A DNA stretch of 31,904 nucleotides, taken from IMG/VR virus record IMGVR_UViG_3300049448_000132, positions 1-31,904 of that record. One strand, 5' to 3'. Numbering within the stretch: the stretch's first letter is position 1; each line of letters begins with the position of its first letter. The notes beneath the pieces were generated by a model. That model saw only the letters and a program-made list of their open reading frames with translations, was not told the origin of the DNA and searched no databases. The DNA is from a virus. Made by a program: the position numbers and the translations under genes. Positions 1 through 31,904 of the stretch are shown here, one piece after another.

Positions 1-50
1 CGTCGCCGGCCGGCTGTGGCCTAACTCCCCTACATCTCCCCTGTATCTCC

Positions 51-76
51 CCCAGGCCCCTTATTCGGGGCCTGGG
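51..76. promoter_or_regulatory. Perfect 10-bp hairpin just before the DNA polymerase gene
   Basis: The arms CCCAGGCCCC and GGGGCCTGGG pair perfectly around the 6-nt loop TTATTC. No T-run follows on either strand, so this is not a textbook intrinsic terminator. It may end an upstream transcript with help from another factor, or fold in the leader of the polymerase mRNA. The C-rich segment before it (positions 26-56) contains three short CTCCCC repeats. The structure is certain; the function is not known. Confidence 0.45.
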
Positions 77-99
77 CACCACCACAGGACGTCACCACC

Positions 100-2277
100 A
101 TGTCCGCCACCTTCAATCCAGACCACATCTGCTTTTTTGATTTCGAAACCAAAAGCGGCGTCGATCTCCAGGACGCCGGCGCCGTGCGCTACGCCTGCGA
201 TCCGAAAGCTGCGGCAGTAATACTGACCTATGCGATCGGTCGGCGGCCGGTTGAGCTGGTGGTTGCCGACGATCCCGGTGAGCCGCTGGTGTGGGATGAG
301 CTACCCGATGATTTTCGCCAGTTCTATGACCGGGCGCTGGGGTCCAACACTCACAAGTTCGCGGCTCACAACGCCGGTTTTGATCGGTCGATTTGGAATT
401 ACGCCCTCATTAACGCGCCAGAGCTGTACCCCGAGATGGTCATCGATACCTCGGTGCAGGCCACTGCCGCCGGTCTGCCGCCCGACCTGGCCGGCGCCTG
501 CCAGGCTTCCGGCAGCATCCACAAGGTCGAGGACGGCAAGAAGCTTATTGGGTTGTTCTGCGAGCCCAAATCTGTCGGTACGCCGCAAAAAAATCCGATC
601 CAGTGGATGCAGTTCTGCAATTACGCGATCGGCGACATCGACGCCATGCGCTCACTCTTCCTGCGGACCCGGCAATTGCCGTTGCGCGAGTGGAAAGAGT
701 ATTGGAGCATGGAGCAGATCAACGATCGCGGGATCGGCGTCGACCTCGAATTCGCCCGCAAGGCCAACGCGCTGGCCAAAGAAGCCAAGATCCGCAGTAA
801 CGACGAACTGCACGAGCTGACCAACGGCGCCGTTACCACCGTCGGCCAGGTCAAGCCGTTGACCCAATGGCTGATCGGCCGGCTACCGGACGATGGCGAC
901 GGTATGAAGATCCTCACCAAGCGTGAGGAAGAAGTCGACGAATACGGGACAGAGACTCGCCCGGCCAAATATTCGCTGACCCGAAGCCGTGTTGAGAAAC
1001 TCATCCCATACTGCGAGTCGATCGAGGACGACGATGCCGTGCGCGCCCTGCAGATCCGGCTGTATGGTGGATCCACCACGCCGGCCAAGTATGGCAAGAT
1101 CCTGGCCCAGCAGGTCGATGGCACGGTATACGGCCAATACGTCTTCAATGGTGCGCCACAGACCGGCCGCGCTTCCAGCCGCGGCGTGCAGATCCAGAAC
1201 CTGGCGCGATCGTTTCTCCCTTACGAGCATGAAGCGATTGAGGCCATCTTAAACGGCGCCGATTATGATGAGCTTGCCAGGATTGGCAGCACTCGTGACA
1301 GCCCTGCCAGCTCTGACACCCCGGTGGTTCGTAAGCTGGCGTTGCTGATTCGGCCCACTTTTGTTCCCAAGGGATCGAATCAGTTCGTGGTCAGCGACTT
1401 CAGCCAGATTGAGGCAAGAGTATTGCCGTGGCTGGTTGGTCCTGAGAGCAAGGGCGCCCTGGCGCGGCTGCAGATCTTCCGCGACATCGATGCCGATCCT
1501 TCCCTGCCGGACCTGTACACCCGGTCGGCCGCGGCGATGTCCGGTCTAGCTGTTACCGAAATCACCAAAGCATTACGGCAGCGTGGCAAAGTCGCTGAAT
1601 TGGCTCTGGGATTCGGCGGCGGGGTCGGCGCGCTCGCCGCCATGGGCGCTAATTACGGGCTTTATCTGCCCACGTCCGAGGCCAAGGATGTGGTCGATCG
1701 GTGGCGCAAGGCCAACCCTTGGTGCGTTCGGTTCTGGGGTAAGCACGATGCGGATACTTCCTATGGGTTATGGGGCGCCGTCAACAAGGCGCTGGAGGCG
1801 CCCGGCGCCACGTTCGAGGCTGGCCGGGTGTCCTACGTCTACCTGAAGCAGGTGCTCGGCGGCACGCTGTATTGCCAGCTGCCGTCCGGCCGTTGCCTGG
1901 CTTACAGGGGCATCAAGTACGAGCGGGTCAACATCCTGGACGACGACGACAAGGTCGTCGACGTCCAGACCCAGCTGCGGTTCTGGAAGGGCCGCACCCG
2001 GTCGCACATCTGGCATGGCACGCTCTGTGAAAATATTGTCCAGGCGACCGCCGCTGACTTGCTGCGCGGCACTCTGGTGCGTTGCGAAGACGCCAATTTC
2101 AATGTGCGCCTGCACAGTCACGACGAGATCCTGACCGAGGTCGGGCTGTGGGATGGCAAGCTGGAGGCCGGCCTGCTGCGTGACGTGATGCGCCAGGGCT
2201 TCGACTGGTCCGAAGGCCTGCCGCTGATGTCTGAGGAAACTATTCAGCCATATTATTCCAAGTGGGAGGCTGAGTGA
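100..2277 (+). CDS. Phage family A DNA polymerase with 3'-5' exonuclease domain
   Basis: This is the replicative DNA polymerase of the phage. The N-terminal third is a DEDD-type proofreading exonuclease: Exo I is FFDFETKS near residues 12-19, Exo II is AAHNAGFD near 88-95, and Exo III is YAIGDIDAM near 174-182. The C-terminal half is a PolA palm/fingers: motif A SDFSQIEARV with its Asp near 433, motif B RQRGKVAELALGFGG from about 492, and motif C HDEILTEV near 674. No 5' nuclease domain is present, as is usual in phage enzymes of this size (725 aa). A weak Shine-Dalgarno AGGA lies about 10 nt before the ATG. It heads the plus-strand early operon, followed one base later by the next gene. The family call is firm; processivity partners are not visible here. 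Confidence 0.95.
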   Translation: MSATFNPDHICFFDFETKSGVDLQDAGAVRYACDPKAAAVILTYAIGRRPVELVVADDPGEPLVWDELPDDFRQFYDRALGSNTHKFAAHNAGFDRSIWNYALINAPELYPEMVIDTSVQATAAGLPPDLAGACQASGSIHKVEDGKKLIGLFCEPKSVGTPQKNPIQWMQFCNYAIGDIDAMRSLFLRTRQLPLREWKEYWSMEQINDRGIGVDLEFARKANALAKEAKIRSNDELHELTNGAVTTVGQVKPLTQWLIGRLPDDGDGMKILTKREEEVDEYGTETRPAKYSLTRSRVEKLIPYCESIEDDDAVRALQIRLYGGSTTPAKYGKILAQQVDGTVYGQYVFNGAPQTGRASSRGVQIQNLARSFLPYEHEAIEAILNGADYDELARIGSTRDSPASSDTPVVRKLALLIRPTFVPKGSNQFVVSDFSQIEARVLPWLVGPESKGALARLQIFRDIDADPSLPDLYTRSAAAMSGLAVTEITKALRQRGKVAELALGFGGGVGALAAMGANYGLYLPTSEAKDVVDRWRKANPWCVRFWGKHDADTSYGLWGAVNKALEAPGATFEAGRVSYVYLKQVLGGTLYCQLPSGRCLAYRGIKYERVNILDDDDKVVDVQTQLRFWKGRTRSHIWHGTLCENIVQATAADLLRGTLVRCEDANFNVRLHSHDEILTEVGLWDGKLEAGLLRDVMRQGFDWSEGLPLMSEETIQPYYSKWEAE

Positions 2278-2278
2278 G

Positions 2279-2701
2279 ATGCCTCCTTACACCGCAACCC
2301 GGCCGATCCCGCCGGAGATCCGCGACCAACTCAACAAGCTGATGCTGGTGCTCGGTTCGGTCAACGAGGGCGAGAGCGCCGCGGCCGCCGGCCGCATCAC
2401 CGGCCTGCTCAAGCGCCACGGCCTGGACTGGCATGACATTGTGGGATCGATCGGCCAGGCGGCGCGATCGGCGCCAAAGCCGCCACCACGCAAAGCGAAA
2501 TCGTATACCGGCCCACAGACTATGACCTTCAGTGAGCTGATGCAGTTGGTGCAGTTGATTCTGCGCAGTCCGATCAACGCGCAATCGCGCCAGTTTCTGG
2601 CCGGCATGCTCGATCGCGCGCAGATCTTTGGCAAGGTCACGTTTTCCAACAAGCAATGGGTATGGCTCCAGGATCTGGCGCGGCGGGCGGGTGCGATATG
2701 A
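2279..2701 (+). CDS. Small conserved phage protein, DUF2786-like N-terminus
   Basis: A 140-aa protein that starts one base after the polymerase stop, with a GGGAGG Shine-Dalgarno inside the end of the polymerase gene, so the two are probably co-translated. Residues 8-45 (KLMLVLGSVNEGESAAAAG followed by a LLKRHGLDW segment) resemble the helical repeat of the DUF2786 family. Residues 68-85 form a basic linker. The C-terminus (NKQWVWLQDLARRAG) looks like the KQWxWLxxL element often seen at the end of small proteins in phage replication modules. The function is unknown. Its position next to the polymerase suggests an accessory role in replication, which is inference. Confidence 0.8.
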   Translation: MPPYTATRPIPPEIRDQLNKLMLVLGSVNEGESAAAAGRITGLLKRHGLDWHDIVGSIGQAARSAPKPPPRKAKSYTGPQTMTFSELMQLVQLILRSPINAQSRQFLAGMLDRAQIFGKVTFSNKQWVWLQDLARRAGAI

Positions 2702-2982
2702 GTGCCGATGGTTATTCAACTTCAGTTCCAGTGAAAGTGGCGGAAATGTTTGAGGATCTTGCATGGAAGGTTTGGGAGATCGGCTTCGATAAATACTCGG
2801 CGCGCGCCATCCTGCAACGTATCCGTTGGCACTACCAAGTCGATCGTGGCCTTCGCGAATTCAAATGTAACAACAATTGGACACCTGGCATGGCTCGCGT
2901 GTTCATGAAGAAGTATCCGACTATGCGCGGGTTCTTTGAGATCCGTAATCGTAAAGGTCACGTAACAAGCTGGGATGATTAG
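2698..2982 (+). CDS. Conserved hypothetical phage protein
   Basis: A 94-aa protein. I chose the ATG at 2698 because it overlaps the previous stop as ATGA, the junction style used throughout this operon; the open frame extends further upstream without a better start. The protein has an aromatic, basic helical N-terminal half (EDLAWKVWEIG, ARAILQRIRWHYQVDRG) and a conserved-looking NNNWTPGMARVFMKKYP segment with FFEIR near the end. I recall similar NNNY-ARxFM-FFExR proteins in other phage early regions, but no function is assigned to them. No signal peptide or membrane segment is seen. Confidence 0.75.
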   Translation: MSADGYSTSVPVKVAEMFEDLAWKVWEIGFDKYSARAILQRIRWHYQVDRGLREFKCNNNWTPGMARVFMKKYPTMRGFFEIRNRKGHVTSWDD

Positions 2983-2992
2983 GAGTTGTAAC

Positions 2993-3211
2993 ATGACAGA
3001 AATGCTGTTGGTCGATGTATCTAACTGGACACCGAATGTTACTTACGACGAAGGCCTTAAGCTGTGCGAGAAGCTCGGACTGATTGAGACGTTAACGCAC
3101 GGCGAACACGACTACGGCCGGCTCACGCAAACTGGCATCAATGTGTTGAGGGTTCTGATGGTCATGGCCGGACATGCGGCCGATCCAAAGAACACACTGA
3201 AAGGATCATGA
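2993..3211 (+). CDS. Small winged-helix-like protein
   Basis: A 72-aa protein. The ATG at 2993 is preferred over an upstream start because AGGAG at 2981-2985 sits 7 nt before it. The pattern YDEGLKLCEKLGLIETL then DYGRLTQTGINVLRVL resembles the helix-wing part of a winged helix domain, where the RLTxxG turn is common. It is too short for a confident family call. It may bind DNA or regulate early genes, or be an unrelated small fold. The stop overlaps the start of the next gene. Confidence 0.7.
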   Translation: MTEMLLVDVSNWTPNVTYDEGLKLCEKLGLIETLTHGEHDYGRLTQTGINVLRVLMVMAGHAADPKNTLKGS

Positions 3212-3945
3212 TGATGGTTGGAATTGTAGCTGAATGTGAACACTGCGCTGGCAAATGGATGGTGCCGGCAGACATTAAACTGGCGCCGGATGTACTTGAG
3301 GGTTCATGTATGGATTGCCAGCACGAGGGTGATGTCGAGCGTCCGTTGACATTCCGTTACTGGGGCGACGATCGCGATGTCAAGTACGACGAACCTGACG
3401 AGGTGTTGTCGAGGGATTGGTTGCTGCTCGACGACAGCGATGAATACAAAGACGATATGCCGGAAACTCATCCTGATTTCTACAAGGGCGTCGCTGGCAA
3501 GCGCAGCAAGGATTCGCCGCCGATCGATTTCTCAGAGTGGAATCTGTTCAACGAAGACGAGGTAACCAAGTTCTTCAAGCAGTTGCTGCAACGTGGCTTC
3601 CAGCACGCCACCGAAAACTACGAATGCTACGTCACGTTCAGCTCCGATTTCGCCGAGGATATGAGCACAGTGGATGATCCGACCGAGATGCGGGTCAGCC
3701 TGCCGATCGGTGAGACTGAAGATGAAAGTCCAGAATGGCGGTTTTCACTGTCGGATATTATCACCAGTCTGATCGAGTGGAAGGAGGCCGGCATAGGTGG
3801 TCCGATCGAGGGTAACGATCGGCCGCTGATGGAAGCGGTGCGTGACGACCTGCGCCGGTTCGCCAACAAGCTTGATGCCGCATTAAAGCGCAAACCACGT
3901 CCGGCAGCAGCGAAGAAGAAAGCTAAGCCGGAGCTGAAAGAGTGA
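3208..3945 (+). CDS. Hypothetical protein with N-terminal zinc-ribbon-like motif
   Basis: A 245-aa acidic protein. Near the N-terminus a CEHC pair and a later CMDC pair about 24 residues on form a probable treble-clef or zinc-ribbon metal site. The central part is rich in Asp and Glu and the tail (AAAKKKAKPELKE) is strongly basic. Three consecutive ATG codons at 3208, 3211 and 3214 could start it; AAGGA at 3201-3205 is best spaced for 3211 or 3214, while 3208 overlaps the previous stop. Its own stop overlaps the GTG of the next gene (GTGA). The function is unknown. Confidence 0.75.
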   Translation: MMMVGIVAECEHCAGKWMVPADIKLAPDVLEGSCMDCQHEGDVERPLTFRYWGDDRDVKYDEPDEVLSRDWLLLDDSDEYKDDMPETHPDFYKGVAGKRSKDSPPIDFSEWNLFNEDEVTKFFKQLLQRGFQHATENYECYVTFSSDFAEDMSTVDDPTEMRVSLPIGETEDESPEWRFSLSDIITSLIEWKEAGIGGPIEGNDRPLMEAVRDDLRRFANKLDAALKRKPRPAAAKKKAKPELKE

Positions 3946-4445
3946 GACAGAAATCAGAACTGCGACCGTATCAGAACCGGATCGCCAGCGCGCTTTACAA
4001 AAAGCCGGCGGGATACCGTCGCTGGAGCAGCATGAGAGAACGCTGCAATAATCCTAATTGTAAAGATTGGGGTCGGTATGGCGGCCGAGGTATCACCGTA
4101 TGTGAGCGGTGGAATACGTTTGCTAATTTTATCGTCGATGTTGGACATCCGCCGTTTCCTGGCGCGCAACTTGATCGTATCGATAACGATCGCGGGTATG
4201 AGCCGGGTAACGTGCGCTGGGCCACGTCGTATGAGCAACAAGTAAACAGCCGCAAGGTTATGATTTGGGTCGAGGTAGACGGCGTCCGACTTAGTTGGAA
4301 AGCGTGGGCGCGTAAATTAGGTGTCAGCCATCAAGCGTTGAGTTATCGGGCCAAGATATTTGGCAGTCGTGAATTGGCTGTACGGTCGATCGTGAATCTT
4401 CCGATGAACCATCATAATAAATTGGATATGTATTGTGCAGAATAA
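3942..4445 (+). CDS. HNH-family homing endonuclease fused to a copy of the helicase N-terminus
   Basis: A 167-aa protein from a GTG start that overlaps the previous stop. Residues 1-19 (MRQKSELRPYQNRIASALY) do not belong to the endonuclease family; they match the start of the helicase encoded just downstream. Residues 25-105 are a typical phage HNH-type domain: RCNNPNCKDWGRYGGRGI, CERW, then LDRIDNDRGYEPGNVRWAT and EQQVNSR. The usual first His of HNH is replaced by DRIDN, as is common in this subfamily. Residues 107-150 (VDGVRLSWKAWARKLGVS and the following helix) resemble the helix-turn-helix DNA-binding tails of homing endonucleases. The gene appears AT-richer than its neighbours. It is probably a mobile gene inserted into the 5' end of the helicase gene, using the old helicase start for its own translation. 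Confidence 0.9.
   Translation: MRQKSELRPYQNRIASALYKKPAGYRRWSSMRERCNNPNCKDWGRYGGRGITVCERWNTFANFIVDVGHPPFPGAQLDRIDNDRGYEPGNVRWATSYEQQVNSRKVMIWVEVDGVRLSWKAWARKLGVSHQALSYRAKIFGSRELAVRSIVNLPMNHHNKLDMYCAE
3945..3998 (+). repeat. Recoded duplication, copy 1 (helicase Q-motif segment fused to the endonuclease)
   Basis: Codons 2-19 of the endonuclease gene align without gaps to codons 2-19 of the helicase gene (4438-4491). By hand, 13 of 18 residues match but only about 35 of 54 bases do. Of the 13 identical residues, 8 use a different synonymous codon. This is the pattern of a duplicated segment that has been recoded. It covers LRxYQNRIA, the Q-motif-like region of the helicase. Confidence 0.8.
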
Positions 4446-5826
4446 ATCTGAGTTGAGAGCTTACCAAAACAGGATCGCCACTTCTCTTTATGAGTCTGAT
4501 GAGAAGATTGCGGTGGCACGTCCTGGCTCTGGAAAAACAATCGCGGCGCTGACCGCGATCGAGGAGCTGATCCGCGACAAGCATGTTCGCAACGTCCTGG
4601 TGATCGCACCGAAGCGTGTTGCCAGGATGGTATGGCCGGACGAGATCAAGCTGTGGGCGCACACCGCCGGGCTGACCTACCAGGTGATCACCGGCACGCC
4701 ACGGCAGCGTGCCGACATGCTGGCCGACTCCACCGTGTTTAAGATCAACATTCTCGGCATCGACGTCGTCGATTGGTTGTTGTCGGAGCTGACCAAATAC
4801 CCCGATGACCATCCTTTGTTTGATCTGCTGATCATCGACGAGGTGTCGAAGCTGCGCGATCCCTCTGGCGTGCGAGCTCGGATGCTGCTCCGACACGCCA
4901 AGCGGTGGCGCATGATCTGGGGCCTGACCGGAACGCTACGGCCGTCCGGTGTCGCCGATCTGTTTATGCCGGCCACGGTGATAACCCGCGGAAAAATTTG
5001 GGGCCGATCGTTTTATAGCTGGCGCAAGGCGCGGTTCTATCCGGTTGACTACCAGGGCTACCAGTGGGCGCCGCTGCCGGGAGCGGAGGAACTGATCCAC
5101 AAGGAAATCGCACCGCTGTGCGTCACCTTGCGCGACGACGAGCTGCCGCAGCTGCCAGAGCTTTCGATCCTGTTTGACCGCGTCCAGTTGCCGGCCAGCG
5201 CCCGTAAGCAATACAACGATATGGAGGAGCATCTGTTGCTTCGTAATGGCGACGAGACGGTCCTCGCTGCCTCGGCTGCAGTGGCAACTGGCAAGCTCGC
5301 TCAGATCGCCAACGGCTTCGTCTACGACGATGGTACGACGAGCACCATCCACTCGGAGAAGGAGGAGTGGGCGCAGGATATCATCGACAGTGCCGCGGGG
5401 CCGGTGTTGTTCATCTACGAATATCGCGAGGACTTGCGAATGCTGCGTCGGTTGCTCGGCGAAGATCTGCCGTACCTCGGTGATGGGGTCACCGACAAAA
5501 CATCTGATCACAACATCACCCTATGGAATGAGGGCAAGTTGCCGTTCATGGCAATCCATCCAGCATCAGGCGGCCACGGCCTGAATCTCCAGTTCGGCGG
5601 TTGCGACATGGCCTGGATCAGCCCCACCTGGTCACCAGAAATGTGGGAACAAACGATCGCCAGGCTGCATCGTTCCGGGCAGACCAAGCCGGTGGTGGTC
5701 CGCGTCTGCGTAGCCGATGGCACTGTCGACCAGATGAAGATCGATCGCGTGCATAAAAAGATGACGGCGCAGCAAGCGTTCGAGGCCTATTTGCGCCGTC
5801 ATCAAGGAGTAAAGGAGGACGTCTAA
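4435..5826 (+). CDS. SNF2-type superfamily 2 helicase
   Basis: A 463-aa DNA helicase or translocase. Motifs in order: a Q-motif-like LRAYQNRIA at residues 7-15, Walker A ARPGSGKT at 28-35, Walker B LLIIDEVSKL near 135-144 (DEVS in place of DEAH), motif III GLTGTLRP near 162, and motif VI QTIARLHRSGQ near 405. These are typical of short phage SNF2-like helicases. The start is a GTG at 4435, 11 nt inside the endonuclease gene, with no strong Shine-Dalgarno, so translation is likely coupled. A later in-frame ATG exists near 4490 but would remove the Q-motif. The helicase probably acts in replication or recombination with the upstream polymerase. The protein looks intact despite the endonuclease insertion. 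Confidence 0.92.
   Translation: MQNKSELRAYQNRIATSLYESDEKIAVARPGSGKTIAALTAIEELIRDKHVRNVLVIAPKRVARMVWPDEIKLWAHTAGLTYQVITGTPRQRADMLADSTVFKINILGIDVVDWLLSELTKYPDDHPLFDLLIIDEVSKLRDPSGVRARMLLRHAKRWRMIWGLTGTLRPSGVADLFMPATVITRGKIWGRSFYSWRKARFYPVDYQGYQWAPLPGAEELIHKEIAPLCVTLRDDELPQLPELSILFDRVQLPASARKQYNDMEEHLLLRNGDETVLAASAAVATGKLAQIANGFVYDDGTTSTIHSEKEEWAQDIIDSAAGPVLFIYEYREDLRMLRRLLGEDLPYLGDGVTDKTSDHNITLWNEGKLPFMAIHPASGGHGLNLQFGGCDMAWISPTWSPEMWEQTIARLHRSGQTKPVVVRVCVADGTVDQMKIDRVHKKMTAQQAFEAYLRRHQGVKEDV
4438..4491 (+). repeat. Recoded duplication, copy 2 (native helicase reading frame)
   Basis: The partner of the segment at 3945-3998. It supplies helicase residues 2-19 in frame with Walker A. Without it the endonuclease insertion would have cut the Q-motif from the ATPase core. 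Differences from copy 1 fall mostly at synonymous sites, for example CAG/CAA, CGG/AGG, CTG/TTG and TAT/TAC. Confidence 0.8.
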
Positions 5827-5830
5827 GCAT

Positions 5831-6061
5831 CTATAGATTAGCAGCTTTCTCCAGGTTCAGCACCAATTGCTCGTCGAAAGCATTCTTGGCGCTGATCTTG
5901 TGATTTACCAAGGTGTCCGCGATCTGCTTGTTGAGATCGAACAGCTGATCGCGGGTAACCCTGTACCGAGTATGCTTGGTGCCGTCGTTGAGATTGAGGA
6001 TGGGGTCTTCGTTATCGGGGAGGGTTAGATAAACAAAACGTAGGCCAGGCTCCTTTTGCAT
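5831..6061 (-). CDS. Hypothetical protein, last gene of the regulator operon
   Basis: A 76-aa protein. The internal ATG at 6061 is preferred because AGAGG lies about 6 nt before it; a longer frame reaching 6106 would overlap the previous gene. The protein has an RFVYLTLPDNEDPILNLND strand-turn pattern followed by a helical half (RDQLFDLNKQIADTL). I recognise no family. It ends 4 bases from the helicase stop in a convergent arrangement, so the two transcripts meet here. Confidence 0.65.
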   Translation of the reverse strand: MQKEPGLRFVYLTLPDNEDPILNLNDGTKHTRYRVTRDQLFDLNKQIADTLVNHKISAKNAFDEQLVLNLEKAANL

Positions 6062-6083
6062 GGTGGACCTCTTGGTTCGTCGC

Positions 6084-6329
6084 TTACGTTTTAACTGAAC
6101 CACCATCAGCGATTTCCTTCAATGTGAGTCTGGCGATAGTCGCACATTCATCGGACTCGACGTCTGTCTTGGCTGCAATTTCTACCAGTGCGTCGTGCAT
6201 CTTTAGATTTTCGCGCCCCAAGTTGAGTAGCGCGGTCTGAGCCGTTTCGATGTGTTTTTGTATTTCGCCAACGGCGCTATGGATGTCGCCTATCCGTAGA
6301 CGATCGAAGACACTGAATTCAGTCATCAT
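6084..6329 (-). CDS. Small helical (coiled-coil) protein
   Basis: An 81-aa protein whose start overlaps the methyltransferase stop (ATGATG). It is almost entirely predicted helix with heptad-like spacing (SAVGEIQKHIETAQTALLN) and has no Cys or membrane segment. The function is unknown. It is co-transcribed with the regulator and methyltransferase. Confidence 0.65.
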   Translation of the reverse strand: MMTEFSVFDRLRIGDIHSAVGEIQKHIETAQTALLNLGRENLKMHDALVEIAAKTDVESDECATIARLTLKEIADGGSVKT

Positions 6330-6898
6330 GCTTCATCCCGGTGCAGCCATCGCATTTCTGGTTGGCCGTTATACCCATGCTCGAATACCAACCAACAATA
6401 GTCCGACTTGCCGCCGCCCACCTTGCCCTTGTTCATGATGACATGGCCCGGCGGCATTGACGGCCGCGGGGTCAGCAGCCAGACGCGCCGCAGCGGCGAA
6501 CCCACTAGCCAGCGGGCGGCGTTGAGCCGCGCGGTCGGCATGATCAGCGCCACCTTCATTCCACTGTGCGTCAGCGCGTGAATGGCGAATTCTCTGAAAA
6601 TATCGAATGGTGGATTTGACACGATGTTGTCGTGTACGTCGGTGCTCTTCAGGAAGTCTTTCGGCTTGAAGATGTTGACATAACCGTGGCGGTCGACGAT
6701 ATCGCAGCCGCCGGCGTCGAGGTCGGCGGCTTGAGCTGACGCTACAATCCGGCCGAAGCCGCAGGCCGGGTCGTAGATCCCGCCGATGAATTTCTCTTCC
6801 TCGAACAGCCGCTCGCTGACCCAGAACGGCTCGACGTAGTGCTCGTCGACCCGGGGATAGGCTGCGGCGCCGGCAGTGTGGGTCCAGGGCTGGCTCAT
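6326..6898 (-). CDS. Adenine-specific DNA methyltransferase-like protein
   Basis: A 190-aa class I SAM-dependent methyltransferase. Motif I, DPACGFGRI, lies near residues 40-48 and binds S-adenosylmethionine. The catalytic motif IV, NPPF, lies near residue 95, as in N6-adenine methyltransferases. The ATG at 6898 is chosen because it overlaps the previous stop (ATGA) and has GAGGA 6 nt upstream; a longer frame exists. The protein is short with little room for a target recognition domain, so the specificity cannot be inferred. No restriction endonuclease is beside it, so it is probably an orphan phage methyltransferase that protects or marks phage DNA. This last point is inference. Confidence 0.85.
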   Translation of the reverse strand: MSQPWTHTAGAAAYPRVDEHYVEPFWVSERLFEEEKFIGGIYDPACGFGRIVASAQAADLDAGGCDIVDRHGYVNIFKPKDFLKSTDVHDNIVSNPPFDIFREFAIHALTHSGMKVALIMPTARLNAARWLVGSPLRRVWLLTPRPSMPPGHVIMNKGKVGGGKSDYCWLVFEHGYNGQPEMRWLHRDEA

Positions 6899-7209
6899 GT
6901 GATGTCCTCGTTCCATTGCCATTTGCCGTCGACCCATTTGCCGTTCACCGGATCGGCGCATTCGACCGCGCGGACGGCATCAGCCGAGGTCCAGCGCGCT
7001 TCCAGGTCGCGGGCGTAAGCTATTGCTTCTGCTTCGGTTTCGCAGCGTATCGCGTTGTCGTACCATTTCGGGTCGTTGTGAACGCGCACCTCTGGTTTCC
7101 ATGACATGTTGGGGTTCCTGTAACTGTAAGATCTTCGATCGATTTCATTGCCGGCGGCGTCCCAGACGACGGCGTCGACAACATGCACGGTCCGGCCGGC
7201 GAGGTTCAC
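6895..7209 (-). CDS. Hypothetical protein
   Basis: A 104-aa protein beginning with a GTG that overlaps the previous stop (GTGA). It has an N-terminal beta-like half (VHVVDAVVWDAAGNEIDRRS), a Trp-rich middle (MSWKPEVRVHNDPKWYDNA), then a helix with ETEAEAIAYARDLEARW. The last element resembles helices found in small phage proteins that follow a short beta-sheet, but I recognise no named family. Confidence 0.7.
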   Translation of the reverse strand: MNLAGRTVHVVDAVVWDAAGNEIDRRSYSYRNPNMSWKPEVRVHNDPKWYDNAIRCETEAEAIAYARDLEARWTSADAVRAVECADPVNGKWVDGKWQWNEDIT

Positions 7210-7526
7210 TGCGGCCCGCCGACCACATGATCCTCGACGCGGGCGATCGCGATCTCCATGGCGCGAATCGTCTCTTCACCTTCGGTGACGAGCCTCATGA
7301 AAGTCGACATGTGGGCTTCGGCCCGCGCCCGGGCCTCGACGATGGTCTTCTCCAGCGAATCCAGCTGCTCGCGCATTCCCGTTACGCGCGACATGGCGTG
7401 GGCATGGACATCGGCCATGGCGGCCGCGGCCCGGTTGATGACCTGGTCCGCTACTGCCAATGATTGTGTTGACGGCTCGGTCAGTTCGTTGGCCAGTTTC
7501 TTCAATGTTTCGGATTGTTCGTTCAT
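7206..7526 (-). CDS. Coiled-coil hypothetical protein
   Basis: A 106-aa protein. The ATG at 7526 is chosen because AAGGAG sits 6 nt upstream and it overlaps the regulator stop as ATGA; a frame open to 7565 is less likely. It is strongly helical, with long charged heptads (RVTGMREQLDSLEKTIVEAR) and many Ala residues. No catalytic motif is visible. It could oligomerise and act as a partner of the regulator, which is speculative. Confidence 0.75.
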   Translation of the reverse strand: MNEQSETLKKLANELTEPSTQSLAVADQVINRAAAAMADVHAHAMSRVTGMREQLDSLEKTIVEARARAEAHMSTFMRLVTEGEETIRAMEIAIARVEDHVVGGPQ

Positions 7527-7753
7527 CTTGATCTCCTTCTTTTGGGTGGGACTCGCATCGGCCATAGGTAGTCGGGCGCGTCGGCGCCGATATTCATAAG
7601 TTCGTCCTTGATCAGACGGTAAGTATCTGCCGGGAATTGCTTATCTGCCCGCCAGTTATAGACGCCGTTGATCGATGTGCCGGTCAGCTCCGACATCGCG
7701 TCGATGCCGCCCAGCGCGGTGATCACTTCCGCCGTGGTTTTGAGATGTGTCAT
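7523..7753 (-). CDS. Cro/YdaS-like helix-turn-helix transcriptional regulator
   Basis: A 76-aa protein covering a single compact DNA-binding domain. The pattern TTAEVITALGGIDAMSELTG then SINGVYNWRADKQFPADTY matches the Cro/YdaS-type layout: a helix with xALGG, a turn helix, and a recognition helix ending in a conserved NWR. A short tail follows. It is the first gene of a six-gene minus-strand operon and is divergent from the secreted-protein gene at 7861. The 107-nt gap between them holds a perfect inverted repeat, a likely operator. It is probably a repressor of its own operon and perhaps of the gene at 7861. Confidence 0.85.
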   Translation of the reverse strand: MTHLKTTAEVITALGGIDAMSELTGTSINGVYNWRADKQFPADTYRLIKDELMNIGADAPDYLWPMRVPPKRRRSR

Positions 7754-7758
7754 GAACC

Positions 7759-7817
7759 GTACCTAGTTCAATTTTTCTGAGTAGGCAAGTGTTGCAACTC
7801 AGAAAAATTGAAGGTAC
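7759..7817. promoter_or_regulatory. Long inverted repeat in the divergent control region
   Basis: TTCAATTTTTCTGAGT at 7767-7782 is the exact reverse complement of ACTCAGAAAAATTGAA at 7797-7812, with a 14-nt spacer. Outer GTACC (7759-7763) and GGTAC (7813-7817) also match once a 3-nt bulge is allowed. It begins 5 nt before the regulator start codon. It can be a dimeric operator for the regulator at 7523-7753, or an RNA hairpin that hides the ribosome binding site of the regulator. The A/T-rich arms differ from the GC-rich surroundings. Confidence 0.75.
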
Positions 7818-7836
7818 GCTGACCTTGGTATACCAA
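7808..7836 (+). promoter_or_regulatory. Possible promoter overlapping a 12-bp palindrome
   Basis: TTGAAG (7808-7813) and TATACC (7829-7834), spaced 15 nt apart, resemble -35 and -10 hexamers, with TGG just before the -10 giving some extended -10 character. TTGGTATACCAA at 7825-7836 is a perfect palindrome covering the -10, a good position for a repressor site. The promoter would serve the gene starting at 7861. The hexamers are imperfect, so the promoter call is tentative; the palindrome itself is certain. Confidence 0.4.
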
Positions 7837-7860
7837 CTACCAAACCTAGGAGTTACGCCT

Positions 7861-8502
7861 ATGAGACGTTTTCTTGTGGCGGCCGCGCTGGTCTGCGCCG
7901 CCGCCACGGCTTCCCGTGCTGACATCATCCTCGACACCACAGGTATCGGCGGTACTGGCACCAACGTCACCTTCGAGAGTGTTGCCAGCTCCAACCTGAT
8001 CCTTGGCCGCCTCAACGGTCAGAACAACGAAGTCGTTCGCTTCCGCGATCTGTCCGGCAACGGTGCCTTCACGGGTGCTGCCAACGGCAACGACATCAAG
8101 ATCTTCAACACCAGCGATCTTGATATTTCGGTATTCAACAGCCTCAACCTTACTCAGCTGGGTGTCACCAGGGATGTCTTTTCCATCGTTGGGACCGGCA
8201 CTGTGCTGTTTCATGTGACGGCGCTGGAGAGCAACGGCACTTTCCAGAACTTTAATTTCAGCAGCGTTCTGACGAACGGCCAGAACGGCTTCGACTTCAA
8301 GGCCATCAACGGCGAGAAGATCTGGGACATGGATCTTGTCGTAGCCGGTGGTAGCATTACTGACTTCGAACATTTCCGCATCGACGTGGCTCCGGCCGCG
8401 GCGGTGCCGTTGCCGATCGCAGGCGCCGGGTTGCCAGGTTTAGTAGCTGCGTTGTGTGGATTAGTAGCGTTGCGTCAGCGGCGTCGGCGTAGTGTAGCCT
8501 GA
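7861..8502 (+). CDS. Secreted protein with signal peptide and VPLP/PEP-CTERM-like anchor
   Basis: A 213-aa exported protein. The ATG at 7861 is chosen because AGGAG lies 8 nt upstream and a signal peptide starts directly: MRRFLVAAALVCAAATASRA with probable cleavage after SRA. The mature part is rich in Asn, Gly, Asp and Thr, looks beta-rich, and has no known catalytic motif. The C-terminus is a tripartite sorting signal: VPLP near residue 181, a hydrophobic helix (AGAGLPGLVAALCGLVAL), then RQRRRR. This matches the VPLPA/PEP-CTERM type signals handled by exosortase-like systems in Gram-negative bacteria. Such tails are typical of host surface proteins, not phage proteins, so this is likely a moron that changes the cell surface of the host. 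It stands alone between a divergent operator and a terminator. Confidence 0.85.
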   Translation: MRRFLVAAALVCAAATASRADIILDTTGIGGTGTNVTFESVASSNLILGRLNGQNNEVVRFRDLSGNGAFTGAANGNDIKIFNTSDLDISVFNSLNLTQLGVTRDVFSIVGTGTVLFHVTALESNGTFQNFNFSSVLTNGQNGFDFKAINGEKIWDMDLVVAGGSITDFEHFRIDVAPAAAVPLPIAGAGLPGLVAALCGLVALRQRRRRSVA

Positions 8503-8527
8503 TCGTACTGGCTGATCGGGTGAACGG

Positions 8528-8566
8528 GGCCGCGTCACGGCGGGTGTCGGGCGCGGCCTTTAATTT
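8528..8566 (+). terminator. Intrinsic terminator after the secreted-protein gene
   Basis: GGCCGCG (8528-8534) pairs with CGCGGCC (8552-8558) around a 17-nt loop, followed directly by TTTAATTT. It lies 25 nt after the stop of the gene at 7861-8502. The loop is longer than usual and the T-tract is interrupted, so strength is uncertain. Confidence 0.65.
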
Positions 8567-8635
8567 ATGCCAACCAGAACATGGCCATATGTCACCCGCA
8601 GTGAATGGCTGGCGCAGCAGAAAGCGAGAAGGCAC

Positions 8636-8851
8636 ATGAGTGAATTCAAGTTGTACCGGCGTAAGAACCTGGCCGAGATCCGGCCTTATGTTGATGGCGA
8701 GGCGCTGACCGGCGTCGCGATTTCCGCTGTCGACAAGATGGCGGGTTCGCCCAAAGTCGGCGATATGATCGCGCGCAATCCCAAAGACTACGGCGACAAG
8801 TGGCTGCTGGCGAAGCAGTACTTCGACGACAACTTCGAGCCGCTGCCGTGA
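8636..8851 (+). CDS. Small conserved phage protein
   Basis: A 71-aa protein. The ATG at 8636 is preferred because GAGAAGG precedes it and the sequence from here (MSEFKLYRRKNLAEIRPYV) looks like the start of a family I recall in phages of Proteobacteria. An in-frame ATG at 8567 would sit directly on the terminator tail. Conserved-looking parts are GEALTGVAIS and SPKVGDMIARNPKDYGDKWLLAKQYFDDNF. The function is unknown. It is the first of four overlapping small genes. Confidence 0.75.
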   Translation: MSEFKLYRRKNLAEIRPYVDGEALTGVAISAVDKMAGSPKVGDMIARNPKDYGDKWLLAKQYFDDNFEPLP

Positions 8852-9123
8852 GCACCTGGGACGACAAGCCGAACGACTACGAGCATGCGGCAGCGCAGCT
8901 CGTCCAGTGCCAACTGCAGCTGGAGAACGCCGGCTACACTCTTGAGAAGCAGTGGCAGGACATCATGGTGCTGAAGGATGAGGTGCTCCAGGCCAAGGCC
9001 GAGAGCAGCGCCAAGCGGGTTGTTATCGTCCGCTTGCTCGACGCGCTGTCAGAGATTGAGAACACGCCGGACTGTACGCCGGCGATCGTCGACATCATCC
9101 ACAAGGCGATTGCGGTGACATGA
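8848..9123 (+). CDS. Coiled-coil hypothetical protein
   Basis: A 91-aa protein beginning with a GTG that overlaps the previous stop (GTGA). A long helical region (HAAAQLVQCQLQLENAGYTL onward to about residue 60) has coiled-coil character, followed by a short helix near the C-terminus. No family is recognised. Translation is probably coupled to the gene before it. Confidence 0.65.
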   Translation: MSTWDDKPNDYEHAAAQLVQCQLQLENAGYTLEKQWQDIMVLKDEVLQAKAESSAKRVVIVRLLDALSEIENTPDCTPAIVDIIHKAIAVT

Positions 9124-9233
9124 AGAATCTCTGGTCGGCGCTGCAGATCCCCGAAGTGTTTGGTTTTGCCCTCGGCGTCTGCGCCAGCCTGGCGGTGATA
9201 AGTCTGATAGTAATATTAGCAGTGTGGTTATGA
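9120..9233 (+). CDS. Very small single-pass membrane protein
   Basis: A 37-aa open frame whose ATG overlaps the previous stop (ATGA). After a short polar N-terminus (MKNLWSALQIPEV), residues 14-37 form one continuous hydrophobic helix ending in VILAVWL. The strict overlaps on both sides argue that it is translated. A small membrane peptide could serve in lysis or membrane regulation, but the sequence gives no direct proof of function. Confidence 0.55.
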   Translation: MKNLWSALQIPEVFGFALGVCASLAVISLIVILAVWL

Positions 9234-9361
9234 TCGGCATCCTTGTGCGGCTGTACCAAGGCGTCATGGACGCTCGCAGGGCCGAGAAACGGTCGCTCTC
9301 TCTCTGCGATACACTCGCCACTAACCAGGTTGAAAAACCGAAAAAATTTTTGGCGGTCTAA
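9230..9361 (+). CDS. Small hypothetical protein at the convergent junction
   Basis: A 43-aa open frame beginning ATGA over the previous stop. It is basic (MIGILVRLYQGVMDARRAEK) and ends VEKPKKFLAV. The last ten codons lie inside the repeated DNA element at 9327-9356, and its stop overlaps the stop of the convergent late gene by 3 nt. The overlap pattern supports translation; no function is recognised. Confidence 0.5.
   Translation: MIGILVRLYQGVMDARRAEKRSLSLCDTLATNQVEKPKKFLAV
9327..9356. repeat. Repeated 30-nt element, copy A
   Basis: The plus-strand core CCGAAAAAATTTTTGGCGG is preceded by AGGTTGAAAAA. It matches 28764-28794 with one substitution and one inserted G. On the minus strand it begins exactly 1 nt after the stop of the last late gene. 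The A/T-rich near-palindromic core suggests a terminator-like or protein-binding site. The T-run lacks a proper preceding stem, so it is not a clear intrinsic terminator. Confidence 0.7.
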
Positions 9362-12186
9362 TCGAATCCCCCGATCGCGCCCATAGGAACTTCGGGCGCC
9401 CCGCCGCCCCAGTCGAGGCCAGCGCCGATGCTGCCACCGCCCCAGCCCCAGCTGCCTAGGGTCTGCAACGGTATCGGTGACAGCCCCATGCCGGAGCCCG
9501 CCGTCGCCGCGGTCTGATCCAGCAGCGGCGTCGAGTAGGTGCTGTTCTGGATCGGCGGCAGCATGCCGGCCATGGCGATGCCGCCGCCCTGGCTGCCCGG
9601 TGCGCCGGTCGGCAGCGCCCCGGTCGGGATCGAGCTCAAACCTGCAGGCGCCAGCGACAGCCCGCCGTTGCCTGGTCCGGGCGTCGGGGCGACGGGCTGT
9701 CCTGGCAGCACCGGCATTGCCCCGGCTGAAGGGGGTGCCGCCGGTGCCTGCTCTTCAATCTTGACGGCATCCTCCAGCGCCCTGGCGATGCCCGGCGTGA
9801 TCTGCGGCTGTTGTTCGGTCCGCGGGTCTGGCTGTGGCAGCGGTACCTGTTCGCCCGGCGCCGGCGCCGATGACTGCGCTGGTGCCGCTTCCGGCGCCGC
9901 GGTTGGTGCCGGGGTGCGGCCGCGCGAGCTGAAGTCGGTAGCCTCGGAGGTGCCAAGGTCGCTGCGCTTGCCGAGCGTGGTCGGCTTCGGCTGGCCTTCC
10001 TTCACGGCCTGGTCGAATTGCTGCGGGGTGATGCCGGCCTTGCCCAGATTCTCCTTGGCCTTTGATGTGGCCATGCCGCCGTACATCGGGTGCTTCATGG
10101 CTTCGCGGAGGGTCATCTTGTCACCCAGGAACATCTTCACCTGGGCGGCTTCGGAGGCCGAGCTTTTCTTGGCTAGTTCGTAGACCGAGGTGTCGAGCAG
10201 CGCGTGCGCCGGGTTGACCGGCGGCGCCGCAGGCTTCGGCGGCGGCGCTGGCGGCGCCGGCTTTGCCGCCACTGCAACAGGGGGAGCTGCTACGGGGGGC
10301 GGGACCGGCGCCGCCGCTGCCGGAGCCGGGGTTGAGGGGACGGCCACGGAAGCTGGGGGCGCAGAAGGTGGTGTGTTTTGCGCCGGGGTAGGCTCCGGCT
10401 GCAAGGGTTCTTCTCCAGACGGACCAAGCTGCTGTGAAGAAGCCTGTGGAGCAACCGTGGCATCGGCCTTGGGGGGCTCCGCAGCCGATGCCGCCGGTGT
10501 CACAGGCTGTGCCGCGGCCTGTGCAGGAGCTTGTGTAGAAGCCGGTGCAGTGGCTGTTGGTTCCGCGGCCGGAGCCGCGGTCGGCTTGGCCAGGGCGGCC
10601 TGGGTATTGGCCAGCCATTTCTTGTTGTTCGCCACCGTGCCGGCGCCGTGGACCTCCGGGTGCTGGTCCTTGATGAAGAATTCGTTGCCGCCGACCTTGC
10701 CCACGCTGGTGGAATTGGTCCGGGACTTGTCCGCGCTGGTGCTGCTGGCGAAGTCGGTCGCCAGCTTGGCATAGTTGGTGCCGCGCTTGTGGGCCTGGTC
10801 GATCTCGCCGAACAGCTGCTTGCGGAATTCCGGGTCGGACTTCACCTTAGCCAACGCGGCATCGTACTTGGCCCGCTGCGCCGGGTCGTTCATGGCTTGG
10901 TAGTACTTCGGATCGATCACATCGCTGACCGGCCGGCCGTTGGCGACGATGCGGTTGGCGGCTGCCTCATGCACGGCGATGCGGCCTTCCCTGGAATTGT
11001 TATCTTCGGTGTAGGCCGCCGCGGCCATTTGCTCTTTGGCCGATGGATTGCTGTCGAGGTACTGCGCAACGGGCTTGCGCTGCTCGGCCAGCACGGCGCT
11101 GCCGCCTTGCCGCGGCTGCGCGCCGGTGGCTGGTGCCGCGGCTGGTGCCGCGCCTGGAGCTGCCGCGGCTGGTGCCGCGCCTGGAGCTGCCGCGGCCGGT
11201 GTCGTCATTGTCGGCTTGCCGGCCGCCATCGGTGGCTTGCCGGCCAGGCCGCCGGTGTTTGCTGTCAGACCCGGGAATAGCTTGGCCTGCTGTGGCGTTA
11301 GGCCGGTCTTCCACGACCCGCCGGCCATGCCGATACGGTCACCGGCGAAGTCGTGGTGCATCTGGTCGAGCGAACCGTACTTGGAGGTGTCGCCGGAGAA
11401 GTAGCCACCCCAGCGGTGTTTGGCGGCCAGTTCGGGATAGTTGGCTTCCAGGTACTGGTGGTAGCCGTTGGCGTAGTCCTGGTAGGCCGCGAACGTCTTC
11501 GGATCATTGGTCCGGTAGTTCTCCAGAGCCTTACCCGTGCTCTTATCGATCAACTGCATGTCGAAGGCATTGCCGCGGCCGTGTTCGCGCGGGTCGCCGG
11601 GGCGGTTGCCGGAGGTGAACTGTGCGGTGTGCGCGCCGTCCGCCTTGCTGTTGTAGATCTGCGCCCACTCTTTGGCCGATTGCGCGATCTGCGGATTGAC
11701 GCCGGCCAAGTCGTTACCCCTGGCCAGGGATGTATTGCCGGACAGCCTGGCTCGGTTGGTGCCGGGCGGCGCTGCGGCCGTTGGCGACGCGGGGCCGACC
11801 GGCCCCTGCTGTCGCTGCTGGTTGCGGAGCATCTGTTGCAGCGCACTGTCCGAGGCGCCCTTGAATATGGCGCCGAGCGTGGCGCCGGTGCCGTCGTCGG
11901 CCTGGCCGTGCGGCGCTAGTGACGCCGTCATCCGGCCGGCCAGGGTCGGCACCTGGAGTGGGGTGGCCTCGTCGACCTTGATCTTGCCCAGTCCGCCACC
12001 CTTGAGCAGCCCTTCCAGCACCTGGGTGGTCTGGCTTGGCGGCGTGCCTGGCGGGATCACACCCAAGCTGATGCCGAGCTGGTGCATGGCTGCCGTGGTG
12101 TCGGCGCCAAACATCGGCGTCTTGCCGGCGATCATGGCTTGCCTGGACTTCTCCCGCTCCAAGGCCATTTCGTCCATGTAGGCCAT
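9358..12186 (-). CDS. Large internal virion protein with M15-like and SleB-like peptidoglycan hydrolase domains
   Basis: A 942-aa protein and the last gene of the late operon. Residues about 165-285 resemble a D-Ala-D-Ala carboxypeptidase (M15) fold: TSGNRPGDPREHGRGNAFDM places the zinc-binding His near 202 and Asp near 209, and SLDQMHHDF near 277 gives the second His site. Residues about 390-545 resemble a SleB-type cell wall hydrolase: AAYTEDNNSREGRIAVHEAA followed by NRIVANGRPVSDVI. Long Ala/Pro-rich linkers separate the domains. The C-terminal 180 residues are Gly/Pro-rich. It probably enters the envelope with the phage DNA and opens the peptidoglycan; a lysis role is also possible because no separate endolysin is visible. 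The M15 call is fairly firm, the SleB call weaker. Confidence 0.75.
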   Translation of the reverse strand: MAYMDEMALEREKSRQAMIAGKTPMFGADTTAAMHQLGISLGVIPPGTPPSQTTQVLEGLLKGGGLGKIKVDEATPLQVPTLAGRMTASLAPHGQADDGTGATLGAIFKGASDSALQQMLRNQQRQQGPVGPASPTAAAPPGTNRARLSGNTSLARGNDLAGVNPQIAQSAKEWAQIYNSKADGAHTAQFTSGNRPGDPREHGRGNAFDMQLIDKSTGKALENYRTNDPKTFAAYQDYANGYHQYLEANYPELAAKHRWGGYFSGDTSKYGSLDQMHHDFAGDRIGMAGGSWKTGLTPQQAKLFPGLTANTGGLAGKPPMAAGKPTMTTPAAAAPGAAPAAAAPGAAPAAAPATGAQPRQGGSAVLAEQRKPVAQYLDSNPSAKEQMAAAAYTEDNNSREGRIAVHEAAANRIVANGRPVSDVIDPKYYQAMNDPAQRAKYDAALAKVKSDPEFRKQLFGEIDQAHKRGTNYAKLATDFASSTSADKSRTNSTSVGKVGGNEFFIKDQHPEVHGAGTVANNKKWLANTQAALAKPTAAPAAEPTATAPASTQAPAQAAAQPVTPAASAAEPPKADATVAPQASSQQLGPSGEEPLQPEPTPAQNTPPSAPPASVAVPSTPAPAAAAPVPPPVAAPPVAVAAKPAPPAPPPKPAAPPVNPAHALLDTSVYELAKKSSASEAAQVKMFLGDKMTLREAMKHPMYGGMATSKAKENLGKAGITPQQFDQAVKEGQPKPTTLGKRSDLGTSEATDFSSRGRTPAPTAAPEAAPAQSSAPAPGEQVPLPQPDPRTEQQPQITPGIARALEDAVKIEEQAPAAPPSAGAMPVLPGQPVAPTPGPGNGGLSLAPAGLSSIPTGALPTGAPGSQGGGIAMAGMLPPIQNSTYSTPLLDQTAATAGSGMGLSPIPLQTLGSWGWGGGSIGAGLDWGGGAPEVPMGAIGGFD
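11129..11194. repeat. 27-nt tandem repeat encoding an Ala/Pro/Gly linker
   Basis: Two identical 27-nt units (11141-11167 and 11168-11194) follow a partial unit at 11129-11140. On the coding strand they give AAAPGAAPA-type repeats that form part of the linker between the two hydrolase-like domains. Exact identity suggests recent slippage or unequal exchange. Confidence 0.8.
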
Positions 12187-12187
12187 G

Positions 12188-14329
12188 CTATTGCCTCGGC
12201 CCCACCGGCATCCCCTGGGTCTGGGGCGAAGACGCGGCGTTCATGGCGGCGCGCAGGTCACTGATGCTGTAATTGCTCTGATAGGGCCGGCCTTCCAACG
12301 CATTTAGCGCGGTCGGCGATTGCATCATCCGGCCGCCAAGCATGCGCCGGAACGGCCCTAACAGATAGCCAAGCGTGCGGCCTGCTGTGGGCGCCCCGGG
12401 TATCCCGGTTGCGCTGCCGACGGCGTGTCCGATTTCGCCAGCGCCCATTGTTACCGGGATATCCCGGTTGATGGCGCCCATCGTCTGACCAAGACCACCT
12501 TGTCGGGTCGGCGCGTTCAGTGCTCGGGCCACCGTGGCGATGTCCAACGCCCGCTGCTCTTGCCCACCAAACAGGATCGGACGTGATTCAGAACTCATAC
12601 CTTCGATGCGAGTCGCCAGCTGTCGCGGCGCTGCCGCGCCCCGGTTCGGGTTGTTGATGGTCTGGTTTCCGATGTGGCGGATGTAGTCGCCGATGATGTT
12701 GTCGAGCGAATTAATCGGCTGTTGTGGTGTGCGCGGGGTTGCCACGGTGGCTTCCAGCATCCGCAGCCGGGTCGGATCCTGTTCGCCTTGTCTGAGATAG
12801 TTGGTCCCCGCGGTCGGGTTGTTTTTAATATCGGCCGTCAATTCGGTTAATTGCTTGTGCGGCCCGCCCACTGGGTTCTGTTCGGTGCCTTGGTCCATTG
12901 CGGCGGCGTAGCGTTCCTGGGTGCGATCGAACTCGGCCGGTGAAACGCCGCGGCGAATGGCGGCGTCCCGCATCACGGCCGTAGCCGCGTCTTCGGTACT
13001 GCCGGCGTAGCGGCTCGGTACCGGATCATAACCTTCACCCGCATTGCGGACGTTGGTGCGGAAGTCCTTCACCTGGTTATAGGTGCCGCTGGTATCGGTG
13101 ATATCGCCGGTAACCGGATCACGAGGAAACCGGGATTCGGTCCGGTTGATGCGCGTGTCGATCGGAACGGCCGTGGTGGCATCGGTTTCGGCTGAAAGCC
13201 GGCGCATCCTGTCGAGGATGGGTTGCCAGTCGATCGGGGTATTCGGGCCGACCCGCTGCATCAGGCTCTCTTGCGGCGCCGACACTCGCGCCTTCAGTTC
13301 GTTGGCGCCCTGCCGGGCCGCCTCGCCCAGGGCCGAGCCGATTTCGCCAGACGACGGCGTCGGGTTCAACGAACCCCGGGCGTCAGCCATAGTGTTGTAG
13401 GCCGCGCCGGTCTGGTCGATGGCGTTCATGCGGCGGTTTTGCGTGAAGTTGGAGGCGCCCCAGCGGTTGGCGTTGCTGTTTTCCCGCATCCGAACGGTGT
13501 CGTTGCCGAGCGCGCTGGCCGGCAACTCGACGCCGATATTGCGCGCCGCCTGCGCGGTGGCCGCGGCGTCCGGGTTGTTCATGCCGCGGTACTTCCAGTC
13601 GATGTAACGGCTTGGCATCTCTGCGCTGGCACTGGCGCCGTGGGCGCCCAGGACGCCGCCGATCAGCGCGCCCGTCTCCGGGTCGAGGCCGAAGGTGTGA
13701 GCTACGTTGGCGCCAACCTCGCTGCCGTAGTGTCCGGTCACTGTCGGTACGGCGGTTTTGGTGGCGAGACTGCGCATTATGTCGAGTATTGCCGAGCCCG
13801 CCGTTTTCGCGGCCATTCCAGCCTTGAGCGCCGCCGTGCCGCCGCCGCCGAGCAGTGCGCTGGCGCCGCCCTCCAGCAGCTGCCGGGACAGGCTGGCATC
13901 CGGCGCCATCTCCTGGGCGCCGAGCATGCTCAGTACCTTTGGTCCCAGGTACGGCACCTTGGTCGGCGGCATGAATCCCGCTCGGGATCCGGCGTTGAGC
14001 CCGGCGATGATGAGGTCCGGGATGCCGGTCAGTGCGCCGACGCCGACGCGCGCCGCGGTGTTGTAGGTCGAGTTCGGATCGCCGGGCGGACCGGCCGGTG
14101 CCTCGGTTGGTGCCGTTGCATCCGGTGCAGTCGCCGCGGCGGGCGGTGCGGCTGGTGCCGGCGGCGGCTCGTTCGGCGTTACGACAACTGTCGGCAGCGG
14201 CTCTTCTGGATTGCCACCTTCGCCGATGAGCTGCTTGAATTGTTCGGCCTTCGCCTTGAACTCGGGCGTGTCCTTGAGGTGTTGATTTTGAGTAGCCCAC
14301 TGAACCAGGCTGTCTGCGGTTTCGGCCAT
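12188..14329 (-). CDS. Large putative internal/ejection virion protein
   Basis: A 713-aa protein, directly between two other large late proteins (1 nt to the next gene). The N-terminus (SLVQWATQNQHLKDTPEFKA) is helical, then a Pro/Ala-rich linker covers residues about 45-95. Residues about 100-230 hold Gly/Ala-rich amphipathic stretches such as GASALLGGGGTAALKAGMAAK that could insert in a membrane. The rest is polar and helical with a second Gly-rich segment near the C-terminus. There is no enzymatic motif I recognise. Size, position and composition fit an internal head protein that helps form the DNA ejection path in podoviruses, which is inference. Confidence 0.65.
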   Translation of the reverse strand: MAETADSLVQWATQNQHLKDTPEFKAKAEQFKQLIGEGGNPEEPLPTVVVTPNEPPPAPAAPPAAATAPDATAPTEAPAGPPGDPNSTYNTAARVGVGALTGIPDLIIAGLNAGSRAGFMPPTKVPYLGPKVLSMLGAQEMAPDASLSRQLLEGGASALLGGGGTAALKAGMAAKTAGSAILDIMRSLATKTAVPTVTGHYGSEVGANVAHTFGLDPETGALIGGVLGAHGASASAEMPSRYIDWKYRGMNNPDAAATAQAARNIGVELPASALGNDTVRMRENSNANRWGASNFTQNRRMNAIDQTGAAYNTMADARGSLNPTPSSGEIGSALGEAARQGANELKARVSAPQESLMQRVGPNTPIDWQPILDRMRRLSAETDATTAVPIDTRINRTESRFPRDPVTGDITDTSGTYNQVKDFRTNVRNAGEGYDPVPSRYAGSTEDAATAVMRDAAIRRGVSPAEFDRTQERYAAAMDQGTEQNPVGGPHKQLTELTADIKNNPTAGTNYLRQGEQDPTRLRMLEATVATPRTPQQPINSLDNIIGDYIRHIGNQTINNPNRGAAAPRQLATRIEGMSSESRPILFGGQEQRALDIATVARALNAPTRQGGLGQTMGAINRDIPVTMGAGEIGHAVGSATGIPGAPTAGRTLGYLLGPFRRMLGGRMMQSPTALNALEGRPYQSNYSISDLRAAMNAASSPQTQGMPVGPRQ

Positions 14330-14331
14330 CG

Positions 14332-16017
14332 TCAGCCCCCGAGTCCGAATGCATTCTTACCGCGTTCAATAACTTGCGGAGGTACGGTCGACGGTGTTGC
14401 GGGCGGTGCTACCGTTGGCGGTGGCACCGGCCGCGGTTGGGTTGCGAGTCTTCTTCCAGCGCCCGGACCGCCCGTCGTATCAGTCTCGTTTTGCACAGAC
14501 ATCGCCCTGGCGCGATCGAATGGCACCATCGGTACCAAATCGGGGATCACCGCTTTTGGCGCGAGTTGGGCGTTCGTTGCCGCCTGGGTGAAGAACTTCT
14601 GTTTCATTTCCGCCGCTTGCTGAATACCGGCCATGTGGCGTTGCATCGTCTCGATGATGTTGGCGCGGGTACGTGAATCAAGACCCTTGCCGCTGGCCTG
14701 GCCGAGCATGGTTTGAAATTGCTCGGGCCAGCTTCCAACCTGGCCGACCATTTTCACTTCGGCGTCCCGGACGCCGGTCAGGCTGTCCAGCAGCTTGACG
14801 AAGCCGTAAACGATATCGAGGTCGGCAGCTTTGTTGCCGGTGTAGGCTGATTGCACCGCAGCATTCCAAGTCGTTGCCGCGGTGACATAGTTTTTGATCT
14901 CCGGCTGCTCGGCGTATTCCTTGCGCAACTCAACCGCGCTGCCCGGCAATTGTCCGACAACGCGATCGGCATTGTAATCGACGGGTTGCGGTGTCGTCGC
15001 CGCGCTGCCGGGTGCCGCCACGCTGCCGGGAGCCGCAGCCGCAACATCACCACCCACTGCGCCGGCCGGCAGCATCTTCACCACCCAAGGCGGGATCGGA
15101 GTCTTCTGCACATATTTTATGGTTTGATTACCGCCGGCGCCGGGTTCCACGGTGCGTTCTGGTTGGTAGGCGGTGGTGACCAGTTGATCGATCGTTGCCG
15201 CTTGTTCCGGCGTAGGAACACCGCCGCGCAGGTTGTTGGCGATAATGGAGAGCCGCTGGATCGCGCGCTCTTTGTTCAGTCCTTGGGTGTTGCTTTGCGG
15301 GCTCGCGACGACAAGCGACTCGCCCGGCTGAAGGATGCCGCCCGGTCCCATCAACGGACGACCCGTGGCGATTTCGGTTCTGTTGTTATTCGAGGTTACC
15401 GACCTTCCCGTCCATCCTCCATCTTTGTCCATGACGTCGAAGGTGTGCGGGGTTGCCGTGCTCTTCTCGGCGTCGGTCATGAACTTGTGGTTTGCCAGGA
15501 AGTTCAGCCGATTGCGTTCGTTGACGTCGGCTGGCACCCCGCTGCCGCCGACGATGGCGGACGCGATCAGCGGTCCGTATTCGTCGGCCTTGCCGAGCAT
15601 CGTCTGCTGCCGGTACGCCGCTATCGCCAGTTTGTTGTAGGAGTCCAGCTGCGCCTGCTGGCGCGGGTCAATGAACTTCTCTTGCGTGGTGTACGACGGC
15701 AGCACCGTCGTATCGCCGATCTGCGCGGTATCCCCAACATCAGCTGGGTTCACCGGCCCCTGCGGCTGGAATTGGACGTCGCGGATACTCGGTTCCACTG
15801 TCTTTTGCAGGGTGTCAGGGAACGCCTTGAAGGCCTCCTGTCCGGCGTTCCATTTCTCGGTGGCGCGTGCCCGCTCCTCGCGTGCCTTCAGGATCTCCTC
15901 GACCGCAAGGCTGTTGTGCAACGCCTTGCCGGGCGCATTGCCGATGTCGGTGACGATGCCGCTTAATGCATTACCCAGCGAAGGATCTTGTTGAAACCGC
16001 AGGAAATCCGAGGCCAT
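14332..16017 (-). CDS. Putative internal virion/DNA transfer protein
   Basis: A 561-aa protein whose ATG overlaps the previous stop (TGATG). The C-terminal third has DLDIVYGFVKLLDSLTGVRD and EVKMVGQVGSWPEQFQTMLG followed by GKGLDSRTRANIIETMQ. I recall this DLAxIYxFxKxLDPxSVVREGE-like pattern in many phage structural proteins linked to DNA transfer. The N-terminal half has helical charged repeats (EEILKAREERARATEKWNAG). The last 80 residues are Pro-rich. The structural role is inferred from motif and position. Confidence 0.7.
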   Translation of the reverse strand: MASDFLRFQQDPSLGNALSGIVTDIGNAPGKALHNSLAVEEILKAREERARATEKWNAGQEAFKAFPDTLQKTVEPSIRDVQFQPQGPVNPADVGDTAQIGDTTVLPSYTTQEKFIDPRQQAQLDSYNKLAIAAYRQQTMLGKADEYGPLIASAIVGGSGVPADVNERNRLNFLANHKFMTDAEKSTATPHTFDVMDKDGGWTGRSVTSNNNRTEIATGRPLMGPGGILQPGESLVVASPQSNTQGLNKERAIQRLSIIANNLRGGVPTPEQAATIDQLVTTAYQPERTVEPGAGGNQTIKYVQKTPIPPWVVKMLPAGAVGGDVAAAAPGSVAAPGSAATTPQPVDYNADRVVGQLPGSAVELRKEYAEQPEIKNYVTAATTWNAAVQSAYTGNKAADLDIVYGFVKLLDSLTGVRDAEVKMVGQVGSWPEQFQTMLGQASGKGLDSRTRANIIETMQRHMAGIQQAAEMKQKFFTQAATNAQLAPKAVIPDLVPMVPFDRARAMSVQNETDTTGGPGAGRRLATQPRPVPPPTVAPPATPSTVPPQVIERGKNAFGLGG

Positions 16018-16712
16018 CAGGCGCTCCCCATGCTCGATGCCAGCGTGTTGCCGAGCCGCTGGCCCGTGAACTGGGCGCCGGCGGTTGCCAGGCCGCCGGC
16101 CGAGCCACCACTGTACTGCGCGATGTGAATGGGTTCGACCGATTTGGCGATGTTGTAGGCCGACAGGTCGCCGGCGCGCTCGTTGCCGGCCAGGCGGATG
16201 TCCTGGCCTGCAGCATTGAAGATGGTGTTGGCGCGGTTGGTCAGGCCGTACTGCGAGCCGCCGTAGGACTGCACGTTGGCGAGCGCGGCGATGCGCTTGC
16301 GCGCCTCGACCGCGGCCTGCTGGATGCTGCCCTGGATCTGGGTCTGCATCTCCTGCGAGCCGCCCTGCTGGCCCGAAAACATCGCGCTGGCGAGCGCATT
16401 CGGATCACCAGCCGCCTGCTTGGCAATGTCTTCCGGCGTCAACGATGTCGTCAGCCGGTCAGCTTCCTTGCCTTGCGCCAGCGTCTGGTTGGCGGCGCTG
16501 AGCTCGTCGAGCGAGCCCTGTCGCGCCGCTTCGGCGTTCTGGCGCAGGCTCTCGTCGCGGGCCTGGAAGTCCTGCGACTGCTTGCGCTGGTAGGCGACCC
16601 ATTGATCATTGGCAGACTGCTGCTGGCTCGCCATGTCGGCTTGCTGCTGCATGTTGTACATCTGCATGCCGATCGAGAAGCCCAGGCCAATGATCGAGAT
16701 CGGGTCGCACAT
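16017..16712 (-). CDS. T7 gp14-like internal virion protein
   Basis: A 231-aa protein. The ATG at 16712 is chosen because MCDPISIIGLGFSIGMQMYN is the characteristic start of gp14-like internal proteins; an open frame reaches 16757 but overlaps the previous gene. Residues 4-20 are hydrophobic, then a Gln-rich helical region follows (QQQADMASQQQSANDQW, RKQSQDFQARDESLRQNAEA), as in T7 gp14. The C-terminal half holds GGSQYGLTNRANTIF. In T7 this protein leaves the virion and forms the outer-membrane part of the ejection channel; the same role is likely here. Confidence 0.75.
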   Translation of the reverse strand: MCDPISIIGLGFSIGMQMYNMQQQADMASQQQSANDQWVAYQRKQSQDFQARDESLRQNAEAARQGSLDELSAANQTLAQGKEADRLTTSLTPEDIAKQAAGDPNALASAMFSGQQGGSQEMQTQIQGSIQQAAVEARKRIAALANVQSYGGSQYGLTNRANTIFNAAGQDIRLAGNERAGDLSAYNIAKSVEPIHIAQYSGGSAGGLATAGAQFTGQRLGNTLASSMGSA

Positions 16713-16716
16713 AAGC

Positions 16717-17361
16717 TTAACCCTGCGTCGTAGTGATGTTGCCTTGGCCACGGCCACTGGCAGCGGCGAGCTGACGGTTGGCTTCGGACTGACCGACCGC
16801 CGGAGCTATTGCCGAGCCCAGGCCGATCGCGATCGGCTTGAACATATCACCAAGCGCGCTGACGTTCGGCTGCTGCAATTGGGCGTTGGCCGCGGAGTTC
16901 GCCGCGGTGTTGGCGGCGACGGTCGGGTCTTCGGTGGCGTACAGCTGGTTATAAGCCTGCTGTTGCTGGGCCGCGATCGACTGACGCAAAGCCGCCGTAT
17001 CAGTGTCGGCTTTGGCGCGTAAGCCTGCTTCATTGACGCCCTGCTGCTGGGTCAACTTGTTCTGCACGAAGCCGGCGGCGCCGGAACGTAACAGTCCAGC
17101 TCGAGCCAGGTCATTCTCGGCGTTACGTTTTGCTTCAGTGTACTGGGTACTCAGCTGCGGCAGCGTGTAGTCCAGCTCGGCGTTCTTGTACTTGTCGTAG
17201 AACGGATCGCCGAAGTTGTCGTTACCAAAGATGTTATCGATCGCGGTCTTGCCCTGGTTGAGCCGGGCCTGGCGCGCGTTCTCTTTGTCTTTGGCTTCCT
17301 GTGCCTGCTGCATCTGCAGCTGCACGGCTTGGTTATTTGATGGTCCGCTTTTGCCACCCAT
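16717..17361 (-). CDS. Glutamine-rich virion protein with MGGK start
   Basis: A 214-aa protein starting MGGKSGPSNNQ, fourth in a run of MGGK proteins. Residues 10-40 are Gln/Lys/Glu-rich helix (LQMQQAQEAKDKENARQARL), followed by FGNDNFGDPFYDKYKNAELDY and a long helical region up to about 130 (RNAENDLARAGLLRSGAAGF). The C-terminus is Ala/Gly-rich with GLGSAIAPAVGQ. The composition and place beside a gp14-like protein suggest an internal virion protein. Its start shares the junction GTGTGACATGGG with its upstream neighbours. Confidence 0.7.
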   Translation of the reverse strand: MGGKSGPSNNQAVQLQMQQAQEAKDKENARQARLNQGKTAIDNIFGNDNFGDPFYDKYKNAELDYTLPQLSTQYTEAKRNAENDLARAGLLRSGAAGFVQNKLTQQQGVNEAGLRAKADTDTAALRQSIAAQQQQAYNQLYATEDPTVAANTAANSAANAQLQQPNVSALGDMFKPIAIGLGSAIAPAVGQSEANRQLAAASGRGQGNITTTQG

Positions 17362-17362
17362 G

Positions 17363-17701
17363 TCACACCTGTGTATTTGTTGTATTGGGATCTTTTCCGT
17401 AATCTTCCCAGAACTTCGGCGGCGTCAGTACAGCCTTCTTGGCGACGTCTCCGGTGGTGTCCTTGGTCGTCTCAGTGCCGGACACGCCTTCGGCCGGCGC
17501 AGTAACACTGGTTACGGTATCCTGCGGCTTCGCAGTGGCGGCCGCGGCGGCTTTCTTGACGTCGATGTTCGACTGAATCTTGGACATGTCGACCGGCGCC
17601 GTGTTGGCGAGCGTCTTCGTTGCTTCTTCGACTGTCGAATTGCCCGACTTGTCGACGGGTTGCTGGTAGTAGTTGCCGCCGCCGCCACCCTTACCGCCCA
17701 T
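17363..17701 (-). CDS. MGGK-family small virion-region protein 3
   Basis: A 112-aa protein, start MGGKGGGGGNYYQQ, end NTQV. The middle is Ala/Thr/Lys-rich and looks disordered. Near the C-terminus, ETTKDTTGDVAKKAV resembles TKDPMKTTGDLLAQS of the gene before it, so the two may be paralogues. It is separated by 1 nt from the neighbours on both sides. The function is unknown. Confidence 0.65.
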   Translation of the reverse strand: MGGKGGGGGNYYQQPVDKSGNSTVEEATKTLANTAPVDMSKIQSNIDVKKAAAAATAKPQDTVTSVTAPAEGVSGTETTKDTTGDVAKKAVLTPPKFWEDYGKDPNTTNTQV

Positions 17702-17702
17702 G

Positions 17703-17996
17703 TCACACCTGCCCTGTTAGGTTGGTGGGATCCGCAACGGATTGCGCCAGCAAGTCGCCGGTTGTTTTCATGGGATCCTTTGTCACTTCCACCTGGCTTA
17801 TCGCCTCGCCTGGCGAGATCGGCGAAATATCAGGCGGCGGTGCCGCCGGCGGCGGTGCGTCTGGTGGCGGCGGTGGCGGCGGTGGCGGCGGTGGCGGCGG
17901 CGCTTCGGGTGCAGCTGGCAGCGGCACGTCAGGCGCCGGCGGCGGCGGGGCGGTCTCCGTCTGCATCTGCTGATTGCTTCTGCCTTTGCCGCCCAC
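17703..17996 (-). CDS. MGGK-family polyproline protein 2
   Basis: A 97-aa protein from a GTG start, MGGKGRSNQQMQTE, ending LTGQV. Residues about 18-55 are nearly all Pro and Ala, with a run of 13 prolines encoded by a repeating 9-nt pattern near 17863-17901. Residues 56-85 (DISPISPGEAISQVEV and TTGDLLAQSVA) match the C-terminal part of protein 1. The protein is probably extended and disordered. Its role in the virion is unknown. Confidence 0.65.
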   Translation of the reverse strand: MGGKGRSNQQMQTETAPPPPAPDVPLPAAPEAPPPPPPPPPPPPPDAPPPAAPPPDISPISPGEAISQVEVTKDPMKTTGDLLAQSVADPTNLTGQV

Positions 17997-17997
17997 G

Positions 17998-18393
17998 TCA
18001 CACCTGCCCTTTGTTTACCGTTAGGCTGTCGCCGGACGATTGCTTTAGTTGGTCTTGCCACATCGCTGGCGCGATCGATTGCGCCATGAGGTTGCCGGTC
18101 GGTTGTTTGGTGTCCGGTGTGGTCACCGCGTGACCTGGCGATATCGGTGAAACATTAGAGGTCGGTGGCGGCGCCGCGGGCGTGGCCGGCTGTTCTATCG
18201 CTGGCGTTTCCGCTGCGGCCGGAGCGGCCATAGGCGCGGCTTCGGGTGTGGGTGTGGGCGGGTCAGCAGCCGCCGGCCAGTTCGCTGGCAGTGGCTGGCC
18301 AAAGAAGGCGTGCATGACATTCTGGTTCGCTGCCGTGACGGCCTCATCCTGGGTCATCATCTGGCCGTTGCTGCCGGGAGATTTTCCACCCAT
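17998..18393 (-). CDS. MGGK-family protein 1
   Basis: A 131-aa protein, start MGGKSPGSNGQMMTQDEAVT, end NKGQV. The ATG overlaps the acetyltransferase stop (TGATG). The centre is Pro/Ala-rich. The shared module NVSPISPGHAVTT and TGNLMAQSIA near residues 80-108 aligns with DISPISPGEAIS and TGDLLAQSVA in protein 2. I know of no family with this signature. It is likely a virion-associated or assembly protein by position. Confidence 0.65.
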   Translation of the reverse strand: MGGKSPGSNGQMMTQDEAVTAANQNVMHAFFGQPLPANWPAAADPPTPTPEAAPMAAPAAAETPAIEQPATPAAPPPTSNVSPISPGHAVTTPDTKQPTGNLMAQSIAPAMWQDQLKQSSGDSLTVNKGQV

Positions 18394-18902
18394 CAGAGTT
18401 TCTTTCTGAAGATCATGCCGACCGGCTCGGCGCCGAAGTGCCGGCCGATCATGTTCATGAGGGAGTTCTGCTCCTTCATCCCCGAGCAGATGGGAAAATT
18501 CATCACCTTGCAGCCATCGGCGCGGGCCAGCGTGATGACGGTTTCGATCAACCTGCGCCCAAGGTCAGTGCGGCGATACTTTGGTATAGTGTAAGTCTCG
18601 TCCATCACCGCCATTGGTTCAGAGAACACACCGAACACATGGTATGAACAGACACCTACCATTTCATCGCCGTCCATCGCCAGGACGTACATGGCGAACT
18701 GAGTGCCGATCGCGGCTTGCAGGTACACCCTGGTCCGCTCTTGGTGGTACTTCAGGAACTCCGACCACTTCGACAGCTCGAAGAAATGCCCCAGGAATTC
18801 GGCGACCATCGCCGCATCCTTGGACTCGCCCATGCGGATATTAATGTGCGGGGTACGCACAGTCCGCTTGGGCTTCTTGAGTTCGGTGACTGCCATATTC
18901 AT
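18393..18902 (-). CDS. GNAT-family N-acetyltransferase-like protein
   Basis: A 169-aa protein if started at 18902. Starts at 18896 and 18947 are also possible, and none has a strong Shine-Dalgarno. It overlaps the end of the previous gene by about 60 nt. It shows a GNAT layout: helices with MVAEFLGHFFELSKWSEFL, strands FAMYVLAMDGDEMVGVCSYH, then the acetyl-CoA-binding PKYRRTDLGRRLIETVITLA (RxxxxGxx-type loop) and GCKVMNFPI. GNAT-like proteins next to T7 gp13-like genes occur in other podoviruses. The substrate is unknown. The fold call is good; enzymatic activity is not proven. Confidence 0.75.
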   Translation of the reverse strand: MNMAVTELKKPKRTVRTPHINIRMGESKDAAMVAEFLGHFFELSKWSEFLKYHQERTRVYLQAAIGTQFAMYVLAMDGDEMVGVCSYHVFGVFSEPMAVMDETYTIPKYRRTDLGRRLIETVITLARADGCKVMNFPICSGMKEQNSLMNMIGRHFGAEPVGMIFRKKL

Positions 18903-19359
18903 CAGATAGCCATCGGTAAGAGACAAAGTCTTCGCCGTAAGTGCCATAGCCGGTCAGCGTGCCTTCGGCCTTGGCACCAATCAAACTCATGAAACGTCTG
19001 ACATCGTCGCGCTTACGCATTGCCACCGCCTCGACGCGGTGGATATTCAGGTCGACTAATAGTGGCAGGACAAATCCGCGGATCTGCTTGACCATTGGTA
19101 GCACGGCGCGGCCCCAGTCGTCAGTGCCGAAGGCGAATCCGGCACCGACGCCCTGGCGCTTCTGCACCAGGCCCCACACTGCGATTGGACCGCAGTCAAA
19201 GCCCCAGGCGCAAAAAGCAAACAACTTGTGCCGCATGATCTGCACGGCGAGCTTACTGATGTCGGTGCCGGCCGCTGTCATCTCTTCGACATCGGCCGCA
19301 CGCAGACCTTGCAGCACATGATCGATCATGCCCCGGTCGGCGACCGCGATGTTGATCAT
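18841..19359 (-). CDS. T7 gp13-like protein (acetyltransferase-fold morphogenesis protein)
   Basis: A 172-aa protein whose ATG overlaps the tail protein stop (ATGA). The pattern GIDxxx, CAWGFDCGPIAVWGLV, GAGFAFGTDDW and RGFVLPLLVDLNIHRVEAVA resembles the gp13 family (DUF2833), which has a GNAT-like fold and is needed for T7 virion assembly. RRFMSLIGAKAEGTLTGYG ends the conserved part. The last 25 residues overlap the next gene and look unlike the rest, so the C-terminus could be an extension by loss of an earlier stop. The family call is moderate. Confidence 0.7.
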   Translation of the reverse strand: MINIAVADRGMIDHVLQGLRAADVEEMTAAGTDISKLAVQIMRHKLFAFCAWGFDCGPIAVWGLVQKRQGVGAGFAFGTDDWGRAVLPMVKQIRGFVLPLLVDLNIHRVEAVAMRKRDDVRRFMSLIGAKAEGTLTGYGTYGEDFVSYRWLSDEYGSHRTQEAQADCAYPAH

Positions 19360-20801
19360 CCGGTCTCACCTCCCTGGTAGTGGACGATCAGGTTGGATAG
19401 CACCTGCGGGCCGATGTCCTGCGAGCGCAGCCGCAGCGACATGTGAGTGGTGTGGCCGTACAGCTGGATCTTGCCCTGCGGGAACGACGGGCCGTCGAAG
19501 ATACCGATGAAGTCTTCAACCGTAGAATCTTGAACATTGAACGCGGCCGACACCTGCCACGGCACGCCGGTACAGGTGGCGTCGAGCGCGGCGAAGGACT
19601 TGAAGGTGGCGACGCCCTCACCGGCGTGGAATGGGAAGATCAGCTCGACCGGGCAATCATCATAGGTCGGACCGACGTCGGAGATGCCGCCGTAGGCGTA
19701 GACCTGATTCTTGTCGTCGCGAACCACCACACGGTTTTTGTATATGCAGGCCGCGGTGATGACGAAGCCGGCGTCGTACTCCGACCAGGCTGTGATCTTC
19801 GGGCCGGGGAAGGCCGATAGAACGTATATTTTGGATGTCAGCGGCGCATCGGGCGTGGCTTGCGAGCCGGCCATGATGATCCAGAACCGGCCGGTGACCG
19901 GCTGCAGCAGCGCGATGGTGCCGCTCATCCAGTCCTGGCCCATGCTGCGGAACAGATCCTGGAGCAGTGGATCCAGCGGCGAGCCGATGTCGGACACCGC
20001 CGCCGCTAGTGAAGAGTTCCTGGCGCGGAGCGATCTTACGCCAGACTGCGACAGGTACATCACGTCGCCGGAGCCATACTGCATAACACTGCGCCAGGCC
20101 GTGGTGCCGGCCTGGCGCAGGGTCTGGACGTACTGATTCTTGGTGAAGTCCGGGTCCATGATCCACAGCTGCACCGCGGTCGATGAGAAGATCGCCAGCT
20201 TGTCGTAGTACACCTCCAGCGCCACGCTGTCGGACATGTCGCTGTCGCCCAACGAGAGGTCGATGTAGTTGGTGTATTTCGACGGGTCGTTCGGGTTCAA
20301 GCCAGACCAGTCACCCGCATTGCCGTTGGCGGAAAAATACAATATGGAGTTTTCCACCGTGTACATCTTGTTCTTGTAGGTCCGGCAATAGAAGCCGCGC
20401 GCCCACGGCTGGTCGACGCCGTCGTAGTAGCGGCCGACCGTGCCGGCAGCGTCCTTCCACAACAGGGTGAAGACCTTGTTGTCGAACAGGTCGTAGTCGA
20501 TGATCTCAAAGATGGTTGGCGTAGCCTGGCCGAGCACGCCGACTGACCAGGTGCCGGACGGCGGCTCGACGGTGTAGGGGCCGTTCGGGCCGAAGGCATA
20601 GAGCTTCTGGTTAACTTCGACGATACCTTTGCTTAATGGATCGCACGACCAGAATGGCACAAAAGCCATCCGCTTCTCGATCTCACCACCAGGCGTGACA
20701 TGGCAGTTGGTCATCGCCCGCAGCGTGCCGGCCGGCGCAGTCAGTTCGGATCTACGCAGATCCAATCCGGCAGCAAAGTCGGTGATGGTAAAATATGGCA
20801 C
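19356..20801 (-). CDS. Tail tube/nozzle-like structural protein
   Basis: A 481-aa beta-rich protein. Its N-terminus (DFAAGLDLRRSELTAPAG, then NCHVTPGGEIEKRMAFV) is the typical NxxVxPxGxxxKRxG opening of the propeller-like tail proteins of podoviruses, the class of T7 gp12 and P22 gp10. Repeated sheet-forming blocks follow, including YLSQSGVRSLRARNSS. The head-tail adaptor gene lies directly upstream. It probably forms the distal tail tube. The general class is well supported, the exact T7- or P22-type less so. Confidence 0.8.
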   Translation of the reverse strand: MPYFTITDFAAGLDLRRSELTAPAGTLRAMTNCHVTPGGEIEKRMAFVPFWSCDPLSKGIVEVNQKLYAFGPNGPYTVEPPSGTWSVGVLGQATPTIFEIIDYDLFDNKVFTLLWKDAAGTVGRYYDGVDQPWARGFYCRTYKNKMYTVENSILYFSANGNAGDWSGLNPNDPSKYTNYIDLSLGDSDMSDSVALEVYYDKLAIFSSTAVQLWIMDPDFTKNQYVQTLRQAGTTAWRSVMQYGSGDVMYLSQSGVRSLRARNSSLAAAVSDIGSPLDPLLQDLFRSMGQDWMSGTIALLQPVTGRFWIIMAGSQATPDAPLTSKIYVLSAFPGPKITAWSEYDAGFVITAACIYKNRVVVRDDKNQVYAYGGISDVGPTYDDCPVELIFPFHAGEGVATFKSFAALDATCTGVPWQVSAAFNVQDSTVEDFIGIFDGPSFPQGKIQLYGHTTHMSLRLRSQDIGPQVLSNLIVHYQGGETG

Positions 20802-20813
20802 CGACCAGCTCCA

Positions 20814-21611
20814 TCAGCTCGGGATGTAGTCGATGTAGGGGATACGCCGGTTAACCTTGTCAGGATCGTTGCCGCCGCGGTGGTTGCCGCCCATGTTGTA
20901 ATTGACGCGCTTGTCGGCACCCTGATCGGCGAGAATACGCCGCAGGTAATTCTGCGCCTTGGTCAACTTCATTGGCGCCGCTTCACTCTTCTGCGTAGCC
21001 AAGATCTCGGCGGCGGCGAACAGCACGATCGCCTCGGAATCCAGAATGCAAGTGTCGGTCGGCGCGACCAGCGGGGATAGCGGCGCTTGGCCTTCGAATC
21101 GCAGCACATAACCAACCTTCGGTATTGCGCCGGTGTCCGGCGGCGGCGTCGGCAACAGTTGGAATTGCCCGACTGGATTGGTGATCGGCGTAGGGCCGGT
21201 GGTATTGATCGATGCCACATTACCCCAGCGCATCGGCTTGCCGACCCTGGCCGGGCCGAGGTGCAGCATGAATGGCTTGATGCCGTAGGCCAACGGCTCC
21301 CAGGCCCCCGCCGAATTTATCTGATCGGGAATGACGGTGTCGTAGGTTGCTAAGGCCACATAGACGCGCGTGATCTGGTCGAACGCCATTTGCACGGGGT
21401 AAGTGTACAACGCCTGGCCGCCGGTCAGCGGCACGTCGGTCCAGATCTTTAGGTGCTGCCAGTTATAGGCATCCCACAGCTCGCGCTGCTGCCTCGCCAA
21501 AATCAGGTCAAGCGTATCCTGCGCCTGTACACCCTGTTGGGGGTTGAGCGAGGTGCCGGTTTCAGAACGCAGCAGCCGGCGCAGTTCCAGCAGCGTGACA
21601 CTGAGTGGCAC
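20814..21611 (-). CDS. Head-to-tail adaptor protein
   Basis: A 265-aa protein from a GTG that overlaps the previous stop (TAGTG). The N-terminal helices (LLELRRLLRSETGTSLNPQQ and LDLILARQQRELWDAYNW) and a middle beta region with VYVALATYDTV fit gp4/gp11-type adaptors that sit between portal and tail tube. A C-terminal helical pair (EAIVLFAAAEILATQKSEAA and KLTKAQNYLRRIL) is usual in this class. Its place between capsid and tail tube genes agrees. Confidence 0.75.
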   Translation of the reverse strand: MPLSVTLLELRRLLRSETGTSLNPQQGVQAQDTLDLILARQQRELWDAYNWQHLKIWTDVPLTGGQALYTYPVQMAFDQITRVYVALATYDTVIPDQINSAGAWEPLAYGIKPFMLHLGPARVGKPMRWGNVASINTTGPTPITNPVGQFQLLPTPPPDTGAIPKVGYVLRFEGQAPLSPLVAPTDTCILDSEAIVLFAAAEILATQKSEAAPMKLTKAQNYLRRILADQGADKRVNYNMGGNHRGGNDPDKVNRRIPYIDYIPS

Positions 21612-22063
21612 TAACCTGCGTCCTTATGCTCCGGCGGCGGTGGTGTTCGGCGACCGCGTGGTGAAGGCCTAAAGATCGGCTCCAGGTTGGGCTCGGAGCT
21701 AGCTTCCACATCCTCGTCATCGCTGCCTGGCGGCGCCACCACGACAGATGGCGTACCCCCGTCGTAGCGTGGCAGGTTCACATCTTCGGTCATCATGTAG
21801 TCCATGCGGAACGCCCGCCCCGGGAAACACGCTTCGACAACCTTGCGACCGTAGATGCTGGCAAGTCGGTTCTTCTCTTCGGTCGGCCACACCTCGCCGA
21901 TGCCGCACGGCATGACGTCCATGACGTTCTCGTCGCCGTGGACCGCCTGCAACACTTGCACTTCCGGCCAGGTCACCGGATTGAATTCGTTGTAGATCAC
22001 GGTGTGGCAATTCTGACCGGCCAGGTTGATCTTGCAGGTGCAGTACTGGATTTGTTTAGCCAT
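21611..22063 (-). CDS. Hypothetical protein downstream of the capsid gene
   Basis: A 150-aa protein with a strong AGGAGG 5 nt before its ATG. The N-terminal 100 residues look folded (CTCKINLAGQNCHTVIYNEF, WPEVQVLQAVHGDENVMDVM) and contain three Cys. The last 50 are acidic and Pro-rich. Position suggests a head decoration or completion protein, but the sequence does not show this. The strong ribosome binding site suggests high expression. Confidence 0.7.
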   Translation of the reverse strand: MAKQIQYCTCKINLAGQNCHTVIYNEFNPVTWPEVQVLQAVHGDENVMDVMPCGIGEVWPTEEKNRLASIYGRKVVEACFPGRAFRMDYMMTEDVNLPRYDGGTPSVVVAPPGSDDEDVEASSEPNLEPIFRPSPRGRRTPPPPEHKDAG

Positions 22064-22138
22064 TTAGCCTCCTATTGAAGCCGAGGTGAGGGCGGCCAAT
22101 CTTGCAGGAAAAAACCACCGCCACCCCGGCCGTTTCGA

Positions 22139-23260
22139 TCAGACAATATCCATGACGACAGCGCCGTTAAGGCGCCGCGCACAGAGTTGTCCGGTCGAAG
22201 TGATCGAGCGGTAGATGACGTACTTGTCAGGCGCCCGCTCGGGTGAGTGCTGGTGGCGCCATTCGTCCTGCATGGCAACCAGGTAGATGTCTCGCGAGTC
22301 ATACCAATAGCAACGCTTGCTCTTGCCGAGCTGATCGAGCGTCGGGTCATACTCGAAGTCGGTCCCCATGTAGGAGATCTGACCGACCGAGATGTCCTTG
22401 CCGCCGGAGAAGCCCTGCATTGAGTAGTTGCCGTTGGCACGCAGCTCTGTCTCCAGGGCGGTGAGCCAGTCGGATCCACAGAACCCAGTGTTCGGCTTGG
22501 CGCCGTACCGGGTCAGCTGCCGATACTCCTTCTGGAGCAAGGTGATCAGCGCCCCGCCGTTGGCCGCGGCCGAGGTGATCGGTCCGCCACCCCATGCCGA
22601 CAGCGCCGGTGTGCCTGTCACAGCTGCACCCATTGCGGTCGTGTAAGCGCGGTTTCTCCACCACGGCTTCTGGCCGCGGTTGATGCCGGCGACGATGCCG
22701 GTGGTCGGATCGTCGGTGATAAGTGCCGCCATGCCGGCGAGGGCCTTGGCGTCCGTGGCACCGTTGGTCCACAGCAGGTTGTTCATGCCGCGGGCGTACT
22801 GCTCGGAGACGTCTTGCAGTGCGTCTTGCAACAGACCGACCAGGACGGTGTCATCGCGGCCGGAATGCTCGGAGGTGTCCTCCTCCATGCCAGGACCATC
22901 GGTGACGCTGATGCCATCGGTCTTCAGCTCGGAGTGAGTGAGCATGATACCGATGTGGTGTTCCTTCCAGGGGTAGATTGCCTGGGTCAGGTTGGCCGGC
23001 GTGTAGTAGGTGACGCTGTCAGCCAGCTCGTAGCCTTTGAGCTGATCGTCAGTACCTGGCGCGGCCGTGTTGCCAAAATCTCCCTTGACGCTAATGACAA
23101 TATTGCCCTTGCCGCCCGGGAACGATTTCTTCTTGGACTCCATCGCCGCTAGCAGCGGCTTCTCCTGGATCGCCTCCTGGAAGGCGGTCCCTTTGTTCAT
23201 CCACCAATCGAGAGCAGCAGTGGTGATATGCGCGAGTAGTGGCGCGGTATAAACAGGCAT
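22139..23260 (-). CDS. Major capsid protein
   Basis: A 373-aa protein, probably the HK97-fold capsid subunit. It follows terminase, portal and scaffold in the canonical order. Supporting pieces are the N-arm (ALDWWMNKGTAFQEAIQEKP), the strand GKGNIVISVKGDFG, the helix VLVGLLQDALQDVSEQYARG, and the C-terminal GFCGSDWLTALETEL with FEYDPTLD and KCYWYDSRDIYL-like strands. AAGGGG lies 9 nt before the ATG. After the stop, the 75-nt gap to the next gene contains a GC-rich stretch followed by six T on the coding strand, a possible weak processing or pause site. Confidence 0.85.
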   Translation of the reverse strand: MPVYTAPLLAHITTAALDWWMNKGTAFQEAIQEKPLLAAMESKKKSFPGGKGNIVISVKGDFGNTAAPGTDDQLKGYELADSVTYYTPANLTQAIYPWKEHHIGIMLTHSELKTDGISVTDGPGMEEDTSEHSGRDDTVLVGLLQDALQDVSEQYARGMNNLLWTNGATDAKALAGMAALITDDPTTGIVAGINRGQKPWWRNRAYTTAMGAAVTGTPALSAWGGGPITSAAANGGALITLLQKEYRQLTRYGAKPNTGFCGSDWLTALETELRANGNYSMQGFSGGKDISVGQISYMGTDFEYDPTLDQLGKSKRCYWYDSRDIYLVAMQDEWRHQHSPERAPDKYVIYRSITSTGQLCARRLNGAVVMDIV

Positions 23261-23277
23261 AGCAGCGGCCCCTTAAA

Positions 23278-24270
23278 TTAGAGGCGCGGCGCTCCTTCGC
23301 GAGCAAATCGGACTGCTTCCAGCAGTGTCTTTGCCTCGGGCGCAACGCCTGCGGTTCGACCTGTGCTGCTCGGAACCCTCGATGTCGGACGCCGCTGGGG
23401 TGCGACCCAGCCGCGGTACTGCTCGTTAACGCGGCGATACGCCTCTTCGGCGATCTGAATGCCGTGCTCGGGCGACTGCGGCGAGCCTTGCTCACGCACC
23501 ACAGCCCACATCGTGTTCTGAACGGCGGCTTTTTTGTCTGCGTACCGCGGGTCCGATATCTCTTTGTGAGCTTCCCAGTTGTTGACGGCGTTAGCGACCT
23601 TGTTAGCCAGAACTTCCTTTGCCGACGCCTGCTGCTGCTGTTGCAACGTGGCCTGACTACGGACCGCATTGGTCTGCGCCATCGCCTTGTCCATGCGCTC
23701 TCGCGAGTACATGGCAGCAGCCTGTGTCGTCATGTGACCCTGATTGACCTGCTGCTGCAGATCCGGGGGCAATGAAATGCCGAGGTACTCTTCGCAGAGT
23801 TTCATGTACGGGCTTACGCCCGCATGAAACCTCGCGAAGTCACCGCGGCGCATCGCCGCCATCATGTCCATACCAAAGACGAAATCATCCTGACCGATGT
23901 CATGCTCGCGCATGTACCCGGTGACCTTGGCCGCCATGATAGCGTCCGGCTCGAGCCGCTTAAGCCGCTGTAACTCGCCCGCGAGCTTCGTGCGTTGCGA
24001 GTTAAGCTTCTTGATGCGGCGCTGTGCCGTTTTGGAAAGCTTGGCTATTTCTTCAGGTGTCGCTTCTTCCGGCAACTCCGGTTCAGGATCGGACTTGCGT
24101 GCAACGCGGGTTGGCGAATCCCCAGTGTCGTTGGCGTCTATGTAATCGCCGCGAAGATCTCCGCGGTTGGATACATCAAGTAGACTGCCACCGGCATCGC
24201 CGTCCGTACCTGGCGAAGGTACATTGTCGATCGACTCTACCGCGGTGGGTAGCTTGTCGTTCCCTGCCAT
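23278..24270 (-). CDS. Capsid scaffolding protein
   Basis: A 330-aa protein. The ATG at 24270 is chosen because GGGAG lies 8 nt upstream. It is acidic and disordered at the N-terminus (SIDNVPSPGTDGDAGG), then strongly helical: EEIAKLSKTAQRRIKKLNSQ, a LQRLKRLEPDAIMAAKV helix, and a Gln-rich coiled coil near residues 215-240. The C-terminus is basic, as expected for a scaffold that binds the coat protein. Gene order (portal, this gene, capsid) supports the call. Confidence 0.8.
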   Translation of the reverse strand: MAGNDKLPTAVESIDNVPSPGTDGDAGGSLLDVSNRGDLRGDYIDANDTGDSPTRVARKSDPEPELPEEATPEEIAKLSKTAQRRIKKLNSQRTKLAGELQRLKRLEPDAIMAAKVTGYMREHDIGQDDFVFGMDMMAAMRRGDFARFHAGVSPYMKLCEEYLGISLPPDLQQQVNQGHMTTQAAAMYSRERMDKAMAQTNAVRSQATLQQQQQASAKEVLANKVANAVNNWEAHKEISDPRYADKKAAVQNTMWAVVREQGSPQSPEHGIQIAEEAYRRVNEQYRGWVAPQRRPTSRVPSSTGRTAGVAPEAKTLLEAVRFAREGAPRL

Positions 24271-24283
24271 ACTGAATTCTCCC

Positions 24284-24299
24284 GGTGCCAATCGGCACC
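24284..24299 (-). promoter_or_regulatory. Small hairpin in the leader of the scaffold gene
   Basis: GGTGCC and GGCACC pair around a 4-nt loop, ending about 14 nt before the ATG at 24270 with the ribosome binding site between them. It sits in the 63-nt gap between portal and scaffold, one of the larger gaps in the late operon. It may protect or expose the ribosome binding site, or mark an RNA processing site. Confidence 0.4.
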
Positions 24300-24333
24300 T
24301 CTGATCGATACTTACGTCAAATCAAGATCTTTG

Positions 24334-26967
24334 TCACGGCGGCCCCGGCATCTTGACCTGTGACGGCATCGGATGCGGCCGACCCGGTGGTGCGCCATTC
24401 AATGTGGTCTGCGCATCCGGCGCGCTCGGTGGCGGACCTGCTGAGCCGCCACCAGGCGCGTTGACGGCTCCCTGTGGACCCATCGAAGCTCCCGGTCCGG
24501 CGCCGGCCCCTGGCGCGGTCGGTCCGGCGGGACCGGCGCCGGCGCCCGACATCGCTCCGTTCATGGCCACGATCGACGGTAGCGCGGACTTGAAAGCCTC
24601 GGTGAGGTCGAGGCGATCGTCCAATCGGCGCAGCGTCTCCTTGGCGAGGAATTCCGGGTCGATGCCGGGCAGCTGAATGAGCAGCGGCATCAGCCGCTGG
24701 GCGTTAGAGATCTCTTGCGCCTGGTTCGGCCGGCCCATCGAACCGGCTTCGATCTCCAGCAGGATCTCGTTGGCGATATCCTGGGCGACCGGCTCGGCGG
24801 GCCACACTGCGCCAGGCCCGACGATTTTCTTAACCCGCTCCTGGCTCATTTCACGCAGTAGGATCTGCCCACCGTTGCGGGCTAGTTGGGTCAACAGGTC
24901 ATTCAAGTCGTCGATATTAGAACCCATGCTGGTCATGCGCGAACCTTCGGCGATCTGCGCCTGGGTTGCAGTAGTGTTAGAAGTGCCACCTAAGTTGGCT
25001 TCTTGAATACCAGTGGTCCGCAGAATGTCTTCGTAGACTGGACTGACCTCGTACAGGTTAGGATCCACTCCCGGTCCAGCATATGGCTGAAGCAGTTGCT
25101 TGATATCCTGCTGCGGCTGCAAGGCATTGAGCTCGATCACCGCGTTGGCCTCGCGGTTGGTGATCTTGAGCAGGTCTTCCTCATCGAGCGCGCCAGATAC
25201 CGCAGCGATGAACGGCCGGCCGGCGATGCGCTGCTCTTTCAGGCCCTCGCGGCAGCGATTGTATTCGAGTTGCATGTCGCGCATCAGCCTGACATCGCTC
25301 GGCGGATACAGCTCCTTCTCGTCTTCAAGGCCGTTGAAGATCAAGCCGTACCAGGGATAGAACCGTTCGTTGTAGACCTCTGGCCCGGCCGGCTCTTTCA
25401 AGAATTCGCGATAGCCATCGCAGATGACATAGACCAGGCCATCCTTGCGATTGTAGATCTCCCACACCAAGGCGTTCGGATCGCCGCGCGCTTCATCCTT
25501 GCTGTTCTTGGTGTTCGACCAGGAGTGCATGGTCGCGGCCGGATCATTGCTGTCTTCGTCGTCGGATCCGTATTCGGTGCAATGACCGCGGACATCGACG
25601 TTGTAGATCTCCTCAATCTCGTCGACCGACAGCAGGTACTCTTCGCAGACCCAGTCGGCCGCCACCCAGTTCTTGATGTCGATGCACTTGATATCGGGAA
25701 TGATCCGGGTGCTCTGCGGGAAATCGAAGGTAAGACCTTCACGGACGACCGCACCCTGCTGCTTCTGCAGGTCCGCGACCAGCAACCGGATCTGTTCGGC
25801 TTCCTGATCGGTGTCGTCCGTGATGCTGTCGGTGGCATCTGCAGCCAGGCGCTGCAAGGTCGCCAGCCGCTCGTTCATGTCGGCGATGCCCTTCTCCAGA
25901 TCTGGACGTAGCGCCATCACGCGCTCGTAGCCGAGCTTGACGTAGGAGACACCGTTGGTGACCGCCCGGCGCACGGTCATCTTCAGCATGCCCTTGAATG
26001 GATGCGGCTGGTTGTCGACCTCGTAGCCGTAGAGCAGCTCCAGGGTACGGGCGAGCTTGTCCATCATCAGGTTTTCGTTTTTGACGCGGGCGGCGTCCAT
26101 CATGATGTCCATGCCGGAGCCGACCGCCTGCGCCACCATCGGTGATCCAGGGGGCACCAGGTTGTTGGCCGCGGCGCCGGCGGCGGCCTGGCCGAGCTGA
26201 TCGCCGAGCCGCTGCGGCTGCTGCATCGATCCCGGGATTGGGCCGGCGCCCATGCCGGGCATGGTGGCGCCGCCGAGGGCGGCGCCGGTCTGACCCGCTA
26301 TTGAGTTCATCGACGGCGACGGCATCGCCGACTGCGTGGGCGCACCACCGCCAGCCATCAGCATGCCGATGTCGGGAGGTTGCCCGGTCGCCATCGGCAT
26401 CATGCCCTGGATGGTGTTGCCGATCGCGCCGGTGGCCTGGCCGGCCAGGCCGGGCGGCATGCCGGGCATCCCCCCAGGCATGCCCGGCATTCCGCCAGCC
26501 ATGGCGCCAGAGGCTTGCGCCTGCTGCATCATCATGGCGGCGGACTGCATTAGCTGGTTCAACGTGGTCTGAGATTCATCCCAGCTGGTGGCGTTCAGCC
26601 GTGGCCGCTTCTTGGCGACGGCTTTAGGGTTTTTGGCATAAAGGAAGGCAGTCTTCTGCGCGACCAGCCGGAGTGTGAGATTGGCGACGTAACGCTTGTC
26701 CTGGTCGTTCTTCGACCACTGCTTGCCGAAGGCAAACGCCTGATCCTCGCGCATCCGATCGAATGAGGGTTTCCAGTACCGCTTCGCCCGCTTGACCTTG
26801 CGGGTCCAGTCCTTGACCAGCTTGCGGCGCCGCTCGGGCGGATCCGGGTTAGCTCGCGGAATGCTGTTGGGCTTGCCGGTGGTTGGGTTGATGTCCGGCT
26901 CGCTGTTGTTTTCATCAAAAGCGCCAGCGAACACATCCATCATGGAGGATTGGAAAGTGTCTACCAT
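24334..26967 (-). CDS. Portal protein with large Met/Gly/Pro-rich insertion
   Basis: An 877-aa portal, larger than the usual 500-750 aa. The N-terminal helical part has RRKLVKDWTRKVKRAKRYWK and QAFAFGKQW. A low-complexity insertion covers residues about 145-285 (GMPGMPGGMPGMPPG and similar). The core then resumes with LELLYGYEVDN, ADWVCEEYLLSVDEIEEIYN, RFYPWYGLIFNGLED, and the long helix segment RLMRDMQLEYNRCREGLKEQ typical of P22-type portals. The last 70 residues are Gly/Pro/Ala-rich. The start overlaps the terminase stop by 7 nt, and GGAG is 9 nt upstream. Confidence 0.85.
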   Translation of the reverse strand: MVDTFQSSMMDVFAGAFDENNSEPDINPTTGKPNSIPRANPDPPERRRKLVKDWTRKVKRAKRYWKPSFDRMREDQAFAFGKQWSKNDQDKRYVANLTLRLVAQKTAFLYAKNPKAVAKKRPRLNATSWDESQTTLNQLMQSAAMMMQQAQASGAMAGGMPGMPGGMPGMPPGLAGQATGAIGNTIQGMMPMATGQPPDIGMLMAGGGAPTQSAMPSPSMNSIAGQTGAALGGATMPGMGAGPIPGSMQQPQRLGDQLGQAAAGAAANNLVPPGSPMVAQAVGSGMDIMMDAARVKNENLMMDKLARTLELLYGYEVDNQPHPFKGMLKMTVRRAVTNGVSYVKLGYERVMALRPDLEKGIADMNERLATLQRLAADATDSITDDTDQEAEQIRLLVADLQKQQGAVVREGLTFDFPQSTRIIPDIKCIDIKNWVAADWVCEEYLLSVDEIEEIYNVDVRGHCTEYGSDDEDSNDPAATMHSWSNTKNSKDEARGDPNALVWEIYNRKDGLVYVICDGYREFLKEPAGPEVYNERFYPWYGLIFNGLEDEKELYPPSDVRLMRDMQLEYNRCREGLKEQRIAGRPFIAAVSGALDEEDLLKITNREANAVIELNALQPQQDIKQLLQPYAGPGVDPNLYEVSPVYEDILRTTGIQEANLGGTSNTTATQAQIAEGSRMTSMGSNIDDLNDLLTQLARNGGQILLREMSQERVKKIVGPGAVWPAEPVAQDIANEILLEIEAGSMGRPNQAQEISNAQRLMPLLIQLPGIDPEFLAKETLRRLDDRLDLTEAFKSALPSIVAMNGAMSGAGAGPAGPTAPGAGAGPGASMGPQGAVNAPGGGSAGPPPSAPDAQTTLNGAPPGRPHPMPSQVKMPGPP

Positions 26968-28538
26968 CCTTGCAGACTCCTGCCGCGCTTTTCACGCCCT
27001 TCACGCCGGCGCGTGTTCTCGATCATTTCACGGAACGTGCCTGCCACGACCTCAGGTTCAACGTGCCTGGTGCGGGTACGGCCGTGCATTTTGGCAAGCC
27101 CCAATCCGATCAAGCTTAATGTATCTACCAGATCATCCTTCGATCCGTGCGGAAACTTCAAGATCTGGTCGAGCGCATCCGACCACCAACGGGTAAAGCC
27201 AGGGAAGTGTACCATCTTCATTGACGATCGGGCCTGGATCGCCTGGGCGCGCTGCTGTTTGTCCGCAGCCGGGCTGATCGGGTCGATGGCGCAGAAGATC
27301 TGCTTTTCCCGCATCCGCCGACGCAGGAACGGCCCGATGCTCTTGGTGATGCTGCCGCCTTCCGCCCACCAGAACTGCGGGTGGTATTTCTTCATCAGAC
27401 CGAGCATGCGCTCGACCGCGTCATGTGAATCGAGACGCTCCCAGACCAGGTCCGGCATGATCCAGATGTGGTCTTTCTCGTCGACCGCAGCGATCAAGAG
27501 GCAGGTCTTATCGGCAGATTTAGCAACCGATACGGCATGGTCCGACGCTCCATAGAACCTGAGTTTATGGAACGCCGGGACGTCATCCATTTTGTTGTAA
27601 GTGACGATATCCTCAGACTTGAAGAAGGCCCCATCTTTAGGGCCTGGACGGCCCTGATACAGCGCAGCAAATCCACGTGGATCGGTGGCACGGATCTCCT
27701 CCAAATAAGTCTTGGTGAACCGCTCCGGCCACAGCGGCTCACCCTCCTTGCGGCCGAGTGGATCATCCGCTTCCGCTAACGCCGGCAGGTCGATCTTGCG
27801 CCAGGCCTTGGCTTCCTCGACGTTGAAGTACGGATTCATCGGGTCGATCAGGCGACCGACTAAGTCATCCTCGGTCCACCGGGTTTGGACAATGACGATA
27901 GTGCCCGTGCTGTCCATGAGCCGGGTACGGAGCACTTGGTTATACCAGCTCCATAATTTCTCACGAACGATGACCGAGTCAGCTTCAGTTCGGTCCTTAA
28001 TAGGGTCATCAAGAAGTATGCAGTGACCTCCGCGGCCTGTGATCGAGGAACCACGTCCAACAGAGAAGACGACCCCATCGCGCGTCGTCTGAACTCGGTT
28101 AACCGCATTGGCGCCAACTTTGATTTCGGTTTCAGGGAACACCTGCTTGTACTCAGGTGTCTCCATAATATCCCTTACCCGACGGCCAAGATCCCAGCTG
28201 TAATGCTCGTTGTAAGTAGCAACAATAATAGAGCGGTCAGGATGTCGACCAACGTACCATGCAGGAAACATGGCACTAGCGAGCGTAGTCTTTCCAAATC
28301 TGGGTCCGACATTGATCATCAACCTCCGGTAATCGCCGCGCTCGACCTCCTCCAGCGACTTGGCGATCAGCCGGTGGAAACTCTGCGGCTGATACAGCGA
28401 ATGCTCAACATTGTCGTCGAAGTTGGGATCCGGCATCATCAGCTGCGTGAACGCAATCAGATCACCACGCGCATCCAGGATCGCACGTTTGCGCTTTAGC
28501 AGCTTGAGCTGAATAACCTCGTCAGGGTTCTTCGACAT
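26961..28538 (-). CDS. terL: Terminase large subunit
   Basis: A 525-aa DNA-packaging motor. The ATPase domain has Walker A-like NVGPRFGKTTLA near residues 77-88 and Walker B HCILLDDPIKD near 172-182, with a coupling motif region IVIVQTRWTEDDL after it. The nuclease domain has GASDHAVS near 330 and a second acidic site HGSKDDLVDTLS near 476-487. Size and motif order are normal for TerL. The gene begins inside the end of the small gene upstream and is followed by the portal gene. No typical small terminase is recognised nearby. Confidence 0.93.
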   Translation of the reverse strand: MSKNPDEVIQLKLLKRKRAILDARGDLIAFTQLMMPDPNFDDNVEHSLYQPQSFHRLIAKSLEEVERGDYRRLMINVGPRFGKTTLASAMFPAWYVGRHPDRSIIVATYNEHYSWDLGRRVRDIMETPEYKQVFPETEIKVGANAVNRVQTTRDGVVFSVGRGSSITGRGGHCILLDDPIKDRTEADSVIVREKLWSWYNQVLRTRLMDSTGTIVIVQTRWTEDDLVGRLIDPMNPYFNVEEAKAWRKIDLPALAEADDPLGRKEGEPLWPERFTKTYLEEIRATDPRGFAALYQGRPGPKDGAFFKSEDIVTYNKMDDVPAFHKLRFYGASDHAVSVAKSADKTCLLIAAVDEKDHIWIMPDLVWERLDSHDAVERMLGLMKKYHPQFWWAEGGSITKSIGPFLRRRMREKQIFCAIDPISPAADKQQRAQAIQARSSMKMVHFPGFTRWWSDALDQILKFPHGSKDDLVDTLSLIGLGLAKMHGRTRTRHVEPEVVAGTFREMIENTRRREGREKRGRSLQGW

Positions 28539-28749
28539 GCTTGTATTTTGCCATCGGCGCGTCCGGCAGTGTCTTGATCTTCACCATCGGCTTGGAGCTG
28601 ATAGCGTCCACTTCCGCCGGCATTGGCTGTGGTCCTTTCACCGGCGAAGTGTGATGCGTGTAAGTGTCCATGGTCTTGGACGTGAGTGGCGGCGCCTTGG
28701 CGACCGGCGGCGGCTTAATCTTGACGATCGGGACTTTTGGCATTGCCAT
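28522..28749 (-). CDS. Small Pro/Lys-rich protein before the terminase
   Basis: A 75-aa protein (MAMPKVPIVKIKPPPVAKAP at the start) that overlaps the terminase start by 17 nt. AAAGGAA lies about 8 nt before its ATG. It is basic, proline-rich and probably disordered. Small terminase subunits often occupy this place, but this sequence lacks a helix-turn-helix or a helical oligomerisation core, so I do not call it TerS. The function is unknown. Confidence 0.6.
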   Translation of the reverse strand: MAMPKVPIVKIKPPPVAKAPPLTSKTMDTYTHHTSPVKGPQPMPAEVDAISSKPMVKIKTLPDAPMAKYKHVEEP

Positions 28750-28763
28750 GATGTGGTTCCTTT

Positions 28764-28794
28764 AGGTTGAAAATCCGAAAAAATTTTTGGGCGG
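28764..28794. repeat. Repeated 30-nt element, copy B
   Basis: It matches 9327-9356 except for one A/T change and one extra G. On the minus strand it starts exactly 1 nt after the stop of the membrane protein at 28796-28966, the same offset as copy A has after the last late gene. It also lies 15 nt before the start of the gene at 28522-28749, so it could separate the tail fibre/lysis genes from the terminase-capsid block. Confidence 0.7.
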
Positions 28795-28795
28795 C

Positions 28796-28966
28796 TCAAG
28801 CGTGTATAACGAAGCCAAAAGCATGCCATCCCAACAAGAACAGCAGGATGAAGAACAGCACGTTGTTGGCATGTACCCAAGGATAGGCGCCAGGCCCGTA
28901 GATCGCGCCGAGCCAACTTACGAACCAGAGCACCATCAAGACCCAAAATAGAAGACCTATGCTCAT
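28796..28966 (-). CDS. Small two-pass membrane protein (holin candidate)
   Basis: A 56-aa protein. The ATG at 28966 has GGGAG 7 nt upstream, so it is preferred over an earlier start at 28990. Residues 4-24 (GLLFWVLMVLWFVSWLGAIY) and about 36-55 (NNVLFFILLFLLGWHAFGFV) are two membrane helices joined by a short loop with PGAYPW. The charge is very low. Size and topology fit a small holin or pinholin. Many unrelated small membrane proteins look similar, so the lysis role is only a candidate. Confidence 0.65.
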   Translation of the reverse strand: MSIGLLFWVLMVLWFVSWLGAIYGPGAYPWVHANNVLFFILLFLLGWHAFGFVIHA

Positions 28967-28977
28967 CGTATTGCTCC

Positions 28978-29190
28978 CTAGTCGAGACAAGCGTCAGTGC
29001 GATAGGTGGTGCTGCGGGTGCGGCCGAGCACTGAAACATCAGTAACACGACGCTCAGTGTTGACGGTGCCACCGCGACATTTCGCGACCACTGGTGCAAC
29101 GATCGGTTCTTCCTCAACCCAAGCCAAACGGCCACTGCGGCAGCTCACCATCAGCATGGCGATCACCACCATTGCGGCGAGCCGCATCAT
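28978..29190 (-). CDS. Small putative lipoprotein (spanin candidate)
   Basis: A 70-aa protein with MMRLAAMVVIAMLMVSC at the start, a hydrophobic signal ending in a lipobox-like MVSC, although the -3 residue is Met. After lipidation a 54-aa polar, basic domain would remain (TERRVTDVSVLGRTRSTTYR). It lies just before the two-pass membrane protein, which makes an outer-membrane spanin (Rz1-like) plausible. The domain is not especially Pro-rich as Rz1 proteins often are. Confidence 0.6.
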   Translation of the reverse strand: MMRLAAMVVIAMLMVSCRSGRLAWVEEEPIVAPVVAKCRGGTVNTERRVTDVSVLGRTRSTTYRTDACLD

Positions 29191-29204
29191 TGGTCGTTGG
29201 CCTG

Positions 29205-29771
29205 TTAGCGTCGGCGGCGCGCTGCCGCGGTGGAAATATCTAACATGTACTTGACCCCGTCTATGGGGGTGTCGATCGGACCGCCGGCGCTGATCGGCGT
29301 ACCCATCGGCGGCGGTGGGTCCGACCTTACCTCCGGCTGACCAAAATCAAAACCAAGCCGCTGGTACTGCTCCTTGGTTGCGTGGGCACGATTGAGCGCC
29401 TCGGCATGACCAACCCGTTCGATGAACAGATTAAGCGGACCCTGTATATCCGGCGGCGGCGGGATGATCGCGCCTTCGGCGAAGTTGGCAACCAGATTGG
29501 TATCGTTGGAAATACTGAAAGTGTAGTTCTGGTGGACCGAAGCGGTGAGGCCGTTGGTGTAAGTCCACTGAACGAAGTGCTTATCGACGTTGGGTGTGGC
29601 AACCGCCGTCACCGTGGCGCCATCAGGGTAAACGCCACCGCCGCTGGTCATGCCGTCGTTGGGCGGCGAAGACACGGTCGTAAGCGTACGGTTTACGGCG
29701 AGCACATCCGGTGGCGGCGTTTCCATCGCCACCGGACGTGGATCGTCAGGATTCTTCGACAGCTCAATCAT
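29205..29771 (-). CDS. Protein with InlB B-repeat-like beta domain
   Basis: A 188-aa protein. Residues about 40-97 (GGGVYPDGATVTAVATPNVD, FVQWT, NYTFSISNDTNLVANFAEGA) match the divergent InlB B-repeat or Flg_new-like domain, with its G-x-Y-x-x-G-x-x-V-T-x-x-A-x-P, F-x-x-W and L-x-A-x-F landmarks. A helical part follows (RVGHAEALNRAHATKEQYQR) and the C-terminus ends in RRRR. The start overlaps the previous stop (ATGA). By position it could be a virion surface or tail adhesion protein. Confidence 0.7.
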   Translation of the reverse strand: MIELSKNPDDPRPVAMETPPPDVLAVNRTLTTVSSPPNDGMTSGGGVYPDGATVTAVATPNVDKHFVQWTYTNGLTASVHQNYTFSISNDTNLVANFAEGAIIPPPPDIQGPLNLFIERVGHAEALNRAHATKEQYQRLGFDFGQPEVRSDPPPPMGTPISAGGPIDTPIDGVKYMLDISTAAARRRR

Positions 29772-30025
29772 TTATGTGGTTGCGGCTGCTCCGGCGGCAG
29801 GTTGGGATTGGGTGGTGAATCCGGCGGCTTCGCCATCGGATCATCCTCTGCCGGCTTGTGATCTTGCTTGTCTGGATGCTTCGGTGCCGGATGGGGGTCT
29901 TCGTCGGTCGGCTTCTTAGTGGTCATCTTGGACTTCCTCTTCTTCTTTCGAGGTGCAGCTATCGACGTCTTGCGCCGTGGCAGCTTACCTTTTGGTTTGG
30001 GGTTTCGGCGTTTCTTTTTTCCCAT
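29768..30025 (-). CDS. Lysine-rich, disordered basic protein
   Basis: An 85-aa protein. The second ATG (30025) is chosen because AAGGAGG lies 5 nt before it. The first 37 residues are dominated by Lys and Arg (GKKKRRNPKPKGKLPRRK and APRKKKRKSK). The rest alternates acidic and Pro-rich segments (TDEDPHPAPKHPDKQDHKPA). It looks histone-tail-like and could bind DNA or RNA, but no family is recognised. Confidence 0.6.
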   Translation of the reverse strand: MGKKKRRNPKPKGKLPRRKTSIAAPRKKKRKSKMTTKKPTDEDPHPAPKHPDKQDHKPAEDDPMAKPPDSPPNPNLPPEQPQPHK

Positions 30026-30036
30026 CATGTCCTCCT

Positions 30037-30828
30037 TCAGCCCATTGGTCCGCGGATATCTCCATCACCGGGATATCCTGGAATGAAACGTACCCCATTC
30101 CAACTGCCGAATGTCATGTAGCCCGCGCCATCGGTCGACCAGCCCGCGGCGCCGCCAGCACCCATGCGATTGAAGGTACCGCCAGAGTCGCCACCGAACG
30201 CATACCCAGGCTGGCCAGGATCGCCGCCCATGCCGTTGTACCAAGGGTGATAACCTGGATAGACCCAACCGTCGCCGCCGTTCTCGGTTGTGCCATTGTG
30301 TGCGACGTCAACGACCGCATTGACGGTCGGCTCCGTTGTCCCGCAGATGCCGGACACATTGCCGGCGCCGCCGCCGCCACCGAGCCACATGCCGCTGCCG
30401 TTGCCCCAGTTGTCGGCGCCGCCACCACCACCGCCGCCGCCCCAGAGCTGGCCGCCGGTCAGCACCACGTTGACCAGGTTGCGCGTGTACAGCGCCGTGC
30501 CGCCGGGCTGGCCATTAACGTCGCCCCCGTAGCCGCCACCGTTGCCGCCGTTGCCGCCATAGCCCTGAACGCGGCCCTGAATGAGCAGGGTCGGCGTCAC
30601 ACCAGTCGGCCAGGGGCCGACGTTCATCGCAACAGTACCGGAGCCGCCGACATTGGCACCGGGAACGACAATGAAAACAACATCCTGCCCCGGCACCGGC
30701 AGCGTCGAGTAATAGGCATCATGGTACGAACGTAGATTGATGTTGTAGGTGCTGCCGATCCCCAAAAACCGCGCCGGCGGCTTGGTAATGATCGGACCGC
30801 CCGCCATGATCAGCCCAGGAATTGGCAT
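30037..30828 (-). CDS. Glycine-rich tail fibre/receptor-recognition protein
   Basis: A 263-aa protein. The first 90 residues are beta-like (LGIGSTYNINLRSYHDAYYS, VVFIVVPGANVGGSGTVAMN). From about residue 90 it is extremely Gly-rich (GYGGNGGNGGGYGG, GQLWGGGGGGGGADNWG), resembling the polyglycine-sandwich regions of phage receptor-recognition proteins. It is separated by one base from the fibre gene before it, which fits a distal tip or adhesin role. Confidence 0.7.
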   Translation of the reverse strand: MPIPGLIMAGGPIITKPPARFLGIGSTYNINLRSYHDAYYSTLPVPGQDVVFIVVPGANVGGSGTVAMNVGPWPTGVTPTLLIQGRVQGYGGNGGNGGGYGGDVNGQPGGTALYTRNLVNVVLTGGQLWGGGGGGGGADNWGNGSGMWLGGGGGAGNVSGICGTTEPTVNAVVDVAHNGTTENGGDGWVYPGYHPWYNGMGGDPGQPGYAFGGDSGGTFNRMGAGGAAGWSTDGAGYMTFGSWNGVRFIPGYPGDGDIRGPMG

Positions 30829-30829
30829 A

Positions 30830-31870
30830 TCAACCCATCCCGGCCCCGAAGAAACAGCAGATAAACGAGGAGTTCACGACGGCGTAGGACATCGCATCGA
30901 AGCCGCCGTTGGCGGAAAATACCGGCTTTAAACTGCCGGGAAATTTCCAGGCGCTGTCCCAGGCGCCGACATTGCAGCCAGGACCGGCGACGCCAAAATA
31001 GATCATCCCCTTCTGCCCGACCTTCATCCGCAGCGGGTTGTACAACGTGCAACTAGCGTTGAGTGGCCAGTAAAAGTCGATACCAGCGCCGAAGTCGGGC
31101 TGCACGGCATTGCCGGTCAAACTAACCAAACCAGCCGCATTCCAGACCGTCGCCGGCGTCAGCATCTTGACGGCGCTGGCGTTGCTGGTGAATTCAGCGA
31201 CCGTGGCCGGAACCAGCAGCGTATCGACGTAATCCTTGCGGACCGCATTGGCGGCCACCGGAGCCGGCACAGTCGGCAGCGATAGTTGTCCAGTCAGCGT
31301 ATCGCCGGCTTTGGCGACCTTACCGTCAATATTGGTCTGCAACGTCCCGTCAGCCGCACCGAAGTCGGTTCTCACACTGTCGACGTAGTCGCGCCGCGCC
31401 GCATTGGCTGGGCCAGACGCCGGCGTGGCCGGCAGCGCCAACTGGCCCGTCATGCTATCGCCGGCCTTGGCCACTTTTTCGGTGTCTAGCTCGCTGAGCG
31501 CGTCCTGCACCGTGGTCGATGAAATGTTGCCGGACGGCGTGTTGTTGATCGTCGAAGCCGAAACCTGGCCGAGGATCAGGCCGGTGATCTGGTCGTCGAC
31601 GTATTTCTTGTTGGTGGCCTGGGTCGCCGCGATCGGCGCCGCAGCCGGCAACTGCAGCGCGCCGCTCAAGGTGCCGCCGGTTAACAGCAGATAGTTCGCA
31701 AGCTTCGTTGCGGCTGCATCAACGCCGACAATCTGCTCGAAACTAGCAGCATTGAACGCGGCCGGGCCGTGTGGCGTCTTGCAACGGTACATGTTGCCGG
31801 ACTGGACGACATAATCGCCAACCCCATACATGCCGCGGGAATCAAACACCCGCACAGCCAAGATCGTCAT
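30830..31870 (-). CDS. Tail fibre protein with three fibre repeats
   Basis: A 346-aa protein starting at the ATG 31870, which overlaps an upstream stop (TGATG). The N-terminus (YGVGDYVVQSGNMYRCKT) resembles carbohydrate-binding CBM5/12-like folds (YxxGDxVxxxGxxY). Three fibre repeats follow: GGTLSGALQLP with NKKYVDD near residue 60, KAGDSMTGQLALP with RRDYVDS near 131, and KAGDTLTGQLSLP with RKDYVDT near 186. These are typical of phage tail fibres. The C-terminal 120 residues are beta-rich, with a Trp/Phe-rich tip. It is a likely host-binding fibre. Confidence 0.8.
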   Translation of the reverse strand: MTILAVRVFDSRGMYGVGDYVVQSGNMYRCKTPHGPAAFNAASFEQIVGVDAAATKLANYLLLTGGTLSGALQLPAAAPIAATQATNKKYVDDQITGLILGQVSASTINNTPSGNISSTTVQDALSELDTEKVAKAGDSMTGQLALPATPASGPANAARRDYVDSVRTDFGAADGTLQTNIDGKVAKAGDTLTGQLSLPTVPAPVAANAVRKDYVDTLLVPATVAEFTSNASAVKMLTPATVWNAAGLVSLTGNAVQPDFGAGIDFYWPLNASCTLYNPLRMKVGQKGMIYFGVAGPGCNVGAWDSAWKFPGSLKPVFSANGGFDAMSYAVVNSSFICCFFGAGMG

Positions 31871-31904
31871 CAAAGTACCAGGCGAAGCTGGGTCAGCATC
31901 ACCG
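31870..31904 (-). CDS. Partial gene at the right edge (C-terminus only)
   Basis: On the minus strand, a frame open from the window edge ends with VMLTQLRLVL and a TGA that overlaps the fibre ATG (TGATG). The overlap style of this operon makes it a likely end of a preceding late gene, but only ten residues are visible, so nothing can be said of its function. Confidence 0.4.
   Translation of the reverse strand, partial: VMLTQLRLVL

Follow-up and report, generated by a model that had tools for sequence, protein, structure and literature searches.

A probable HNH homing gene in the 5' end of a phage helicase gene, accompanied by a respelled copy of the helicase start

Introduction

Why should a phage endonuclease begin with the same residues as the helicase encoded directly downstream of it? 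This question is raised by a 31.9-kb virus record (IMG/VR IMGVR_UViG_3300049448_000132), which was analysed over its whole length of 31,904 nucleotides and is referred to here as the window. Its gene content includes a family A DNA polymerase, an SNF2/DEAD-type helicase, a terminase, and large structural proteins. The original prediction for the locus, made from the sequence alone, was that a mobile HNH gene had landed inside the 5' end of the helicase gene, had taken over its original GTG start, and had brought or gained a recoded piece that rebuilds the helicase.

Results

Anatomy of the locus

The following features describe the locus, with the basis of each assignment in brackets.

3208..3945, + strand: upstream gene, 245 aa, whose TGA stop overlaps the GTG of copy 1 (GTGA).
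3942..3998, + strand: copy 1, codons 1-19 of the native helicase gene, with which the endonuclease ORF now begins (match to empty alleles).
3942..4445, + strand: HNH endonuclease ORF, 167 aa; residues 1-19 are helicase-derived, and residues from about 20 to 167 form the HNH nuclease and a C-terminal helix-turn-helix (PHROG 3377, AlphaFold2 model, fold match).
3999..4539, + strand: putative inserted cassette, consisting of the truncated HNH gene and respelled helicase codons 1-35 (edges set by comparison with empty alleles on the left and with allele L006 on the right).
4435..4539, + strand: copy 2, respelled helicase codons 1-35 (L006 comparison, GC3).
4519..4539, + strand: respelled Walker A, helicase codons 29-35 (codon comparison).
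4435..4445, + strand: overlap of the helicase GTG start with the endonuclease stop (sequence).
4435..5826, + strand: SNF2/DEAD-type phage DNA helicase, 463 aa (Pfam, PHROG).

The helicase was recognized by Pfam (SNF2-rel_dom, E 3e-12) and as DNA helicase PHROG 62 (E 2e-104). Consistent with the predicted rebuilding of the helicase by a recoded piece, codons 1-35 of copy 2 are respelled and run in frame into the rest of the gene. The overlap of the helicase start with the endonuclease stop makes translational coupling possible. A second IMG/VR contig, L005 (IMGVR_UViG_3300046817_000395), carries the same arrangement with 100% identity over 11.8 kb and represents the same virus. Given that the two contigs have different ends, the shared arrangement argues against misassembly.

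Two homologous helicase starts

Over codons 1-19, copy 1 and copy 2 agree in 14 of 19 residues and in 38 of 57 bases. A different codon is used at 8 of the 13 internal identical residues, so that both counts of the original prediction were reproduced exactly. The local protein score of the two copies was 72, compared to 32 ± 4.6 (maximum 51) for 500 shuffles. As 19 random substitutions would keep only 7.8 of 19 residues (P = 1.5e-4 for at least 14), the two copies are homologous and have been constrained as coding sequence. The longest perfect match between them is 9 bases, and loop-out recombination should therefore be rare.

Copy 1 and the empty alleles

Helicase searches in IMG/VR yielded about 50 distinct related alleles with a single start and without the insertion, referred to as empty alleles. 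Many of them begin with M-R-x-K-S-E-L-R-P-Y-Q-x-R-I-A-x-x-L-Y-E-x-D-E-K, written in GC-rich codons. The original prediction had proposed an alignment to such relatives, and in this alignment the empty alleles resembled copy 1, not copy 2. Codons 4-19 of copy 1 share 46 of 48 bases with the empty allele L007/L021, and only 38 of 48 with L006. The mean silent distance to native alleles was 0.50 for copy 1 and 0.65 for copy 2, compared to 0.47 between natives. Homologues of the upstream gene directly precede the empty helicase in L056/L015, L048/L014, L030/L011, L053, and L007, and the GTGA overlap of the upstream gene with copy 1 is the same as in empty alleles. Judged by its native-like spelling, its native neighbour gene, and the retained overlap, copy 1 is the native helicase start, which the endonuclease has taken over together with the original GTG, as had been proposed.

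The presence of the HNH gene is sporadic, as it is missing at the same place in about 50 alleles. These include L006, whose helicase protein is 95% identical to that of the window; no match to the HNH gene was found in the 47.7-kb L006 record, which may be a fragment. A degenerate scan of 2.9 million viral contigs for two helicase starts in one contig returned only the contig of the same virus, and hence yielded no relative with both segments in the absence of the endonuclease. Together, the empty alleles, the junctions, and the native copy 1 support the insertion of a mobile HNH gene in the helicase 5' end. The closest allele is L007 for copy 1 but L006 for the helicase body, and neither is the exact parent. 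The recipient was therefore itself mosaic.

A 5'-truncated HNH gene

Residues 23-141 of the endonuclease match HNH endonuclease PHROG 3377 (E 8e-41). The AlphaFold2 model (pLDDT 87.6) is confident from residue 21 to about residue 150, with low confidence for residues 1-20, and shows a beta-beta-alpha core at residues 76-102 and a C-terminal helix-turn-helix. The best fold match of the model was the HNH enzyme PacI, with a modest Z of 6.1, and the C-terminal helix-turn-helix resembled the DNA-binding domain of I-TevI with a similarly modest Z of 2.6. No solved structure similar to the endonuclease by sequence was found, and Foldseek alone gave no significant match to the model.

The family match of the endonuclease starts directly after the helicase residues, and the normal N-terminus of its relatives is missing; in the HNH proteins beside helicases in L046 and L051, a conserved YRQW is preceded by about 20 residues that belong to the HNH proteins themselves. 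Since the match begins at exactly this point, the endonuclease is a 5'-truncated HNH gene joined in frame to native helicase codons 1-19. If the endonuclease family normally carried such an N-terminus at unrelated loci, this would have spoken against the original prediction. However, none of 80 related HNH loci had this N-terminus or a copy of the start of the downstream gene, and the idea that the family normally carries it was rejected. Separately, a match to orf78 of phage D3 that aligned from residue 1 proved to be a weak extension only, with an unrelated N-terminus.

Copy 2 is respelled through codon 35

Compared to L006, 48% of the shared codons are silently different in codons 3-35 of copy 2, versus 0% in codons 36-85. 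In bins of 30 bases, the identity between the window helicase and L006 was 63, 73, 80, and 80% in the first four bins and 100% in the following nine. Codon 35 (ACA/ACC) is the last to differ, with full identity of codons 36-60. Native sequence ends after codon 19 of copy 1 and resumes at codon 36 of copy 2. This refines the original prediction in two respects. The 19 codons are indeed duplicated, but the respelling is longer than the duplication and extends through codon 35 (window 4539). Moreover, the junction does not lie just before Walker A, as had been stated; Walker A proper (codons 31-35) is 11 codons past the junction and is itself respelled. Codons 29-35 of copy 2 read CGT CCT GGC TCT GGA AAA ACA, where CGG CCG GGC GGC GGC AAG ACC is usual. 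Within this area, codons 28-30 and 33-35 are silently changed and codon 32 is replaced.

By excess silent divergence of the start tract, copy 2 ranks first of 52 lineages. Over the 33 codons compared with L022, its silent change amounts to 63% and 3 residues differ; among native pairs whose silent change reaches 60% or more, residue changes number at least 5, with a median of 12. GC3 is 43 in copy 2, 51 in the HNH gene, and 76 in the helicase body. The start of copy 2 also has the weakest predicted mRNA structure of the folded alleles (-10.0 kcal/mol, where the mean is -22 kcal/mol). Some of the AT shift may therefore benefit translation. Neither three helicase scans nor a degenerate pattern scan of viral contigs revealed a source allele spelled like copy 2, and the genome collection returned only distant relatives.

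HNH genes beside helicases in other lineages

An HNH gene from the same family is also present in L046 and L051/L052, where its end directly adjoins the start of the helicase. The first 20-25 codons of these helicases are respelled and AT-rich, followed by GC-rich sequence. When ranked by excess silent change, the HNH-adjacent lineages (window, L051, and L046) took ranks 1, 2, and 5 of 52 (rank-sum P = 1.8e-4), in a test that comprises three HNH-adjacent lineages only and was framed after the first such case had been noticed. In the control with the helicase body, the window and L051 were not unusual, while L046 again ranked 5. Against the association, the start of the L069 helicase is AT-rich although no HNH gene is present there.

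Discussion

A probable homing gene with a rescue end

We consider it probable that an intron-less HNH homing gene invaded the 5' end of the helicase gene and was accompanied by a respelled rescue copy of that end. The original prediction was thus correct in what it observed and largely correct in how it read the locus. The incoming cassette would have comprised an HNH gene lacking its own 5' end and the respelled helicase codons 1-35. It would have replaced native codons 20-35 and become fused in frame to native codons 1-19. Of the native gene start, the genome lacks nothing but codons 20-35, a stretch of 48 bp that includes Walker A. If the phage is protected from its own enzyme, as homing genes require, the recognition site should overlap these 48 bp. 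The enzyme would then cut empty helicase alleles within this segment, around Walker A, a cut site that is predicted from the anatomy of the locus.

Repair of the cut would copy the cassette via homology in the upstream gene and codons 1-19 on one side and from codon 36 onward on the other. Copy 2 would resist cutting and rarely recombine with copy 1, and helicase function would survive. The helicase start at 4435 may be read by re-initiation at the overlapping stop or through a weak GGAT signal upstream. The sharp edge between codons 35 and 36 could partly be due to ordinary phage recombination. If this is true, a homing gene needs no splicing element to settle in the coding part of a phage helicase but can do so by bringing a respelled start along. 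As the anatomy predicts the cut site to within 48 bp from sequence alone, the idea is directly testable.

Comparison with known systems

The original prediction had pointed to duplicated host-gene ends that accompany mobile endonucleases in fungal mitochondria, and this precedent is documented for the 3' end (PMC3630166). Hybrids of mobile ORFs and host genes occur there in atp6 of Allomyces macrogynus and in atp6, atp9, cox2, and nad3 of Glomus; the relic ends are 91-98% identical to relatives, while the inserted ends have 64-81% DNA identity but 94-100% protein identity (PMC3630166). As in these hybrids, the window has a putative intron-less homing gene in a host gene together with an in-phase replacement end. 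The displaced native end is likewise a relic close to relatives, and the replacement has diverged mostly silently (here 46 of 48 bases identical versus 48-63% silent change). In contrast, the fungal cases concern the 3' (C-terminal) end, LAGLIDADG or GIY-YIG enzymes, and mitochondria, whereas here the 5' end, an HNH enzyme, and a phage are involved. Unlike in the fungal hybrids, the replaced end includes the start codon and Walker A, and the relic has been captured as the start and N-terminus of the enzyme itself.

Among phages, the locus resembles SegF, SegG, and MobE of T4-like phages (PMC2988022), in which an intron-less nuclease gene adjoins its likely target gene, has stop/start overlaps with its neighbours, and is missing from close relatives. 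However, the free-standing T4 types lie between genes (PMC2988022), whereas the present gene lies inside a coding sequence and has left a duplicated, respelled start. A homing gene within a coding region of nucleotide or DNA metabolism is also known from mobE in nrdA of Aeh1 and mobA in gene 60 of T4 (PMC2988022). The products of those host genes reassemble from two pieces, whereas here a second copy of the lost end restores a complete helicase. Finally, engineered HomeR drives (PMC7968924) combine a nuclease at an essential gene with a recoded rescue of the cut gene. HomeR employs Cas9 in insects, and the analogy is one of logic only and not of kinship.

In a literature search of open-licence papers, no phage with a gene whose 5' end is both duplicated and respelled came up. 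The sequence features are best read as the 5', phage, HNH counterpart of the fungal mitochondrial atp6-type hybrids. Intron-less homing with replacement of a host-gene end is known; the present locus would be a variant of it at a 5' end, in a phage, with an HNH enzyme and a precise predicted target. The locus would connect phages with a fungal mitochondrial curiosity and represent a natural parallel to gene drives that carry a recoded rescue, and some relatives may bear escape spellings.

Alternative explanations

The origin of copy 2 could also be explained by co-conversion from a divergent donor, in which the HNH gene already lay immediately ahead of a naturally divergent, lower-GC helicase of another phage and was imported along with the donor's first 35 codons, so that copy 2 was never respelled under selection. 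This explanation, to which we give a little less than an even chance, concerns where copy 2 came from and is compatible with homing. It would fit the HNH genes that directly precede the helicase in L046 and L051, the GC3 of both the HNH gene and copy 2 below that of the helicase body, and the visible mosaicism of the phages of this group. However, no allele resembling copy 2 appeared in the scans described above, and the silent change of copy 2 per residue change exceeds that of native pairs. In L051, the respelled tract and the adjacent HNH gene have no common composition (GC3 28 versus 66); a tract whose AT content exceeds that of the neighbouring HNH gene by so much speaks against simple import of the two together. 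Selection for translation initiation inside a polycistron, rather than for escape from cleavage, would also produce AT-rich codons in copy 2. The weak structure of its start is in line with this, as is the fact that the native ribosome-binding context remained with copy 1. We nevertheless regard it as unlikely, given that the respelling reaches codon 35, with dense changes in Walker A, far from the start, and that predicted mRNA structure is not unusually weak at the respelled starts of L051 and L046.

The presence of two homologous starts on either side of the HNH domain could reflect a tandem duplication of the helicase start that drifted apart, with an HNH gene unrelated to homing landing between the copies. 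Such a history is very improbable: the divergence is one-sided, with copy 1 native-like and copy 2 diverged yet serving the helicase; it stops abruptly at codon 36; native codons 20-35 are gone after copy 1; and no relative with the duplication in the absence of the HNH gene was found. A group I intron or intein containing the HNH gene, with codons 1-19 of copy 2 being non-coding, has to be considered because codon 19 of copy 1 joined to codon 20 of copy 2 gives a complete helicase frame. We regard it as scarcely credible. There was no Rfam match at E<=1 in 3000-6400, and 493 nt that contain an ORF of roughly 450 nt leave no room for a ribozyme core. The endonuclease ends with a stop at 4445 and the helicase is in another frame, so that the HNH ORF is not continuous with both exteins. 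Frame, length, and the Rfam search thus place no intron or intein around the HNH gene, and copy 2 shows protein-level conservation of codons 1-19.

Possible recurrence of respelled starts

Beyond the invasion that we favour for the window, a natural cut-and-rescue drive may have arisen repeatedly. The HNH genes of one family in the window, L046, and L051/L052 would be its representatives, and the helicase starts would have been respelled by selection against cutting and not merely imported. This broader proposal is tentative, and we hold it to be considerably less likely than not to apply. It would also account for respelled Walker A codons in L040, L045, L211, and L070, in which no upstream HNH gene was found, as escape alleles or as scars of lost elements. 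When codon over-dispersion was compared across 91 windows, GSGKT had the highest value (1.53). As ALTAI followed closely (1.41), the focal respelling of Walker A is no more than suggestive and was rejected as a significant footprint.

Helicase starts in related loci

HNH genes of the same family as the window HNH gene end directly at the helicase start in other related IMG/VR loci, at 1887-2575 in L051/L052 and at 2071-2560 in L046. The helicases of these loci have AT-rich, respelled initial 20-25 codons and are GC-rich thereafter. Related HNH genes also lie at least one gene upstream of the helicase (L024, 1383-1799; L026/L027, 1001-1585; L216, 1502-1882), and there the helicase start is not respelled.

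At L069, the first 20 helicase codons (2501-2561) are strongly AT-rich: their GC3 is 16, compared with 87 for the helicase body. This helicase lacks an upstream HNH gene, and its AT-rich start may be a scar left by an element since lost. In L040, L045, L070 and L211, Walker A (helicase codons 29-35) is respelled (GGG TCT GGA AAA AC. and similar), and an upstream HNH gene was not found in these four loci; their respelled Walker A could represent cleavage-escape alleles.

Other genes in the window

6326-6961, - strand: gene for a small NPPF-motif protein
7789-8502, + strand: protein predicted to be secreted, with a PEP-CTERM-like C-terminal tail (VPLPIAGAGLPGLVAALCGLVALRQRRRR), within a phage genome
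16717-18393, - strand: four small genes side by side, every protein starting with MGGK

Searches of Pfam and NCBIfam gave no match for the PEP-CTERM-like-tailed protein. The MGGK proteins, which contain many low-complexity stretches, had no match in NCBIfam; their genes look like tandem paralogues. For the NPPF-motif protein, the sole match was a weak one to EcoRI_methylase (E 0.045), and it is probably an adenine methyltransferase.

Follow-up and report, generated by a model that had tools for sequence, protein, structure and literature searches.

A secreted phage protein with a PEP-CTERM-like C-terminal signal belongs to a family whose tails and ectodomains appear to be exchanged as cassettes

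Exosortase/PEP-CTERM systems of Gram-negative bacteria, in which exosortase (EpsH, PF09721) sorts proteins that carry PEP-CTERM signals, are predicted to have many substrates, and few functions are known for them. Proteins described by the PEPxxWA-CTERM (NF035944) and PEP-CTERM (TIGR02595, PF07589) models share a signal peptide, a C-terminal motif, a helix and a basic cluster. To our knowledge, and in the literature searched, which took in few subscription journals, no phage moron uses a C-terminal host sorting signal, phage PEP-CTERM proteins are not described, and the strings GAGLPGL and VPGPI/VxGAG are absent. Described phage moron or superinfection-exclusion genes include sieA and gtrABC of P22 (PMC10883804). 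The gene analysed here resembles such morons: it is accessory, has a terminator of its own, varies among closely related phages and is proposed to change the envelope. Its product has the parts of a PEP-CTERM substrate, yet its motif, VPLPIAGAGLPG, is scored by no model, the gene lies on a phage, and the phage records contain no exosortase.

The gene was found on IMG/VR record IMGVR_UViG_3300049448_000132, from a virus of soil bacteria; positions 1 to 31,904 of the record are called the window below. That the window is a phage is seen from PHROGs matches to its polymerase, helicase, terminase, portal, capsid and tail-fibre genes; among cultured phages, Microcystis phage Mae-Yong1326-1 and Rhizobium phage RHph_N65 come closest in terminase and capsid. 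The CTERM gene (Table 1) is syntenic with the terminase, portal and capsid genes, bearing out the original prediction that it is phage-borne, and it occupies the same locus, between the same flanking phage genes and beside the HTH gene, in G001, G005, G010, G013, L017 and L018. The family is also present on phages with another terminase type, phrog_2 (G003, G009, G014, G016, G017, G018 and G020), for which there is no match in the window lineage. Like a moron, the CTERM gene is an accessory gene amid conserved phage genes and has a terminator of its own; the terminator hairpin folds at -30 kcal/mol (z -2.9, computed for 8515-8572) and is also present after many relatives' genes. A promoter for the gene was looked for in the window and was not identified. 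The tails in this family are bacterial in style, and such genes exist on a Microvirga plasmid, which could suggest that misassembly or misclassification has placed a bacterial gene on a contig taken for viral; this reading is nonetheless extremely improbable, given that the locus recurs between the same phage genes in all six relatives listed above, and that two pattern-limited scans of 84,980 GTDB species genomes found no relative. Contamination is ruled out by the recurring synteny. Elsewhere in the window (16717-18393, minus strand), four consecutive ORFs have products that share the N-terminus MGGK and continue as low-complexity Gln/Ala/Pro-rich sequence.

Table 1. Features of the CTERM locus in the window, and of the RNA leader found upstream of related genes
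Feature	Position	Strand	Basis
CTERM gene, secreted phage protein with predicted sorting-signal tag	7861..8502	+	213 aa ORF; relatives
Ribosome-binding site AGGAG	7848..7852	+	read directly; eight bases 5' of ATG
Sec-type signal peptide, residues 1-20 (SRA, then DI)	7861..7920	+	inspection of the sequence; retained in alignment A1
Ectodomain, residues 21-180, predicted carbohydrate-binding-module / jelly-roll type of beta-sandwich	7921..8400	+	model, fold search, dN/dS
Putative sorting motif VPLPIAGAGLPG, residues 182-193	8404..8439	+	sequence, alignment
C-terminal transmembrane helix, approximately residues 191-204	8431..8472	+	model, family C-termini, shuffles
Basic cluster RQRRRR, residues 205-210	8473..8490	+	sequence
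Intrinsic-terminator-like hairpin, then TTTAATTT	8526..8560	+	folding of 8515-8572
Small HTH DNA-binding regulator, divergent	7523..7753	-	conserved neighbour within window lineage
Perfect 16-bp inverted repeat, 14-nt loop	7767..7812	.	between CTERM gene and divergent HTH gene
Predicted RNA leader: two hairpins and palindromic ribosome-binding site	L031:6587-6675, L114:3089-3177, L035:5774-5864, L293:3431-3520, others		

The signal peptide, VPLP letters, transmembrane helix and arginine cluster at 7861-8502 are all present, exactly as had been claimed. The signal peptide was recognised by a hydrophobicity scan and conservation, with a cleavage context, read by eye, of MRRFLVAAALVCAAATASRA followed by DI. 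Residues 182-213 read VPLPIAGAGLPG-LVAALCGLVAL-RQRRRRSVA, which is the motif, transmembrane helix and basic cluster architecture of PEP-CTERM and PEPxxWA-CTERM substrates. AlphaFold models an N-terminal helix, a twelve-stranded beta-sandwich (21-176), a disordered segment (180-190) and a C-terminal helix (191-212). When the window protein was shuffled 200,000 times, 0.26% of shuffles had a hydrophobic C-terminal stretch with four or more basic residues after it, and 0.11% had VPxP. A direct search found relatives at 37 viral loci, and a profile search found 108, of which 79 distinct loci were kept; none was found in cultured phages or plasmids, and a comparison of 69 family members with PHROGs gave two weak matches only and no functional family. 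The window tail is not a product of chance, since all 60 of the distinct full-length C-termini of relatives, every one on a viral contig, end in a helix and basic residues.

The motif that precedes the helix varies among these 60 C-termini: it is VPxPxxGxGxPG in 38, PExxTW in 17, a fusion of both (VPGPVAGVPEPxTW) in three, VPETSSW in one and VPLPA-like in one. PEPxxWA-CTERM (NF035944) matches 12 of 24 aligned relatives, and two of them, L029 (40.9 bits) and L015 (36.1 bits), exceed its curated 35-bit cut-off. The window protein itself matches none of NF035944, TIGR02595 and PF07589, so that the notion of a PEP-CTERM-like signal is upheld through its relatives and not through membership of any curated model. 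The reading of VPLP as a VPLPA-CTERM signal (TIGR03370) did not hold: the letters do stand ahead of the helix, but the model has no match in the window and the motif runs on as IAGAGLPG, which rules out the label. A distant relative, L128, scores 23.1 bits against TIGR03370 (cut-off 25.35). The window motif belongs instead to a VPGPxxGAGLPG class that is modelled in no library searched. Because homologues keep the helix and basic cluster while their motifs are swapped, and some of them pass PEPxxWA-CTERM, homology points to the window tail as a PEP-CTERM-like sorting signal. GlyGly-CTERM was defined by similar reasoning, from signals swapped within families of homologues (PMC3237569).

The tail could instead be an unprocessed anchor, making the product a single-pass inner-membrane protein that faces the periplasm and could interfere there with DNA entry or with some other step. 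Consistent with this, neither the window tail nor most VPGP-type tails match a CTERM model. A plain anchor, however, would not keep a 12-residue motif, as at least 97 distinct tails do (part of that motif being set by the search pattern), and would not be exchanged with PEPxxWA-CTERM among homologous proteins. We therefore regard it as unlikely, and treat the tail as a probable sorting signal in what follows.

Such a signal had been thought unexpected in a phage genome; it is not rare there. Viral contigs were scanned with VPGP-GAGLPG and VPEPxTWAM patterns, and the matches listed give lower bounds, counting genes on viral contigs with phage part and host flank taken together. For the DNA pattern VPxPxxGAGxPGx, whose motif statistics are in part fixed by the pattern itself and whose counts are likewise lower bounds, nearly all listed matches with an ORF are the C-termini of signal-peptide proteins of roughly 180-270 aa. 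The VPGPxxGAGLPG tail is carried by at least 14 ectodomain clusters. Among the matches listed, the tailed genes often stand two or three in tandem on one contig, and tandem pairs or triplets with different ectodomains and the same tail are seen at L123:4898-7608, L096:9962-11280, L127:1404-3138, L134:9692-11130 and L189:4499-5781. Two bacterial PEP-CTERM families, FxDxF (NF038126) and cistern (NF033947), are among the tailed viral-contig proteins. In these cases phage and bacterial ectodomains are homologous over their whole length, but the phage versions have VPGPxxGAGLPG in place of the PEP tail; one such cistern protein, on a terminase-bearing phage contig, scores 131 bits against a cut-off of 60. 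The window protein belongs to neither family. Among the VPEPxTWAM matches listed, 24 of 74 proteins are homologous to VPGP-tailed ones, and the matches include contigs with non-metagenome identifiers, which are taken to be isolate proviruses.

VPGPxxGAGLPG-type tails are probably common in Bradyrhizobium. A plasmid of Microvirga ossetica (Hyphomicrobiales) encodes three or more, and probably four, secreted proteins whose ends read VPGPIAGAGLPFLLIAGGYVLVRRYR or similar, so tails of this type also exist in bacteria, and Hyphomicrobiales are a lead as the candidate host group of the window phage. The genes at L267:7023-7743 and L268:10673-10990 of this plasmid encode small secreted Gly-rich proteins with VPGPIAGAGLPFL tails, and one VPGPIAGAGLPFL-tail gene is adjoined by an ORF that looks VanZ-like by eye (L259:4002-4346). 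The BLAST low-complexity filter masks many tails, leaving 37 of 127 without a local match; a plasmid search with the L003 tail was probably uninformative through such masking and was repeated with an unmasked tail. On one Polymorphobacter plasmid (L044, NZ_CP080242.1), a PEPxxWA-type tail query matched at 32 places, and the matches that were viewed are annotated PEPxxWA-CTERM proteins.

What, then, do these tails carry? No sequence match to the window protein was found in the PDB. Fold searches with the modelled ectodomain gave beta-sandwiches that bind carbohydrate as matches (Foldseek E 1e-4; Z up to 8.1, with CBM29 at 7.7). The predicted fold may be CBM29/CBM4-like, a common arrangement for which these middling matches show no function. 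The model of a second ectodomain family is beta-rich and has no PDB match with E below 0.001. The ectodomain is evidently under purifying selection, with pairwise dN/dS of 0.015-0.24, and its history appears to differ from that of the tail. Near-identical ectodomains carry different tails in the window and L003 (ectodomain dN 0.006, tail dN 0.30) and in L035 and L037 (0.005 and 0.345), indicating that tails have been exchanged; between the window and L007 the values are 0.167 for the ectodomain and 0.051 for the tail. Phage G029 is closely related to the window phage, its capsid, portal and terminase proteins being about 99% identical, yet at the same locus it encodes an unrelated ectodomain. 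DNA similarity at this locus is 84% over 7862-7929 (signal peptide) and 89% over 8401-8533 (tail and 3' flank), with none between. Judged from these comparisons, tails and ectodomains move separately, in the manner of cassettes.

The same data bear on whether the product is a virion, lysis or entry protein (for example spanin-like) that is secreted by happenstance. The CTERM gene does adjoin the late genes (9358 onward), and viral fold matches of its ectodomain include tail-fibre proteins. Yet its transcription runs against that of the late genes, it occurs on phages with two terminase types in differing neighbourhoods, and its ectodomain has been replaced wholesale in G029, all of which makes such a role highly improbable.

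We consider it probable that the CTERM gene is a moron for surface conversion, its product being sorted by a putative host enzyme, perhaps for superinfection exclusion. The host Sec system would export the protein, and the C-terminal helix would hold it in the inner membrane, its basic residues on the cytoplasmic side and VPLPIAGAGLPG on the periplasmic side. VPLPIAGAGLPG may then be recognised by a sorting enzyme of the host, either an exosortase or another of that kind, which would remove the helix, and the freed carbohydrate-binding-like beta-sandwich would be delivered to the cell surface or to exopolysaccharide. In that position it could mask or change receptors, most likely excluding other phages, and superinfection exclusion is perhaps the preferred candidate purpose. 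A phage-borne exosortase was sought and rejected, with none in 84 records (81 viral contigs, as 31 + 50, two cultured phages and one Polymorphobacter plasmid). Surface conversion fits the cassette variability, the independent transcription unit and the proximity to integrases. A tyrosine integrase is present in 13 of 61 records, and in 10 of these 13 a CTERM gene lies within 3.2 kb of it (chance about 5e-5 under random placement, a post hoc figure from records that are not fully independent). Against surface conversion, the window tail matches no CTERM model, the fold matches are middling, and no tyrosine integrase was detected in the window phage or the near-complete relatives G005 and G029.

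The displayed protein might instead serve host fitness, aiding exopolysaccharide binding, aggregation or biofilm formation of the infected cell or lysogen. Bacterial PEP-CTERM proteins have been linked to exopolysaccharide and floc formation (PMC1569441; PMC9012009), and the predicted carbohydrate-binding-like fold agrees with such a role. The variety of ectodomains at one phage locus, however, fits an arms race over receptors or exclusion at least as well. This alternative, which overlaps with surface conversion, is clearly the less probable of the two. Under surface conversion, our results suggest that phages borrow the sorting machinery of their hosts to remodel the host surface, and repeated tagging of different secreted proteins by phages would mark that surface as their site of action. 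Phage CTERM proteins could also serve as small, swappable substrates for testing sorting, and the VPGPxxGAGLPG tail, as an unmodelled signal class, could be used to look for its enzyme by co-occurrence in bacterial genomes.

More tentatively, and with rather less confidence than we place in surface conversion, soil phages may share a modular display system in which interchangeable ectodomains are flanked by a shared signal peptide and an undescribed VPGPxxGAGLPG-CTERM signal, are sorted by a putative host enzyme, and in one branch are controlled by a new structured RNA leader. Many PExxTW-tailed genes are preceded by GGTGC-ATTCC-GCACC. Across all 2.9 million viral contigs, 22 stretches contain the 17-mer GCGGTGCATTCCGCACC, and 18 of these stretches precede a signal-peptide protein that starts 21-32 nt downstream; 17 of the 18 genes are complete and have a CTERM tail, and one is cut by the locus end. 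The other stretches comprise two before signal-peptide-like starts at a locus end and two that are unrelated. The genes led by GCGGTGCATTCCGCACC span about six ectodomain families and include one VPGP-type tail (L409). In alignment A5 of the leaders, 97.3% of cells are paired and there are 31 double changes, compared with 8.3 in shuffles, with sliding controls far lower; the leader is thus predicted to be a structured, strongly covarying RNA. A possible outer stem, ACCGC/GCGGT, shows no covariation in its outermost pairs and would overlap the second hairpin, so the two stems would be mutually exclusive, as in a switch. A covariance model found further leaders before CTERM genes in L118, L013, L111, L032 and L285. 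The leader stands almost only directly 5' of phage genes whose products combine a signal peptide with a PExxTW-type tail, their ectodomains being unrelated, and could help to reveal when phages express these proteins. No Rfam family matched the window or five relatives at the gathering threshold, and the covariance model has no match in the window, where the upstream region has the perfect inverted repeat in place of the leader. This repeat, a possible operator, was not seen upstream of the genes of the relatives examined; in relatives from the window lineage, it appears to be replaced by a small ORF that overlaps the start of the CTERM gene.
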